From contig NZ_CP060398.1 of NCBI RefSeq assembly GCF_015840915.1, positions 3,782,001-3,846,000 on the forward strand: DNA of 64,000 nt. Direction: 5' to 3'. Numbering within the stretch: the stretch's first letter is position 1; every line of letters begins with the position of its first letter. The DNA comes from Synechococcus sp. CBW1002 (GTDB lineage Bacteria > Cyanobacteriota > Cyanobacteriia > PCC-6307 > Cyanobiaceae). The translations under genes were made by a program, and so were the position numbers. This document shows, piece after piece, positions 1 to 64,000 of this stretch. A model generated the notes under the pieces. It saw only the letters and a list, made by a program, of their open reading frames with translations. It was not told where the DNA came from and made no database searches.

Positions 1-784
1 CCGGGAGGAGAGCCACTACCTCAACAGGGTGCTGCGGCTGCGGCCCGGCGACCGGTTCGCCGTGGTGGATGGCTGCGGGGGCCTCTGGACCGCGCAGCTG
101 CAGGAACCGGGCCGCGCCGACCTGGAGCAGCCGCTGGGGCAGCCCCTGGAGCGCCAGGAGCCCACCTCCCTGCCGATTGGCCTGGCCCTGGCGATGCCAC
201 GGCGCGACGGGGAACTGGTGCTGCGCATGGCCACCGAGCTGGGGGTGGATCAGCTGGGCCCCCTGCAGGCCGAGCGCAGCGTCCGGCGCGGCGATGCGGC
301 GGACCCGGCGATCCCGGAGCGCTGGCGCGCGGTCGTGCGGGAAGCGGCGGAGCAGTGCGAGCGGCTGTGGCTGCCGCGCTGGGAACCGCTGCGGAGCGGG
401 GCTGCCTACCTGTCAGTGCCGGTGGAGGGACTGGGTCTGCTGGCCACGACGCGTCAGGGAGAGCTGCCAGGCCTGGAGGAGGCCTGTGAGGACTGGCAGC
501 CCATGGATCGTCCTACACCTGCAGCGACCATCTGCTCGGCTGCGACATCGCCTGCTGCGACCTTGCCAGCAGCGACAACACCGGCAGCTGCATCCGCGGC
601 TGTGGCCACCATCACCCTGGCGATCGGGCCGGAAGGGGGTTGGTCTGAGCGCGAGGAGGAACTCGCAGTGGCCGCTGGCTGGCAGCTGGTGCAGCTTGGA
701 CCCACGATCCTGCGGAGCTCAACCGCTGCTGTGGCCGGCGTGGCCCGCCTGGTGGCCTGGCGGGCGCAGCTGGGGAGCAGCTGA
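1..784 (+). CDS. rsmE: 16S rRNA m3U1498 methyltransferase RsmE, 5' truncated by window
   Basis: SPOUT-class methyltransferase that N3-methylates U1498 of 16S rRNA in the 30S subunit. The reading frame is open from base 2, so the start lies upstream of the window; the first visible residues (HYLNRVLRLRPGD) match the usual RsmE N-terminus. The C-terminal SAM-binding knot is clear: LAIGPEGGWS, then LGPTILRSSTAAVAG, where most homologues have ETA in place of STA. Between the two domains there is an Ala/Pro/Thr-rich stretch of about 30 residues (near bases 515-600), probably a linker expansion. Family assignment is firm; the linker has no known role. Confidence 0.93.
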   Translation, partial: REESHYLNRVLRLRPGDRFAVVDGCGGLWTAQLQEPGRADLEQPLGQPLERQEPTSLPIGLALAMPRRDGELVLRMATELGVDQLGPLQAERSVRRGDAADPAIPERWRAVVREAAEQCERLWLPRWEPLRSGAAYLSVPVEGLGLLATTRQGELPGLEEACEDWQPMDRPTPAATICSAATSPAATLPAATTPAAASAAVATITLAIGPEGGWSEREEELAVAAGWQLVQLGPTILRSSTAAVAGVARLVAWRAQLGSS

Positions 785-817
785 TTCAGACCTGAGCCGG
801 GGCGATGCCCGCAGACT

Positions 818-1210
818 TCAACTGCGGAACATGCCGGCGGCCATGCTGCGGAAGCCGGCCAGGTTGGCGCCACCACGGCGGCGGCGGGTCACGGCAGCGC
901 CGGGCACCAGGCAATCGGGCGCGAAGGTGGTCAGGCTGGGGGCCGGCCGGCTGGCGGCAGCGGCAGCCAGCTCGGCGGCGATGGCTTCAGCGGTGGTGAG
1001 CTCAACGCCGGAGGAGGGCGCAGCCTCCTGGATGGCGGGAGCGACTGCCTCAGCAGCCGTGACACCTTTGTCCTTGCTGGCTTTGGGGGCTTTGGCCTCC
1101 GCCTTCTCCTGAGCCGCCGGGGCAACGACCACGGCGGGCTTCTTGCTGTCTGGGGTCTTGGCGTCGCCGCCCAGCTCAAGGAAGAACGACGGCTTGAGCT
1201 TGAACACCAT
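818..1210 (-). CDS. conserved hypothetical protein, Ala/Lys-rich with basic C-terminus
   Basis: A 130-residue protein convergent with rsmE. It begins MVFKLKPSFFLELGG, continues with an Ala/Glu/Lys-rich low-complexity middle (residues 20-85), and ends in a segment that looks conserved (TTFAPDCLVPG, RRRRGGANLAGF, then SMAAGMF). The ordered ends around a disordered middle resemble uncharacterised picocyanobacterial proteins. No catalytic motif or membrane segment is seen, and no function can be assigned. The ATG start is at the divergent end facing the DUF92 gene. Confidence 0.6.
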   Translation of the reverse strand: MVFKLKPSFFLELGGDAKTPDSKKPAVVVAPAAQEKAEAKAPKASKDKGVTAAEAVAPAIQEAAPSSGVELTTAEAIAAELAAAAASRPAPSLTTFAPDCLVPGAAVTRRRRGGANLAGFRSMAAGMFRS

Positions 1211-1305
1211 GGCGGCGTCGAAAGACTGGCCCGATTATCCGCTCCCGGCGGCACGATGCGGCCCAGCGCTTAGATCTGTGCAACACATCAATCGACCCTG
1301 GCCCT

Positions 1306-2082
1306 GTGCTGAGCAACGCCATCCCGGCCCAGACCGCCGCGCACTGGCTGCTGGCCCTGGGCCTGAATGGAATCCTGATCAGCCTGGCCCAGCCCCTGCC
1401 GCTGCTCACCCGTGCCGGCTGGATCCATGCCGGCCTGCTCGGCACCCTGCTGTGGGGCTGCCTGGGGGCCGCCGGCTGGTGGGCCGTGGTGGCCTACCTG
1501 GCTCTGGGGTCGGCCGTCACCCGCCTGGGGCTGCGCCGCAAACAGGAGCAGGGTCTCGCCGAAGCCAGAGGCGGCCGCCGCGGGCCGGAGAATGTCTGGG
1601 GATCGGCCCTCACCGGCACCGTTCTGGCGGTGCTGGTGCCCCTGAGCCCCCCGCACTGGCAGCCGCTGCTGCTGATCGGTTTCGCCGCCAGTTTTGCCGC
1701 CAAGCTGGCGGACACCTTCGGCAGTGAGATCGGCAAGCGCTGGGGCCGGCACACGCTGCTGATCACCAGCCTGCGGCCGGTACCGCCCGGCACGGAAGGA
1801 GCCGTGAGCCTTGAAGGCACGGCCGCCAGCCTGGCCGGCAGTGCCCTGATGGCCCTGATCCTGCTGGCTCTGGGCGTGCTGCCGGACTGGTTCAGCTGGG
1901 GCCTGGTCACGGCCGTGGGGCTGGCGGCCACCCTGCTGGAGAGCTGGCTCGGCGCCACCGTGCAGCAACGGGTCGCCTGGCTCACCAACGAGGTGATCAA
2001 TGGCCTCCAGACCCTGGTGGCCGCCCTGCTGGCGATGGGGGCGGCTCGTCTGCTCACGTCTGCTGCATTGCCGGGCGGTTGA
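1306..2082 (+). CDS. DUF92 / VTE6-like membrane protein (phytyl-phosphate kinase family)
   Basis: A 258-residue integral membrane protein of the DUF92 (TIGR00297) family. Plant VTE6 of this family phosphorylates phytyl phosphate to phytyl diphosphate, feeding tocopherol and phylloquinone synthesis; a similar role in the cyanobacterial membrane is inferred from family only. Diagnostic motifs are FAAKLADTFGSEIGK (residues about 128-142) and VPPGTEGAVSLEGTAASLAG (about 160-179). About six hydrophobic helices are present. The start is GTG at 1306. The 3' end overlaps the convergent sigma-factor gene by 29 bases. Confidence 0.82.
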   Translation: MLSNAIPAQTAAHWLLALGLNGILISLAQPLPLLTRAGWIHAGLLGTLLWGCLGAAGWWAVVAYLALGSAVTRLGLRRKQEQGLAEARGGRRGPENVWGSALTGTVLAVLVPLSPPHWQPLLLIGFAASFAAKLADTFGSEIGKRWGRHTLLITSLRPVPPGTEGAVSLEGTAASLAGSALMALILLALGVLPDWFSWGLVTAVGLAATLLESWLGATVQQRVAWLTNEVINGLQTLVAALLAMGAARLLTSAALPGG

Positions 2083-3001
2083 GCTCCTGCCATTGCTGCG
2101 CCTCCCGTTGCAGCCGCTGCAGCAGGGCGTCGGTTTGACGCTGGGCCATGCGTGGATGGAAGCCGAGCTCGCGCCCCAGAGCCACCCAGGTGTCGCCCTG
2201 CAGATGGCGACCGTTCAGCAGCTGCCGCTCCTGAGGACTGAGCTGGGCCAGGCGCTGCCGCAGCCAGTGCAGGCTGGCCTGATCTTGAGGATCTGGATCG
2301 GTTTCCGCGGAGGATGAGGCAGGAGAAACAGAGGCCGAAGGATCAGCCAACTGGTCCAGCAGGCAGCTGCCGCAGCCCTCGCCGTCATCCCCGCCGATCG
2401 GGGCATCCAGGGAGCGCAACCGCTCGCAGGTCTGCAGATCCGCCGCCTGTCCCAGGGCTTCGGTACTGCAGGAGAGCTGGCGGGCCAGCTCCTCGGCGGA
2501 CAGCGGTGGCTGGCCGTCGTGCAGGCGAAGCGCCTGGAGCCGTTCCACCCGTTGCTGCAGCTGCCGCAGCCGCCAGGGCGCCCGCAGGGGCCGGTGCCGA
2601 TCGCGCAGATACTGCTGCATCGTGCCGCGGATGTACGGAACCGCAAAGCTGCTGAGGCTGACGCGCCGCTGAAGGTCAAAGGCCTCGATGGCCCGCAGCA
2701 GGCCGATCGCTCCAAGCTGGATCAGGTCGTCGAGGGGCAGATCGGTGCTGGCCGCCTGGAGTCGGGCCTGCAGCCGTACCAGTGGCAGATTGACCTGCAC
2801 CAGGGCATTGCGCCAGTGCAGCCGCACATGAGCTTCGCTGCTGCAGGCGTAGGCCGCCAACCAGGCTCGGTTGATGGCGGCCGGATCCGCCGGTCCTGCC
2901 GTGCGCCGCATGGCAGCTGGGGCACCAGCGGCAGCGGCACTGGCTTCCGTGGAGGCTGCCGTGGGTGACGAGCGAAACAGGGGAACGATCGAGCCGACCA
3001 T
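2054..3001 (-). CDS. group 3 RNA polymerase sigma factor (SigF-like)
   Basis: A 315-residue alternative sigma-70-family factor. After an Ala-rich N-terminal extension of about 45 residues, region 2 contains DDLIQLGAIGLLRAIEAFDL (91-110) and SSFAVPYIRGTMQQYLRDR (about 117-135), which contacts core polymerase and the -10 element. Region 3 follows (LSAEELARQL), then a Ser/Asp/Pro-rich linker, and a region 4 helix-turn-helix near residues 255-300 (LSPQERQLL and onwards). The FAVPYIRG pattern is typical of group 3 SigF/SigB/SigG-type factors rather than the primary factor. No anti-sigma gene is adjacent. Regulon unknown. Confidence 0.87.
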   Translation of the reverse strand: MVGSIVPLFRSSPTAASTEASAAAAGAPAAMRRTAGPADPAAINRAWLAAYACSSEAHVRLHWRNALVQVNLPLVRLQARLQAASTDLPLDDLIQLGAIGLLRAIEAFDLQRRVSLSSFAVPYIRGTMQQYLRDRHRPLRAPWRLRQLQQRVERLQALRLHDGQPPLSAEELARQLSCSTEALGQAADLQTCERLRSLDAPIGGDDGEGCGSCLLDQLADPSASVSPASSSAETDPDPQDQASLHWLRQRLAQLSPQERQLLNGRHLQGDTWVALGRELGFHPRMAQRQTDALLQRLQREAQQWQELNRPAMQQT

Positions 3002-3103
3002 GGGGGAATCACGTCCGTCCTTTCACGGTCGGCCTGGAGGCCAGGCGCCCACATCCCCTGATCCGGTGAATCCAGCTCACCCATTCGGGTGATCTTTGCC
3101 GCC

Positions 3104-3799
3104 TCAAACAGCCGGCGTGGCGGTGACACGGGGATCCAGCTCGGCCCAGCGCTGCAGCGCCGGCCAGCGGCACACCCGCTCGTACACCTGCCGGTGGCCT
3201 TCGGCGTTGAGGTGAAGCCCATCGGGCTCGATCCACTGCAACCAACGCGGATCGGCCGTGAGGGTCTCCAGCAGCGGCAGAAAGGGCACGTCCGCCTCCA
3301 TGGCCGCCTCCTCCAGCAGCCCCTCGTAACGCCGCACCGACCCCAGGTCAAACCAGAGAACCTCGGCATAGGGCATCACCGCCTCATCCACCGGGGTGAG
3401 CCCCAGCAACAGCACCGGCGCAATCCGCCGGGCCTCCCGCAGCAACTGCTGCATGCCGAACAGAAAGGCTTCCGGTTCCAGCTGCTCACGGCCATCCGAG
3501 CGGCCCACCCGGGCGGTGTCATTCAGGCCGATGCCGATCAGGATCCCCTGGGGTCGCTGGCGGCGCAGCTCGCCACGGCAGTGCACTTCTGCCGGCAAGC
3601 GAGCGGAGAGGCGTTCCAGGCCGTCGCCCCGCACCCCGAGGTTGTAGAGCACCGGGCCCTGGGGCAGGCCCATCCAGTGGCGCCGCAGCCGCTCACACCA
3701 GCCGCCATGCTCCGGATCGCCCCAGCCGTAGACCAGGCTGTCCCCCAGCACCACCAGTTTTCGGGGAATCCGGGTCGGGCCGGGCACGATCGACGCCAT
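3104..3799 (-). CDS. SGNH/GDSL-family hydrolase
   Basis: A 231-residue esterase/lipase-like protein. The four SGNH blocks are visible: GDSL with nucleophile Ser21 (VVLGDSLVYGWG), the block II Gly (GVRGDG), GLND in block III (IGIGLNDTARVG), and the Asp-His pair in block V (EPDGLHLNAEG). No signal peptide is evident, so it is probably cytoplasmic. It starts at ATG 3799, about 140 bases downstream of the divergently placed Phn permease gene end. The natural substrate is unknown; lysophospholipid or acetyl ester hydrolysis is usual for such short stand-alone members. Confidence 0.87.
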   Translation of the reverse strand: MASIVPGPTRIPRKLVVLGDSLVYGWGDPEHGGWCERLRRHWMGLPQGPVLYNLGVRGDGLERLSARLPAEVHCRGELRRQRPQGILIGIGLNDTARVGRSDGREQLEPEAFLFGMQQLLREARRIAPVLLLGLTPVDEAVMPYAEVLWFDLGSVRRYEGLLEEAAMEADVPFLPLLETLTADPRWLQWIEPDGLHLNAEGHRQVYERVCRWPALQRWAELDPRVTATPAV

Positions 3800-3939
3800 G
3801 GGGGTTCTCGGAGCTTGGAAGTCTCGCCGCTGGATCCGACAGCCCTGCCAGTTTCCCGGTCAGCTGCTTTCGGGCCCGCAGTTGTCTGGTTCGCCGTTCG
3901 CAGGTCCCCTGATGCCAACTTCGCCGTCTCCAGGTGGCC

Positions 3940-5514
3940 TCAGGCGAGCAGCAACCGCTGGCGCAACCGGTCGCTGAGTTCCTCCCCCAGCAGGGTGAGA
4001 ACGGCATACACCGCCAGCAGGGCCGCGATCTGATCCCAGGCAAAGCCGCTGAGGCTTTCCAGCAGCTGGGTGCCCAGGCCCGTGGCGCCCACCAGGCCCA
4101 CCACCACCGATTCCCGAAGGATCACATCGGTCCGATAGGCGCCATAGGCCAGGTAGGAGCGGGCCAGCCGGCTGTAACGGCCATAAAGCAGGGCCAGTCG
4201 GGGGCCAACGCCACCGGCGCGCAGGGCCTGTTCAGGGCCAGGATCTGCGCTCTCGACCGCCTCCAGCAGCAAGCGCCCCAGGATGCCGAGGTTGTGGAAG
4301 CCCAGAGCCAGGGCCCCGGTGATCAACCCCGGCTGCAGCAGAAACAACAGCAGCAGGGCCGTCAGGGGTGGGGGCCAGAGCCGGCCCAGGGCCCAGATCA
4401 GTTGCAGAGCGGCCCGGGCCCAGCCCCAGGGTGCCGCCAGCAGCAGCAGCAACGGCGCCACGCCCACCGCCAGGGCTGATGCGAGCAGGGTCATCACCAG
4501 AGTGGTGCCGATCAGGTCGCCCCAGGGCAGAGCCAGCACCCCAGACCAGTCGCCCTGGCCCAGGCCCGGCAGGCCTTGCCACTGCAGCAGATCCTGGGGG
4601 CGCACCTCAAGCCGTGCCGCCGCCGCGAGCAGGAGTGGCAGCAAGGCCAGGGCCGTGACGAGGATCTCGCGGCCCCTGCGGCCCACGCTCGCCCGTTTCA
4701 GGCCCAGGCGGCCCGGCATGCCCCAGCGCCGCCGCAGCCAACCCACCAGGGCCTCGAGCAGCAGCATGGCCGCGAGCAGCAGCCAGAGGCTGGTCCAGAG
4801 TTCGTGGAAAGCGAGCGACTGCAGGGTCAGACGCAGGTCGGTGCCGATCCCCCCCAGACCGAAGACTCCGAGCAGGGTGGCGCTGCGCAGGGCGCACTCG
4901 AGGCGATACCCCCCGTAGCTCAGCACCTGCGGGAACAGCGGCGGGCCGATGGCCGTGAGCAGGGCCGCGCCAGGGGGAGCGCCACAGGCGCGCAACGCGT
5001 CAAGGGTGCGGGTGGGAAGGGCATCGAGCTGGTCTGCGGTGACGCGGGCCACCAGGGCGCCGTAGGGCAGGGCGATGGCCACCACCGCCACCGCCGGCTG
5101 CAGTCCCACGAGCTGCAGCAGAAACAGCCCCCAGAGCAACTCATGGATCGAGCGGGGCAGCGCCAGCAGACGGCGGATCAGCCCCGCCGGAGCTGAACCC
5201 AGTCCACAGGTGGCCCACACCGTGCGCGAGCTGGCCAGCCCCAGGGCCAGTCCAAGGCCGAGGCTGAGGGCCCAGCCGAGCAGGGCCACACCCAGGGTGA
5301 TCCCCAGCCCCTGCAGGGCGGAACCCACCACCAAGGGGTCGAGGGAGGGCGTCACCGCCGCAGAGACGAAACGACCCAGCAGATCCCAGCCACCGCCGTG
5401 GATCAGCTGGGGCAGCAGGGCAGCAACCGGCAGCAGCGCCAGCGCCGGCAGCAGCACCCAGAGCGGCACGGCGGGCCGCAGCCTGGGCCTGTCCACCGCC
5501 GGCAGCGTGGTCAT
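3940..5514 (-). CDS. phnE: phosphonate/phosphite-type ABC transporter permease, tandem PhnE
   Basis: A 524-residue inner-membrane permease made of two fused PhnE-like halves (about residues 15-262 and 270-524), each with several transmembrane helices and an EAA-type loop that docks the ATPase (ALRACGAPPGAALLTAIGP at 173-191 and a second copy ALRAGGVGPRLALLYG near 425). Together they should form the full channel. The ATG overlaps the stop of phnC by four bases (ATGA), so the two are translationally coupled. The binding-protein gene is not adjacent; a PhnD-like gene lies about 12 kb away at 17493. Substrate (phosphonate, phosphite or phosphate) cannot be read from sequence. Confidence 0.86.
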   Translation of the reverse strand: MTTLPAVDRPRLRPAVPLWVLLPALALLPVAALLPQLIHGGGWDLLGRFVSAAVTPSLDPLVVGSALQGLGITLGVALLGWALSLGLGLALGLASSRTVWATCGLGSAPAGLIRRLLALPRSIHELLWGLFLLQLVGLQPAVAVVAIALPYGALVARVTADQLDALPTRTLDALRACGAPPGAALLTAIGPPLFPQVLSYGGYRLECALRSATLLGVFGLGGIGTDLRLTLQSLAFHELWTSLWLLLAAMLLLEALVGWLRRRWGMPGRLGLKRASVGRRGREILVTALALLPLLLAAAARLEVRPQDLLQWQGLPGLGQGDWSGVLALPWGDLIGTTLVMTLLASALAVGVAPLLLLLAAPWGWARAALQLIWALGRLWPPPLTALLLLFLLQPGLITGALALGFHNLGILGRLLLEAVESADPGPEQALRAGGVGPRLALLYGRYSRLARSYLAYGAYRTDVILRESVVVGLVGATGLGTQLLESLSGFAWDQIAALLAVYAVLTLLGEELSDRLRQRLLLA

Positions 5515-6386
5515 CGGGCCTCCACGGTGCTGGGCTCTCCGGCATACAGAGCCTTCAGGGCTTCGGGGCTGATCGCGCTGGGCGGGCCATCGAAGACCAC
5601 CTGGCCCTGGCGCAGGCCCACCACCCTTGAGAATCCGCCAATCAGGTCAGGTCGATGCAGACTCAGCAAGAGGGCACGGGGGGGGGCGGCCTGGGCCAGC
5701 AACAGGGCCAGCAGATCCTGGGCCAGGCGCGGATCCAGGCTGGCCAGTGGCTCATCCGCCAGCAGTAGGGTGGGCTGCTGACGCAGCAGACGGGCCAGGG
5801 CCACCCGCTGGCGTTGCCCGCCCGAGAGAGCGGCAACGGGCTCACCGAGCAGGGCGGGATCGAGGTCAACCTGGCGCAGGGCCTGGGCATTGACCTCCGT
5901 CTCCAGGGGGAGCAGAAGATTCAGCAGGGCCCGAGGCCAACCCCACTGGGCCAGGCGTGCGGCGTTGAGATTCTGCTGAACGCTGAGCTCCTCGATCAGG
6001 CGAAGGTCCTGCCAGAGGGTGCCGATGCGGGCCTGTTGGCGCCGCCGCCGCCGGCCTGTGCGGGCCTGCGTCTCCCCCTGCCAGAGCACCACACCCCGCG
6101 TGGGCTCGAGCAGACCATTGGCCACGGCCAGCAGAGTGCTCTTACCGGCGCCGCTGGCACCAAGCAGCGCCACGCTGTCGCCAGGCTGCAACCGCAGCGT
6201 CACCCCCTGGAGCCGGGGGCGCTCCACACCAGCCACGACCCTTCCGGCCACAGCGATGTCCAGCAGCTCAAGCACTGGCGAAGCGGAGGTGTGCGTGGCA
6301 GCGGAGGAGGCGGCAGCACCAAGGGAAGGGGCCTGTGGAGATCTCACCAGGGGAAGGGGGCGTCGACTGGGCGGAATCCCTTGCAC
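5511..6386 (-). CDS. phnC: phosphonate/phosphite-type ABC transporter ATP-binding protein
   Basis: A 291-residue ABC ATPase powering the downstream PhnE permease. Walker A is GASGAGKS (76-83), the signature is LSGGQRQRVALARLL, Walker B with catalytic Glu is LLLADEPLASLD, and the switch His follows in LLLSLHRPDL. The first 38 residues precede the conserved ABC fold (LLDIAVAG) and are low-complexity, so the GTG start used here may be too far upstream, although no other Met is available before the domain. First gene of a two-gene operon. Confidence 0.87.
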   Translation of the reverse strand: MQGIPPSRRPLPLVRSPQAPSLGAAASSAATHTSASPVLELLDIAVAGRVVAGVERPRLQGVTLRLQPGDSVALLGASGAGKSTLLAVANGLLEPTRGVVLWQGETQARTGRRRRRQQARIGTLWQDLRLIEELSVQQNLNAARLAQWGWPRALLNLLLPLETEVNAQALRQVDLDPALLGEPVAALSGGQRQRVALARLLRQQPTLLLADEPLASLDPRLAQDLLALLLAQAAPPRALLLSLHRPDLIGGFSRVVGLRQGQVVFDGPPSAISPEALKALYAGEPSTVEAR

Positions 6387-6995
6387 CCTGCCAGATTCAG
6401 GGTCGCTTCTCTGCGGATTCAGGCGAATTCAGTTCCCGCATCAATCCACAACCTTGTCATTCGGACCAAAGCGGCAGTTGAAGGCCTGCACATAGGCGGA
6501 GCCAACATCGTAATGGCCATGGTCCAGATTGTGCCCGACCTGCCAACGACTGGAATTGGCGGCGGTGCTGTCGCAAGAATAACGCGGATAGAGACAACGC
6601 CCGACACATCGACGGATGTGATTCATACGCGATCCCATGGACGCTGCACAACACCTGCCGCAGCAGCAGTGATATCTGATGCCAGCAGTCAGTGAATCAA
6701 CAACAGCCCTTTCCCATCAATCAGATAGAAGACAGGACACCGGTTCAACGCCAGACCACCAAAAGTCTCACGGAGAAAAAGACCATCTTGAACGCTCATC
6801 ATGAAGAAGGCTAGAGAGCCATGAAGGCAGGAAAGCCAGGAATCACTGAGGCGAACAGCCAACAGGCTCAACACTCTCAATCCGATCGATGGCGATCTGA
6901 ACGCGACCAACTAAGATAATGGTGCCTTGTTCCGGCCCCGTGCTTAAACACTGAAGTACGGTTGTCTGGAAATAAGAGAACCGTCCAGGCTCGTC
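6387..6995. other. AT-richer intergenic gap with two weak candidate ORFs
   Basis: About 600 bases with no confident gene and visibly lower GC than the flanks. On the minus strand, 6441-6638 could encode 65 residues ending GSAYVQAFNCRFGPNDKVVD, and 6689-6910 could encode 73 residues ending NRCPVFYLIDGKGLLLIH. Both have fairly normal-looking C-termini and could be remnants of a decayed foreign gene, but neither has a recognisable family or a good ribosome binding site. Either may be spurious. Confidence 0.3.
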
Positions 6996-7907
6996 ATGGT
7001 GAATCAGGACTCGCGGGCTCTGCAGTTTGCGGTTGGAGTCAATCTGATCATGGCGGTGGCTGGGGCGATCGCATCCTGGCTCTGCAATGCCCAGGCTCTC
7101 GCCCTCGATGGTTTGGTATCAGGGCTGAACGCCTTGATGATTCTTGCCGGCGGACACCTGAGCACCCAGGTTCTGCGGCCACCCGACAGGCGCTTTCCCT
7201 TTGGCTACTGGGCACTGGAAACCCTGTATGTCGGCAGTCGATCCCTCCTGCTGCTGGGGATTCTGCTGTTTGCGGCGATCAGCTCGATCGACAGGATTCT
7301 GGCTCAGCGGCATGGAGCCAGCATCACCCCTCCCTGGATTGGTGGAATCGTGATCTACGCATGCCTGATGGCCGCGCTGGGGCTCTTGGTCGCCTGGAAT
7401 CATCACCGGCACTGGAAAATAGGGGGCAGACAGAGCCAGCTGCTGGCCATGGAGCGTCGCGCCACCCTGGTGGGTGCAGCCATCAGTGCCGGCCTGGGAC
7501 TGGCCTTTGCCGTCACCCCCCTCCTGCTCGACACACCACTGGCGGGCATGGTGCCGGTGAGTGATGCCTGGATCGTTCTGCTGCTCTCTGGGATCCTAGT
7601 GGTGGCTCCGCTGCGCAGCCTCAGAGATGCGGTCAGTGAACTCGGTGGCGTAGCCGCCAGATCCACGGTCCGCCAGGCAGTGCTGAACATCGTCCGGCAG
7701 GAACTTAATGCACAGGGAATCCGCCTGGTTGACGACGCCGTGTTCACCTTAGGACGGGCTGTTCAGGGGTTGCTGTACATCGATCCCGGCATGGCCCTTT
7801 CGGCGTTGGATGTGGATCTCCTGCGGGATCAGCTGGAGCGGACCTGCCGTCAACGCTTTGAGAATCTTGCTCTGGAACTGGTGCTGACCTGTCGTGATCC
7901 TCTCTGA
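6996..7907 (+). CDS. divergent cation-efflux (CDF)-like membrane protein
   Basis: A 303-residue protein with the CDF layout: about six transmembrane helices (residues 8-215) and a cytoplasmic C-terminal domain of about 85 residues. The family landmarks ALALDGLVSGLNAL in TM2 and PFGYWALETL between TM2 and TM3 are present. Of the metal ligands expected in TM2 and TM5, only the first Asp of TM2 is kept; the second acidic position is Ser/Asn, and the TM5 His-x3-Asp is replaced around RATLVGAAISAG. It may move another substrate or be non-transporting. ATG at 6996; monocistronic. A second, intact CDF protein is at 54778. Confidence 0.72.
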   Translation: MVNQDSRALQFAVGVNLIMAVAGAIASWLCNAQALALDGLVSGLNALMILAGGHLSTQVLRPPDRRFPFGYWALETLYVGSRSLLLLGILLFAAISSIDRILAQRHGASITPPWIGGIVIYACLMAALGLLVAWNHHRHWKIGGRQSQLLAMERRATLVGAAISAGLGLAFAVTPLLLDTPLAGMVPVSDAWIVLLLSGILVVAPLRSLRDAVSELGGVAARSTVRQAVLNIVRQELNAQGIRLVDDAVFTLGRAVQGLLYIDPGMALSALDVDLLRDQLERTCRQRFENLALELVLTCRDPL

Positions 7908-8066
7908 GGGAAAGAAAGAGAGAAGGGCAAGACCAAACGTCTTTGGCAGTCAATCAAACGCATCTCCGGTCAGCACATAACGTTTGGTTTCGGAATCGCC
8001 TAAGCCAGCGGACAAACCAAGATCTCTTCTCAGTGTAGTAGAAGCAAGATGGAATAAACGCCAGTG

Positions 8067-8597
8067 ATGCCACGTCACGCACGCCGATACTTCGCGCTTC
8101 TGCTTTCAGGGGCGTCGATCCTGGCTGGAGCAATGCTGCATCCCTCTCCTGGCACAGCCCAGAGCATCCCACCCGATCAGAAACCGCTGTACGAACTGGA
8201 AACCGATTGTTCGATCAAGCAGGGGCCGATGCAGAAATGCCGGGTGGATGTCTACGATCAGGGTACTGTGACCTACTACCGGCACCGGATCGGCACGCAG
8301 GTTGAGCTGATCAGAATCTCCGATGACCCTGAGAATCGGATCGAACGTTTCGACCCCAAGGGAAAAGCCTGGGTTTCCGTCGCGTCAGCGTCAGGGCAAT
8401 TCTCAACCAATACGATCTGCTTCAACGGGCGTGAGTTCTGCGTAGTCAATCCCAACTTTCTGAACAGCCTCTACGAGCAGCGCCCCGGCGAATACCGAGA
8501 GCGTGATCGAGTCGAGGTGATGTTTGACAGCAACGGCAGAGTGAAGGCGTCCTGCTTTGATGACGGCTGCGGCCGGCGCATTGGAGCCGACCTGTGA
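8067..8597 (+). CDS. exported hypothetical protein with four or more Cys
   Basis: A 176-residue protein with a signal peptide (basic MPRHARRYF, hydrophobic core, likely cleavage near GTAQS) and a mature domain with spaced cysteines (DCSIKQGPMQKC, TICFNGREFC, ASCFDDGCG), suggesting a disulfide-stabilised periplasmic or thylakoid-lumen domain. A GTG three bases upstream (8064) is also possible; ATG 8067 is preferred. Its stop overlaps the start of the next gene by four bases (GTGA), so both are probably co-translated. Family not recognised. Confidence 0.68.
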   Translation: MPRHARRYFALLLSGASILAGAMLHPSPGTAQSIPPDQKPLYELETDCSIKQGPMQKCRVDVYDQGTVTYYRHRIGTQVELIRISDDPENRIERFDPKGKAWVSVASASGQFSTNTICFNGREFCVVNPNFLNSLYEQRPGEYRERDRVEVMFDSNGRVKASCFDDGCGRRIGADL

Positions 8598-9460
8598 GAC
8601 GTATCCAATCCTCCGGATTCACGCTTGCGGCGTCATCACTCCTGCTGAGCGCGATGGTGGCCATGCCCTGTGGCGCTGAAACTCTCCCAACTGAATCGCT
8701 GGGATGGACCCAGAGTCTTGCCAGCGGGGTCAACCCTTCGCCCGGGCACGAACGGCTCAATCGAGAGTTGGCAAAAAAAGGCGGAGGAAGCAGAGGCGGC
8801 GGCGGTAGCAGAGGCGGCAGCAGTCGAGGGCGAAGCGGAAGCAGAATCGGGCCCAGTAGCGGTGGTCGAACGGGTTTCGGTCGACAGGGAATCAACCGGG
8901 GCAGTTACCGGCCCACCAGTGGCTGGGGCCGCAGCAGCCATGGCCTCCGAAACCTCCCCCGAAGCATTCCCCGGAACAGCAGCGGAATCATCTGGCGGGG
9001 CAGGGGATCGTCCGGCGCCGTCTGGGGGAGGGCTCGCCGGCCAACCACACTCATCCGGCGGACTCCGGGGTGGGCGCGGCAAGGCTGGCGCCGGGCCCGT
9101 CCCTGGGGCTGGGGCTGGTACGGACGCTCGCGCAGACCCAGCTGGGGGTGGTGGAATTCCAGGGCAGTGGGTTGGGGCCTCGGCGCCCTGGCGGCCTCAT
9201 CGCTGATCAACAACCTGATCGACGCCGCCGTCGACGCCGGCAATCCCACCGTGATCGTTCCCGATACGCAGCTGGGCCTCCGTTACGAGAGTATTCAGCC
9301 GGTCGACAGCACATCAACCACGTTCTGGGCCGAGCGAGAGAACACGATTTATCAGCTCACTGCAGACTGCGAGCAGGGCCTGCTGGATGGGGAGCCACCG
9401 GCCACCCCAGAAGAAGCCCAGTTGCTCAATGCTTCGTGCCAGGTGGCATTTGGAGAATAA
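8594..9460 (+). CDS. exported Gly/Ser/Arg-rich protein with C-terminal helix and domain
   Basis: A 288-residue protein with a signal peptide (LAASSLLLSAMVAMPCGA), then a long Gly/Arg/Ser/Trp-rich region (about residues 62-190, with repeated GGSRGG-type units and WGWGWYGRS), a hydrophobic helix (LGALAASSLINNLI) and a C-terminal acidic domain with two Cys (TADCEQGLLDG, NASCQVAFG). Such Gly-rich basic regions often bind polyanions or sit in the cell envelope; this is inference only. GTG start overlaps the preceding stop. A small hairpin follows the stop. Confidence 0.66.
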   Translation: MRRIQSSGFTLAASSLLLSAMVAMPCGAETLPTESLGWTQSLASGVNPSPGHERLNRELAKKGGGSRGGGGSRGGSSRGRSGSRIGPSSGGRTGFGRQGINRGSYRPTSGWGRSSHGLRNLPRSIPRNSSGIIWRGRGSSGAVWGRARRPTTLIRRTPGWARQGWRRARPWGWGWYGRSRRPSWGWWNSRAVGWGLGALAASSLINNLIDAAVDAGNPTVIVPDTQLGLRYESIQPVDSTSTTFWAERENTIYQLTADCEQGLLDGEPPATPEEAQLLNASCQVAFGE

Positions 9461-9461
9461 A

Positions 9462-9479
9462 GCTGGCCCTGGAGCCAGC
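9462..9479 (+). terminator. possible hairpin terminator after the exported-protein pair
   Basis: GCTGGC (9462-9467) pairs with GCCAGC (9474-9479) across a six-base loop, starting two bases after the TAA stop. There is no T-run, so it is a weak candidate for an intrinsic terminator and may instead protect the 3' end. Confidence 0.35.
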
Positions 9480-9763
9480 AGTAGACGCTCAGTGGGAATG
9501 CAGCATCCAAGCCATTTCGTCAAGGGCGACAATAGGTTTTCCACAGAACAGAGAGCGGGCTACCTGCGCATCGCCGATCAGGTTGCCAGAGAGCTCGGCA
9601 GTGAGATTCCTGGCCGGATCAACCCAGCAACAACCGAGGCACAACCAGGCACCTCTGCATTCACACTCTGAATTCACAGTTCCTCGCCCCTGCACAAATC
9701 TGATCTGAACGGAATCACGGCTAGATTGCCAGTCACACCTGAGCATCAGCAGAGGCCATCACC
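9480..9763. other. intergenic, no gene seen
   Basis: About 280 bases between the Gly-rich protein and the dehydrogenase. Short overlapping open frames exist on both strands but none shows conserved-looking composition. Promoter elements for the downstream dehydrogenase presumably lie here; none could be called with confidence. Confidence 0.4.
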
Positions 9764-10774
9764 TTGAACAGTCCAGGCCTGTCGGCAGCGGTGTTTGACA
9801 CGAAACCCTACGATCGCATTCACCTTCCCGCGGCAACGGGCGCAGACGTTCAGCTGCGTTTCCTGAACTTTCGCCTCACTGCCGAAACCGCCGCCGCGGC
9901 ACTTGGCGACCGTGCCGTTTGCGCCTTTGTCAACGACACTGTGGACAGGGATTGCCTCCAGCAGCTTTCCTCTCAAGGCACCGAACTACTGGCCCTACGC
10001 TGCACAGGATTCAATCATGTGGATCTCTCCGCAGCTCGTGACCATGGCATCACTGTCACCCGGGTTCCAACCTATTCGCCCAACGCTGTAGCGGAACATG
10101 CTGTGGCGTTGCTGCTCACTCTCAACCGCAGGATCCACCGCGCCTTCAATCGCGTTCGAGAGTTGAATTTCTCCCTGCAGGGGCTAGTGGGCTTTGATCT
10201 GAACGCCAAAACTGCAGGCATTGTCGGAACCGGCAAAATCGGCCGCATTGTTGCTCGCATCCTGCGCGGCTTTGGGATGGTGGTTGTAGCCTACGACCCC
10301 TACCCTGATGCAGCATGGGCAGCTCGTGAAGGCATCACTTACGTGGATCCATTCACCTTGGCAAGCCTCAGTGATGTGATTTCCCTCCACATCCCACTCA
10401 CTCCCGAAACACACCACATCATCCGCCGCGAAACCATAGAACGCATGAAGCCCGGAGTCGTCTTGGTAAATGTGAGTAGGGGAGCACTCATCGATACTGC
10501 AGCCTTGATCGATGCACTGAAATCCGGCCGTCTGGGTGGCGTAGCTCTTGACGTCTACGAAGAGGAGGAAGGCGTATTCTTCGAGGATCTCTCCGGAACC
10601 GTGCTGCAGGATGATCTTCTGGCACGAATGCTGACCTTTCCGAATGTGCTGATCACAGCTCATCAGGCCTTTCTCACCCATGAAGCACTGATGGACATCG
10701 CTCGCACCACAGGGGCAAATCTTCGGGCTCTTGCAGCAGGAGGTTCCTTCGTGGATGGCTCCGTGCTCACGTGA
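9764..10774 (+). CDS. D-lactate dehydrogenase-type 2-hydroxyacid dehydrogenase
   Basis: A 336-residue NAD-dependent dehydrogenase of the D-2-hydroxyacid family, probably interconverting pyruvate and D-lactate. The Rossmann motif is GIVGTGKIGR (about 150-159); the catalytic Arg sits in VNVSRGALID, the Glu in the following segment, and the His in ITAHQAFLT. Length fits LdhA. The start is TTG at 9764: the frame is closed by TGA at 9740 and AGAGG lies eight bases before the TTG. It is followed after 20 bases by the glycogen debranching gene, which suggests co-transcription of glycogen use and fermentation. Confidence 0.88.
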   Translation: MNSPGLSAAVFDTKPYDRIHLPAATGADVQLRFLNFRLTAETAAAALGDRAVCAFVNDTVDRDCLQQLSSQGTELLALRCTGFNHVDLSAARDHGITVTRVPTYSPNAVAEHAVALLLTLNRRIHRAFNRVRELNFSLQGLVGFDLNAKTAGIVGTGKIGRIVARILRGFGMVVVAYDPYPDAAWAAREGITYVDPFTLASLSDVISLHIPLTPETHHIIRRETIERMKPGVVLVNVSRGALIDTAALIDALKSGRLGGVALDVYEEEEGVFFEDLSGTVLQDDLLARMLTFPNVLITAHQAFLTHEALMDIARTTGANLRALAAGGSFVDGSVLT

Positions 10775-10794
10775 CCCCCCCCCTCAACAACTCC

Positions 10795-12819
10795 ATGACC
10801 AAGTCCACGAATGGAAGGAGCCACCCGATCGGCGCCACTGTGGAGCGCGGTGGGGCCAACTTCTGCCTGTTTTCCAGAACGGCATAGGCTGTGGAGCTGC
10901 TGTTGTTCGACGGGGTGAACGATTCTCACCCATCACAGGTGGTGACGCTGGATCCGTTGGAGCATCGCACCTACCACTATTGGCACGCTTTTGTGGCAGG
11001 GGTGGAAGCCGGTCAGCTGTATGGCTACCGCGTCCACGGGCCGTGGGACCCTTCGCGCGGGTTGTGCTTCGATGCTGCGAAGGTGTTGCTCGATCCCTAT
11101 GGACGCGCTGTGGCCATAACAGAAGGTACGGGATTGATGAAAAGTGTGGTTGTTGATCCAGGAGCCTACGATTGGCAGGGTGATCAACCTTTGCGCCATC
11201 CCTGTGCCCGCACGATCATCTATGAAATGCATATCCGTGGCTTCACGGCCCATCCGAGTTCCGGAGTTTCCGAGGAGAAGCGAGGAACCTATGCCGGTCT
11301 GATCGCCAAGATTCCCTATCTCCAGGATCTCGGCATCACTGCTGTGGAGCTGTTACCGGTGTTCGCCTTTGATCGCCAGGCTGCACCCGCTGGTCAGACG
11401 AACTACTGGGGCTACCAGCCCCTGGGATTCTTCGCCCCCCATCCCGGCTACAGCTGTGGGGACGACCCGCTGGCGGCTGTCAACCAATTCCGCGACATGG
11501 TGAAGGCCCTGCATCGTGCAGGGATTGAGGTGATTCTCGATGTGGTGTTCAACCACACGGCCGAGGGAGGATTGAACGGGCCCACCTTCTGCTTCCGGGG
11601 AATCGACAATCCCAATTACTATCTGCTCAAGGACGGCGGGAGTCAATACGCCGACTACTCAGGCTGTGGGAACAGCCTGAATGCCAACCACCCTGTTGTG
11701 CAACGGATGATTATCGACAGCCTTCGTTACTGGGTTGGCGAGATGCACGTCGATGGCTTTCGTTTTGACCTTGCCTCCATCCTCGCCCGCGATTCGGCCG
11801 GGAATGTGCTTCCCAATCCCCCGGTTCTCTGGGACATTGAGTCGGACCCGCAGCTGGCGGGCACCAAGCTGATTGCTGAAGCCTGGGATGCGGCGGGGCT
11901 CTATCAGGTTGGCAGTTTCGTTGGCGACAGCTGGCGTGAATGGAACGGCCGTTTCCGCGACGATGCCCGTGATTTCTTTCGCAGCACACCGGGTTCCTTA
12001 GGACGATTCGCCGACCGACTGATTGGCAGCCCCCAAATCTACGGGCATAAAGAGCGTGAAGCGGAGCAAAGTATCAATTTCGTGAACTGTCACGATGGAT
12101 TCACGCTCAACGATCTGGTTTCCTACAACCACAAGCATAATGAGGCCAATGGGGAACAGAATCGCGACGGCTGCGACGACAACCGTAGCTGGAACTGTGG
12201 CGTGGAAGGACCAAGCAACGACCCCGCAGTGGAACAGTTGCGGGCTCGGCAGATCCGGAACTTCATCGCTGTCACCCTGCTGTCTCTGGGCATCCCCATG
12301 CTGCTGATGGGCGATGAGGTCAGACGCTCCCAGCACGGCAACAACAACAGCTATGGGATGGATGATCCCGTGAACTGGTTCGACTGGACCCTGCTGCAAC
12401 AGCATGCCGATCTGCATCGTTTTGTGAAACTGATGATCAGCCGACGATTGCTACGCGACCTTCACTCGGAACAGGAACGAACCCCCCTGAATGTTCTGAT
12501 CCGTGATGCCACCAAGGCCTGGCATGGCAGTCGTCTCAACAACCCCGACTGGGGGGAGGACTCACACAGCATTGGCCTCACAATTCAGCTGAAGCGTGAA
12601 AACAGCTGGCTTCATCTGATCCTGAATGGCTACTGGAAGCCCCTTGACTTCGAGCTTCCCTTGATCGGCACAAACACTGTCACATCATGGCGGCGCTGGT
12701 TAGACACATCGCTCGCTTCTCCCAACGATATCGTGCCTTGGGAGATGGCCCCATCACACAGCGGGAATACATACGCAGCCGCAGAACGATCCGTCGTCGT
12801 TCTTTATACGACTGGATGA
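10795..12819 (+). pseudogene. glgX: isoamylase-type glycogen debranching enzyme, interrupted by in-frame TAG at codon 31
   Basis: GH13 debranching enzyme cleaving alpha-1,6 branches of glycogen. Translation from ATG 10795 reads HPIGATVERGGANFCLFS, a standard CBM48 start, then meets TAG at 10885-10887, after which the same frame continues unbroken (AVELLLFDGV and onwards) to 12819. The catalytic residues are intact: Asp in HVDGFRFDLA, Glu in IAEAWD, Asp in NCHDGFTL (293, 330 and 402 counted from GTG 10891). Either the gene is a recent nonsense mutant, it re-initiates at GTG 10891 and loses about 32 residues of CBM48, or the base is a sequencing error. Its 3' end overlaps ackA by 16 bases on the opposite strand. 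Confidence 0.85.
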
Positions 12820-13937
12820 GGCATGCAACTGCGCGCGATCAGGCCCTCTTCGTCGGCCGCAATCCTCAGCAGATCCACGGGCCTGAGCCAGGCCACGGCC
12901 TCCTCCAGTTCGGCCAGCAGGGCATCGTCGTGCTCGCCGATGCCTCCGGTGAGGGCGATCACATCCACACCCCCGAGGCACGCCGCCATCGCACCGATAC
13001 CGGCCAGAAGTCTGTGCCGGAACACCGCCAGAGCCAACAAGGCCCCCTCGTGGCCAGCAGTGGCAGCAACCCTCAACTCCCGCATGTCGGCACTCAGACC
13101 GGAGAGGCCGAGCAGACCGCTCTCGGTCTGAAGGCCGCGCTCGAGGAGCGCCGGCGACAGGCCCTGCTCCAGCAGGTGCAGCAGCACTCCCGGATCCACA
13201 GAGCCACTGCGGGTGGCCATCACCAGGCCCTCCATCGGCGTGTAACCCATGGTGGTGTCGAGGCTGCGGCCAGCTCGGATGGCGCAGAGCGAGCAGCCGG
13301 CCCCCAGATGGCAGCTGATCAGACGAAGGGGCTGAGCAGCCGTCCTCGGACGATCGGCATAGAGCCGACTGACCGTTTCACTGACATGCTGATGGCTCAA
13401 TCCATGGAAGCCAAAGCGGCGCAGGCCCTGAGTCCGCCAGGCCTGGGGCAGGGCATAGGTGCTGGCCTCGGGTGGCAGGGTGCAGTGGAAGGCGGTGTCA
13501 AAGCAGGCCCACTGGGGAAGCTGAGGCCGCCAGTTGCCCACCCAGCCCATCACCCTCAGGGCCGGACCGTTGTGCAGCGGTGCCAGGGGCACCAGCTGCT
13601 CGAGAGCCTTGAGAGCCTCCGGGTCGAGCAGGGTGGGACCGATGAACCGCTCGCCGCCATGAACCACGCGGTGGGCCACCAGAAGCAGATCGACCTGCAG
13701 AGCCTCCAGCGCTGCGGGCAACCAGCCTGCGAGCACCTGCTCCAAAGCACCGACGGCGCGACTGTCCTCCCCGATTGCCGCTGCGGCAGCGTCGCCGTCC
13801 TGGTCGCCGGGGTGCCAGGGGCGCTGATCACGCCAGAGGCAGGCTCCATCTGGAGTGAACAGGGCAGCCTTGAGGCTGGAGCTACCCGCATTGAGAACCA
13901 GGAGCGCTACATCTGGCGCAGGAATCTGGCCAGCCAT
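12804..13937 (-). CDS. ackA: acetate kinase
   Basis: A 377-residue ASKHA-fold kinase interconverting acetyl phosphate + ADP and acetate + ATP. Motifs: N-terminal VLNAGSSSLKAALF, HRVVHGGERF, FDTAFH, GFHGLSHQHV, the phosphate loop ISCHLGAGCSLCAI and IALTGGIGEHD. A nine-residue upstream extension exists but would overlap xfp; ATG 13937, two bases after the phosphoketolase stop, is preferred. The tight pairing places it in the phosphoketolase shunt, turning acetyl phosphate made by Xfp into acetate with ATP gain. Confidence 0.94.
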   Translation of the reverse strand: MAGQIPAPDVALLVLNAGSSSLKAALFTPDGACLWRDQRPWHPGDQDGDAAAAAIGEDSRAVGALEQVLAGWLPAALEALQVDLLLVAHRVVHGGERFIGPTLLDPEALKALEQLVPLAPLHNGPALRVMGWVGNWRPQLPQWACFDTAFHCTLPPEASTYALPQAWRTQGLRRFGFHGLSHQHVSETVSRLYADRPRTAAQPLRLISCHLGAGCSLCAIRAGRSLDTTMGYTPMEGLVMATRSGSVDPGVLLHLLEQGLSPALLERGLQTESGLLGLSGLSADMRELRVAATAGHEGALLALAVFRHRLLAGIGAMAACLGGVDVIALTGGIGEHDDALLAELEEAVAWLRPVDLLRIAADEEGLIARSCMPHPVV

Positions 13938-13939
13938 AC

Positions 13940-16327
13940 CTAGGTCGCGACCGGCAGGGTCCAACGCCAGTCGGTGACTTCCGGTGCATCCATTCCGTGG
14001 GTATGGGCGTACTCACGGTGCCGAAGAATCGCCTCCTTCATGCGTTCCTTGAGGTGGGCGGCCCGGGAGCCAAGCGACGGAACACGATCGATCACATCCA
14101 TCACCAGGTTGAAACGATCAATCTGGTTGTTCATCGCCAGCTCCAGCGGCGTGTTGATGTTGCCCTTTTCCTTGTAGCCGCGCACATGGAAATTGGAATG
14201 GTTCGTGCGGCGATAAGTGAGGCGGTGAATCAGCCACGGATAGCCGTGGAAGTTGAAGATCACCGGCTTGTCGGTGGTGAAGATCGTATCGAAATCGCGA
14301 TCCGACAAGCCATGGGGATGCTCCGTGGGCTGGGTGAGGGCAAACAGCTTGACCACATTGACAACCCGGATCTTGAGTTGCGGAATCTCAAGGCGGAGGA
14401 TCTCCACGGCTGCCAGGGTCTCCTTGGAGGGAATGTCGCCGGCGCAGGCCATCACCACATCCGGATCATCAGGCTCAGTTCCGCAATCGTCGTTGCTGGC
14501 CCAGCGCACGATGCCGATGCCCTTGGCCACATGGACACGGGCTTGCTCCAGGGTGAGATACTGGAGGTGCTTCTGCTTATCGGAGACGATGATGTTGCAC
14601 ACGTTCGGCTCCAGCAGCGCCTCTTCAGCCACCGCCAGCAGGCAGTTGGCATCGGGCGGCAGATAGACCCGAACCACTTCACCGCTCTTGTTACCGGCCA
14701 GGTCGATGAAACCCGGGTCCTGATGGGTGAAACCGTTGTGATCCTGCCGCCAGACGGTGGAAGAAATCAGACAGTTCCAGGCACCGATCGGGGCGCGCCA
14801 GGGAGCGTGATGAATGCACGACTCCAGCCACTTGGCGTGTTGATTGAACATCGAGGCGATCACATGCGCGAAAGCTTCGTAGGTGTGGAAGAAGCCATAG
14901 CGTCCCGTCAGCAGATAGCCCTCCATCATTCCCACCAGGGTGTGCTCGGAGAGCATCTCCACCACCCGTCCGTCGCGGGCGAGTTCACTGCCGCCGGCAT
15001 CCTCCGGCAGGAGTTCCTCCATCCAGACTTTCTTGCTCACCTCGTAGATGGCCTGAAGGCGGTTGGAGGAGGTTTCATCAGGGCCGAACACCCGCAGGGA
15101 ATCGGGGTTGCGGGCGATCGTGTCACGCAGCAGGGCTCCGAGAGCGGCCGTGTTCTCGTACTCCGTCTGACCCGGCTGCTCCACCGGCACGGCATAAGCC
15201 TCGATCGGCGCCAGCCGCAGGCTGCGGCGCAGTTGGCCGCCATTGGCATGGGGGCTTGAGCCCATGCGGCGATCACCCCGGGGGGAAAGCGTCTGCAGGT
15301 CGGAGCGGAGGGTTCCGTTGGCATCGAACAACTCGTCGGGCCGGTAACTCCGCAGCCAGCTCTCGAGCATGGCCAGCTGTTCCGGATCCTTGTTGGGCGC
15401 CGCCAGCGGCACCTGGTGGGAACGCCAGAATCCTTCCAGTTTCTTGCCGTGGAATTCCTGCGGACCGGTCCAGCCCTTGGGGGAGCGAAGCACGATCATG
15501 GGCCAGGCTGGTCGCAGGGCCTCAGCAGATGTGCGGCAGTCCTCCCGCACCCGCTGGATTGTCCCAATGGCCTGATCCATGGCATCGGCCATGGCGCGAT
15601 GCATCGCCATGGGCTCACTGCCCTCCACGAAGATCGGCTCCCAGCCATAGCCCCGCATCAGGCTCTCGAGCTCCTGGTGGGGAATGCGGGCCAGCAAGGT
15701 GGGATTGGCGATCTTGTAACCGTTCAGGTGCAACACCGGCAGTACGGCGCCATCACTGATCGGGTTGAGGAACTTGTTGATGTGCCAGGAGGTGGCCAGG
15801 GGTCCGGTTTCAGCCTCACCGTCCCCGACGCAGGCGAGGGCGATCAGGTTCGGATTGTCGAACACCGCCCCGCAGGCGTGCGACAGCACATAGCCCAGCT
15901 CACCACCTTCGTGGATCGAGCCTGGGGTTTCGGGGGTGCAGTGGGAACCGATATGGCCCGGAAAGGAAAACTGCTTGAAGAAGCGCCGCATCCCCTCGGC
16001 ATCCTGTGATTTGTCGGGATAAACCTCGCTGTAGCTTCCATCGAGGTAGGTGGGCCCCAGCACCCCCGGAGCGCCGTGGCCCGGACCGGAGAGGTAGATC
16101 ATCTCCAGGTCGTGATGACGGATCACCCTGTTGGCATGGGCCCAGATGAACGCCTGGCCCGGACTGGAACCCCAGTGACCCAGCAGACGCTTCTTGATGT
16201 GCTCAAAGCGCAGGGGTTCCGCCAGCAGGGGGTTGTCCTGGAGATAGATCATCCCCACGGCAAGGTAGTTGGCGGCACGCCACCAGGCGTCGACAAGATT
16301 CAGCTCCTGGTCACGATCGAGGTCCAT
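13940..16327 (-). CDS. xfp: xylulose-5-phosphate/fructose-6-phosphate phosphoketolase
   Basis: A 795-residue thiamine-diphosphate enzyme that splits xylulose 5-phosphate (or fructose 6-phosphate) with phosphate to acetyl phosphate plus a triose (or tetrose) phosphate. The ThDP/Mg motif is [18 protein letters not shown] (168-185); [19 protein letters not shown] (79-97) and the late [10 protein letters not shown] and [10 protein letters not shown]-like segments are also typical. Length is normal. It heads a two-gene operon with ackA, giving a route from Calvin-cycle sugars to acetate that avoids CO2 loss through pyruvate. Confidence 0.96.
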
Positions 16328-17142
16328 AGGAGCAGCAAGCGATTCTCACTATCTTCGCATGCCGCTGAAGCCTTGATAGGCATATCCTAACCACGCGTTA
16401 ACGCCTGACGCATCGGCGTAGAAGTCCAGAGAGGAGTTCCAGGGAGGAATTCCAAGGAGAGCTGTTGATTCAGAAAGCGAAAACAGCTGGATCAAGGGCA
16501 GCCAGCGGCCAGCCAGTTGCGAGGAAACCTCTGCGCAGAAGAATCAAATCCACCAGGACACACTGTTCAGCAGATTAAATCTACTTGAAGCAGCTTTAGC
16601 GCCAGAGAAGAAGCCCGAAAACCATTCAAAACGCCTACACGACTGCTGCAGAGCCACAACCACCCCAACACAGCCTCAGGCCGCCCCGCCCCTGCTGCAA
16701 TGCCATCCATGAAGGGAAGCGCCAACCTGAAAGCCTAAACACCTATCGCGGTAGCCAGAGACCGTCAGCAGCACTCCGCTGCGGATGGAGAACACTCGCT
16801 ACCTGGCCCGAGACCGCTCCGGAATACGCCGCCAAAGACCTCACGCTCAGTCGCAGGCAAGACCATGACAAGGTCACCCAGAGGACCAAGCCAGAATCAC
16901 TATCGATTGAAGAAATCGCTTGAAGAAAGAGTCCAGAATTGACGCCTGAAGGCCCATCGCTCAGGGGCATGATTCCCGCGATCGCCACAGTCTAAGCCTC
17001 AATATTCTCATGCATCTTCAGCACGGTTGAACATCGTTGCCAAGCCTTGCAATCCAAGCTCCAGAATCGATTGACCATCCCACCGGATCGGTCAAGGCTG
17101 AAGCGCAGCTCCACCTGAACCGACAGCAGAGGCCCCCACGCA
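16328..17142. other. 815-base intergenic region without a recognisable gene
   Basis: This long gap upstream of xfp is AT-richer than its flanks. Two short open frames (16743-16988 minus, 17037-17225 plus) show no protein-like composition. One HIP1 octamer (GCGATCGC) is at 16978-16985. Regulatory sequences for xfp would be expected in the part near 16328; none could be named. It could also hold a decayed gene or a small RNA. Confidence 0.45.
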
Positions 17143-17379
17143 TCATTCGGCCTGGTGCTGGTCCAGCAAGCCCTGCAGATCGGCTTCCCACTGCACCCGT
17201 TCGGCGGGGTCCCCCACCAGGGTGAGCGCGCCGCTTTCAGGCCACCAGTTCAGCCGCAGATTGGTCTGCTGCTCGTCAAACACAAACAGTTCGTAGGCCC
17301 CCTTGTGCTCCCAGTGGCCGGGATGGCCGAGGCGCTCCACGAGGCTGCGCAACTCCTCCAGGGTTCCGGAAAACTGCAT
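17143..17379 (-). CDS. small conserved cyanobacterial hypothetical protein
   Basis: A 78-residue protein starting MQFSGTLEELRSLVERLG, with NLRLNWWPESGALTLVGDP in the middle. The ATG at 17379 is chosen because upstream residues in the longer frame look unstructured. The compact, mixed alpha/beta composition with two adjacent Trp resembles small single-domain proteins found in picocyanobacteria; no function known. It lies downstream of the PhnD-like gene, 113 bases away, on the same strand. Confidence 0.68.
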   Translation of the reverse strand: MQFSGTLEELRSLVERLGHPGHWEHKGAYELFVFDEQQTNLRLNWWPESGALTLVGDPAERVQWEADLQGLLDQHQAE

Positions 17380-17492
17380 GGACGGACCTTCATGAAGCTG
17401 AGGGAACGCTAAGCACAATTTCGGCCGCTTTCCACAGGAGGCCAGGCCAACCCCCAGCCTCCAAGGCTCAGTTCTGCCCTCGCCTGAGCAGA

Positions 17493-18431
17493 TCAGCGAA
17501 TCTTGCCGATCTGCCGTCCCACCTGCTCGATCTTCTGGTAGTCCGACGCCTGGGCCTGGGTGAACTGCTGGGCGCCGAACAGCTCAAGAATCTGCTTCTG
17601 CTCGGGATCCTTCTGCCTCCAGCTCACGATCGCCGCCTGGATACGGCCCGTGAAGCCCTTGCCAAAGCGCTTGTCCAGGCCTGGCTGGGCGATCCAGTGG
17701 TAGTCGGGATAGGGCGGTGTACGCCAGATCGCGATCACCTTGCTTCGGTTCACCTTGCCCTCCCGCAGGCTGCTCTTCCAGACCTGCTCATTCACCACGC
17801 CGGCCTGATACGCACCGCTCTGCACCAGGGCGATCGTGGCGTCGTGGCTGCCACTGAACCCCGGTGCACCCCCGGCGAAGGATTTGAGGCTCACACCGGC
17901 CTGATTGAGGAAATACTGGGGCATCAGCCGGCCGGAGGTGGAACTCTCGGACCCGAAGGTGAAGCGCTTGCCCTTGAGAGCCGTCAGGCCCTTCTGGTTG
18001 CTGAGGGGCTTGAGGCCACTGGCGGTGTTGGCGATGAACACGCTGTGGAACGCGGCATCGATGTCGCGCTGGGCAATCACCGTCGCCCCCGGCTTCTGCA
18101 GACGGGCCTGCACGCCGGTGAGGCCACCGAACCAGACCAGATCGAGATTGCCGGTGCGGAATGCACTCACGGCAGCGGTGTAGTCGGTCATGGGCACGTA
18201 CTTCACCGGCACGCCCAATTGCTGACTCAGCTCATCGGCCACCAGGCCGTAGAGCCGATTCAGCTTCTCGGGGTTCTGGTCGGGGATGGCGCTGATACGC
18301 AGCACGGTCTGCTGGGCCTCAGCCCGGCTCAGCAGCGGAGCGGCCTGGGGGTTGAGCGGAGGCAGGACCGCCGGCAGCAGGGCCAGGGAGAGACCTGCCA
18401 GCACGGCGGCCCAGCGGGCGCGGGGCGTCAT
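17493..18431 (-). CDS. phnD: PhnD/PtxB-type phosphonate or phosphite-binding periplasmic protein
   Basis: A 312-residue ABC substrate-binding protein with a signal peptide (LAGLSLALLPAVLPPL) and the PhnD-family body: LRISAIPDQNPEKLNRLYG, TDYTAAVSAFRTGNLDLVWF, a Ser-rich ligand segment FTFGSESSTSGRLMPQYFL and GSHDATIALVQSGAYQAGVV. It would deliver an oxyanion to a PhnCE-type transporter; the only candidate here is 11 kb away at 3940-6386. ATG 18431 is preferred over an upstream TTG (18443). The neighbour aminotransferase gene ends about 50 bases upstream. Confidence 0.87.
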   Translation of the reverse strand: MTPRARWAAVLAGLSLALLPAVLPPLNPQAAPLLSRAEAQQTVLRISAIPDQNPEKLNRLYGLVADELSQQLGVPVKYVPMTDYTAAVSAFRTGNLDLVWFGGLTGVQARLQKPGATVIAQRDIDAAFHSVFIANTASGLKPLSNQKGLTALKGKRFTFGSESSTSGRLMPQYFLNQAGVSLKSFAGGAPGFSGSHDATIALVQSGAYQAGVVNEQVWKSSLREGKVNRSKVIAIWRTPPYPDYHWIAQPGLDKRFGKGFTGRIQAAIVSWRQKDPEQKQILELFGAQQFTQAQASDYQKIEQVGRQIGKIR

Positions 18432-18482
18432 GGTTGGTTGCAAGGGTGGAAAAAACCGCGCTGCAGCGGCAGCGCCGCAAGA

Positions 18483-19661
18483 TCAGAGGGTGGCCAGGCA
18501 ACGCTGGAGACGCCCGAGGCCGTCGTTGATCGTGGCAGGCGAAGCGGCGCACGACAGACGGATGCAACGATCATCTCCGAAAGCCACACCCGGCACCACC
18601 GCCAGGCCCACCTCCTCCAGCAGCAGCCTGCAGAGCGCCATCGAATCGAGGCCATAGGAGCTCACGTCCGGGAAGGCGTAGAAAGCCCCCTGCGGCGCGC
18701 GCAGGGTCACACCCGCAATCGCCTGCAGGCCTTCGGTGAGCAGAGTGCGGCGCTGATTGAACTGCTCTGCCATCGCGATCACGCAGTCGCGCGGGCCGCT
18801 CACCGCGGCCAGGGCTCCGTACTGGGCAAAGCTGCAGACATTGCTGGTGCTCTGGCTCTGCAGGGCGCTGGCGGCGGCCACCACGGCCCGGGGCCCCGCC
18901 AGCCAGCCGATGCGCCAGCCGGTCATCGCCCAGCCCTTGGCGAAGCCGTTGACAATGAAAATCCGGTCGGCCAGATCGGGGGCCACCGCCGCGAAGCTGT
19001 GGTGGCTGTGGCCCGGGGCCAGCAGGAATTCATAAATTTCATCGCAGACCACAGCCACATGGGGATGGCGGCGCAGCACCGCGGCGATCGCCTCGAGATC
19101 AGCCCGGCTGAGCACCATGCCGGTGGGGTTGGAGGGGCTGTTCAGCACCAGCAACTTGCTGGCTGGCGTGATGGCGGCGTCCAGCTGCTCGGCCCGCAGG
19201 CGGAAGCCTGCGCTGGCATCACTGGGCAGCAGCTTCACCGAAGCACCGGCCAGCTGGGCGAGTTCCGGGTAGCTGAGCCAGTAGGGGGAGGGAAGCAACA
19301 CCTCATCGCCAGGGCCCAGCAGCACCTGGAAGAGGTTGTAGAGCGCCTGCTTGCCACCGTTGGTCACCAGCACCTGGTCACTGCTGGTGGACACCCCGTT
19401 CTCCGCCGAGAGCTTGGTGGCGATCGCCTGGCGCAGCTCCGGCTCACCAGCGGCTGGGCCATAGCGGGTATGACCGCTCTCGAGGGCCTCCGCTGCGGCC
19501 GTGCGGATGAAGGCTGGCGTATCGAAATCAGGTTCGCCGGCACTGAGGCTGCAGATATCCCGCCCCTCAGAGCGCAGCTGCTTGGCTTTGGCGGCGATCG
19601 CCAGGGTGAGAGAGGGCTGCAACGCCTGCGCCCGGGCAGACAGCGTCAACGGGGCCGGCAT
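18483..19661 (-). CDS. aspC: class I PLP aminotransferase, aspartate aminotransferase-like
   Basis: A 392-residue aminotransferase of fold type I, probably transferring the amino group between aspartate/glutamate and 2-oxo acids. Features: SLSAGEPDFDTPAFI, GHTRYGPAAGEPELRQAI, TNGGKQALYNL (phosphate-binding), NSPSNPTGMV, CDEIYEFL with the PLP Asp and Tyr, the Schiff-base Lys in NGFAKGWAMTGWRIGWLAG and the substrate Arg in CIRLSCA. Usual homologues have SKAYAMTG at the Lys. Start chosen at ATG 19661 (MPAPLTLS); upstream residues are unconserved. Confidence 0.9.
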   Translation of the reverse strand: MPAPLTLSARAQALQPSLTLAIAAKAKQLRSEGRDICSLSAGEPDFDTPAFIRTAAAEALESGHTRYGPAAGEPELRQAIATKLSAENGVSTSSDQVLVTNGGKQALYNLFQVLLGPGDEVLLPSPYWLSYPELAQLAGASVKLLPSDASAGFRLRAEQLDAAITPASKLLVLNSPSNPTGMVLSRADLEAIAAVLRRHPHVAVVCDEIYEFLLAPGHSHHSFAAVAPDLADRIFIVNGFAKGWAMTGWRIGWLAGPRAVVAAASALQSQSTSNVCSFAQYGALAAVSGPRDCVIAMAEQFNQRRTLLTEGLQAIAGVTLRAPQGAFYAFPDVSSYGLDSMALCRLLLEEVGLAVVPGVAFGDDRCIRLSCAASPATINDGLGRLQRCLATL

Positions 19662-19839
19662 GGGACAGGCGCGCCAACGGGGCGCAGCTTCGGCGAAGGG
19701 GTCATCCTGCCCTATGCCCTGCAGCCTTTGGCCTGGGCCCTTCACCAATCGCCACGCCGCCCATCAGGAGCATGCCCGTGAGGTCCTGGTAGCCAGGGTG
19801 ACGGCAGTTCCGGTCGCGTCGATGGAGATTCAAAGCGTT

Positions 19840-19870
19840 CTGCTACGGGGTTCGCGGAGTAGGCCGCGGC
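19840..19870. repeat. possible short GC-rich palindromic repeat
   Basis: CTGCTACGGGG followed by TTCGCGGAGTAGGCC forms imperfect complementary arms around TTCG. It shares the TTCGC-GAG/GAAG-GCC flavour with the insert inside the IS256 transposase at 21507-21533. It may be a member of a small dispersed repeat family; two loose matches are weak support. Confidence 0.3.
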
Positions 19871-20735
19871 GTCGCTCTCCATGACATCGCCTGCAACCGG
19901 ACCCGGAATGGAGAACGCCCCCCAGGTCACTGCCTACGGACTGCTGCAGGCTCTGCTGCCCGAGGCACCCCGGCCCAGCAGTCTTCTTGAGCGCCTCCTT
20001 CCGACCAGCGGAACCCTGCACGCCCGCACGGATCCCTGGATCGCCGGACGTTCCCATCTGGCCGAGCTTTTCTGCGGCTTGCGATCGGTGGGCCAGGTCA
20101 TCCTGATCAACAATCCCCTCAGTGGGGCTGTGCTGCTACTCGCACTGTTGCTGCAGTCCGGCTGGATGGCCGCATTCGCGGTGCTCGGCATTGCCGGTGC
20201 CCATGCCATGGAAATCGCCATGGCATGGGATCCCTCCTCCAGGAGGCAGGGGATCGTGGGCTTCAACGGGGCCTTGGTGGGATGCGCCCTTGCCTTGGTT
20301 GCGCCCCCTTCTGGCCCCGCCCTGGTGCTCTGGTTGGTGTTGGTACCGCTCGCGGGTGCATTGAGTGCGGCCTGCCTGGAGGGGCTGAGGAGCTGGTGGT
20401 TTGGGAGGACAGGGTTGCCTCCCCTTTCCCTGCCGGCTTGCCTGATCGGCTGGCTGCTGCCGCTGCTGCTGGCTGGTCTCGGCGCAATCGGCATCCAGAC
20501 CGATCCGGTGGAACCATCACTTTCATTGTCCGCTTCCTTGCCCTTTGCCGGGGAGGGTTCCCCCTTGCCATGGCTGGTGCAAGGTGTTGTACGGGGTTTC
20601 GGTCAGGTTTTTCTCTGTACAGGATTACCCAGCGGAATGCTGGTGCGGCCGCGTCCCTTTGCGTGGTGTAAAACCCGAGGCCCGAATGCCCTGACTCAGA
20701 GGGTGAACAGGGTGGAATGACGGGCTGTCATTCCT

Positions 20736-20753
20736 GAGGTGCAGATGCACCTC
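20736..20753. repeat. perfect 8-bp hairpin inside IS256 left end
   Basis: GAGGTGCA and TGCACCTC are separated by two bases. It lies between the left terminal repeat and the transposase stop and could end read-through transcripts. Confidence 0.6.
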
Positions 20754-20772
20754 GTTCTTCCACGATGAAACG

Positions 20773-20801
20773 AGACGATTGACTTGTCAAGTCTCTCGTC
20801 T
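20773..20801. repeat. 12-bp interrupted hairpin inside IS256 left end
   Basis: AGACGA pairs with TCGTCT and GACTTG with CAAGTC, separated by a 2x2 mismatch (TT/TC) and a one-base apical loop. It follows the 8-bp hairpin by 20 bases and is probably a strong RNA or single-strand DNA structure. Confidence 0.6.
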
Positions 20802-20915
20802 GATCGCGGCTGTGTTGTGAGCGGCAGGAGTCTTCTATGCAGCCCAGGGGTTACAGCGCCGGCCCCCGGGCGGCGATCGAGGCCGCTGCGCCCTGTGGGG
20901 GCGCTGCCACCTCAA

Positions 20916-22193
20916 TCACCTGGGGCCTGCGTCTTGCACCTCTGCGGCGGCGGCGCTGAGCAGGGCCGGCAGATCCTCCAGCTCCGGGATGGCGGCCATG
21001 CTCTCGGCTGAGAACATGCGGCGTCCCTCCAGCTGCCAGTGCTCGTGCTGCTCCAGCAATACCGCGCCCACCAGGCGGGTGATCGACGCGTCGTTAGGGA
21101 AGATGCCGACCACCCTGGTGCGGCGCTTGATCTCCTCGTTGACCCGCTCCAGCAGGTTGGTGCTCCAGACCTTCTTCCAGTGAGGCTGCGGGAAGTGACG
21201 GAAGGCCAGCACGTCCTCTCTGGCCTCGTTCATGAGCTCGGTGGCCTTGGGGAAGCGCTCCGCCAGCGAGGCGGCCAGGTCATCCCAGCGGCTGAGGATC
21301 TCTCCGGCATCCTCCTGAGCGAACACCGAGCGCAGGGCGGCGGTGACCATGCCCTGGTGGGCTTTGGGGACGCGCTGGAGAAGGTTGCGGGCGAAGTGGA
21401 CGCGGCAGCGCTGCCACACACAGCCCTGCAGCTGGCGCCTGATGGCCTTGGTGAGGCCCACGTGGGCGTCGCTGATCACCAGCTTGACGCCAGTGAGGCC
21501 GCGCTCCTACTGCTTCGCAGAAGCCTTCGGCTAGAGCGAGGCAATGAACTCGCTCCAGAAGCCCTCGGTTTCGCTGCCTGTCACCTTGAGACCCAGCAAC
21601 TCCCGGCGGCCGTCCGCGTTCACCCCCATGGCGACGACGACAGCCCGTGAGCAGACCTGCAGGGCCTTGCCCAGCCTGCCCTTGAGGTAGGTGGCATCCA
21701 GGTAGACGTAGGCGTAGCCGGACTCCTGCAGGGGCCGGCTCAGGAACGCCTGCACCTGCTGGTCGATCTCCTGGCAGATGCGACTGACCTGGGATTTGGA
21801 GATGCCGCTCTGCGATCCCAGGGCCCCCACCAGGGCATCGACCTTGCGGGTGGAGACGCCGCCGATGTAGGCCTCCATGATCACGGCATAGAGGGCCTGA
21901 TCCACCCGGCGGCGGGGCTCAAGGATCGAGGGCAGGAAGCTGCCGGCCCGCAGTTTGGGGATCAGCAGGTCGATGTCGCCCACCTGGGTGGTGAGGCTGC
22001 GGGGCCGGTAGCCGTTGCGGTAGCCGAGCCGTTCCTCGCTGCGCTCATGGCGGTCGGCACCCAGAACGGCGGCAACCTCCAGCTCGATCAGCTGCTGCAG
22101 GCCGTGGCGGGCCAGCTCCGGGATCAGCTCGCCGGCACTGCTGCCATCCAGTAGCGGCGCCAGGTCAACTGCGGCACGATGGGTCTTGGGCAT
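20916..22193 (-). pseudogene. IS256-family transposase, inactivated by 27-base insert with stop codons
   Basis: The N-terminal part (22193-21531) runs from MPKTHRAAVDLAPLL through LGYRNGYRPR and YLDATYLKGRLG (first Asp) to GFWSEFIASL, then hits TAG. The C-terminal part (down to 20916) continues as ERGLTGVKLVISDAHVGL (second Asp) and NLLERVNEEIKRR (catalytic Glu). The two parts are in the same frame; 27 bases between them carry TAG at both ends. Removing the insert restores a normal IS256 transposase of about 420 residues. Confidence 0.88.
21507..21533. repeat. 27-base palindromic insert with stop codons
   Basis: The insert begins and ends with CTA (TAG on the transposase strand) and contains two nested complementary motifs, GCTTCGCAGAAGC and GCCTTCGGC-like. 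It sits exactly between the codons for SL and ERG of an otherwise intact IS256 transposase. Likely a tiny mobile repeat of a kind known in cyanobacteria. Confidence 0.6.
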
Positions 22194-22890
22194 GGTTCGT
22201 CTGGTTGAGGTGGTTCTCGAACCAGGGAAACGGGCCTGCCCACCCCTTGCAACGCCAGGCGTCTGAGGTGTGCTCGCTCAGCCCCGGCTACGCCGGGGCT
22301 GAGGCCCAGGGGATTTACACCACTGCTGGGGACGCCAGCTGCTGGTGCTCCTGTCGGTCCTTTTGGCCAGTCCAGTGGCGGCACTCCTCGGGGCCCTGGG
22401 GGCACTGACAGCAGCTCTGACAGGCCTTCTGCTGGGGCTGAACTCGTGGGAAGAGGTGATCTCAGGAGCGTACGGTTTCAACGCTGTCCTGGCTGCCATC
22501 GCCTTGGGCGGCATCTTTTTTGCACCCACCCGCCGGAGTGTGCCGATCGCCATCGCCGGTGCCGCTCTCACCATTCCGCTGGAGCGGATCCTTCTGGCAC
22601 CCTTGACCAGGGTTGGCTTGCCCCTCTCCTCACTCCCCTTCGTCCTCGCCACCTGGCTGATGCTTGTGATGGTGCGGCGAAGACTGCCGGCCCTGGTTCC
22701 GGTGGCCCTTCACGCGATCCTCACCCCCGAGGAGCATCGCCGTCGTTTTCGAGTGGCCCGCCGCCTGCTGGCCGACTTCCGCCACCGCCTGCACCATGCC
22801 GCCTCCCCGGGTACGGGTCCAGGTCCATCTCTGGCCTCCTTCATGCAACCCGCTCTGGTGGCGAAATGGCTGGAGCTCTTTCGCCAGCTC

Positions 22891-23157
22891 GACCTCGATT
22901 CCAGCGGCTGTCTTTCCTTGAAGGAGTTACGGCGCGCCCTGGCGGGCGATTGTGCTCAACAGAGTCCTGCGGAGGTCAGAGCGTTGCTGGATCGGGTGCT
23001 GCGGCACATGGACCTGAACAGGGACGGCCGCCTGGATGCAGCGGAATTCGTGGAAATGGTCCTGCGGCTGCAGCGCCTTTCCCAGGGCCATGAACGCCTG
23101 CTGACCTACCTGCTGCCCGTCGATGCCAATGCCGATGGTCACCTCGATCGGGCTGAA
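22891..23157 (+). other. triple EF-hand segment of the split urea transporter
   Basis: Three 12-residue Ca2+-binding loops in the 3' fragment are DLDSSGCLSLKE, DLNRDGRLDAAE and DANADGHLDRAE, each with D/N at positions 1, 3 and 5, Gly at 6 and Glu at 12. A fourth, degenerate site follows before the stop. Calmodulin-like pairing of four EF-hands behind a urea channel suggests calcium-gated urea transport in the undisrupted ancestor; that role is inference. Confidence 0.88.
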
Positions 23158-23364
23158 CTCCAGCGGCTGTTGCGCAGTGTCGGTGCCCGTCCCCTACAGC
23201 CCGAAGAGGAGGTCAGAATCTTCGGTCCACAGCAGCGCCCCCTGACCTGGGGTGAATTTGTGGATCTACTTCTGCTCAGCTGAACCACTCATGTGAGCCG
23301 TAGGGTCATGGTCGGCGGATCTCCGATGCCCCGAGACAGGATTCCGCGGAACATTTCGCTGCCT

Positions 23365-24075
23365 ATGAACCCTTTGATCCCCTCCCAGGAGGGCCAGCAG
23401 CCGGATGTCTTCCAGGCCGAGCGCTACAGCCCGGCCCTGCAGCCCACCAGAGACGCTTCACTCGCTGAATTCGCAGCCGCCTGTGCCGGTTGCCGCCGCT
23501 GTGGTCTGGTGCTGGGGCGCCAGCAGGTGGTTGTGAGCCGCGGCAATCCAACCGCGCGCCTGATGGTGATCGGTGAGGGGCCCGGGGCCCAGGAAGACGC
23601 CACGGGGCTGCCTTTCGTGGGGCGCGCCGGCCAGCTGCTCGACCAGATGCTGGCGAGTGTGGGGTTGGACAGCAACCGGGATGCCTACATCTGCAACGTG
23701 GTGAAGTGCCGCCCACCCGACAACCGCAAGCCCACAGCCGAGGAGATGGCGGCATGCCTCCCCTGGCTGGAACGGCAGATCCAGCTGGTGGATCCAGCGG
23801 TGATCGTGCTGGCCGGCGCCACCGCCCTGGAAGGGGTGCTGGGGGTGAAGGGGGGGATCACCAAGCTGCGAGGCCAGTGGCGCCAGGGCAGCGGCACGGT
23901 GCTGGGTGGCCGCTGGCTGATGCCGCTGTTCCACCCCTCCTACCTGCTGCGCAATCCCTCCCGGCAGCAGGGCAGCCCCAAGTGGTTCACCTGGCAGGAC
24001 CTGCAGGAGGTGCGGCGGCGCCTGGGTGAACTGGAGGCCGCCGCGGCCGGCAGTTCCCAGGGCGATCCGGCGTGA
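23365..24075 (+). CDS. uracil-DNA glycosylase, family 4 (Fe-S type)
   Basis: A 236-residue DNA repair enzyme excising uracil from DNA. Motif A is GEGPGAQEDATGLPFVGRAG, followed by ICNVVKCRPPDNRKP and motif B HPSYLLRNP; the N-terminal CAGCRRC pair and later Cys residues fit the [4Fe-4S] cluster of family 4. ATG 23365 (MNPLIPSQEG) is chosen; a longer frame from 23293 gives a Met-poor, unconserved extension. The stop overlaps the start of the next frame by four bases (GTGA). Confidence 0.88.
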   Translation: MNPLIPSQEGQQPDVFQAERYSPALQPTRDASLAEFAAACAGCRRCGLVLGRQQVVVSRGNPTARLMVIGEGPGAQEDATGLPFVGRAGQLLDQMLASVGLDSNRDAYICNVVKCRPPDNRKPTAEEMAACLPWLERQIQLVDPAVIVLAGATALEGVLGVKGGITKLRGQWRQGSGTVLGGRWLMPLFHPSYLLRNPSRQQGSPKWFTWQDLQEVRRRLGELEAAAAGSSQGDPA

Positions 24076-24994
24076 AGACCGCTCGCATGGCAGCAGGTCA
24101 ATGCAGGCGCCTGCTGGTGGGGGCTGTGCTCGCGCCACTGCTCGCCGCCTGCGGCAGGCCACCGCAGGCCGAGAAGGCTGCGCCGCTCTATCGCTTCCGC
24201 GACACCCGCGACCTGGTGAGCCTGGTGGAGGACGGTGCGGCCCACCTGGAGCAGAAGGGTCTGCAGGCCCTCAAGGACTTCTCCAGGCCAGGGTCACGCT
24301 GGCTCCATGGCAACGACTATCTGTTTGTCTACGACGCCGATGGCACCAACCTCTTTCATCCCATTTTCCCTGAATTTCAAGGCCGCAACATGGGTCAGCT
24401 GCGCGATGTGACAGGCCAGCCGGTGGTGGATCGGATCGTGGCTATGGCCCGCAGGCCGGGGCCCAGGGCCAGCGGGTCAACGACGCCGACTGGCAGGAGC
24501 CGGAGATGGCCTCGGTACAGGGGGGGCTGCTCGCCGACGGCCTGACGGTGACCCTTTCGGGCCTGCTGGGCGGCATGGCCTCCGACACGTCCGCCAGCAA
24601 CGTGGCCCTCAGCCAGGCCTCCGGGGCAACCAGCCGGGTGCTCGCCTACTGGGCTGGCGGCCTGTTCGCCCTGCTGGCATTCTCGCCGCGCCTCACCGCC
24701 GTGCTGGCCCTGATCCCCGACCCCGTTGTGGGGGCGATCTTGGTGTACATCATCGCCCTGGTGATCAGCTCGGGCCTGCGGATGATGGTCAGCAAGCCGC
24801 TCAGCCCCGCATCCGGCTACGTGCTGGGAACGGCCCTGGTGGTGGGCCTGAGTCTGGATATCCTGCCCCAGCTTTACCTCCACCTGTCGGCCTGGCTGCG
24901 CCCCCTGTTCAGCTCCTCACTCACCCTGTCCACGGTGGTGGCGATCCTGCTCACCCAGCTGCTGCGATTGCTGCAGCGTCCAGCCGCCAGCTGA
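24072..24994 (+). pseudogene. deletion chimera: Cache-domain lipoprotein 5' part joined to NCS2 permease 3' part
   Basis: From GTG 24072 (or ATG 24087) a lipoprotein signal with lipobox LLAAC precedes a single Cache-type sensor domain ([33 protein letters not shown]). Near 24450-24467 similarity stops. In another frame sequence then resumes as [35 protein letters not shown] and [15 protein letters not shown], the C-terminal third of a uracil/xanthine (NCS2) permease, ending at 24994. The first two thirds of the permease and the end of the lipoprotein are missing, consistent with one deletion joining neighbours. The second part lacks the transport core and should be inactive. Confidence 0.75.
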
Positions 24995-25038
24995 CGGTTC
25001 TGTGTGACAGGCTTGGCGCGTCTTCCGGCCCCACAGCG

Positions 25039-26316
25039 ATGACCGCCGCCCCGGCCCGCAACCCAAGCGCCGCCGACAGTGCAGTGAACAGCGCCGCCCA
25101 CAGTGCCGATGCGGCCATTCCCGACTGGGCCAACAACCCTCGCTACGACACGGTGATCCGCCGTCGCAAGACCCGCAGCGTGCGGGTAGGCGACGTGTTG
25201 GTGGGCAGCGACCACCCGGTGGTGGTGCAGTCGATGATCAACGAGGACACCCTCGACATCCCTGGCGCAACCGCCGGCATCCGCCGCCTGCATGAAGCCG
25301 GCTGTGAGATCGTGCGCCTCACAGTGCCGAGCCTCGCCCATGCCAAGGCGGTGGGCGAGATCCGCAAACGCCTGGAAGACAGCTACCGCCCGGTACCGCT
25401 GGTGGCTGACGTGCACCACAACGGCATGAAGATCGCCCTGGAGGTGGCCCAGCACGTCGACAAGGTGCGGATCAACCCAGGGCTCTACGTGTTCGACAAG
25501 CCCGACCCGAACCGCACCGAATTCACCCCCGAGGAGGTGGCCGCCATCGGCGAGCGCATCCAGACCACCCTCGAACCGCTCGTGAGCCTGCTCAAGGAGC
25601 AGGACAAGGGCCTGCGCATCGGTGTGAACCACGGCTCCCTGGCGGAGCGGATGCTGTTCACCTACGGCGACACCCCTCTGGGAATGGTGGAGAGCGCCAT
25701 GGAGTTCATCCACATCTGCGACCGCCTCGATTTCCACAACATCGTCGTGTCGATGAAGGCCTCGCGGGCGCCGGTGATGCTGGCCGCCTACCGGATGATG
25801 GCCGACCGCATGGATGCCGAGGGCTTCCACTACCCGCTTCACCTTGGAGTGACCGAGGCGGGTGACGGCGACTACGGCCGCATCAAGAGCACCGCCGGCA
25901 TCGCCACCCTGCTGGCCGAGGGGCTTGGTGACACGATCCGCGTGTCGCTCACCGAGGCGCCGGAGAAGGAGATCCCTGTCTGCTACTCGATCCTGCAGGC
26001 CCTGGGGCTGCGCAAGACGATGGTGGAGTACGTGGCCTGCCCCAGCTGCGGCCGCACCCTCTTCAACCTGGAGGAGGTGCTGCACAAGGTGCGCTCCGCC
26101 ACCGCCCACCTCACGGGTCTGGACATCGCCGTGATGGGCTGCATCGTAAACGGCCCCGGCGAGATGGCCGATGCCGACTACGGCTACGTGGGCAAGACCC
26201 CCGGCACCATCTCCCTGTACCGCGGCCGCGAGGAGATCCGCCGGGTGCCGGAGGCCGAGGGGGTGGAGGCGCTGATCGCCCTGATCCGCGAGGACGGCCG
26301 CTGGGTGGATCCCTGA
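25039..26316 (+). CDS. ispG: 4-hydroxy-3-methylbut-2-enyl diphosphate synthase
   Basis: A 425-residue Fe-S enzyme of the MEP isoprenoid pathway, converting 2-C-methylerythritol 2,4-cyclodiphosphate to HMBPP, upstream of carotenoids, phytol and quinones. The N-terminal TIM barrel includes VQSMINEDT and VADVHHNG; the cluster Cys are 334, 337 (CPSCGRTLF) and 368 ([20 protein letters not shown]), with the Glu following. A variable 30-residue N-terminus rich in Ala/Asn precedes the conserved domain. Length fits the cyanobacterial form. Electrons probably come from ferredoxin, as in other cyanobacteria. Confidence 0.97.
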
Positions 26317-26411
26317 ACCTTCGCCGGTGATGGTGCGGAGATCCGTTACGACGGAATCGGCCACGGGGGTTACGTTAAAGGGACATTCACTGACGACGGG
26401 AGCGCAAGCTG

Positions 26412-27743
26412 ATGGCCAGAGGTCGCGCCGGCATCCTGGTGCTGGTTGGCTTGAGCGCCTGTGCGGCCACTGCCGTCATGGCCCGCGAACTGGTGATGGC
26501 CCCCGGAGGCAGTCCCCTGGTGAGCGACAGCCCCAAGGAGGTGATGGACCAGGCCTGGCAGATCGTCTTCCGGGATTATCTGGACACCACCGGCAAGTAC
26601 ACCCCCGATCGCTGGCGGCAGCTGCGTCGCGACATCCTGGCCAAGAGTTACGGCAACCCCAAGGAGGCCTATGAGGCCATCCGCGGCATGCTGGGCAGCC
26701 TTGACGACCCTTACACCCGTTTCCTGGATCCACGGGAATTCAAGGAGATGCAGATCGACACCTCCGGAGAGCTCTCCGGGGTGGGAATCCAGTTGAGCAT
26801 TGACAAGGAGACCAAGGAATTGATCGTGGTGAGCCCGATCGACGGGTCACCGGCCTCCAGAGCGGGGGTGCAGCCGAAGGACGTGATCACGGCGATCGAC
26901 GGCAAGACGACCAAGGGCATGACCACCGAGGATGCGGTCAAGCTGATCCGCGGCCAGGCCGGAAGCAAGGTGAATCTCACGCTGCGCCGCAAAGGTCAAT
27001 TGATTGAGGTGCCACTGATGCGGGCGAGGATTGAACTGCATGCGGTGGATCATCAGATCAACACAACCCGGGAAGGCCTCAAGGTCGGTTACATCCGCCT
27101 CAAACAATTCAACGCCAATGCCACAAAGGATATGCGGCTGGCGGTGAAGGATCTTGAGGAGAAGGGTGTGCAGGGCTATGTACTAGACCTGCGCAGCAAT
27201 CCCGGCGGCCTGCTGATGGCCAGCGTCGAGATTGCCCGGCAATGGCTGAACGAGGGCACGATCGTATCGACCAAGACCCGGGACGGCATCCAGGATGTGA
27301 AGCGGGCCACCGGCCGGGCACTCACAGAAAAGCCCCTGGTGATCCTGGTCAACGAAGGATCTGCCAGCGCCAGCGAAATTCTCTCCGGTGCTCTGCAGGA
27401 CAACAAGCGGGCCGTGCTGGTCGGGCAGAAGACCTTCGGCAAAGGTTTGGTGCAATCCGTGCGTGGCCTGTCGGACGGCTCCGGCATGACCGTGACGATT
27501 GCCAAGTACCTCACACCCAGTGGCCGCGACATCCACAAGCACGGCATCGATCCCGACGTGCCGGCCAAGATGACTGAGGCGGAGGCTCAGAAGCTCAAGC
27601 TTGAGGATCTGGGTACCGCCAAGGACACCCAGTACCGGGCCGCCGAATCCACCCTGATGAAGCAGCTGCGCATCACCGCCACGTCCGGTAGCACCTACAA
27701 GCCCGGCAGCGCAAACCTGCCGGCGGCCCTGGGTAGCCGCTGA
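26412..27743 (+). CDS. carboxyl-terminal processing protease (S41 family, CtpA-like)
   Basis: A 443-residue secreted serine protease. A signal peptide (ILVLVGLSACAATAVMA) is followed by the helical cap, a PDZ domain (about 115-200, GELSGVGIQL, GVQPKDVITAIDG) and the protease core: YVLDLRSNPGGLL, the Ser in NEGSASASEI (about 317-321) and Lys344 in KTFGKGLVQS. Paralogues in cyanobacteria trim the C-terminus of photosystem II D1; whether this copy does so or is a general periplasmic CtpB/CtpC-type enzyme cannot be told. ATG 26412, after a 95-base gap from ispG. Confidence 0.92.
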   Translation: MARGRAGILVLVGLSACAATAVMARELVMAPGGSPLVSDSPKEVMDQAWQIVFRDYLDTTGKYTPDRWRQLRRDILAKSYGNPKEAYEAIRGMLGSLDDPYTRFLDPREFKEMQIDTSGELSGVGIQLSIDKETKELIVVSPIDGSPASRAGVQPKDVITAIDGKTTKGMTTEDAVKLIRGQAGSKVNLTLRRKGQLIEVPLMRARIELHAVDHQINTTREGLKVGYIRLKQFNANATKDMRLAVKDLEEKGVQGYVLDLRSNPGGLLMASVEIARQWLNEGTIVSTKTRDGIQDVKRATGRALTEKPLVILVNEGSASASEILSGALQDNKRAVLVGQKTFGKGLVQSVRGLSDGSGMTVTIAKYLTPSGRDIHKHGIDPDVPAKMTEAEAQKLKLEDLGTAKDTQYRAAESTLMKQLRITATSGSTYKPGSANLPAALGSR

Positions 27744-27797
27744 ATCGGGATTCTGGGGCAACAGTCAAGCCTCATTAGGCCAGCGGGGCCCACTGCC

Positions 27798-27814
27798 AGC
27801 CCGTGATCCGGGCT
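27798..27814 (+). terminator. possible intrinsic terminator after ctp gene
   Basis: AGCCCG (27798-27803) pairs with CGGGCT (27809-27814) over a five-base loop and is followed by TT. It lies 55 bases after the stop. The T-run is too short for a strong call. Confidence 0.4.
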
Positions 27815-28151
27815 TTGGCCTGCACGTGCCTTGAGAGACCCCATTCTTTTCAGCCATTCCCTTTGGAGCCACTGCCGCTGATCCACTGCCATCCCAGGCC
27901 TTGATGTCCAGCAGCTTCTGCCCTTGGAAAGCCACATTGTTTGTGACCCCTGTCCGATCGCAACCCCTGACTGGTGATAGGGCTGCAGGTGGATGACAGC
28001 TCAGTACCCTTCGGCCGCTGGCAGGTTAGATGACAAAGATGCCGCAGGGAGCTGACGATCTGAAGCTGAATGCCTAGGGTGCAAGAAGAACCTTCCGGTT
28101 CTCCGGAGTGAAACTTCAACCCAGAAGCCTAGGGGCTGCGACTGCCACGAC
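27815..28151. other. upstream region of the V/A-type ATPase operon
   Basis: No gene is seen between the protease terminator and atpB. The region contains two CCTAGG palindromes (28073-28078 and 28128-28133) that flank a small hairpin. The operon promoter should lie here; no -10/-35 pair is convincing. Confidence 0.45.
28087..28102 (+). promoter_or_regulatory. hairpin with TTCC loop between two CCTAGG palindromes
   Basis: AGAACC (28087-28092) pairs with GGTTCT (28097-28102), 50 bases before the atpB start. Symmetric CCTAGG sites lie about 10 and 25 bases to either side. This may be an mRNA leader structure or an operator; it could be chance. Confidence 0.3.
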
Positions 28152-29603
28152 ATGAGCCTTTTCGCCAGTTACTCGAAGATCCTCGAGATCGTGGGCGACA
28201 TCATCCGGGTGGAGGTTCCTGCCGGAGAAGAAGTGGGTGAGAATACACCCCGCTTCAACGATCTTGCGGTCCTGCAGAACGCCAACGGCAGTGGTTCTCT
28301 GGCCCAGGTGATTGATCTGAAGCAGGGCTCGGTGGCCCTGCAGGTGTTTCGTGGAACCAAGGGGGTCTCGACCAACTCGCAGGTACGCTTTCTCGGCCAT
28401 CCGATGACGGCCACCTATTCCGACAACATCCTCGGCAGGGTGTTTCGCGGCACCGGCGAGCCGATGGATGGTGGACCCGAACTTTCGCAGGATCCCCGGG
28501 TGCCAATCGGCGGTCCATCGGTGAATCCGATGTGCCGCATCCTGGCCTCCAAGCTGATCCGCACAAACGTGCCGATGATTGATATTTACAACTGTCTGGT
28601 GGAAAGCCAGAAGATTCCGATCTTCTCCATCTCCGGCGAACCGTTCAATCCCTTCCTGGCACGGATCGGCATTCAGGCGGATGCCGATGTGGTGGTCTTC
28701 GGCGGTCTGGGTCTGATCTTCGACGACTACTACGCCTTCCGCAAGACCTTCGAAGAAGCGGGTGTCTTCCCCCGCACGGTGATGTTCGTCAATCTGGCCT
28801 CCGACCCGATCGTGGAACGGATCCTGATCCCCGACATGGCCCTGGCGGTGGCCGAGAAATTTGCCGTGGAAGAAGGAAAACGGGTGCTGGTGCTGCTCAG
28901 CGACATGACCTCCTTTGCCGATGGTCTCAAGGAGATCAGCATCGCCATGGATCAGGTACCGGCCAACCGCGGCTACCCGGGAGACCTTTACTCCCAGCTG
29001 GCGCGCCGGTACGAAAAGGCTGCCGATTACGCCAAGGGGGGCTCGGTGACGCTGCTCACCGTCACCACCATGCCTGGCGGCGATGTGACCCACCCGGTGC
29101 CGGACAACACCGGCTATATCACCGAAGGGCAGTTCTATCTGCACGACGGCATGATCGATCCCTTCGGCTCTCTGTCGCGGCTCAAGCAGAACGTGATCGG
29201 CAAGGTGACCCGGGAAGACCACAGCCAGATCATGAACACCACGATCCGGCTGTATGCCGGCGCCAGGGATGCGCAGCAGAAGCAGGCCATGGCATTCGAG
29301 CTCTCGGACTACGACCGCAAACTGATCCACTTCGGCGACCTCTTCCGTGATCGCTTCATGGACATCAATGTGGATCTACCGCTGGAGGCAGCCCTGGATC
29401 TGGCCTGGCAGACCCTGGCCGAGTGCTTCGAGCCTCAGGAGTTGCTGATGAAGCAGGAACTGATCGACAAGTACTTTCCCCATCCAGTTCCTCCGAAGCC
29501 AACTCCTGCCCAGCCAACTTCAACGCAGCCGGCTTCAACGCAAACAGATTCTTCGCAGCCAGGCTCTCCGCCATCAGGCCCGCAGACAACCACCGTCGCA
29601 TGA
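28152..29603 (+). CDS. atpB: V/A-type ATPase subunit B
   Basis: A 483-residue non-catalytic B subunit of the V1/A1 head. The degenerate P-loop is SGEPFN (161-166), in a context (IFSISGEPFNPFLARIGIQA) that resembles Chlamydia, spirochaete and Bacteroidetes B subunits rather than archaeal forms. FGSLSRLKQNVIGKVTREDH and the C-terminal FADLF-type helix follow. The last 35 residues are a Pro/Thr/Gln/Ser-rich tail absent from usual B subunits of about 430-450 residues. First gene of the operon; its TGA overlaps the ATG of subunit D. Confidence 0.93.
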   Translation: MSLFASYSKILEIVGDIIRVEVPAGEEVGENTPRFNDLAVLQNANGSGSLAQVIDLKQGSVALQVFRGTKGVSTNSQVRFLGHPMTATYSDNILGRVFRGTGEPMDGGPELSQDPRVPIGGPSVNPMCRILASKLIRTNVPMIDIYNCLVESQKIPIFSISGEPFNPFLARIGIQADADVVVFGGLGLIFDDYYAFRKTFEEAGVFPRTVMFVNLASDPIVERILIPDMALAVAEKFAVEEGKRVLVLLSDMTSFADGLKEISIAMDQVPANRGYPGDLYSQLARRYEKAADYAKGGSVTLLTVTTMPGGDVTHPVPDNTGYITEGQFYLHDGMIDPFGSLSRLKQNVIGKVTREDHSQIMNTTIRLYAGARDAQQKQAMAFELSDYDRKLIHFGDLFRDRFMDINVDLPLEAALDLAWQTLAECFEPQELLMKQELIDKYFPHPVPPKPTPAQPTSTQPASTQTDSSQPGSPPSGPQTTTVA

Positions 29604-30211
29604 GCAGACTCTCCCTCACCAAAGCCTCCCTCAGCCGGCAGAAGGGTCTGCTCAAGACCTATCACGACGTCTTGCCGTCCCTGGACCTCAAACGTCGTCA
29701 ACTCAGTGCGGAGCGAGAAGCCGCCCGCCAGCAGCTGGAGGAGGCCCGAACCCGGGCGGCCGCCATCGAGGCGGAGGTTGGGAAATCCTGTCCGATGCTG
29801 GCCCACGAGCGGATCGACCTCTCGGATCTGGTGACCATCACCGCCGTTCATCAACAGGAGGAAAACCTGATGGGCACCCGCCTGCCGAAACTGCAAGGGG
29901 TGGACTTCCGGGTGGCCGACTATGGCTTGCTGAGCCGGCCCTTCTGGGTGGATGCCGTGGTGGGCTGGCTGCAGGAGGCCCTGCGCAATCAGCTGCAACT
30001 GCAGGTGGCCGAGCAGCGGCTGGAGCTGCTGCGACAGGCCGAGCGCAAGGTGACCCAACGGTTCAATCTGTTCGATCGGGTGCTGATCCCCCGGACCCGC
30101 AGCAACATCAGACAGATCACCATCTACCTGGCCGATGCGGAGCGCGCCGGGGTGGTCAATTCCAAGATCGCCAAACGCAAGAAACAACGGGACATCGCCG
30201 TGGCGCCATGA
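29600..30211 (+). CDS. atpD: V/A-type ATPase subunit D (central stalk)
   Basis: A 203-residue rotor shaft subunit, two long coiled helices at the ends (LTKASLSRQKGLLKTYHDVL; RQAERKVTQRFNLFDRVLIP, IRQITIYLADAERAGVVNSK). It couples ATP hydrolysis in A3B3 to the membrane ring. The start ATG 29600 overlaps the stop of B; a longer open frame extends upstream inside atpB and is ignored. It ends with a four-base overlap with subunit I. Confidence 0.92.
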   Translation: MSRLSLTKASLSRQKGLLKTYHDVLPSLDLKRRQLSAEREAARQQLEEARTRAAAIEAEVGKSCPMLAHERIDLSDLVTITAVHQQEENLMGTRLPKLQGVDFRVADYGLLSRPFWVDAVVGWLQEALRNQLQLQVAEQRLELLRQAERKVTQRFNLFDRVLIPRTRSNIRQITIYLADAERAGVVNSKIAKRKKQRDIAVAP

Positions 30212-32016
30212 CGATCATTCCTCTGGCCAAGCTCACGCTGTTCGGGCTCTCGGCCGACCGGAAACCCCTGCTCGATGGCCTCCAGAGCCTCGGCTGCGTG
30301 CATCTGATCCCCCTGACCAGCACCACGGAAGACGAGAATTTCGTGGTCGCACGGCCCAGCGAAGACGCCCGCAAGGCCCTGCGCTATCTGATGGATGTCC
30401 GGCGACGGCGCCATCAGACGAGGGTCGATGCCACGTTTGATTTCGACCGCATCGTGGCCGAAGCCCTGGCCAACAGGCAACGCAAGCAGCAGGCCGAGGA
30501 TCGGGTGCTGGCCCTGGGCAAGCGACTGGATGAACTGGAGCCCTGGGGAGACTTCAGCCTTCCCGATCAGGATGGACTGGCGGGCAATCTCCTGTGGTTC
30601 TACCGGGTGCCCCACCCCAAGGCCGCCGCATTTCGTGGTGCCCTTGGCAGTCTTGGTCTGCCCTGGCAATTGCTGCACGAATCCCCCGCCCATGGGTATT
30701 ACGCCCTGATCGCCGAGCAGGAACCCGATCAGGCACTCCTGCCCGTGGCCCGTTCCCATGTGGGGGCCCAATCCCATCGGGATGTGCAGCGCCAGTTCGA
30801 TGACGCCCGCACCGCCCTGGAGGATGTGGAGGCCGAGCACGAATCGCTCAGCCGCTGGGTGTTTCTGCTCTCCAAACACCTCACCCGGGCCGAGGACGCC
30901 CAGGCGCGGGAGCAGGCCAGCGGCATGGCCCTCGATGACGACACGCTGGTGCAACTGCAGGGCTGGATTCCTCGCCCCGCCCTGCCCCGTCTCGACGCGT
31001 TTGCGCAACAGCACGGTCTGGCCTATCTCGCCGAGGTGCCGGAGCCGAAGGACTCCCCACCCACCCTGTTGCGCAACCCCGCCACCCTGAGCGGCGGCCA
31101 GGATCTGGTCACCTTTTACGAGACCCCGGGCTACCGCGACTGGGATCCCTCGATCGTGGTTTTTTTCTCGTTCGCGTTCTTCTTCGCCATGATCATGGCG
31201 GACGCCGGCTATGCCCTGGTGCTGGGGCTGGTGGTAGGCCTGAAGTGGACAGCGATGGGGCGCTCGTCCGGTGGACGCCACTTCCGCATTCTGGCGGTTG
31301 TGGGCCTGGTGATGGCGCTGATCTATGGAATTCTGGCCGGCAGCTATTTCGGCGTAGCCCCTCCAGCTGGTTCCCTGTTGGCGCACTGCAAGCTGCTGGA
31401 TCTCAATGATTTCGCCGCGATGATGAAGCTGTCGCTGGTGGTGGGCTGTGCCCACCTGCTCCTGGCCAATGGCGTGGTGGCCCTGCGGGGCCAGTCGCTG
31501 GCCCAGACGGCACCACCGATCGGCTGGATGGCGGTGATTCTGGGCGGGCTGACGCTCTATCTCAGCCAGGCCGAGACTCCCTTCCTTCACCTGGGCATCG
31601 GCCTGATTGCGGGTGGACTGCTCACCGTTCTGCTGCTCAGCAGTGAACGCCGTATCAGCCATCCGGCCGATCTGCTGCTGCGCCTGCTGGACGGGCTGGG
31701 ATCGCTCACCGCCATCTCGAAGTTATTCGGCGATGTGATGAGTTACCTCCGTCTGTTTGCCCTGGGCCTGGCGAGCGCTTCCCTGGCGATCACCTTCAAC
31801 CAGCTGGCTGGGCAGGTCTCACACTCGGGCCTGGCCTTGGGTGTGCCGATTGCACTGTTGATTCTGGTGCTGGGCCATGGCATCAATCTGTTGCTGGCGA
31901 TCATCAGTGGATTTGTGCACGGCCTACGGTTGAACTTCATTGAATTCTTCAACTGGGGGCTGTCCGGGGAAGGTGTTCCCTTTAGGCCTTTCATCAAAAA
32001 GGAGCTTGCCTCTTGA
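30208..32016 (+). CDS. atpI: V/A-type ATPase subunit I (membrane stator, a-subunit)
   Basis: A 602-residue stator: a cytoplasmic N-terminal half with coiled coils (residues 1-300) and a membrane C-terminal half of about seven or eight helices from WDPSIVVFFSFAFFFAMIMADAGYALV onward. The GDVMSYLRLFALGLASASLA segment near residue 510 carries the essential Arg of the ion half-channels, and HGLRLNFIEFFNWGLSGEG with a late EFF motif is typical. It joins the head through E/DUF2764 and the ring K. Its stop overlaps the TTG of K. Confidence 0.93.
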   Translation: MTIIPLAKLTLFGLSADRKPLLDGLQSLGCVHLIPLTSTTEDENFVVARPSEDARKALRYLMDVRRRRHQTRVDATFDFDRIVAEALANRQRKQQAEDRVLALGKRLDELEPWGDFSLPDQDGLAGNLLWFYRVPHPKAAAFRGALGSLGLPWQLLHESPAHGYYALIAEQEPDQALLPVARSHVGAQSHRDVQRQFDDARTALEDVEAEHESLSRWVFLLSKHLTRAEDAQAREQASGMALDDDTLVQLQGWIPRPALPRLDAFAQQHGLAYLAEVPEPKDSPPTLLRNPATLSGGQDLVTFYETPGYRDWDPSIVVFFSFAFFFAMIMADAGYALVLGLVVGLKWTAMGRSSGGRHFRILAVVGLVMALIYGILAGSYFGVAPPAGSLLAHCKLLDLNDFAAMMKLSLVVGCAHLLLANGVVALRGQSLAQTAPPIGWMAVILGGLTLYLSQAETPFLHLGIGLIAGGLLTVLLLSSERRISHPADLLLRLLDGLGSLTAISKLFGDVMSYLRLFALGLASASLAITFNQLAGQVSHSGLALGVPIALLILVLGHGINLLLAIISGFVHGLRLNFIEFFNWGLSGEGVPFRPFIKKELAS

Positions 32017-32465
32017 ACGACCATTTCTCTCTACTCGCTCTCGGCTGGATCGGGATTTATGCTCCGGTCGCTCTGGGGGCGATCGGTGCCGCGATCGGCT
32101 GCACCATTGCCGGTCAGGCAGCGATCGGCGCGATGATGGAAGTCAACAGCGGCTACGGTCGTTTTGTCGGCCTTTCGGCGCTGCCATCGTCGATGTCGAT
32201 CTACGGCATTGTGGTGATGTTCATCCTCAACAGGCCGGTGATCCCGGCCAATGCCGGGGCCCTGTTCGGCCTGGGCACTCTGTCGGGACTCGCCTTTCTG
32301 ATTGCCGCGACCTATCAGGGTCTCTGCTGCGCTTCGGCGATCGCCGGATCGAAGTCGAAGCCGGAGATTTTCGGCCTGGCCTTGGCACCGGCCGCAATCG
32401 TGGAGGGCTTCGCCGTCTTTGCCTTTGTGTTCGCCCTGGTGGCTGCCGGTGGGATTCCCAAGTAA
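32013..32465 (+). CDS. atpK: V/A-type ATPase subunit K (c-ring proteolipid)
   Basis: A 150-residue, four-helix proteolipid made of two hairpins, the ion-carrying rotor ring. The carboxylate is Glu131 in APAAIVEGFAVFAF. Compared from memory with Enterococcus hirae NtpK, Gln102 (ATYQG) matches the ligand Gln110 and Tyr64 is kept, but the Thr-Gln pair is Ser60-Met61 (LPSSMSIYG). One Na+ ligand is thus absent, leaving H+ or Na+ specificity open. TTG start overlaps subunit I. Confidence 0.93.
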   Translation: MNDHFSLLALGWIGIYAPVALGAIGAAIGCTIAGQAAIGAMMEVNSGYGRFVGLSALPSSMSIYGIVVMFILNRPVIPANAGALFGLGTLSGLAFLIAATYQGLCCASAIAGSKSKPEIFGLALAPAAIVEGFAVFAFVFALVAAGGIPK

Positions 32466-32527
32466 GTCACCCCGTATCACGTCCAACTCTGTGATCCGCT
32501 GTTCCCCCTCCTCTGTTCTGGAGTGCG

Positions 32528-33229
32528 ATGCCCAAGTTCCGAACCAAACGTGAAGACACCCCGGCCCAGGTCGCTGCGGGGGTTGAGGAGCTGATCTCCC
32601 GTCTGCGGGATCAGGGTGTGGCCGCCGGCAGGAGCCAGGCCGATCAACTGGTGGCCGATGCTCGGACCGATGCCCAGCATCTGCTGGATCAGGCCCGCCA
32701 GCAGGCCGACCAGATCGTGCAGCAGGCCCGTCATCAGGCGGAAACCCTGGAAAACTCGGGCAAGCAGGCCCTGACGCTGGCCCTGCGGGATGCGGTGCTG
32801 GAGCTGAAGTCGCAATTGATGGAGCGGTTCCGGGGCGAAGTGCGCCAGCTGGTGGGAGAGGAGCAGCAGAAGCAGGAAATCCTCGAAAAGATGATCCTGG
32901 AGGTGGTGGGTCGTGTACGGGGCGAGGCCGACCGCTCCGAGCAGCCTGAAGTGATCCTGCCCCGCCACATCGCCGGCCTCGAGGAACTCAGCCAGAATCC
33001 CCAGGAGCTCGAAAACGGCGTGCTCACCCGGTTCGTGCAGCTCGTGTCCCGGGGGATCCTGCGCGAGGGGGTCAGCTTCGGCGTCGCCTCCGACCACCAG
33101 CAGGGGCTGCGACTGCGGCTGGTGGATCGCGATGTGATGCTCGACATCAGTGATGCGGCCGTGGCCGAGGCCATCCTTCAGCATCTGCAACCTCGCTTCC
33201 GGGCGCTGCTGGAGGGTGTCGTGAAATGA
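32528..33229 (+). CDS. atpE: V/A-type ATPase subunit E (peripheral stalk)
   Basis: A 233-residue E subunit: a long helical N-terminus rich in Ala/Gln/Asp (ADARTDAQHLLDQARQQADQ) that pairs with a stalk partner, then the globular C-terminus. ATG 32528 follows CTGGAG by five bases. It is the only gene in the cluster with a real spacer before it (62 bases); all others overlap. No separate G/H subunit gene was found. Confidence 0.83.
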   Translation: MPKFRTKREDTPAQVAAGVEELISRLRDQGVAAGRSQADQLVADARTDAQHLLDQARQQADQIVQQARHQAETLENSGKQALTLALRDAVLELKSQLMERFRGEVRQLVGEEQQKQEILEKMILEVVGRVRGEADRSEQPEVILPRHIAGLEELSQNPQELENGVLTRFVQLVSRGILREGVSFGVASDHQQGLRLRLVDRDVMLDISDAAVAEAILQHLQPRFRALLEGVVK

Positions 33230-33969
33230 GCCCCCGCTACACGGCGCTGATGGCCAGCCTGCCGCCCCTGGGAGGTCTGTTGGAGGCGCGGGCACCGGCG
33301 ATTTCGATGCTGAAACTGGAGAGCCGCCTCAACTTGCTGCACCCCGAGGACAAACGCACCCTGGACCTGATGGTGGTTTTTCTCTCCCAGTCGGTGCGCG
33401 ACGACGACAGTCTGGCTGCTCCGGTGGACGCCCGTCTGCTGGAGTCGGCGAATCAGTTCTTCAAGGAGGTGTCGAACCCCACCCTGCGCCAGCTGGTGGC
33501 CCAGCGTCTCGACCTGCGCACGATCATCGCGGCCCTGCGCCGACGCCACCGCGGCGAAAGCGAGCCCCCCACGGGTCCCGCCTGGGGCTTTGGTCCCTGG
33601 GTGAACACGATCGAGCGGCGCTGGAAGGAGCCGGCCTTCGGTCTTGAGGCGGTCTTCCCCTGGATCCCCAACGTGAGCCACCTGCTCGAATCGGGAGATC
33701 TGGTGACGCTGGAACGCTCGTTGTTCGGAGTGATCTGGAAGGATCTTGACCGTCTTGGTTTCGGTCACCACTTCGACCTCGAGGCCGTGGTTGTGTACGT
33801 CGCCCGCTGGGCGCTGGTCGATCGCTGGTCCCATTACGACGCCCGGTTGGCCGTGACGCGCTTCGGCGATCTCGTCAGTACCTCGCTGGCGGGCATCACC
33901 AACGGCTCCCAGGCTCCGCCCCCCCCTCGATCCGCTCCCGCCACCCAACCCGCCGCTGCCAGCCGATGA
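33226..33969 (+). CDS. DUF2764-type V-ATPase operon protein (probable C-subunit equivalent)
   Basis: A 247-residue protein between E and A, the place held by the DUF2764 protein in chlamydial and spirochaete operons. Its N-terminus MSPRYTALMASLPPL and the AISMLKLESRLNLLHPED segment fit that family. Those operons lack a classical C subunit, so it probably caps the rotor or stalk as C does; this is inference. Overlaps E and A by four bases each. The last 25 residues are Pro/Ala-rich. Confidence 0.75.
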   Translation: MSPRYTALMASLPPLGGLLEARAPAISMLKLESRLNLLHPEDKRTLDLMVVFLSQSVRDDDSLAAPVDARLLESANQFFKEVSNPTLRQLVAQRLDLRTIIAALRRRHRGESEPPTGPAWGFGPWVNTIERRWKEPAFGLEAVFPWIPNVSHLLESGDLVTLERSLFGVIWKDLDRLGFGHHFDLEAVVVYVARWALVDRWSHYDARLAVTRFGDLVSTSLAGITNGSQAPPPPRSAPATQPAAASR

Positions 33970-35822
33970 CCGAAGCCAGCTTCAACATCGCCCGCGTGGT
34001 CGCCGTGCAGGACGACCTGGTGACGATCGCCATGGCCGATACCAATCCGCGACCGATCCTCAAAAATGAGGTGATCTACATCCTCCCGGGCCGCAAGGAC
34101 GGCAACCGGCAGGAACGCCTCAAGGCCGAGGTTCTGAGGGTGCACGGCTCCACCGCCGATGCCCAGGTGTACGAAAGCACCAAGGGAGTGGGCGTGGGAG
34201 ATCCCGTCGAACAGTCGGGCGAACTGCTGTCGGTCACCCTCGGGCCGGGTCTGCTGAGCCAGGTGTACGACGGCCTGCAGAATCCCCTCGCCGGGCTGGC
34301 TGCCGGGTATGGCACGTTCCTCCCCCGGGGAGCCGTAGTGCCGCCCCTGGATACCGAGCGGAAATGGTCGTTTCAGCCCACCGCCAGGATGGGCCAGCGG
34401 CTCAGGGCCGGTGATGTGATCGGCACGGTGCAGGAAGGCCGCTTCACCCACAAGATCATGGTGCCCTTCGCCGAGCCTGGAGAGGTCACGCTCGACTGGA
34501 TTCAGCAGGGCAGCTTCACCATCGACACCGCGGTGGCCCGCATCCGCGATGCCCAGGGCAACAGCCGCTCCCTCACCCTCACCCAGGAATGGCCGGTGCG
34601 GCAACCCCTGCCCCAGAACCTGCTGGAGAGGCGGCTGTGTGAGCGGCTCTATCCGGAGGAGCCGATGATCACCACCCAGCGGATCGTCGACACGTTTCTG
34701 CCGATCGCGCGCGGGGGAACCGGTTGCATCCCGGGGCCCTTCGGCGCAGGCAAGACCGTGCTGCAGAACATGATCTCGCGCCACTCCGACGTGGACGTGG
34801 TGATCGTGGTGGCCTGCGGCGAACGGGCCGGCGAGGTGGTGGAAACGATCACCGAATTTCCCAAACTGATCGACCCGAAAACGGGGGGATCACTGATGGA
34901 TCGCACGATCATCATCTGCAACACCTCCTCGATGCCCGTGGCGGCCCGGGAGGCTTCGATCTACACCGGGCTCACCCTGGGTGAGTACTACCGCCAGATG
35001 GGTTTCAACGTGCTGCTGATCGCCGATTCCACCTCCCGCTGGGCCCAGGCGATGCGCGAAACCTCCGGCCGGCTTGAGGAGATCCCCGGAGAGGAGGCCT
35101 TTCCGGCCTATCTCGACTCCTCGATCAAGAGTGTCTACGAAAGGGCCGGCATCATCCGCACCAACGACGGCAGCGTCGGCAGCCTCACCATGATCGGCAC
35201 CGTGTCACCAGCCGGCGGCAACTTCGAGGAGCCGGTCACCCAATCCACCCTCAGCACCGTGAAGGCCTTCCTGGGACTGAGTGCGGATCGGGCCTACAAG
35301 CGTTTCTATCCCGCGGTCGACATCCAGATGTCCTGGTCGCGTTACTTCGGCCAGCTCGAAGGGTGGTTCGCCAAGCATGTCGCCCCCGACTGGGTGAAGC
35401 GGGTGCAGGCGATGACTGATCTGTTGCGCCGCGGTGATGCGGTGAACCAGATGATTCAGGTGACCGGCGAGGAGGGCGTCACAATCGAAGACTTCATTCT
35501 GTATCAGAAGTCCCTGTTTCTCGACATGGTGTACCTCCAGCAGGATTCCTTCGACGAGGTGGATGCCAGCTGCTCGATCGAGCGCCAGAAAACCTGCTTC
35601 GATCTGGTCTGCGGGCTGGTGGACCAGACTTATCACTTCAACGACAAGAAGGCCGTTCGTGATTTCTTCACCCGCCTGACCGGTCTGTTCAAGAACCTCA
35701 ACTATGCACCCACCAACTCGCCCACTTACACAGGCTTTCTGCAACAGATCCAGACTCTCGCCACCACCCAGGCTCATCCGCCTGGCATCGCCAAGACGAC
35801 GGAACCGGTGTCCAGCCGCTGA
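33966..35822 (+). CDS. atpA: V/A-type ATPase catalytic subunit A
   Basis: A 618-residue catalytic subunit. Walker A is GPFGAGKT (257-264), the catalytic-Glu segment VVACGERAGEVVETITEF follows, then LLIADSTSRWAQAMRE (Walker B) and GSVGSLTMIGTVSPAGGNF. The non-homologous insert typical of A subunits (about 110-200) is present. Start ATG 33966 overlaps the DUF2764 gene. It closes the operon; in related operons it is third and directly precedes B. Confidence 0.95.
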   Translation: MTEASFNIARVVAVQDDLVTIAMADTNPRPILKNEVIYILPGRKDGNRQERLKAEVLRVHGSTADAQVYESTKGVGVGDPVEQSGELLSVTLGPGLLSQVYDGLQNPLAGLAAGYGTFLPRGAVVPPLDTERKWSFQPTARMGQRLRAGDVIGTVQEGRFTHKIMVPFAEPGEVTLDWIQQGSFTIDTAVARIRDAQGNSRSLTLTQEWPVRQPLPQNLLERRLCERLYPEEPMITTQRIVDTFLPIARGGTGCIPGPFGAGKTVLQNMISRHSDVDVVIVVACGERAGEVVETITEFPKLIDPKTGGSLMDRTIIICNTSSMPVAAREASIYTGLTLGEYYRQMGFNVLLIADSTSRWAQAMRETSGRLEEIPGEEAFPAYLDSSIKSVYERAGIIRTNDGSVGSLTMIGTVSPAGGNFEEPVTQSTLSTVKAFLGLSADRAYKRFYPAVDIQMSWSRYFGQLEGWFAKHVAPDWVKRVQAMTDLLRRGDAVNQMIQVTGEEGVTIEDFILYQKSLFLDMVYLQQDSFDEVDASCSIERQKTCFDLVCGLVDQTYHFNDKKAVRDFFTRLTGLFKNLNYAPTNSPTYTGFLQQIQTLATTQAHPPGIAKTTEPVSSR

Positions 35823-35879
35823 GCTGAGCTGAGCAGACCAGACCAGGCGAGAGCTGAGCGGTGCAGATCCGTGGGAGTC

Positions 35880-36719
35880 TCAGACCAGGGAGGCCGAATC
35901 CTGTCCAGCGTCGCTGCCCGTCATCAGGCCGGTGAGATCGGTGGTCCCGAACACCTGCCGGTAGGCGGCAGTGCTGATGCAGGCCACCACGGGAATGGCC
36001 ACGAAAAGGCCCACAACACAGGCCATCAAGCCGAGCAGCAGCACGGCAAATTCCGCCAGGCCCAGCAGCAGCACCTGGCCCCATTGCGGGTCAACCACAG
36101 CGCGGCCCCGCTGGATCGCGCTGATCGGGCCAAGTCCCTCCAGCAGGCTCACCTGGGCCAGGAACTTCTGATTGATCACTACATAAATCAGCACCAGCAG
36201 GGCCACGAGCAAGGGCAGGACTGCCAGCAACTGGCTCAGCTGCGCCACTCCGAAGGCCAGGCCGGCGGCCACGAGGAGCATCAACCCCACCAGGACGCCG
36301 AGCACCAAGCCGTTGCGAAACAGCCGGATCATGGCCGCCCCATCCCAGCGCACGAAGGTCGCGAAGCTGGGTTGACCACCCTCAAGAGCGCTCCAGGATC
36401 CCCGCACCAGGGCAACGCTCCCCCAGAGACTAACGATCACACCGGCCACAGCCCCCAGCAGCGCCACCAACGCCATCGGCCCGCTGATTGGCAGTCCCTC
36501 TTCATTGGTACCCAGCCGCTGAATGCCACTGAAAATCGCATTCACCACCGTGAGCAGCAGGGAGAACCCCACGAAGACCCAGGGGGCCCGGCTGAAGGCC
36601 GCCCAGCCTTGCCTGACCGCTTCGAAAACATCAAGTTGAGCCGGAGGAGGCGGAGAACTCTCGATCATGGAGGCGAGTCCCTGTGAAACAGCGGGTGCGC
36701 CCACAGTAGGGAAAGACAT
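35880..36719 (-). CDS. multi-pass membrane protein of unknown function
   Basis: A 279-residue protein with about six hydrophobic helices and repeated long Val/Leu-rich stretches (GVIVSLWGSVALVRGSW, LLVALLVLIYVVINQKFLAQ). The composition and the helix layout recall the DUF975/GDPD-membrane-domain group, but no diagnostic motif was found. It faces away from the ATPase operon, convergent with it, and is monocistronic. Start ATG 36719. Confidence 0.68.
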   Translation of the reverse strand: MSFPTVGAPAVSQGLASMIESSPPPPAQLDVFEAVRQGWAAFSRAPWVFVGFSLLLTVVNAIFSGIQRLGTNEEGLPISGPMALVALLGAVAGVIVSLWGSVALVRGSWSALEGGQPSFATFVRWDGAAMIRLFRNGLVLGVLVGLMLLVAAGLAFGVAQLSQLLAVLPLLVALLVLIYVVINQKFLAQVSLLEGLGPISAIQRGRAVVDPQWGQVLLLGLAEFAVLLLGLMACVVGLFVAIPVVACISTAAYRQVFGTTDLTGLMTGSDAGQDSASLV

Positions 36720-36924
36720 TCCGGCGCGCCATGACGATGTCGTCCCAGCACGGAGGGATGAGGTGGTTCCAGGCCTTAGTCGCCGATCATTGAGACCATG
36801 AAAGCCACGGTGTTCGGATCACATTCGACCGGCGAATCATTAGCGAGCTCTTGCCCATGGCTAAGATCTTGGATTTGCTTTACTTGACTGAAAGGCAGCC
36901 ATGGACATAGCGAAGCTCCAATAA

Positions 36925-38070
36925 TCAAGTCTTGGATGAAATGACTTGAAGAGAGTTTGCGGAGGACCCTGTTGAAGGCATTGCAGGAGGTGTTGAGCCC
37001 CCTTCGAGGAAGAGGGTCTGCGTTGGGTAAGCAAAGGCGATGGCTTCACCGAGGAATTTCTCCATAATCTGATAATTCACTTCTTGCTGAACATTCAGAG
37101 CCAGGACGTAATCACCACCTGGGACAAAATACACAAATTCAAATTCGAGAGCGCTGTCTGCAAACCGCACGAAATGACAGCGATCGAACTCAGCCGGCGG
37201 CACCTGCTCGACCACCTGCTGCAACAGCGCAGGAATGCGGCGCACTTTCTCCAGTGAGGTCTGGTATTCAACGCCGATGTGATGCACCAGCCGGCGGCGG
37301 GGCAGATCGCCGAAGTTGCGGATCGTCTGAGAGAGCAGATCCTCGTTGCTGATCACGATGCGCTCGCCATCGAGGCTGCGCAGACTCGATGAACGGATTC
37401 CCACTCTCTCCACCGAGGCCCAGTGCCCGCCGAACTGAATCACCTGCCCGATTTCGAAGGGTTGATCCAGCAGGATCGTGAGATAGTTAATGAAGTTCGA
37501 CACTGGCCCCTTCAGGGCCAGGCCGATACCGATGCCGGCACCCGCCAGGGAGGCATAGATCGCGCCCATTTCCACGCCCTGGTTCTGCAGGAACACCAGT
37601 CCCCCGAGCAACCAGAACAAGGTGCGGATCATCGGGGCCAGACTCTGCAGAGTGGCGATCTGCCTGTCCTTGCCGAACCGGCGCAGCGAGCGATCCAACA
37701 GCAGCAACAGACTGCTGTTCACCAAGCGCACCACCAGCACGATGGCAACCAACTGGAAGGCCCCCTCCACGACCCGGTCGAGCCAGGCACCGGCGGCCAG
37801 GGCCTGCAGCTCAGACACCAGGCTCTGCCACCCCCAGACCGCCACCCCCAGATAGGCCAGCGGCGTGATCGTGCTCAACACCAGGCTGGCCAGCAGATCG
37901 TCGGTGCGGCTGCTGGTTCGCCCGACCAGCCGCATCACCCAGCGCTTGAGCAGACGCGACGCCAGCCAGACCACGAAAGCGCCAAGGGCCATGCCGCCCA
38001 GGGTGCTGAGAATGGCTAAGGCGGCGGTGTTGTTGATTCCTCCCATCGGCATCCGTTGATCCTGCGGCAC
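36925..38070 (-). CDS. MscS-family mechanosensitive channel
   Basis: A 381-residue small-conductance channel that opens on membrane tension to release solutes. Four to five N-terminal helices precede the pore helix (ASLAGAGIGIGLALKGPVSN) and the beta domain PFEIGQVIQFG, ISNEDLLSQTIRNFG. GTG 38070 is the far start; ATG 38052 or 38046 are equally possible. A longer relative is encoded directly upstream on the same strand (38176), so both probably serve osmotic downshock. Confidence 0.88.
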   Translation of the reverse strand: MPQDQRMPMGGINNTAALAILSTLGGMALGAFVVWLASRLLKRWVMRLVGRTSSRTDDLLASLVLSTITPLAYLGVAVWGWQSLVSELQALAAGAWLDRVVEGAFQLVAIVLVVRLVNSSLLLLLDRSLRRFGKDRQIATLQSLAPMIRTLFWLLGGLVFLQNQGVEMGAIYASLAGAGIGIGLALKGPVSNFINYLTILLDQPFEIGQVIQFGGHWASVERVGIRSSSLRSLDGERIVISNEDLLSQTIRNFGDLPRRRLVHHIGVEYQTSLEKVRRIPALLQQVVEQVPPAEFDRCHFVRFADSALEFEFVYFVPGGDYVLALNVQQEVNYQIMEKFLGEAIAFAYPTQTLFLEGGSTPPAMPSTGSSANSLQVISSKT

Positions 38071-38175
38071 ATTCGGTGCACTCTATGCAGAGATCGACGA
38101 CTGCGTGGCTGAACCCTGAGCCATGCTGCAGCACACAGATCCAGCGAGGCGGCCCCCAGGCAGACGTGCAGGGAA

Positions 38176-39930
38176 TCAGCCGGGCGGCATCCCCTTGGTG
38201 GAGACATCGGCTCCAACCTGTGGGCCTGGAAGCCCTCCCAACAGAGCACGACTGAGTTCCGTCGGCAGCTGCAGCTGCAGCGCACCCTCGCTGAGATGGA
38301 GGGTGCGCTGGGGGAAGGGGATCGTGATGCCGTATTGCCGCATAACGGCTTCGATGCGGTAGTTCAGGGCACTGATGATTTCATACTGACGGAGTGGCTG
38401 GTTGATCCAGATCAGCAGATGGAAGTTGAGAGCGTTGTCGCCGAAGCCCTGGAAGAACACCTGCGGTTCCGGTTCCTTGAGGATGCCGTCCACATCTGCG
38501 CAGGCTTCGCACAGGGCCTGGGTCACCTGTTGCGGATCACTGCCGTAGGCCACCCCCAGAGGCACCTGCAGGCGGGAGGTGGTGGAGCCGTGACTCCAGT
38601 TCACCACCCGGGATTCGAGGAACTCGGAATTGGGCACAATGATGGCAATCCGATCCAGGGTGAGCACCTCCGTGCTGCGCAGATTCACCCGCTGCACGGT
38701 GCCCTGCAGATCACCGATCTCCACGAAATCCCCCACCCGGATCGGCTGCTCGAAGATGATCACCAGACCGCTCACGAAATTCTTGGTGATGCCCTGCAGA
38801 CCGAGGCCCACGCCCACGCCCAGGACACCCGCGAACAGAGTGAGAGAGGACAGATCCAGGCCCCAGAGCTGCAGCAGCACCAGGGTGCCGATGAACAGCA
38901 GGCCATAGCGCACCACAAAGGCCACCGCCTCCTGGGCTCCCACGTTGATGCCCGTGTATCGCAGGACGCGACTGCGTAACAGCCCCTGCAGGACCCCAAC
39001 CAGGCGGGTGAGCAGCACAAACAGACCCAGCAACACCACGACATCCAGGACGGAGTAGCTGTTTTCTCCCAAGGGAAGAAACGGTGAGGCGAGGCTGTCG
39101 CTCAGGGCGGTGGCGACCCGATAGAAGCCGATCCGGGCGCTGGGAAACGGCTGAGCCGCCAGGGCGATCGCAGAGATCCACAGACCGATCTTCAGCGCCA
39201 GCATCCCGCTGCGCAGCAGAAAGCGCAGACCTTGAACGCGCATGGGGCGCGCCGGATCGATCGCAGCCGGCTCGAAATACCTTTGCGCCAGGTTCCGGCC
39301 CAGCCACCCCAGAGCGCGCTGACCCAGCCAGGCGAGCAGCAGCAGAGCTGCGGCCAGCAGGAGACTGCGGCGAACGTGATCCGGATGGCGCTCCCGGCGG
39401 CCCTGCTCGATCGCCTTCTCCAGCTCCGCCTTCCAGCGCTGGGCCTGCGCAAAGGGGTCGAGCCCATCGGGGGCATCGCGCCGGGTCACGGTGATCAGCA
39501 CCTGCCCGTCGAGGGCGAGCACCGGAAGGTTGTTGTGCTCCCGCACTGTGATCTGCACGGGGCGACGGGAGAGCACGGCCTGCTGGAGGATGCGGTTGAC
39601 CGGCTCCACCCGTTGTTCGGCACTGAACTCATTCGATGACCAGACGCCGAACAAGGGACGGCCGTCCAGCTCCACCTGCTCGGGCCCCGCAGCTTGCGAG
39701 GCAGCCTTGGTGAGCGATCCAGCGGATCCCTTCTCTGCCGGTACTGCGGCCTGGGGAATCACGGGCCCGAGCGGTGTCGCGCCTGCCCCCTGAAGCAGTC
39801 CCGCCCCGACCGTGATCGCCAACCACGCCGCAAGGACGATGGGAAACAGCAACCGAGGCAGTCGCTGACGGCCTCTCGGGGACCGTCTATGGCGGTGACG
39901 TCCTTGAGGGGGGAGACGGTTTGGGGTCAT
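38176..39930 (-). CDS. MscS-family channel with periplasmic N-terminal domain
   Basis: A 584-residue MscS-superfamily protein. A signal-like helix (LLFPIVLAAWLAITVGAGLL) leads a periplasmic domain of about 120 residues, then several helices, the pore region LFAGVLGVGVGLGLQGITKN and the MscS beta domain (FEQPIRVGDFVEIGD, IIVPNSEFLESRVVNWS). Start ATG 39930; an upstream 20-residue extension lacks support. It is separated by about 105 bases from the shorter MscS gene. Confidence 0.88.
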   Translation of the reverse strand: MTPNRLPPQGRHRHRRSPRGRQRLPRLLFPIVLAAWLAITVGAGLLQGAGATPLGPVIPQAAVPAEKGSAGSLTKAASQAAGPEQVELDGRPLFGVWSSNEFSAEQRVEPVNRILQQAVLSRRPVQITVREHNNLPVLALDGQVLITVTRRDAPDGLDPFAQAQRWKAELEKAIEQGRRERHPDHVRRSLLLAAALLLLAWLGQRALGWLGRNLAQRYFEPAAIDPARPMRVQGLRFLLRSGMLALKIGLWISAIALAAQPFPSARIGFYRVATALSDSLASPFLPLGENSYSVLDVVVLLGLFVLLTRLVGVLQGLLRSRVLRYTGINVGAQEAVAFVVRYGLLFIGTLVLLQLWGLDLSSLTLFAGVLGVGVGLGLQGITKNFVSGLVIIFEQPIRVGDFVEIGDLQGTVQRVNLRSTEVLTLDRIAIIVPNSEFLESRVVNWSHGSTTSRLQVPLGVAYGSDPQQVTQALCEACADVDGILKEPEPQVFFQGFGDNALNFHLLIWINQPLRQYEIISALNYRIEAVMRQYGITIPFPQRTLHLSEGALQLQLPTELSRALLGGLPGPQVGADVSTKGMPPG

Positions 39931-40166
39931 GCCGCTCTCTCCAGAAGGCCGGTGCCTGAGGCTGACGCGAGGCCACGAATCTCGTGCCACCTTCCCACCC
40001 CCGCAGACCCCGCCAAATCGAAACTAAATATTAAGAGCCCAGGCCAGACCTGGGTTGGATGGGACAACCTTGGACGTGTCACAGTCCGCAGCCTGCTGGA
40101 TCGGTGAAGCCGGGCCAGTCGGGCCTTCAGCCGGACCGCGTCACTTGTTCTCCGCAACAGGTCCCC

Positions 40167-40433
40167 ATGGACATCCCGCCGCCCTCCCTCCAACCGAGCA
40201 TGTCGGTTGCATGTCCTGTGGCCCCTGCGAGCGCATCCAAGCTGCAGATGTCCACCCTGCGCACCCGTTCCAGGCTGACCGCCCTGCGGGAACGGCTGGA
40301 GGTGCTGCATGCTCAGCTGGCCGAGCAGGTGGAACTCCTGCCGATCGGCAATGAGAGCTGGATCGAGACCGAGCGCGAGCTCCGGGCTGCGGAATCAGCC
40401 ATGGCGCAGCTGCATGGCAGGCGATGGATCTGA
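40167..40433 (+). CDS. small coiled-coil hypothetical protein
   Basis: An 88-residue frame with a predicted coiled coil (LTALRERLEVLHAQLAEQVE) and a charged C-terminus (ELRAAESAMAQLHGRRW). ATG 40167 follows ACAGG by five bases. It precedes stpA on the same strand. No family recognised; could be real or chance. Confidence 0.45.
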   Translation: MDIPPPSLQPSMSVACPVAPASASKLQMSTLRTRSRLTALRERLEVLHAQLAEQVELLPIGNESWIETERELRAAESAMAQLHGRRWI

Positions 40434-40478
40434 GCAGGGGCAGTCTGATGATGCCCCAAGACATTTCACCCATGGCCC

Positions 40479-41849
40479 TTGGCGATCTCCCAGCTCAGCA
40501 GCGCCCATTTCAGTGGTGACCATGACCGTCTGCTGGAGGGGCTGAGCCAGGGGAGAAGGATTGGCTCCACAGGGGCCGGAGCAGTCCGGTCCCGATTGTC
40601 ACGGCCGCTGTTGCTGATCCAGGATCTCGATGGGGTCTGCATGCCCCTGGTGCGTGATCCCCTGCAGCGCCGGGTTGATCCGGCCTACCTGCGGGCCTGC
40701 AAGGCGATGCAGGGGAGCTTCGCCGTGCTGACCAACGGCGAGCACGGCGGCCGCCGCGGCATGAATCCCATCGTCGAAGCGGCCGTGGGCGATGCCGAGG
40801 CGGTGCGCCGCGAGGGCCTCTACCTGCCGGGTCTGGCCGGCGGTGGTGTGCAGATCCAGGATTGCCACGGCCGGATCGAGCATCCCGGCGTGAGCGATGC
40901 CGAACTCAGCTTTCTCGAACATGTGCCGATCCGGCTGCGCGAGGACCTGACCACCGTGCTGGCAGGGCCGTCCTTCGGTCTGCGGGGCGACGAACTGGAG
41001 GCACTGGTGCAGACCGCCGTGCTCGACAACCAGGTCTCCCCCACCCTGAACATCAATACCCTCTTCCCCTATTTCGGGGCAGAACCGGAGCTGTGGGGCC
41101 GGCTGCAACAGGCCATGGCCGGCCTGATGGAGGGGCTGCTCGATCAGGCGGTGGCAGCCGGGCTGGAGGGGTCGTTCTTTGTGCACCTCGCCCCCAACCT
41201 CGGCAGAAGCGGCGACCGCGAGCTGCTCAGGCCCGGCCAGGCGGGCGATGCCGGCACCACTGATTTCCAGTTCATGCTGAGCGGTGCCGTCAAGGAGGCG
41301 GGCGTGCTGGTGCTGCTCAATCAGCACGTGCACCGCAGCACCGGTCGCCATCCCCTCGGGGCCGATTTCACCGTGCGCACGGCACCACGCCGCCATGAAG
41401 ATCTGCTGCGGCTGGCGCAGGAGCGCTTCGATCCGGCCACGCTGCCGCAGCTGGTGGGCGTCGGCGACACGGTGACCTCCCAGCCGATCAAGCCCGGTTC
41501 AAACGAACGGCTGCGGGGCGGCAGTGACCGGGGCTTCCTGCGGCTGGTTCAGGATCTCGGCCGCCAGTTCAGCACCGACAACCTGGTGCTCTTCGTCGAC
41601 AGCAGCCGCGGCGAGGTGCGCCGGCCCGGTCTGGGGGATGGCCTGCAGGAGGGCACCCCTGGGGCTGAGCCCCCCTGGGAAGCGGTGGAGGGGATCAGCG
41701 ATCCCGCCGATCCGCTGCGACTCCAGTACCTCTTCGCCGGCGGCCATCGCCAGTACACCGCCTGGTTCGCCGGGCTGGCCGCGGCCCTCAACCCTGGGAG
41801 TGGGGCGATCCCGTCCGACGCAGACGCACCGGCGACGCCCCCGACGTGA
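40479..41849 (+). CDS. stpA: glucosylglycerol 3-phosphate phosphatase
   Basis: A 456-residue HAD-like phosphatase releasing the compatible solute glucosylglycerol from its phosphate in salt-stressed cyanobacteria. The N-terminal LLIQDLDGVCMPLVRDP and VLTNGEHGGRRGMNPIVE segments are characteristic of the salt-tolerance phosphatase family. The only plausible start is TTG 40479; the next Met in frame lies inside the catalytic segment. Glucosylglycerol-phosphate synthase (GgpS) is not in this window. Its 3' end overlaps the intact frame of the convergent P450 gene by 62 bases. Confidence 0.87.
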   Translation: MAISQLSSAHFSGDHDRLLEGLSQGRRIGSTGAGAVRSRLSRPLLLIQDLDGVCMPLVRDPLQRRVDPAYLRACKAMQGSFAVLTNGEHGGRRGMNPIVEAAVGDAEAVRREGLYLPGLAGGGVQIQDCHGRIEHPGVSDAELSFLEHVPIRLREDLTTVLAGPSFGLRGDELEALVQTAVLDNQVSPTLNINTLFPYFGAEPELWGRLQQAMAGLMEGLLDQAVAAGLEGSFFVHLAPNLGRSGDRELLRPGQAGDAGTTDFQFMLSGAVKEAGVLVLLNQHVHRSTGRHPLGADFTVRTAPRRHEDLLRLAQERFDPATLPQLVGVGDTVTSQPIKPGSNERLRGGSDRGFLRLVQDLGRQFSTDNLVLFVDSSRGEVRRPGLGDGLQEGTPGAEPPWEAVEGISDPADPLRLQYLFAGGHRQYTAWFAGLAAALNPGSGAIPSDADAPATPPT

Positions 41850-43226
41850 GGCCCCGCCGCACCGGGTGGGCGGCATGGGTGGCGTCCAGTTCAAGGCTGG
41901 CGCGGCTGAGAATGCGGCTGAGCACCACCTTCATCTCGTACTGGGCGAACGCCATGCCGATGCAGCGCCGGCTGCCGCCACCGAACGGAAGGAACTCGTA
42001 GGGCTGTAGCTGGTCTCGAGGAAGCGCTCGGGCCTGAAGGTCTCGGGATCGGGATAGACGGCCGGGCGACGGTGAGCCAGATAGTTCGAGCCGATCACGA
42101 GCGTGTCCGGTTCCAGGCGCTGGCCTGCCAGGGTGACGGGACGGCGCACAACCCGCGGAAACGTGAGCATGCCCACCGGGTAGATGCGCAGGGTCTCGTT
42201 GCAGACCGCCGCCAGATAGGGAAGAGACAACACGGCCGTGGGGTCGGCGGCAGCATCAACTCCAGCCAGCTCCTGCTGCAGGCGCAGACGCAGCTCCGGC
42301 CTGCGATGCAGCCAGTAGAGCGCCCAGGTGAGGGCCGTGGCGGTGGTTTCGTGGCCAGCCACCAACAGGGTCATCAGCTCATCCCGCAGCTCCTGGTCCG
42401 TCATCGGCTGACCCTGCTCATCGCGGGCCGCCAGCAGGAGCGACAGGATGTCGCTCGAAACCTCGGACGTCTCGGGTTGCCGGCGGCGCCGCTCGATCTC
42501 GTCATCGATCAGGGCATCGATCGCGGCACGCCGGCGCACAAAGCCGCCCCAGGGGCTGAGCGGCCCCAGATCAAGCCGCAGCAGCGGGAAGTAGAGGAGG
42601 CTCACACTCGCCGGACTGCTCATCTGATCCAGCAGGGCGACCAGCAGCCGCTCCAGCTCCCGGTAGCGCTCCCCCTCCGCCAGCCCAAAGACGGTGGAGA
42701 GGATCACGCGCATGGAGATCAACTGCATCGCCTTCTGGGCGGAGAAGGTCGATCCGACAGGCCAGCCATCGATCACCGCATCGCTGATCTGCGCGATCGT
42801 CTGCCCATAGGAACGCATCCGCTCCCCGTGGAAGGGAGGCATCAGCAATCTGCGCATGCGGCGATGTCGGTCGCCGCTGATGCCGATCACCGACTCGGTG
42901 CCGAGGAAGGGTTCGAACAGGGCGTTGAGGTCCCCGGGGGCATCGAACGGATCGCCGTCATCCTGATTGAGCAGCGTGCGCAGATCCTCCGGCGCGCTGA
43001 GCATCACCAGCGGCCTTCCGCCCCCTCCCAGCCGTGCCGTGAAGGCATCGCCGTAACGGCTGGCGGCTCGCCGCATGAAACGGAAGGGTGAGCGGATCCA
43101 GCCGAACGTCTGCACCACCCAGGGGGAACGCGGGCCGGCCGGCAGCGCGGAGCTGGGCAGGGTCCGAGTCTTCGACTTGGTCTGAGGCTGACCCTGGGCC
43201 TGGGTCTCAGTCTTGGTCTGGGGCAA
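41788..43226 (-). pseudogene. cytochrome P450, frameshifted before the haem-binding loop
   Basis: The frame from TTG 43226 contains a normal P450 up to RFLETSYSP: I-helix AGHETTATAL, K-helix NETLR and the PERF-type segment ETFRPERF. At 42000-42003 one C appears lost from a C run; afterwards the right sequence continues in another frame as YEFLPFGGGSRRCIGMAF, carrying the haem-ligand Cys, to a TGA at 41788. The in-frame product (ending 41931) lacks the Cys and would be inactive. One added base restores an approximately 480-residue enzyme. Substrate unknown; fatty-acid or terpenoid oxidation is common in cyanobacterial CYP families. Sequencing error is possible. Confidence 0.88.
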
Positions 43227-43313
43227 GGTGGTCGAAGGGGAAATGACGGGACGCCACGGAGCGTGGTGGCGATGGATGCACTCCAGCCTTGAGGGCGGCG
43301 GGCTGGCCTGCGT

Positions 43314-43583
43314 TCAGTCGCGCCCGCTGGAGGGAAGCCGGCTGACCTGCTGAGCGCGGGCCTCGGGATCGCCCAGCAGAACCAGACCCGCCTGATGGAC
43401 CCGAACGATGCCGTGGGCCATCAGCAGCGCCGCCGCCAGGCAGCCCACCAGGCTGAGCAGCGCCACCAGATCCAGGCCGGGAGCAGGATCCCCATCCCGT
43501 CCCCCGCTGCCCACGCTGTCCAGCGGCTGGGGTTGCCCGGGTGCTCCGACGGGCATGGCCTGAGGGGCGGACGACCCCCGCAT
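43314..43583 (-). CDS. small single-pass membrane protein
   Basis: An 89-residue frame with one hydrophobic helix (LDLVALLSLVGCLAAALLMA) between a Pro/Gly-rich N-terminus and a charged C-terminus (GDPEARAQQVSRL). Either the first codon or the Met at residue 10 could start it. It lies between the P450 and the lipase on the P450 strand. No family recognised. Confidence 0.45.
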   Translation of the reverse strand: MRGSSAPQAMPVGAPGQPQPLDSVGSGGRDGDPAPGLDLVALLSLVGCLAAALLMAHGIVRVHQAGLVLLGDPEARAQQVSRLPSSGRD

Positions 43584-43632
43584 TGTTGGCGGCTGTCACC
43601 GCTGGCGATGATTTTCGTAGCACCTCGTACCC

Positions 43633-44637
43633 ATGCAGCGTCAGCCCATCGGCTGCACCCTGGGGACGCCCCCTTCTCCCGCCAGACGGATGCCCCAGCC
43701 ATCCCGCCCCGCGTCCGGGCACCCCATCTCAGGCCCGCCCGCTGAGTGGAGCGGCGCGGTGTGTCGGCAGGAAGGCTGGTGGACCGCCACCACCAGCCTG
43801 GCACCGGCGGGTCTGCGGCTCTACCGGCAGCGCTGGAGCGGTGCGGAGCCGCCCCGGGCGGCGATGGTGCTGGTGCACGGCATCGGAGGTCACAGCGGTC
43901 TGTTCACAGACCTGGCCGAGGAGCTGGTGGGCTGGGGTCTGGAGGTGTTCGCCTTTGATCTGCCGGGCCATGGCCGTTCGGACGGTCCCAGGGGGCTGGT
44001 GCGGTCCTGGAGCGATTACCGCGACTGTCTGGATCAGTTCCTCGCCAGCGAGGTGACCGCAGCCCGCCCGGACCTGGCCTGTCTGCTGCTGGGTCACAGC
44101 CTCGGAGGGACCCTCGTGCTGGATGCGGTGCTGGATTCGGATGAGGCCAGCACCCGGCTCATCGGGGCGGTGGTCTCGAATCCTGCCGTCGGAGAAACAG
44201 GAGCAGCTTCCTGGCGCCTGCTGTGCGCCCGCCTCCTCTCACGGATCTGGCCCTCCTTCACCCTGTCCACGGGCTTCCCCCTCAAGCTGGCCTGCCGCGA
44301 TCCGATCCGCCTCGAGGCCTACCGCCGCGACCCCTACCGGCACACCCTCTGCTCAGCGCGGCTGGCCACCGAATTTCTGGCGGTGGCTGGGCGATTGCAG
44401 ACGGAGGCGCCCCGGATCACCCTGCCGCTGCTCCTGCTGCAGAGCGGCGCCGATGGCGTCACCCCGCCGGCGGCAGCGGAACGGTTCTTCGCCGGGCTGC
44501 CGGAAGCGACCAGCACCTGGCGGTTCTACCCAGCCAGCTTCCACGAACTCTTTGACGATCTGGACCGCCAGGAGGTGCTGGCTGACCTGCGGAGCTGGAT
44601 CGAGGCCCTGATGGCGGTGCCGGCCGGATCGCCGTGA
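43633..44637 (+). CDS. alpha/beta hydrolase, monoacylglycerol lipase-like
   Basis: A 334-residue alpha/beta hydrolase. The oxyanion segment is VLVHGIGGHSGLF, the FDLPGHGRSDGPRG loop follows, the nucleophile elbow is LLGHSLGGTL, and Asp and His sit in LQSGADGVTPP and ASFHELFDDL. These fit lysophospholipase/monoglyceride lipase members (Hydrolase_4). The start may be ATG 43633 or 43690. It overlaps the acyltransferase gene by four bases, suggesting an acyl-removal and acyl-transfer pair in lipid remodelling. Confidence 0.87.
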   Translation: MQRQPIGCTLGTPPSPARRMPQPSRPASGHPISGPPAEWSGAVCRQEGWWTATTSLAPAGLRLYRQRWSGAEPPRAAMVLVHGIGGHSGLFTDLAEELVGWGLEVFAFDLPGHGRSDGPRGLVRSWSDYRDCLDQFLASEVTAARPDLACLLLGHSLGGTLVLDAVLDSDEASTRLIGAVVSNPAVGETGAASWRLLCARLLSRIWPSFTLSTGFPLKLACRDPIRLEAYRRDPYRHTLCSARLATEFLAVAGRLQTEAPRITLPLLLLQSGADGVTPPAAAERFFAGLPEATSTWRFYPASFHELFDDLDRQEVLADLRSWIEALMAVPAGSP

Positions 44638-46139
44638 CCCCCATGCACGGACGGAACGGCCAGGGCCTGGAACCGATCCCGCCCCGCCTGAGCATGGCGA
44701 TGGTGCGACTGCTGCATGGCCTGCTGCCGCTGCTGTTGCGCTTCCGCTGGTTCGTATGGCTGCCGGCGCGGATCGAAGGGCTGGAGCTGGTGGAGGGGGA
44801 GCATCTGGTGGAGGCCTTCCAGCGCTTTCAGGCCGGAAACCTGCGCTTGATCCTGGCGTTCCGCCATGGGGAAGTGGATGATCCCCTCGCCGCCCTGTGG
44901 CTGTTCTCCCGCGGGGTGCCGGCCCTGGCCCGCCGACACGGGGTGCGCCTGCATCTGCCGTTGCATGCCCAGTTCCTCTACGACCGCGGCATGCCGCTCT
45001 GGGGCGGACGCGGCCTCGCCTGGGTGCTCTCCCGCCTGGGGGGAGTGTCGCTGCGGCGCGGCCGGCGCCCCGACTGGACGGCCCTGCGCACCAGTCGGCG
45101 CCTGGTGCTGGAGGGAGCCTGTCCCTTTGCGGTGGCTCCGGAGGGGGCCACCAACGGCCACGGCGAGCAGCTGGGCCCCCTGGAGAACGGTGTGGCCCAG
45201 CTGGGGTTGTGGTGTGTGCAGGACCTGGACCGTGCCGGCCGCAGCGAAGCCGTGTGGATCGTGCCGATCAGCCTGCAGTACCGCTACCGCCGCCAGAACT
45301 GGGGAGCACTGGAGAAGCTGCTGGAGCGGCTGGAAGGGCTGGTGGGTCTGACAAGCGATCGGGTCGGCACGATGCCAGAGGCTGAAGCGCCGGAGGGCGC
45401 GGCCATCCAAGACAACGGGGCCATCACAGAAACGGCGTTGCGGCTCTACCCGCGGTTGCTGGCGATCGGGGATGTGCTGATCGAGCAGCTGGAGCGGTTT
45501 TACGAACGTCTTGCCCCGCAACTCAAGCTGGGGTCCCCAGCACCTGCCCCCCGGCAGACTGCCGCCCAGAGGAGGGGGTCGGATGCGCCCGGCCGGGGTG
45601 AGCGGATCCAGGCACTGCTCGATCGGGCCCTGACGGTGGCGGAGAACCGCCTCGGTCTCAGCGGCGGCGGCACCCCCGAAGAACGGTGCCGCCGGCTGGA
45701 GGAAGAGGGCTGGCGGCGCCAGTTTCGCGAAGACCTGCCGCCCCGCTGCTCTCTGCCCCCCCTGGATCGCGCCCTGGCCGATTGGCTCGCCCGTGATGCG
45801 GCCATGGCCCTGGTGCACATGCGACTGGCGGAGGGCCTGGTGGCGGTGTCCGGCGATTACGTGGCACGCCGCCCCAGCTTCGAGCGCTTCGCCGAAACAT
45901 CCCTCTTGCTCCACGACGCTCTGGAGCGGCTGCAGGGGGCGCGGCTGCCGCGCCGGCCTGGGCTCGGGCCTCGGCAGGTGCGGCTCAAGGTGGCCGAACC
46001 GATCCAGCTGCGGCCGGAGGGCCCTCAGCCGGCTCAGGCCATCGCACCGGATGGGCCAGACACGGCCGGACGACCTCGGCAGCAGACCCAGGCCATCACC
46101 GCCCGCATCCAGGCAGCCTTCGAGCAGGCATGGATCTGA
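44634..46139 (+). CDS. PlsC-like 1-acylglycerol-3-phosphate acyltransferase-family protein
   Basis: A 501-residue member of the lysophosphatidate acyltransferase group. The catalytic His-x4-Asp motif is FRHGEVDDP (about residue 77), and the downstream EGATN segment (FAVAPEGATNGHGEQLGPLENG) supplies the phosphate-binding Glu-Gly. The catalytic domain occupies about residues 45-250; a 250-residue C-terminal extension has no recognised fold. GTG 44634 overlaps the upstream lipase stop; ATG 44643 is the alternative. Confidence 0.8.
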   Translation: MTPMHGRNGQGLEPIPPRLSMAMVRLLHGLLPLLLRFRWFVWLPARIEGLELVEGEHLVEAFQRFQAGNLRLILAFRHGEVDDPLAALWLFSRGVPALARRHGVRLHLPLHAQFLYDRGMPLWGGRGLAWVLSRLGGVSLRRGRRPDWTALRTSRRLVLEGACPFAVAPEGATNGHGEQLGPLENGVAQLGLWCVQDLDRAGRSEAVWIVPISLQYRYRRQNWGALEKLLERLEGLVGLTSDRVGTMPEAEAPEGAAIQDNGAITETALRLYPRLLAIGDVLIEQLERFYERLAPQLKLGSPAPAPRQTAAQRRGSDAPGRGERIQALLDRALTVAENRLGLSGGGTPEERCRRLEEEGWRRQFREDLPPRCSLPPLDRALADWLARDAAMALVHMRLAEGLVAVSGDYVARRPSFERFAETSLLLHDALERLQGARLPRRPGLGPRQVRLKVAEPIQLRPEGPQPAQAIAPDGPDTAGRPRQQTQAITARIQAAFEQAWI

Positions 46140-46149
46140 ATCATTCAAG

Positions 46150-46177
46150 ACCCATCGTTCAATCCCTAAGGATGGGT
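46150..46177 (+). terminator. possible hairpin after acyltransferase gene
   Basis: ACCCATC (46150-46156) and GATGGGT (46171-46177) form a 7-bp stem with a 14-base loop, followed by GGTGG and no T-run. Weak terminator candidate. Confidence 0.3.
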
Positions 46178-46248
46178 GGTGGTAGTGGCTGGATCCGGCT
46201 GGCCATGAGACGATCCGCTTTGCCCCAGGCCCCTGCCGCCCCATTCCG

Positions 46249-46641
46249 ATGAGCCTGCCGCCCCTGCCTGCTCTGGTCACGATCCTGGCCCTGGTGCTGT
46301 ACCAGGCCACGGCCCTGCTGGTGGGCCGGGCGCGGGTCCAGCATCAGGTCAAGCCCCCCGCCACCACAGGACCCGAACAATTCGAGCGCGCCCTGCGGGT
46401 CCAGCAGAACACCCTGGAGCAGCTGGTGTTCTTCCTGCCCACCTTCTGGATGGCGGTGACCCTCAACCAGGCCGGCGTGGCCTGCGCCCTTGGCTTCGTG
46501 TGGATCGGCGCGCGGATCGCCTATGCGGTGGGCTACATGCAGGCGCCGGACAAGCGTGGCCCCGGCTTCGGCATCGCCTTTCTGGTCAGCGTGGCCCTGC
46601 TGGTGATGGCCTTCGTGGGCGTGGTGGCCAAGCTGGGTTGA
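46249..46641 (+). CDS. MAPEG-family membrane protein
   Basis: A 130-residue four-helix protein of the MAPEG superfamily (microsomal glutathione transferase/eicosanoid group). The conserved core is VQQNTLEQLVFFLP, with ARIAYAVGYMQAPDKRGPGF after it. Such bacterial members may conjugate glutathione to lipophilic compounds or hydroperoxides at the membrane; the exact activity is unknown. ATG 46249; monocistronic. Confidence 0.87.
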   Translation: MSLPPLPALVTILALVLYQATALLVGRARVQHQVKPPATTGPEQFERALRVQQNTLEQLVFFLPTFWMAVTLNQAGVACALGFVWIGARIAYAVGYMQAPDKRGPGFGIAFLVSVALLVMAFVGVVAKLG

Positions 46642-46674
46642 AGGCCCGGTTGAACCACCGCGATCGCCACGGGA

Positions 46675-47409
46675 TCAAGGTTGCGGTTCTGGAGCCCTGC
46701 AATTGATCGACTCAAGCAGGCCATAACGATCGTGACGCCGCTCGATGCGAGCGCCATGGCTGGCCCAGGCCGGCTGCCACTGCAGGGCCACCAGCTGGGG
46801 CTGATCCGGCTGACGTTGCAGCGGGATATCGATCAGCACATCCGCTTCCGGCTGCCAGCGGAGCAGCGAAACACCGTTGGCCTGCCACACGGTGGTGGGA
46901 GGCGGCAGACGAAGTGGAGCTGGTGGAACCGGATCCTGGCGGCCCGGGCGCCCTTCGTTCACGTAGACCAGGCTGGAGAGGCCCTCGGCGGCGAGCTCGA
47001 TCACAACCCTGCGGCGACGCTCGCCCAGCACCACACACAGTTCACTCACCCAGGTCCAGGGGCCGATCCGGCTCGGGCCCAGGCTCCAGTGGCCATCGGC
47101 AGCGATCTGCATCTCCGAGGGCGGCTCGCGGAAGCGCATCGTGCGGACCGCACCGGTGCTGCCATTCGTGAGGGCCGCCTCGATCTCAGGGATGTCCTGA
47201 TCCTCGGTTCCGGTGATCAGTTCCTGCACCTCCAGATGGCTGGCAAAGCGGTCGAGCTCGTGGCCCTGGCCGTCGAGTCGGATGAAGGTGCCCTGCCAGA
47301 GGCCGGCGTTGTGCTGGAGCAGGGTGGTGCGCCGCTGACTGCCACGCGGCAATGCAAGTCCCGGGTCGGGGCGAACGGTCAGAGGCGGCGCGTTGGTGGT
47401 CATGGGCAT
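46675..47409 (-). CDS. DUF3598-type cyanobacterial protein
   Basis: A 244-residue protein whose N-terminal domain begins with HNAGLWQGTFIRLDGQGHEL, the start of a calycin/lipocalin-like barrel seen in the cyanobacterial DUF3598 family, related to CpcS-type phycobilin lyase folds. A second barrel-like half follows (VWQANGVSLLRWQPEADV). No chromophore-lyase residue set could be checked. ATG 47409 or 47403. Confidence 0.6.
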   Translation of the reverse strand: MPMTTNAPPLTVRPDPGLALPRGSQRRTTLLQHNAGLWQGTFIRLDGQGHELDRFASHLEVQELITGTEDQDIPEIEAALTNGSTGAVRTMRFREPPSEMQIAADGHWSLGPSRIGPWTWVSELCVVLGERRRRVVIELAAEGLSSLVYVNEGRPGRQDPVPPAPLRLPPPTTVWQANGVSLLRWQPEADVLIDIPLQRQPDQPQLVALQWQPAWASHGARIERRHDRYGLLESINCRAPEPQP

Positions 47410-47442
47410 GGAGTGGAGCCGAAGGGCTGCCGTGAAGGGACC

Positions 47443-47769
47443 ATGGGAGGGTTGTGCGCCTCCAGGACGGTTGTGTCCGAACCCACCGTGTCCAATGCGC
47501 GCTCAGGCTTGCCGCAGATTCCATCGGCCCAGGCGACAGCCTGCCCGGGCATCTGGTCCACCAAGCCCTGGTGGTGCCAGCCCTGGTCGATTCTGCTGAC
47601 GGGAGTGGTGGCGGTGGCGGCGAGCTGGTGGCTGCTGCACCGCTGGTGGCTGAGCGGCTTTGTGGCCTCGGGGGTGCTGCTGTGGTGGCTGCTGTTCCTG
47701 GTGCTGGTTCCAGCGGCTTATCGGGCACAGCTGGACCCTGAAAAGCCAGAAACCCCTGAGCAGGCCTGA
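47443..47769 (+). CDS. small two-helix membrane protein (DUF6737-like)
   Basis: A 108-residue frame whose C-terminal part carries the signature STKPWWCQPWSILLTGVVAV followed by a second helix and LLFLVLVPAAYRA, a pattern I recall from cyanobacterial DUF6737 proteins. The first 45 residues look unconserved, and a start nearer the WWCQPW motif is likely. It diverges from the DUF3598 gene. Confidence 0.65.
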   Translation: MGGLCASRTVVSEPTVSNARSGLPQIPSAQATACPGIWSTKPWWCQPWSILLTGVVAVAASWWLLHRWWLSGFVASGVLLWWLLFLVLVPAAYRAQLDPEKPETPEQA

Positions 47770-47785
47770 AAGACTCCAGGAGGTA

Positions 47786-47953
47786 TCAGGCCACTGGTTG
47801 CATCAAGCCACCGCCGTGATTGTCGTCGTCATCGTTGTTCTCCCGATCACCCTGGAGAAGGGCGTAGAGGCCGAGGGCGAAAAGGCTGACCATCCCAGAC
47901 ACGATCCCGAAGCCACCCTGGAGTCCTCCACCCACATCGACCAGCTCACCCAC
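47786..47953 (-). CDS. 55-residue single-pass membrane protein
   Basis: GTG 47953 begins MGELVDVGGGLQGG, then a hydrophobic helix FGIVSGMVSLFALGLYALL and an Asp/Asn-rich tail (ENNDDDDN) to TGA at 47786. The helix-plus-acidic-tail layout is more protein-like than the overlapping frames and resembles the tiny thylakoid-associated proteins common in picocyanobacteria. Convergent with the preceding gene. Function unknown. Confidence 0.5.
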   Translation of the reverse strand: MGELVDVGGGLQGGFGIVSGMVSLFALGLYALLQGDRENNDDDDNHGGGLMQPVA

Positions 47954-48594
47954 GACTGCTCAATCCAAAGATTGTGAGAATTGTAACGTTGTTTTGCGGA
48001 AGCTGCGCCGGGCCCTGCTTTTCCACTTCGCCTGCAGGTGCTTCTGACCAGGCGATCGACCCCGGCCGCACAGTCCGCGCCTGCGCGCAACCATCACCTG
48101 CCGCCAGGGTGCTTGTCGGAACTTCATGAGCCAGTTGCGGAGTTCAACGTGGGGCTCTTCCATGTCCCGGGCGATGTCCAATCCAACCCTGCGGCTCAAG
48201 CTCGGACCAGTCGCAGCTTGTCTCCCGGGGATTCGGCACCTGGCCGCTGGACATGCCCGCCACGGGTGCTCACCAACGCCCCGGAATCACTGGATACTCA
48301 CGAACCGCAACAGCGACCTGCCCCAGAGGAGCGCCGACCCGATCGCTCGCCGACTCGGTGTTGCCACGTCCGGTGAGCGCACCTGGCAACCGTTCACCAT
48401 GGGGGCAGGTGCCAGCGGAATCCCCGGAGATTTGGGTTCACCGCCGCTCTTCGCGCATGGTTGTCGTCACCCAGAACGATGAAGGAAGCCCCCCAACCGA
48501 GTCTGTGATCACATCCGGTCACACCTTGGCCACGGCAAGTCACACCTGACGGGCCCGTTCGGACGGACAGTGAAGACGTGGCTCACCTGCCGCC
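47954..48594. other. 640-base stretch without a confident gene
   Basis: On the minus strand, 47960-48199 encodes LDIARDMEEPHVELRNWLMK and on, which reads like a genuine small protein fragment but has only a TTG start and an odd basic tail; it may be a gene remnant. Plus-strand frames here look spurious. No RNA gene or repeat was recognised. Confidence 0.4.
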
Positions 48595-49182
48595 ATGAAT
48601 CTCCCCCATCACGTCCCACGGGCTGATGGCCAGCCACTGGCCGTGCCCCATACCCATACCCCCCAGGAGCCCAGGCCCCCTGAGGCCCCGATTCGTCTTG
48701 AACGGAGCCTGAGCGACATCCTGGGGCTTGCCTTTCTGGGGCTGGCGACCATCGGCCTGGCCCTTGTCCCCACGGCAGCAGGGGCGACCAACTGGGAAGC
48801 GATCGATCGCCTGCGGCTGCTGTTGAAGCGTTCCGGGGTTCAGGTGGTGCAACGCGACTGCACCCAGCGGGGGCTGCAGGGCCTCTACAGCCACGGCAGC
48901 GACACGATCGTGATCTGCAGAGTGCACAGCAACCCCAGGGAGGTCTGGAACACCCTGGCCCATGAGGCCACCCATCGGATGCAGGCCTGCCGCGGCGGTG
49001 CCATCACCGATCCGAATTACCACCGCTCCATGGCCGAGGCCCTGGCCAAACGATCACCACAGGATCTGGCTTCCCTGCGGCTCTATCCAGCCCGCCAACG
49101 GGCTGGAGAGCTGGAGGCCCGATACACGGCCCAGCTGCCCCCATCGCAGGTGATCCAACTGTTCGAACGCTATTGCGGTTGA
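48595..49182 (+). CDS. membrane-anchored putative HEXXH metallopeptidase
   Basis: A 195-residue protein with one N-terminal helix (ILGLAFLGLATIGLALV) and a domain containing LAHEATHRMQAC, a zinc-peptidase HEXXH motif (His-Glu-Ala-Thr-His). Cys pairs in QRDCTQRG, VICRVH and MQACRGG and near the C-terminus suggest disulfides on the outer side of the membrane. The third zinc ligand was not found by eye. It is followed immediately by another exported-looking gene. Function inferred only from the motif. Confidence 0.68.
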   Translation: MNLPHHVPRADGQPLAVPHTHTPQEPRPPEAPIRLERSLSDILGLAFLGLATIGLALVPTAAGATNWEAIDRLRLLLKRSGVQVVQRDCTQRGLQGLYSHGSDTIVICRVHSNPREVWNTLAHEATHRMQACRGGAITDPNYHRSMAEALAKRSPQDLASLRLYPARQRAGELEARYTAQLPPSQVIQLFERYCG

Positions 49183-49220
49183 CGCCTCTCTTCATTGACT
49201 CATCAAGCCCGGATTCGACC

Positions 49221-49727
49221 ATGAACGACCTGCTTCTCTCCCTGGCCATGGCAGCCCTGAGTCAGTTCTCCAGCCTTGCTCCAGGCGGATTTGGTGGTGG
49301 TTTTGGTGGTGGATTCGGTATTCCCGGACTCAACGACAACGGCAATCGGCCGCAATTTCCGACGACCGTTCCTCGCCGACCGTCCGACCAGCTGGCCAGC
49401 CTGGCCGTCGTGCAGTGCCTGTACTCAGATGGCCAACTCGACCGCGTCCAGGCCCGGACTCTGGTCAACCACCAGGCCCAGCGACGGGGCTGGCCAAGGG
49501 GATGGGAGTCAGGGATCTCCCCCCGACAAGTCGAGCAGGTGATCAGAAGTGCCGGAGGCTGTGATCCGTTGCTGGCTCAGCTGCGCCGAGGCAGCATCCC
49601 CTCTGGTGTCCGGGGCCGCGGCAACGGCATCGCCGTCAGGCCCTATGCGACGCCTCCGGCAAGGGTGCCATCACCAGGGGCCGGGCTCAGCGAACGCGAG
49701 GGGTTTGGCCTGGCGCCCTACCGCTGA
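49221..49727 (+). CDS. hypothetical protein with Gly/Phe-rich N-terminus
   Basis: A 168-residue protein starting MNDLLLSLAMAALSQF (ATG 49221), then a GFGGGFGGGFG run, a Pro/Arg-rich link and a compact helical domain with SLAVVQCLYSDGQLDRVQAR and WESGISPRQVEQVI, ending in a Pro/Arg-rich tail. It lies 38 bases after the HEXXH protein gene, so both may be co-transcribed. Family not recognised. Confidence 0.6.
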   Translation: MNDLLLSLAMAALSQFSSLAPGGFGGGFGGGFGIPGLNDNGNRPQFPTTVPRRPSDQLASLAVVQCLYSDGQLDRVQARTLVNHQAQRRGWPRGWESGISPRQVEQVIRSAGGCDPLLAQLRRGSIPSGVRGRGNGIAVRPYATPPARVPSPGAGLSEREGFGLAPYR

Positions 49728-49833
49728 TATCACGACCATCCACTCGGACAACCAACTCGGGGACTCCACCAGCCACGCTGTCCTGAACAATCGACCAGGC
49801 CGATCGGGCGCAAGACTGATCAACCCTGACGAC

Positions 49834-50980
49834 TAGTATGCCGTCCCGGAAATAACAGCTAGAATCGAGAGTGTCACCCGAGGTGCCTTGTGGCGCTTGG
49901 TCGTCCGATGCCTCCGCTGGTCCTCAGCGAGGACGAGGTTCAGCAGTTGCGGGCCCTTGCAAATTCCCGGTCGTTGCCGCATTCGATCGTGCAGCGCGCT
50001 CAGATCGTGCTGGCCTGCGGTGCCGGCGAGACCAACACCGCCATCGCCAAACGGATGGGGCTGACGGGGATGACCGTTGGCAAGTGGCGCAAGCGGTACC
50101 GGGAGCTGGGCCTGGAGGGCCTGCATGACGAGCTGCGGCCGGGTAGGCCTCGCACCTACGAGGACGACACGGTGGCGGAGGTGATCAACCGGGCACTGCA
50201 GACCAAGCCCACCGATGGCAGCACCCAGTGGTCTGCGCGCTCCCTCGCGGCTGCCACCGGCATCTCCAAAACCACCGTTCACCGCTGGCTGCAGACTTTC
50301 TCGGTCCAGCCCCACCGGCAGAAGTCGTTCAAGCTCTCCACCGACCCGTTCTTTGTGGAGAAGGTCCGCGACATCGTCGGCCTGTACCTGAACCCTCCGG
50401 ATAAGGCGATGGTGCTCTGCGTCGACGAGAAGACGCAGATCCAGGCACTGGACCGCACCCAGCCGCTGTTGCCCATGGGCCTGGGTTACGTGGAGGGCGT
50501 CACCCACGACTACATCCGCCACGGCACCACCACGCTGTTCGCTGCTCTGGATGTGGCAACAGGCGAGGTGATCACCCAATGCAAGCCCCGCCATAGGCAT
50601 CAGGAGTTCCTGGGGTTCCTGCGCCAGATCGAGAAGTCGGTCCCCGAGGAGCTTGATGTCCACTTGATCGTCGACAACTACTGCACCCACAAGCACGCCA
50701 AGGTGAGGGCCTGGCTGGCGCAGCGGCCCCGCTTCCACGTGCACTACACACCGACCTACGCCTCCTGGATCAACCAGGTGGAGCGTTGGTTTGGGATCAT
50801 CACCCAGCGGGCGATCCGACGCGGCAGCTTCTCCAGCGTCAAGGAGTTGATCTCCAAGATCGAGCAATTCGTGGCGGCCTACAACAAGACCAAGGCGCCG
50901 TTCAACTGGACGGCCACAGCGGATTCAATCCTGGAGAAGCTCCAGCGACTTTGCTCGCAGATCTCCGGGACGGCACACTA
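49834..50980 (+). mobile_element. IS630-family insertion sequence
   Basis: Terminal inverted repeats are GTATGCCGTCCCGGA at the left (from 49836) and GTGTGCCGTCCCGGA read inward from the right end, one mismatch. The ends are flanked by TA within CTAG (49833-49836 and 50978-50981), the known TA-type duplication of IS630/Tc1 elements. One intact transposase. It directly abuts an IS1182 element. Confidence 0.9.
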
Positions 50981-50981
50981 G
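49890..50981 (+). CDS. IS630-family transposase
   Basis: A 363-residue DDE/DDD transposase. An N-terminal helix-turn-helix ([20 protein letters not shown]) and linker precede the catalytic domain: Asp-Glu in [12 protein letters not shown], Asp in [12 protein letters not shown] and Glu in [16 protein letters not shown] 49890 or ATG 49908 starts it. The stop codon TAG is formed by the duplicated target bases at the element's right edge. No damage seen, so it may be active. Confidence 0.93.
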
Positions 50982-52771
50982 GAGTTTGTTGCCAATAGAG
51001 CAGCGAGCCCCTGGTCACGACGAATCCCGGTGAGGTGAGCTCTGAGGTCTACCTCTCCCGCTGAGCTGGTTCATTGGGGCGAGGTTGACTCAGCCCTGGC
51101 GGCATTGCCAGGGTCTCTACCCCTCATCCCGTCGCTGCTGCCCAGAGCTGCTGCTGTGATCGCCTGTACCGGAACAACTTGAGCAGGTTGTGGGTGGCAG
51201 CGATCAGATGCCATTCACCATCGACCTTCTCCAGGCCCCGCAAGAGAAACCGCCGCAGGCCCCGGCCTTCCTTGATCTGGCCGTTCACCGGCTCCACGAT
51301 CGCTTTGCGCTGGGCGTAGATCCTGGATCCCTTCTTGCTTCTGATCTTGCGGGCCATGCGGGTTCTGGCGTCGGCATCTCTGGGCAGCGGTCCTCGCTGT
51401 GGCGGTGGCGGCTTCCCATGCGGCAGACGGCCGGTGGCGATGTAGGCGTCAATGCCAAGGTCCTCACAGTGACCTGCGTTGTCGTCGCTCCAGTAGCCCG
51501 CATCCATCGTCATCACGTCCGGCAGTTCACCGGCGCTGGCGGCGATCCGCTCCAGCATGGGCTCCAGGTGCTCCACGTCCGGTGGCTGGTTGCTGACGCC
51601 CACCGCCACGATCACCTGGTGGTCACTGTCGACCGCCAGCTGGCAGTTGTAGCCCTGCAGGTAGGTGCCGCCGGACTGCATGAGGTGGCTGTCGGAATCT
51701 GTGAAATTCCGTTGGGTCTTGGCCGTCGGTGTGCCGTCAGCCTTTCTCGCCAGACCACGCCTGGGCATCGCGTCAGAGGCGAGTGGCTCCAGATCTGGTG
51801 GCTCGAGGCCAGCGCTCTCGGCGGCCTCGATGGCTTTGTCCCCCGCCGCTGCTGCCTTTGCCGCTGCGGCTTCCGCTTTCCTGTTCAGCTCGGCCTGCTC
51901 AGGGGCCGATCCATCCGATTCCTCGGCTGCGGTCGCTTTGGCTCTGGCCTTCTCGGCTTCCTCCTGCCGCTGCCGCGCTGCAGCTGCAGCGGTTTCCGCC
52001 TCCATCTCCTTGCGGGCCTGACGGATTTTTGCGAGGCGGCCCTGCTTGTGGCGCAGCTCATCGGGAAGTTCACTGCCCAGGTTTCCTTTGCCGTAGCGCC
52101 GGTCTTCCTGGGCATCCAGGATCTCGGCCTTGCGGATCAAGGCGTTGATTTCCTTCTGGAGCTCCTTCTCCGCCCTGAGCATCCGCTCGTGGCTCATCGC
52201 CTTGTGCTTGGAGGCATTGGCCTGCACCTTGGTGCCATCGAGGGCCACATGGCCCAGGCTCACCATCCCCGCCTTCTGGCACAGGCGCAGGATCTGAATA
52301 AACAGGCCCTTGAGGGCATCAAGGTTGCGCCGGCGGAACTCGCTGATTCGGCTGTGGTCCGGCTGCTGGTTGCCGGTCAGCACGCGGAATGCCAGATCCT
52401 CGTAGCAGGCCCGCTCGATCTTCCTGGAGGAGACGATGCCCACGCAGTAGGCGTAAAGCAGCAGCATCGTCATCATGCGTGGATCGAATCCCTTCTCTCC
52501 GCGGGGGTCCTTGGCCTGAGCGGGTACGAGGATCGCGGAGAGATCCAGCTCATCCACCAGGTCCAGCAGGAAATACACCTGGTGGTCTTCTGAGAGCCAC
52601 TCACGCGGTGACGGCGGCAGCAGGGTGGCCTGCTGCGGCTGCCAGGGGCGAAAGGTCTTGCGCTTCTGCATGCCCGAGTGTATCGCCCAGATCCATTGCA
52701 GTCACTGGGATCTGGGCAGATTGATGGGCGGCTGTGGAGAGACTGGGTGCTGATCTATGCGCGACAGGCTC
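50982..52771 (-). mobile_element. IS1182-family insertion sequence
   Basis: Inverted ends GAGTTTGTTGCC (from 50982) and GAGCCTGTCGCG read inward from 52771 share about two thirds of their first 23 bases, including ATAGA and CAGC. The element is flanked by CTAG on both sides (50978-50981 and 52772-52775), a palindromic 4-base duplication common for IS1182 relatives. It carries one intact transposase. Confidence 0.84.
51124..52671 (-). CDS. IS1182-family transposase
   Basis: A 515-residue DDE transposase. N-terminal FRPWQPQQATLLPPSPREWL and the DHSRISEFRRRNLDAL block are typical; the catalytic Asp residues are in GHVALDGTKVQANASKHKAM and VMTMDAGYWSDD, and the Glu in KAIVEPVNGQIKEGRGLRRF. A long Ala/Glu/Lys-rich coiled insert (about residues 190-270) separates the first Asp from the rest. 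Apparently intact. Confidence 0.92.
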   Translation of the reverse strand: MQKRKTFRPWQPQQATLLPPSPREWLSEDHQVYFLLDLVDELDLSAILVPAQAKDPRGEKGFDPRMMTMLLLYAYCVGIVSSRKIERACYEDLAFRVLTGNQQPDHSRISEFRRRNLDALKGLFIQILRLCQKAGMVSLGHVALDGTKVQANASKHKAMSHERMLRAEKELQKEINALIRKAEILDAQEDRRYGKGNLGSELPDELRHKQGRLAKIRQARKEMEAETAAAAARQRQEEAEKARAKATAAEESDGSAPEQAELNRKAEAAAAKAAAAGDKAIEAAESAGLEPPDLEPLASDAMPRRGLARKADGTPTAKTQRNFTDSDSHLMQSGGTYLQGYNCQLAVDSDHQVIVAVGVSNQPPDVEHLEPMLERIAASAGELPDVMTMDAGYWSDDNAGHCEDLGIDAYIATGRLPHGKPPPPQRGPLPRDADARTRMARKIRSKKGSRIYAQRKAIVEPVNGQIKEGRGLRRFLLRGLEKVDGEWHLIAATHNLLKLFRYRRSQQQLWAAATG

Positions 52772-52780
52772 CTAGAACCG

Positions 52781-54601
52781 ATGCGTTGGGCTGCCGGCTC
52801 CAACCCAAGGCAATGGTTCGGTGAACACTGGGCCGTCGCGGCACTGGCCGTTGGGGCAGCGGCGGGAAGTCTGCTTCCACTTCAGCCGTTCTTTGGAGCC
52901 CGCTGGCAACTGGGATCGATCGCCACCGTCTTCGCCGTGCTGCGGTTCGGTTGGTGGGGCGTTCTGGTGGGTGCCGTTGAGGCGCTGGCGGAAACCTGGC
53001 AACGGGGTCCCTGGTGCCTTGCTGTTGTCTTGCTGGAAGCGGTATGGCTGAAGCTGTTTCTGGATCGCCTCAACGAAGGCCGCCGCAATGCCGATAACGG
53101 CCGCATCATCCTGGCGGATGTCGGCTTCTGGCTTGTAGCCGGCACTCCGATCATTCTGCTGTTCACCGCACTGCTGCCAAACCTGGGCAGCGTCGACGGG
53201 CTGACACAGGCGCTGGTGCAAAGCGTGAACAGTGTTGTGAATACCACGATCGGCTTCACGCTCTACCTGATGATAAAATATCGCTTTCCAGGGAAAATTG
53301 TCGTCAAGGGAATCTCCATTCGGGGATTGAGCATCAGCATCGTCTTGCTGGCCATCGCCATCCCCACCTTCGCGGTCAGCTCACTTCTGTCCCGCAATCT
53401 TCAGCTATCCCTGCAACAGAGAGAGCAGCACATGCTCAGGCTGGTCGCCAATGCGGCGATCACGATGACAGACGCTGAATTTGCTGTCATGAAACGGGCG
53501 TTGCCTAATGGAACGGAGCGCATGGAGGTACGCATCCACCAGGGAAATGGTGAAATCCACAGCACAGATACCAAGCTGTTCGAGACCCTGACCCGCGACT
53601 ACGAACCCATTGATCAGCCGATCCTTTCAGTACAGAGTCTGACCTTGAAGATCCCTCGTGATCGTCAACCCTGGAAGCGAAGGCTCGAACAGGGCTACTG
53701 GATCTACGACACCACGATTGATCGTCACCTCACAGGCCAAACCTCCACCCAGACCACCGTGGCCTACTCCGCCGCCGAAACGATCCAGGCGCTGCATCGT
53801 CAAACCACTCAGACCGTGGGACTGATGGCCTGGGTGATCCTGATCGGGGCGCTGCTGAGCCACTGGCTGGGCCGCAGCCTCGATCAACAGTTCGTGAAGG
53901 TGCTGGCCCCGATCTTCCGCCACCAGGCCAGGCAGGGCAGTGGCAAAGCCAGCCTCTACGCGGTACCCAGTCTGGCAACCTCCGTCATCCTGGAGCTCAA
54001 TGCCATGGTGAAACTGATCAACAGTCGGCTCCTGCGCGTCAACCGGCTCAGCCTGGAGCTGGAAGATATGAATGCCAAGCTCGAGAAATCACGTCAGGAG
54101 CTGCATCATCTCAGCACTACTGATCCACTGACCGGATGCTATAACCGTCGAGAACTTGTTCGACGACTGGAAGATGAGATCGCTCGCGCTAATCGTCAAG
54201 AAAGCGAGCTGAGCTATCTCTGCTTTGATATCGATTATTTCAAACGCGTTAATGACACCTACGGCCATGCCATGGGCGACGCCGTGCTCCTGAACGTCGC
54301 CGATACGATCCGCAGCCGCCTGCGGGCCACCGATTGCTTCTGTCGCAGCGGTGGTGAGGAATTCACGATCCTGCTACCGAATTGCTCCAGCGAAACCGGT
54401 CGCAACTACGCCGAACTGCAACGCCTCGGTGTCGCGGAAGCCGTCACCATCCTCGATGGCACGGCAGTGCAGGTGACCATCAGTCTGGGCCTCAGCACCT
54501 ACAGTCCCGCCCAGGATGATGCCGAGGCCCTGATGGCTCGCGCCGATGCGGCCCTCTATGCCTCCAAGGAGAACGGTCGCAACCAGGTCACGGTGGGTTG
54601 A
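52781..54601 (+). CDS. membrane-bound diguanylate cyclase (GGDEF)
   Basis: A GGDEF enzyme making cyclic di-GMP from two GTP. The N-terminal half has a MASE1-like set of helices (about residues 15-185), then a periplasmic region (LSRNLQLSLQQREQHMLRLV onwards) and a helix near residue 345; the catalytic domain starts at TTDPLTGCYNRRELV and has the active-site loop SGGEEF (GGEEF at 532-536 counted from 52757). ATG 52781 is nine bases from the IS1182 junction; an alternative ATG at 52757 lies inside the IS terminal repeat. The native promoter and ribosome binding site have been displaced. Confidence 0.9.
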   Translation: MRWAAGSNPRQWFGEHWAVAALAVGAAAGSLLPLQPFFGARWQLGSIATVFAVLRFGWWGVLVGAVEALAETWQRGPWCLAVVLLEAVWLKLFLDRLNEGRRNADNGRIILADVGFWLVAGTPIILLFTALLPNLGSVDGLTQALVQSVNSVVNTTIGFTLYLMIKYRFPGKIVVKGISIRGLSISIVLLAIAIPTFAVSSLLSRNLQLSLQQREQHMLRLVANAAITMTDAEFAVMKRALPNGTERMEVRIHQGNGEIHSTDTKLFETLTRDYEPIDQPILSVQSLTLKIPRDRQPWKRRLEQGYWIYDTTIDRHLTGQTSTQTTVAYSAAETIQALHRQTTQTVGLMAWVILIGALLSHWLGRSLDQQFVKVLAPIFRHQARQGSGKASLYAVPSLATSVILELNAMVKLINSRLLRVNRLSLELEDMNAKLEKSRQELHHLSTTDPLTGCYNRRELVRRLEDEIARANRQESELSYLCFDIDYFKRVNDTYGHAMGDAVLLNVADTIRSRLRATDCFCRSGGEEFTILLPNCSSETGRNYAELQRLGVAEAVTILDGTAVQVTISLGLSTYSPAQDDAEALMARADAALYASKENGRNQVTVG

Positions 54602-54656
54602 CTGGCCGATGCCCTGCCGCGCCGCCAAAATGGGGCACGCGGCACCCCTGCATGAC

Positions 54657-54773
54657 ATGGACAACGACGTTCTGCTGCCGGTGCTGGCCGGCTTGGGGCT
54701 CATCCTGCTGATCGTGGCGGGGTCGGTGGTGCTGGTCCTGCGGCCAAGCGACACCCCCGACCGCAAGTCCTGA
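54657..54773 (+). CDS. 38-residue single-pass membrane protein
   Basis: ATG 54657 encodes MDNDVLLPVLAGLGLILL, one helix of about 22 residues and a short charged tail (RPSDTPDRKS). It sits five bases before a CDF transporter gene in the same direction, so it is likely co-transcribed with it. Small one-helix proteins of this shape are frequent in picocyanobacteria. Confidence 0.55.
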   Translation: MDNDVLLPVLAGLGLILLIVAGSVVLVLRPSDTPDRKS

Positions 54774-54777
54774 GCGA

Positions 54778-55674
54778 ATGGCCGTGATGTCCAACCACAG
54801 CCACGATCCAGGGATATCCGGCGCCAGGGGATCGGCATTCCGCTGGAGCGTGCTGCTGAACAGCGTCCTTTCCGGCCTGCAGATCGCGATCGGTGTCGGC
54901 TTCGGATCGCTCGCCCTGATCTCCGATGCGATCCACAATCTCGGCGATGTGGCTGGCCTGCTGCTGGCCTGGGGAGCGGAGCACCTCAGCGACCGCCCGG
55001 CCAGCGGCCGCTTCACCTACGGCTTCGGACGCAGCACCCAGCTGGCTGCCTTGGTCAATGCGACGCTGATCCTGATGGCCGCCGCCGTGGTGATCGTCGA
55101 GGGGCTGCAACGGCTCCGGGATCCCCAGCCGATCAGCAGCACGCCGGTCATCTGGGCTGCAACAGCGGGAATCCTGGTGAACCTGTTCTCGGCACGCCTG
55201 TTCGGCCACGACCACGGCCGGAATCTCAACCGCAAGGCCGCGGTGGTGCATCTGCTCACGGATGCGGCGGTATCGGCGGCGGTGCTGGTCAGCGCTGTGC
55301 TGGTGAGCTGCACCGGCTGGGATTGGATCGATCCACTCACCGCGGTCGGTGTTGGCCTGGCCGTGGCCTGGAGCGGCTGGGGGCTGACGCGGGAGGCGGT
55401 GCTGGTGAACCTCGATGGCGTACCGCGACCGATTGAGCTGGACCTGGTGCGCCAGACCCTGCAGCAGCTGCCAGGCGTGGAGAAAGCTCACCATGTGCAC
55501 ATCTGGGCAATGAGCACCTCGCGCACCGCCCTTACCGCCCATCTGCGGTGCCGCAACAACGGCGTCAGCGATACCGCGCTGCTGGCACAGGCCCGTGAGC
55601 GACTGGCCGAGCTGGGCATCGATCACTCCACTCTGGAACTGGAATGGGTGAAGCCCGGCGAGACGCCAGCGTGA
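54778..55674 (+). CDS. CDF-family divalent cation exporter (CzcD/ZitB-like)
   Basis: A 298-residue proton-driven metal exporter, probably for Zn2+ (possibly Co2+ or Cd2+). The metal site is complete: LISDAIHNLGD in TM2 (Asp, His, Asp) and HLLTDAAVS in TM5 (His-x3-Asp). His-rich segments (NHSHD at the N-terminus, GHDHGRN between TM4 and TM5) and the cytoplasmic domain with VEKAHHVHIWAM fit ZitB/CzcD. The stop overlaps the SDR start (GTGA). Confidence 0.92.
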   Translation: MAVMSNHSHDPGISGARGSAFRWSVLLNSVLSGLQIAIGVGFGSLALISDAIHNLGDVAGLLLAWGAEHLSDRPASGRFTYGFGRSTQLAALVNATLILMAAAVVIVEGLQRLRDPQPISSTPVIWAATAGILVNLFSARLFGHDHGRNLNRKAAVVHLLTDAAVSAAVLVSAVLVSCTGWDWIDPLTAVGVGLAVAWSGWGLTREAVLVNLDGVPRPIELDLVRQTLQQLPGVEKAHHVHIWAMSTSRTALTAHLRCRNNGVSDTALLAQARERLAELGIDHSTLELEWVKPGETPA

Positions 55675-56381
55675 ATCGCACCCGCACGATTCTGATCAGT
55701 GGAGCCAGCCGGGGCATCGGCCTGGCCGTGGCCAAGCGGCTGCATGCCGGCGGTCATCGGCTCAGCCTGGGTGTGCGCAGCCCCGACGCGATGAAGACCG
55801 TCTTTGGCACCCGAGGCAGCAACGAGACCCTGATGATCCACCCCTACGAGGCCACCGACCCCGGCGCCGCCCAGGCCTGGGTCACATCGAGTGTGGAACA
55901 CTTCGGCGGCCTTGATGCGGTAGTCCACTGCGCTGGTATCTTCTCGCGAGTGGGGGTGGGCTTCGCCAGCGGCGAGGAGCGCGAGATCGCCCACACCCTT
56001 GAGGTGAACCTGATGGGACCCTGGTGGCTGAGTCGAGCGGCCTGGCCCCATCTGGTCGCCGGTGGCGATGGCAGGCTGATCGTGCTGGTGTCGATGAGCG
56101 GCAAGCGGATCAAGGGCAACCTCGCTGCCTACGGCGCCAGCAAGTTCGCCCTGCTGGGCCTCTGTCAGGCAATGCGCAACGAAGGCTGGGACGCCGGAAT
56201 CCGGGTCACTGCCCTCTGCCCAAGCTGGGTGAACACCGAGATGGCGGCAGGCGTCAAGACGCTCACGCCCGACGCGATGACCCAGCCGGAGAGTCTTGCC
56301 GCCACAGTCGCCCACCTGCTTGATCTGCCCCCGGCTGCAGTGCCGTTCGATTACGCGGTGAGCTGCCAGCTAGAGAGCTGA
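55671..56381 (+). CDS. short-chain dehydrogenase/reductase
   Basis: A 236-residue classical SDR using NAD(P)H. Cofactor motif ISGASRGIGLAV, structural HCAG, catalytic Ser in VLVSMSGKR and the YGASK Tyr-Lys (AAYGASKFALLGL) are present. Substrate unknown; keto-acyl or sugar alcohols are common for this class. GTG 55671 overlaps the CDF stop. Its 3' end overlaps the convergent RND gene by 12 bases. Confidence 0.88.
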   Translation: MNRTRTILISGASRGIGLAVAKRLHAGGHRLSLGVRSPDAMKTVFGTRGSNETLMIHPYEATDPGAAQAWVTSSVEHFGGLDAVVHCAGIFSRVGVGFASGEEREIAHTLEVNLMGPWWLSRAAWPHLVAGGDGRLIVLVSMSGKRIKGNLAAYGASKFALLGLCQAMRNEGWDAGIRVTALCPSWVNTEMAAGVKTLTPDAMTQPESLAATVAHLLDLPPAAVPFDYAVSCQLES

Positions 56382-59300
56382 ACTGCGGGGCTGCAGACGG
56401 CGGCGCTCCCAGCCCTTCACCAGTCGGTAGATCACCGGCACCACGAACAGGGTCAGCACTGTGGCCACCAGCAGGCCAAAGAACACCACGGTGCCAATGC
56501 TGATGCGACTGGCTGAGCCGGCACCACTGGCAAACAGCAACGGCAGAAATCCTGCCAGCGAGGAGATCGCCGTGAGCAGGATCGGTCGCACCCTTGCCAG
56601 GGCGGCGCCGTGGATCGCCGCCTGCAGGTCCATTCCTTCAGCCAGCCGTTGGTTGGCGAACTCCACGATAAGAATGCCGTTCTTCGCGGCCAGGCTGACC
56701 AGCACCAGCAGGCCCATCTGGCCATAGACATCCAGCGGCAGGCCTCGCAGGGCCAGGCCCAGCACCGCCCCCAGCAAAGCCAGAGGCACGGTGATCAGGA
56801 TGATGAACGGGTCGGCGAAGTTCTCGTACAGGCCGGCTAACACCAGCACCATCACCACCACCCCCAGGGCGAACACCCGCAGATTTCCTCCGCCTGCCTT
56901 GCGCTCCTCCCGTGCCAGTCCAGCCCATTCGAGATCGGTGCTGTTGCCCTGGCTCTTGCCCAGCCTCTCCAGTTCTGCCATCGCCTGGCCCGTGCTCACC
57001 CCCGCCTTGGGCAGGGCGCGAATCGAGATGGCACGCGCCAGACGGCTGTGGTTGATCGTGGTGGGTCCGGTGTCCTGTTCGACCCTCACCAGCTGGGCCA
57101 GGGGGATAAGCCGTCCGTCGCGGTTGCGCACGCGCAGGGAGAGCACATCGGTCTGATCGCGGCGATGACGACCATCGAGCTGCACAATCACCCGGCGCAC
57201 CTCGTCGCTCTCGAAGCTGTCGTTGACGTATTCACTGCCGAAGCTGGCACCGAGCGTGTCCACCACATCGGACAACTTCACCCCCAACGACGCCATCTGC
57301 AGCCGGTCGGGCACCAGCAGCAAGCGGGGCGAATCGGCGGTGAACCGGGTCGACACCCTCTCGAACAGCCCACTGGCCTGAGCTTCGGCAATGAAGGCCT
57401 CAGCCTGCCGCTGGAAATCGCTCAGGCTCAGCTGCCCGCCACTGGTATCGAGCAGTTCCAGCTCCAGGCCGCCCTCGCTGCTGAACCCCCGCACCGTGGG
57501 GGCCTCGCTGAGTTGCACCAGACCGTTGCGCACCTGTCCGCGCAGAGCTGCATTAAGACGTTTCACCACGGCGGCGCTGCTCTGATCCGCGGAGCGCCGC
57601 TCCTCGATCGGTCGCAGCCGCAGGAACACACTGCCCTTGTTCGGACTGCTGTCTCCGAAGGAGCGACCGGCATAGAAATTCCCGCTGGCCACCAGCGGTT
57701 CCGCGGCGATCACCTGACGCACCTGCTCCATCACCTGCTGGGTCTGGGGCAGGGCGGCGCCATCGGGCAGCACCACCGCAGCACGCAACTGGCCGCCATC
57801 TTCCTGGGGGATGAAGGCCGTAGGCCGCTGCTGCAGGGCCCACCCGGTGCAGAGCAGACCAACCAGCAGAACGGCCAGCACCGCCCGGGGACTGGCCATG
57901 ACCCGATCCAGCCAGCGGCCGTAGGGAGCTTCCAGCGCCTCGAGCCAGCGCTGGGGAGGGGTGATCCAGCGGGCCAGCCAGGCGGGCTCACGCCGCTCGG
58001 CGTGAAGCAGCCGGCTGGCGGCCACTGGGGTGAAGGTGAGGGCGTTGAAGGTGGAGAACACGATCGCCGCGCTGATCGCAATGGCGATCGGGGCATAGAG
58101 GCGACCCAGGCTTCCCGACAGGGTGAGGATCGGCAGGAACACCACCACCAGCACGAGCGAGGTGGCGATTACGGCCCCACCCAGTTCGTGCATGGCTTCG
58201 CGGGCCGCCTGCATCGGCGGGGTGCCGTTCTCGAGCCGTCGGCCGATGTCCTCACTCACCACAATGGCGTCGTCCACCACCAGGCCGGTGGCCAGCACCA
58301 TGCCGAACAGGCTGAGGGTATTGATCGAGGTGCCGGTTGCCAGCAGCACGCTGAGGGATCCCACCAGGGCCACCGGCACCGCTGCGGCAGTGATCAGAGC
58401 CAGGCGGCTGTTGCCCAGGCCGAGCATCAGCACCAGGAAGACCAGCAGCACGGCATCCCGCAGGCTGACCACCGTCTGGTCGATGCTGGCCCGCACGTTG
58501 TCGGCTTCATCCACGATCAGCTGCAGCTCCACCCCGGGAGGAAAGCGCGGCCGCAATTCATCGAGAGCGGCATTCACCGCTCGACTCACCTCCATGGCAT
58601 TGCTGCCGTCGCGCTGAAACACCCCGATCGCCACCACGGCATCGCCGGCCAGGTTGGTGGCGATCGTGTCGTACGACTCACTGCCAAGCTCCACCCGCCC
58701 CACCTCGCGCAACTGGGTGATGCCGCCGTTGCCACTGCGTGCCACCACCAGTTGCTCCAACTCGGCGACACTGCGCAGCCGGCCCTCCATGCGCAGAGGC
58801 AGGGTGACAAGCTGATCGGCGGGCGATGGTGCTTCTCCGACCTGACCCAGCGTGGCGAGCACGTTCTGGTCTTCGAGAGCGTCGCTGATGTCCTTGATCG
58901 TGAGGTTGCGCTCCTCCAGGGCCGCAGGGTCGAGCCAGAGCCGGAAGGCCAGGGAGCTGCCACCGAACAGGGCCACCTCCCCCACGCCGTTCACCCGATG
59001 CAGGCGGTCGCGCACCGTCTGCTCCACCCAGCCACTCAGAAACGCGTCGTCGTACTGGCTGCGGTCGGCACTGAAGCTCAGCACCATCAGCAGATCATCG
59101 GAGCTGCGGCGCACCTGAACGCCAAGACGCACCACCTGGGCCGGCAACTGCCGCGCCACCACCGTGGCTTCATTCTGAGTGTTGATCTGGTTGATCTCCG
59201 GATCACCACCCTCGAACGAGAGAGTGATCAGGCTGCCGTTGGAGGAACTCACCGAGCGGATCGCATCGAGTCGCTCCAGGCCGTTGAGCTGCTTCTCCAG

Positions 59301-59501
59301 CAGGCTGGTGACCCCCTGTTCCACCACCTCGGGGCCCGCACCGGGATAACTGGCCCTCACGGACACCCGACCCGGCGCGATCGGAGGCAGATTTTCAACC
59401 GGCAGGCCCGCCAGGCTGACGAAGCCGATCAGCAGCACCAACAGGCTGCAGACCAGGGTGAGCACCGGGCGGCGCAGGAAGGGATCGGAGACCGACTTCA
59501 A
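56370..59501 (-). CDS. RND-family (HAE1/AcrB-type) efflux transporter
   Basis: A 1043-residue inner-membrane pump with twelve helices and two large periplasmic loops, AcrB-like. The proton-relay Asp pair is in LATGLVVDDAIVVSEDI (about 405-409); YPGAGPEVVEQGV near the N-terminus and FANQRLAEGMD in the second half are typical. It should expel hydrophobic compounds or drugs. The start codon is TTG 59501 with no clear ribosome binding site. No membrane-fusion or outer-membrane partner gene is adjacent. Confidence 0.91.
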   Translation of the reverse strand: MKSVSDPFLRRPVLTLVCSLLVLLIGFVSLAGLPVENLPPIAPGRVSVRASYPGAGPEVVEQGVTSLLEKQLNGLERLDAIRSVSSSNGSLITLSFEGGDPEINQINTQNEATVVARQLPAQVVRLGVQVRRSSDDLLMVLSFSADRSQYDDAFLSGWVEQTVRDRLHRVNGVGEVALFGGSSLAFRLWLDPAALEERNLTIKDISDALEDQNVLATLGQVGEAPSPADQLVTLPLRMEGRLRSVAELEQLVVARSGNGGITQLREVGRVELGSESYDTIATNLAGDAVVAIGVFQRDGSNAMEVSRAVNAALDELRPRFPPGVELQLIVDEADNVRASIDQTVVSLRDAVLLVFLVLMLGLGNSRLALITAAAVPVALVGSLSVLLATGTSINTLSLFGMVLATGLVVDDAIVVSEDIGRRLENGTPPMQAAREAMHELGGAVIATSLVLVVVFLPILTLSGSLGRLYAPIAIAISAAIVFSTFNALTFTPVAASRLLHAERREPAWLARWITPPQRWLEALEAPYGRWLDRVMASPRAVLAVLLVGLLCTGWALQQRPTAFIPQEDGGQLRAAVVLPDGAALPQTQQVMEQVRQVIAAEPLVASGNFYAGRSFGDSSPNKGSVFLRLRPIEERRSADQSSAAVVKRLNAALRGQVRNGLVQLSEAPTVRGFSSEGGLELELLDTSGGQLSLSDFQRQAEAFIAEAQASGLFERVSTRFTADSPRLLLVPDRLQMASLGVKLSDVVDTLGASFGSEYVNDSFESDEVRRVIVQLDGRHRRDQTDVLSLRVRNRDGRLIPLAQLVRVEQDTGPTTINHSRLARAISIRALPKAGVSTGQAMAELERLGKSQGNSTDLEWAGLAREERKAGGGNLRVFALGVVVMVLVLAGLYENFADPFIILITVPLALLGAVLGLALRGLPLDVYGQMGLLVLVSLAAKNGILIVEFANQRLAEGMDLQAAIHGAALARVRPILLTAISSLAGFLPLLFASGAGSASRISIGTVVFFGLLVATVLTLFVVPVIYRLVKGWERRRLQPRSSAL

Positions 59502-59635
59502 GACGGCAGCAGCTCAGGAGGGAAACTCAAGGAAGAGTCAGCAGCGACCGCCTAACGGAGGAGTGGCTGTTGACGCTGAGATCCTGCTGGAAAGGGCCGT
59601 TCAGCGCGAGGGCGGGGAGGTTGGGATGCGGAAAC

Positions 59636-59872
59636 TCAGCCGATGTCGCGCTTCAGAACGACATAGAGGTAATCGGGCGACTTGTAGCGGCTGGGCAGAC
59701 AGGTATGCAATTGCTCGAGGCGACTCCAGCAGACGGTGCGTTTGATCATTTCAATCGCCTTGCCCTCCTTGAGCAGCAGGCGCATGGCCTTGCAATAGAG
59801 GGAATAATTGGCTTCCAGCTCCCCGATGGTGAGAGTCTGAGACACTCCTGTGAGGGGCTTGACGCTGGTCAT
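59636..59872 (-). CDS. conserved small cyanobacterial protein
   Basis: A 78-residue protein with strongly protein-like composition: LTIGELEANYSLYCKAMRLL then CWSRLEQLHTCLPSRYKSPD and a C-terminal YLYVVLKRDIG. I recall close relatives in many marine Synechococcus and Prochlorococcus, where it is uncharacterised. ATG 59872. It is upstream of the RND gene on the same strand, 134 bases away. Function unknown. Confidence 0.8.
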   Translation of the reverse strand: MTSVKPLTGVSQTLTIGELEANYSLYCKAMRLLLKEGKAIEMIKRTVCWSRLEQLHTCLPSRYKSPDYLYVVLKRDIG

Positions 59873-60005
59873 AGGCCTCCGTGCAACCCAGAGGGTTGAG
59901 TGCGGTCATCGACCACCCTACGGGTTGATCGTGGCACCGGGGCGCTTCGGCAACAGTCGCTACCGAGGCCACGGGACAATCGCAACACACGAGGGCGCCC
60001 TCCCA

Positions 60006-61502
60006 TCAGGGCACCGAGGCCGTGACTGGCGTCCTGTGCTCGAGCACCGCCAGCTCGGTCTCACCGATGCGGCCCACAGCCCGCAGGGCCGCGGTGATGC
60101 GATCGATGTCCAGCACGGCATGGCAACGGACTCCAGCCGCATCAAGCCGCTCGCGGGCGCTGGAATCGGCGACACCGCCGTGGTCGATGAACACGACAAC
60201 GTCGTCAACGATCAGACCCGAACTTTCAAGCTTGCCGATGCCTTCCAGCACACTACGGCCGGTGATCAGAATGTCGTCGACCACCAGCACACGATCACCG
60301 GGATCGAAATCCCCCTCGATCAAGCGGCGAGCTCCGTGGGCCTTCACTTCCTTGCGGGGATAAATCAGTGGTTTGTGCAGCTGCAGCGACAACCCAGTGG
60401 CCGTGGGCAGAGATCCATAGGGAATGCCGGCGATGCGATCAAACGGCAGCCCCTCGATGACCTCGGCATAGGCATGCAGAACCCGGTGAAAGAGATTGGG
60501 ATCAGAGATGATCTGACGCAGGTCGATGTAGTAATTGAACACGGCCCCCGAAGCCTGCACGTACTCACCGAACAGCAGGCAACCGATATCAAAGAGATCC
60601 ACGATCAACTCCTCCATCGGATCCACGGCCGCCTCGGGCTGCGGTAACCACAGCTGGCAGGAGCCATCACCGCCGATCGGTCGGGCTTCAAGGCAACGCA
60701 ACCGCTGTTCCTCGATGCGGAGCTTGAGCTGCTCGGCCCGCGGGCCGATGTCGTCTTCCACCAGCAGGTTCTGGGGCAGCGGCAGCAGCAGGCCATCGGC
60801 CGCGGCGGTGAGGCCGGCCTGCAGCAGTGCCTCCAGGCGCTCCTCCTCCCCCCAGAGGCTGCGCAGGATCAGAAACCGCTCCGGCGCCTCCTGGCGCACC
60901 CGCGCCAGGATCTCCGGATCACTGGTGCCCACCTCCAGCAGCAACTGCTCCGGCGTCGCCCAGAGTTGGCACTCGCGCACGATGCGCAGATAGAGCGGAT
61001 TGGTCTCGTCGGGATAGTGCTGCAGCACCCGCGCGGCGGCGTTGGAGCTGTGGCAGGTCACCACCACCGCCCGGGAGGGATGCAGCAGAAACGGGGCGGC
61101 GATGTCCTGACCGGCCAGGGGGGAGAGGGTCACGGCGTCGGCCCCCAGATCGCGGAACAGGTAATGCGCCAGGGCCGAGGAGGTGTTGAGATCGCCGTGC
61201 TTGGCGTCGATGATCAAGGGGATGCTGAGCGGCACGAGCTCACGCACCTCGCGCAGCAGCTCCAGGCCGATCGGACCGAGCGCCTGGTAGAAGCCGAGGC
61301 TGGGCTTGTAGGCGCAGACATGGGTGGAGGTGGCCTCGACCACCTCCTTGATCCAGTAGCGGGCCTGACTGAGGAAGGAGCGGCCCGCCATGCCACGGCG
61401 CTGCACCCAGTTCTGCAACATCTCCGGGTTGGGGTCCAGCCCGGTCACCAGCAGCGACTGGTTCTCGGCGATGGCTTCGGTGAGGGAAACGAAAAAGCCC
61501 AC
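60006..61502 (-). CDS. pyrFE: bifunctional orotidine 5'-phosphate decarboxylase / orotate phosphoribosyltransferase
   Basis: A 498-residue fusion for the last two steps of UMP synthesis. The N-terminal OMP decarboxylase has the catalytic Lys in IPLIIDAKHGDLNTSS and CHSSNAAA; the C-terminal OPRT (about 300-498) has GIPYGSLP, LHKPLIYPRKEVKAHG and the PRPP-binding VLVVDDILITGRSVLEG. The order, decarboxylase first, is the cyanobacterial arrangement and opposite to the animal UMP synthase. GTG 61502 (MGFFVSLTEAI) is preferred; an upstream 21-residue extension is unconserved. Probably co-transcribed with pyrC, about 95 bases away. Confidence 0.92.
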   Translation of the reverse strand: MGFFVSLTEAIAENQSLLVTGLDPNPEMLQNWVQRRGMAGRSFLSQARYWIKEVVEATSTHVCAYKPSLGFYQALGPIGLELLREVRELVPLSIPLIIDAKHGDLNTSSALAHYLFRDLGADAVTLSPLAGQDIAAPFLLHPSRAVVVTCHSSNAAARVLQHYPDETNPLYLRIVRECQLWATPEQLLLEVGTSDPEILARVRQEAPERFLILRSLWGEEERLEALLQAGLTAAADGLLLPLPQNLLVEDDIGPRAEQLKLRIEEQRLRCLEARPIGGDGSCQLWLPQPEAAVDPMEELIVDLFDIGCLLFGEYVQASGAVFNYYIDLRQIISDPNLFHRVLHAYAEVIEGLPFDRIAGIPYGSLPTATGLSLQLHKPLIYPRKEVKAHGARRLIEGDFDPGDRVLVVDDILITGRSVLEGIGKLESSGLIVDDVVVFIDHGGVADSSARERLDAAGVRCHAVLDIDRITAALRAVGRIGETELAVLEHRTPVTASVP

Positions 61503-61598
61503 GCGCGGGGGGCGGCATGGATGGGTGCTAAGCCGGCCGCTCTGCAGCAGACACCTGCGTGACACAGGACTTATTGATCCGCACCTGGATGGCCCGGA

Positions 61599-62681
61599 TC
61601 ATCCAGCGGCAATCGCGTGGGCCAGAGGGGTCGCCAGACGCCACGGCAGGGTCTCGCCGGCATGGAAGGGCACCAGCTCGATCGCCCGGCCCGCCGCGTC
61701 ATTGCGGTGGAGCTGCGCCGGAATCGGCTGGGGCACCCGCTCCAGAGTGATCGTGCCCTCGTTGAGGGGTAGGCCGTAGAAGCGGGGACCGAACACCGAG
61801 GCAAAGGCCTCGAACCGATCGAGCGCCTTCTCCTGATCAAACACCTGGGCGTAGCTCTCCAGGGCCCAGGGTGCGTTGAAGATGCCGGCGCAGCCGCAGG
61901 ACGTTTCCTTGGCGGCGCGACCGTGGGGCGCCGAATCGGTTCCCAGGAAAAAGCGGGGGTCACCGGAGACGGCCGCGGCCCGCAGGGCGAGGCGATGGAG
62001 CTCCCGTTTGGCCACCGGCAGGCAGTAGAAATCCGGCCGCAGGCCACCGCTGAACATGGCGTTGCGGTTGATGTGCAGATGGTGCGGTGTGATCGTGGCC
62101 GCCAGATTGGCGGGCGTCCCGCGCACGAAATCCACCGCATCCGCGGTGGTGATGTGTTCCAGCACCACCTTCAGAGCGGGATGGCGCTGCAACAGCGGCT
62201 GCAGATGGCGCTCGATGAAGACCGCCTCGCGATCAAAGATGTCGATCGAGGCCTCGGTGACCTCGCCATGGATCAGCAGGGGCATGCCGATCCGCTCCAT
62301 GGTCTCCAGCACCGGCGCGATCGCCGCGGGATCGGTGACTCCCGCCGCCGAATTCGTGGTGGCGTGGGCCGGATAGAGCTTGCAGGCCGTGAACACACCG
62401 TCGGCGAAGCCGGCCGCAATCTCTGCCGGATCGATCGTGTCGGTGAGGTAGGCGGTGAGCAGCGGCGTGAACGTGCATCCATCCGGAAGGGCCGCCTGGA
62501 TGCGTTCGCGGTAGGCCCGGGCCGCCGCCACCGTGGTGATCGGCGGCCGCAGGTTGGGCATCACGATCGCCCGGGCGAACTGCCGCGCCGTGTCGGACAC
62601 CACGGCCTGCAACATGGCGCCGTCGCGCAGATGCACATGCCAGTCGTCGGGCTGACGGATCGTGAGGCGCTCGACAGCCAT
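61599..62681 (-). CDS. pyrC: dihydroorotase (class II, PyrC)
   Basis: A 360-residue zinc amidohydrolase cyclising carbamoyl-aspartate to dihydroorotate in pyrimidine synthesis. Metal-binding motifs: [10 protein letters not shown] near the start, the carbamylated Lys in [13 protein letters not shown], His residues in IHGEV and VLEHITT, and Asp in [18 protein letters not shown] 62681 ([10 protein letters not shown]) is chosen over TTG 62687. It is first in the operon with pyrFE. Confidence 0.95.
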
Positions 62682-62800
62682 GGGCAACGGCAGAACAGGG
62701 ACAAGCCAGGATTGACCCTAGGCAGCGGCCACCGCCCTGCCCGATCCAGGCGGCTGAAACACCCCCGGGCCGCCACATTGGAGCCAGCGGCACCGGCAAG

Positions 62801-64000
62801 GTGACCTACCGGGAGGCGAACGCCCTGATCACGGCCCTGCGGCGCCCAGCGGCCTACGACCATCCCGTGGGCCGGATCGTCCTGCTGGAGACCCACATCT
62901 CCTGGGTGCTGCTCAGCGGGCCGTACGCCTACAAGGTCAAGAAACCGGTGAGCTTCGGCTTCGTCGATTTCTCCACCCTGGAGCTCCGCCGCCAGTTCTG
63001 CGCCGAGGAGCTTCGGCTCAACCAACGGCTCGCGCCCGATCTCTACCTGGACGTGGTGCCGATTCTCGGCCCGGTGGGGCAGGCCCGCTTCGGCCCGCCC
63101 GAGGCCCTGATGGGGCCAAGCGACGCTCCCCTCGAAGACGAGCTCGACGCGATGATCGATGTGGCCGTGCGGATGCGCCAGTTCGATCAGGACGACCTGC
63201 TGCCGGCCGCCCTGAAACGGGGTGCCATCAATGGCGGGATGATCGATCGGCTGGCCCACGATCTGGCCTGCTTTCAGGCCCGGGCCGCCATCGCCGCTCC
63301 GTCAGGCCCCTACGGCAGCTTCGAGGCGGTGGTGGCGCCGGCGGACGCCAACATCGCGGCGCTGATGGCGGTGGAGGTCCTGATCCCCCGATTGCGGCCC
63401 CTGCAGGACTGGAGCCGCACCACCCTGGCCGCCCTGGCGCCGCTGCTGCCCGCCCGCCGCCAGGCGGAGCGGATCCGTGAAGGCCACGGCGATCTGCACC
63501 TCGGCAACATGGCCCTGCTGGGCGGGCGGATCACCGTGTTCGACGCCCTCGAGTTCAACCCTGCCCTGCGTTGGATCGACGTGATCAGCGATCTGGCCTT
63601 CCTGGTGATGGATCTGCACCAGAGCGGCCATGCGGGCCTGGGCTGGCGGCTGCTCAACCGCTGGCTGGAGAGCAGCGGCGACTACGAAGGCCTGCGGCTC
63701 TGGCGCTGGTATGAGGCCTACCGCGCCCTGGTGCGGGCCAAGGTGGCGGTGCTGCGCGCCACGCAGCAGGGCCTGCCCCCCCTTGGAGACCCGTCCACAG
63801 CGGCCAGCGTGGAGCGCTATCTGGCGTTGGCGGAGGGATTGATGCGGCCGACTCCGCAGGCACTGGTGCTCACCCACGGGGTGTCGGGATCCGGCAAATC
63901 CCACCACAGCCTGCAGGTCTGCGAACGGCTGGGGGCGATCCGCATCCGTTCCGACGTGGAACGCAAGCGGCTGGCGGGCCTGTGGGGAGAGCCCCGCCAG
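62801..64000 (+). CDS. aminoglycoside-phosphotransferase-like / P-loop ATPase fusion, 3' truncated by window
   Basis: An open frame from GTG 62801 runs off the window after 400 codons. The N-terminal part begins YDHPVGRIVLLETHISWVLL, with YKVKKPVSFGFVDFS and the APH-type catalytic HGDLHLGNM (near 63484) and FDALEFN; the following domain has Walker A GVSGSGKS near 63880 and continues IRIRSDVERKRL. Such APH-AAA proteins are common in cyanobacteria and proteobacteria and are often annotated as gluconate-kinase-like; substrate unknown. It diverges from pyrC with a 119-base gap. Confidence 0.83.
   Translation, partial: MTYREANALITALRRPAAYDHPVGRIVLLETHISWVLLSGPYAYKVKKPVSFGFVDFSTLELRRQFCAEELRLNQRLAPDLYLDVVPILGPVGQARFGPPEALMGPSDAPLEDELDAMIDVAVRMRQFDQDDLLPAALKRGAINGGMIDRLAHDLACFQARAAIAAPSGPYGSFEAVVAPADANIAALMAVEVLIPRLRPLQDWSRTTLAALAPLLPARRQAERIREGHGDLHLGNMALLGGRITVFDALEFNPALRWIDVISDLAFLVMDLHQSGHAGLGWRLLNRWLESSGDYEGLRLWRWYEAYRALVRAKVAVLRATQQGLPPLGDPSTAASVERYLALAEGLMRPTPQALVLTHGVSGSGKSHHSLQVCERLGAIRIRSDVERKRLAGLWGEPRQ

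Follow-up and report, generated by a model that had tools for sequence, protein, structure and literature searches.

The window analysed here, a 64,000-nt stretch of the Synechococcus sp. CBW1002 genome, contains an inherited seven-subunit V/A-type rotary ATPase operon of the class that includes a DUF2764 gene. The operon begins with the gene for subunit B, and as this order is common to dozens of species in several phyla, it is inherited and not a local accident. With DUF2764 taken as the position of subunit C, all operons that we read are rotations of one circle of genes. On the preferred account, to which we give a probability of roughly 85%, the B-first operon was inherited as one cut of this circle, the adjacency of K and E is old, the D-I joint arose once, and the long K-E spacer is a later widening.

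Gene content and organization of the operon

The host genome is complete (3.85 Mb) and belongs to a picocyanobacterial family, its closest named relative in our set being Synechococcus sp. CS-1328. The seven genes (28152-35822, plus strand; Table 1) follow the order B-D-I-K-E-DUF2764-A. This order had been proposed in a first-pass annotation made from the sequence alone, and gene calls and profile matches agree with it. The joints described there were also recovered: five overlap by 4 nt, in the form of ATGA at B/D, D/I, E/DUF2764 and DUF2764/A and of TTGA at I/K, and K and E are 62 nt apart, with the ribosome binding site of E present as GGAG four bases upstream of the start codon.

Subunits A and B are of the V/A type, including the A-specific insert domain PF16886, and D, I and K are likewise present with profile matches above the cut-offs; the candidate subunit E gene, whose best matches are V-type E models at scores below their cut-offs, holds the same slot in all relatives. 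No match to the F subunit (PF01990) was found anywhere in the genome at E<=1. The operon is not of the nine-subunit Enterococcus/Thermus type, as no F match was found and DUF2764 stands in place of C. It fits the DUF2764 class, both by the presence of a PF10962 gene and by the A and B sequences, which group with those of Bacteroidota as opposed to those of classical operons; the Bacteroides class likewise has fewer subunits according to a published study (PMC10197588). Subunit K of the window reads LPSSM at the place of the Na+-type TQ motif of Bacteroides (LPGTQ-type) and Enterococcus, so that by the usual motif rule the K subunit of the window would be proton-specific. Two genes for MscS-type mechanosensitive channels are located 3' of the operon on the opposite strand (36925-39990, minus).

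Table 1. Features of the V/A-type ATPase operon (window coordinates)
Feature	Position	Strand	Evidence
Intergenic leader 5' of B, 408 nt, head of operon	27744..28151	+	gap from S41 protease gene to B
V-type ATPase subunit B, non-catalytic	28152..29603	+	NCBIfam NF002555/PRK02118, 712.8 bits, above cut-off
Subunit D, central rotor shaft	29600..30211	+	PF01813, 112 bits; NF002565/PRK02195 above cut-off
Subunit I, membrane stator, 116-kDa family	30208..32016	+	PF01496 above cut-off
Subunit K, proteolipid ring, TTG start	32013..32465	+	NF007200/PRK09621, 176 bits, above cut-off; PF00137 above cut-off
K-E spacer, 62 nt	32466..32527	+	GGAG before E start
Subunit E, peripheral stalk	32528..33229	+	V-type E models PRK01558 (67 bits) and PRK01005 (56 bits), both significant, below their cut-offs
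DUF2764 protein, candidate rotor collar resembling a shortened subunit C/d	33226..33969	+	PF10962 above cut-off; predicted fold
Subunit A, catalytic	33966..35822	+	PRK04192/NF003220, 767 bits, above cut-off; PF16886 insert domain

Distribution of the B-first order

All 65 GTDB species loci have the B-first order, in a scan of the genome collection built on patterns from cyanobacterial B, which favours B-first over E-first relatives, and in a sample that leaves out Chlamydia, Spirochaetes and the wider Planctomycetes. All seven genes are present in 55 loci, the rest being cut by contig ends. The loci come from picocyanobacteria, other cyanobacteria, Alpha- and Gammaproteobacteria, Anaeromyxobacter, and Planctomycetes (partial contigs only). 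Two other cyanobacteria, one from another genus of the family and one from a different cyanobacterial family, also have the order B-D-I-K-E-DUF2764-A. Two alphaproteobacterial plasmids carry a B-first operon, and 20 further genome regions, mostly from the same genomes as the loci already counted, are B-first too; no relatives of the operon were found in the viral contigs searched. The distribution is patchy: 3 of 386 genomes in the phylum, 20 of 400 in the family, and 6 of 293 in the order of G143, a cyanobacterium outside the picocyanobacteria. A DUF2764-like match in the genome G240 was dropped, being below the cut-off in a region that matches no other subunit.

V-type ATPases have been reported in picocyanobacteria, namely in Synechococcus WH5701, BO8801 and Black Sea strains; extracts of the respective papers (PMC7434838, PMC2359735) do not discuss gene order or DUF2764. 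Strains WH5701, BO8801 and BSA11S are represented among our loci, with the same operon class and the same B-first order.

Several loci have features of their own. In G143 (locus L009), a 2.7-kb insertion (4174-6855) containing genes for an IS605-type OrfB transposase and a GNAT acetyltransferase separates DUF2764 from A. Subunit I is seemingly in pieces in two Nitrincola loci (L065, L074), the remainder of the operon being intact. Varying sets of arginine deiminase, carbamate kinase and YfcC-type transporter genes adjoin the V-ATPase operon in alphaproteobacteria (L030, L031, L033, L077, L078) and in Enterococcus (L081), and in L078 the carbamate kinase gene overlaps the start of B. These neighbours suggest that the enzyme may use ATP to pump, with arginine breakdown as the fuel.

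V/A-type ATPase operons as rotations of one circle

In Chlamydia and Borrelia the order is E-DUF2764-A-B-D-I-K. We read the same order directly in two Bacteroidota records, from Bacteroides and Parabacteroides; these are 'plasmid' records that look like chromosome pieces, and DUF2764 as their second gene agrees with extracts of the Bacteroides study (PMC10197588), where it is described as a protein of unknown function. The window order is an exact rotation of this one, and the circular permutation put forward in the first-pass annotation is thus real, although older than was held there. If seven genes were ordered at random, the result would be a rotation of a given order, other than that order itself, with a probability of only 6/5040, and the relation is therefore not due to chance.

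The Bacteroidota operon has the same seven genes and the same 4-nt D-I overlap as that of the window. It starts at E, with A and B adjacent and K and E not, whereas the window operon starts at B; the E-first arrangement is not found in the window, B-first being a gene-order variant within the DUF2764 class. The operons of the Enterococcus type (Na+/H+ V-ATPase), read in plasmid-collection records of Enterococcus gallinarum, Peptoclostridium and Pusillibacter, have the order H-I-K-E-C-F-A-B-D, in which the first gene is annotated as hypothetical and was named H from its position. They follow the same circular order, with both K-E and A-B adjacent, but contain H, a canonical C and F, lack DUF2764, and have D as the last gene, not joined to I. 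Rubrobacter shows another rotation, D-H-I-K-E-C-F-A-B. A P-type ATPase gene follows the plasmid operon of Rubrobacter radiotolerans (L083), and likewise A-B in Pseudonocardia (L086).

Each linear order lacks a single adjacency of the seven-gene circle: A-B in the window, K-E in Bacteroidota, and D-I in Enterococcus. A circle (H)-I-K-E-C-(F)-A-B-D, leading back to I, would then be common to bacterial V/A-ATPase operons, and lineages would differ in the point at which it is cut: before I or H in Enterococcus and Clostridia, before D in Rubrobacter, before E in Bacteroidota, and before B in the window operon and its relatives. A Borrelia-like V-ATPase cluster is known from Kuenenia (PMC2936114), and two different V/A gene orders have been described in Nitrospirales (PMC12342949). 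The extracts of the literature mention neither the circular relation nor DUF2764 in the role of subunit C, though reviews may do so.

The K-E joint and its spacer

The first-pass annotation had read the K-E joint as a fossil of the ancestral operon start. This is not supported: K and E are adjacent in the outgroup operons of Enterococcus, Clostridia and Rubrobacter, with gaps of 4 to 20 nt, and since these operons already contain the joint, K-E is an old adjacency and not a scar, kept by the B-first operon and lost from E-first operons. In the B-first lineage, the adjacency lost would be A-B.

Nor is a reading of the 62-nt gap as a relic supported. Outside the picocyanobacteria, most lineages have a K-E distance between -4 and 13 nt, as against 47-99 nt in the picocyanobacteria (n=15). 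In three of four other cyanobacteria it is 11-13 nt, and in the fourth (G143) 106 nt, largely made up of GTGAGGG-type repeats. The medians are -1 nt in alphaproteobacteria and 9 nt in Oceanospirillales and allies, and the ranges are 12-232 nt in Chromatiaceae and 10-181 nt in the Endozoicomonas and Vibrio group. The wide gap is mainly a picocyanobacterial widening and, as some Chromatiaceae and Endozoicomonas loci are also wide (up to 232 nt), arose more than once. The spacer sequence is poorly conserved, likeness being limited to the window and its sister Synechococcus sp. CS-1328, mainly in the last ~35 nt.

These distances also bear on an alternative in which the DUF2764 class descends from an E-first operon that was rotated to begin with B, so that K-E marks the former operon start. 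It would account for the start at E in Bacteroidota operons of the same class and for the width of K-E, which exceeds that of every other joint in the window and in nearly all 15 picocyanobacteria. It would also mean that a joint present in the outgroups was broken and then rebuilt, and K-E is overlapping or only 6-13 nt wide in most B-first lineages. No sigma-70-like promoter match was found in 32466-32527, although none was found 5' of B either, which makes the scan uninformative on a real promoter. Overall, we consider this account as a whole unlikely, though the class may have had an E-first ancestor. On the preferred reading, the 62-nt spacer would be a later widening, with the likely effect that translation of E starts at a ribosome binding site of its own and is uncoupled from that of K, a protein needed in many copies.

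Phylogeny and origin of the gene order

In a tree of concatenated A and B (IQ-TREE, 31 taxa), B-first and Bacteroidota E-first operons come out as sisters. Each of the two groups has 100% support, as does the clade that joins them to the exclusion of the outgroup; the outgroup taxa are few, branches are long, and the E-first group consists of two Bacteroidota on a long branch. A larger FastTree tree agrees on the groups. The D-I adjacency is common only to these two groups. Its distance is -4 in both Bacteroidota and in each of the 30 loci measured from cyanobacteria and alphaproteobacteria, and the 4-nt overlap is found in nearly all B-first operons. The joint probably arose once, in the common ancestor of B-first and E-first operons. 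Most simply, it would have formed where the two copies of a tandemly duplicated operon met, with the loss of different genes afterwards.

Counted in block moves, an I-first, an E-first and a B-first ancestor give equally short histories. If the regain of adjacencies is disfavoured, a tandemly duplicated ancestor holding D-I, K-E and A-B explains the orders by one gain and two losses, without any regain. Such a duplication, followed by alternative loss, would be the simplest account, resting on adjacencies not being regained. Duplication and loss, or block transfer, had been named in the first-pass annotation as the cause of the B-first order. As a cause this is reasonable, the orders being circular permutations, but as a local event it does not agree with the wide occurrence of the order. 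The duplicated intermediates that the annotation proposed to look for were found at most in part: none of the loci examined has a second full copy of the operon, and the 125 upstream and downstream flanks contain no subunit remnants, with the exception of one locus (L054). There, the last 335 bp of A (17188-17522) are repeated 1.1 kb downstream (18634-18968, 93% identical), which may represent a partial tandem duplication, the insertion of an element or an assembly artefact.

The B-first order could also have arisen independently several times under selection, acting for instance on the order of assembly or on subunit dosage, as other cut points exist (D-first in Rubrobacter) and rotations recur across the superfamily. 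B-first operons form, however, one clade with 100% support and have fine details in common, such as the D-I and I-K overlaps, which makes repeated origin very improbable. Finally, a recent local rearrangement, in the window genome or its genus, for which nothing speaks beyond the difference from the textbook order, can practically be dismissed: the first-pass annotation itself had stated that a wide occurrence of the B-first order would mean inheritance, the identical order is found in all 65 loci from several phyla, including other cyanobacteria, and on plasmids, and B, D and DUF2764 are single-copy in the genome.

DUF2764 as a candidate subunit C/d

The DUF2764 protein of the window (247 residues) has no recognizable sequence relationship to subunit C. 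Pfam yielded PF10962 and no subunit C/d family match, a PDB sequence search had no match, and hhalign against four C subunits gave a probability of 3%. The AlphaFold2 model, built with 53 sequences, is all helical, with a mean pLDDT of 86. Foldseek alone gave no significant match for this model. When PDB chains were aligned to it, the top 11 were all V-ATPase subunit C/d, from yeast, human, rat, bovine and Thermus (Z 9.5-10.8 over 186-205 residues, rmsd 4.1-4.6), the next unrelated fold being at Z 5.8; helical proteins can reach Z of about 10 through a common arrangement. Compared with subunit C/d of Thermus thermophilus (1R5Z), the predicted protein is alike in fold over about 205 residues and in operon slot, but subunits C of that type have about 320 residues, and identity in the structural alignment is 17%. 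In the operon, DUF2764 stands between E and A, where subunit C stands in classical operons. From the drop in Z beyond the C/d chains, an alignment that spans nearly the full length, and the E-to-A slot we conclude that DUF2764 probably works like subunit C/d, while by sequence it falls outside that family.

A broader proposition would be that V/A-ATPase operons are one circular order cut at at least four points by tandem duplication and alternative loss, and that DUF2764, unrecognized as such, serves as rotor collar (subunit C/d) in the reduced class, to which the operons of Bacteroidota, Chlamydia, Borrelia and the window belong; for the two parts taken together, we see the chances as even.

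Implications

The predicted C/d fold would give a testable identity to a protein of unknown function in an operon required, according to extracts of the Bacteroides study (PMC10197588), for the survival of Bacteroides fragilis in bile acid, and it suggests how a V-ATPase lacking a recognized C subunit could work. The gene orders point to a rule by which the neighbourhoods of V/A-ATPase genes stay on the circle while the start point moves, and such a rule lets the history of these operons be polarized by adjacencies and not by the first gene.
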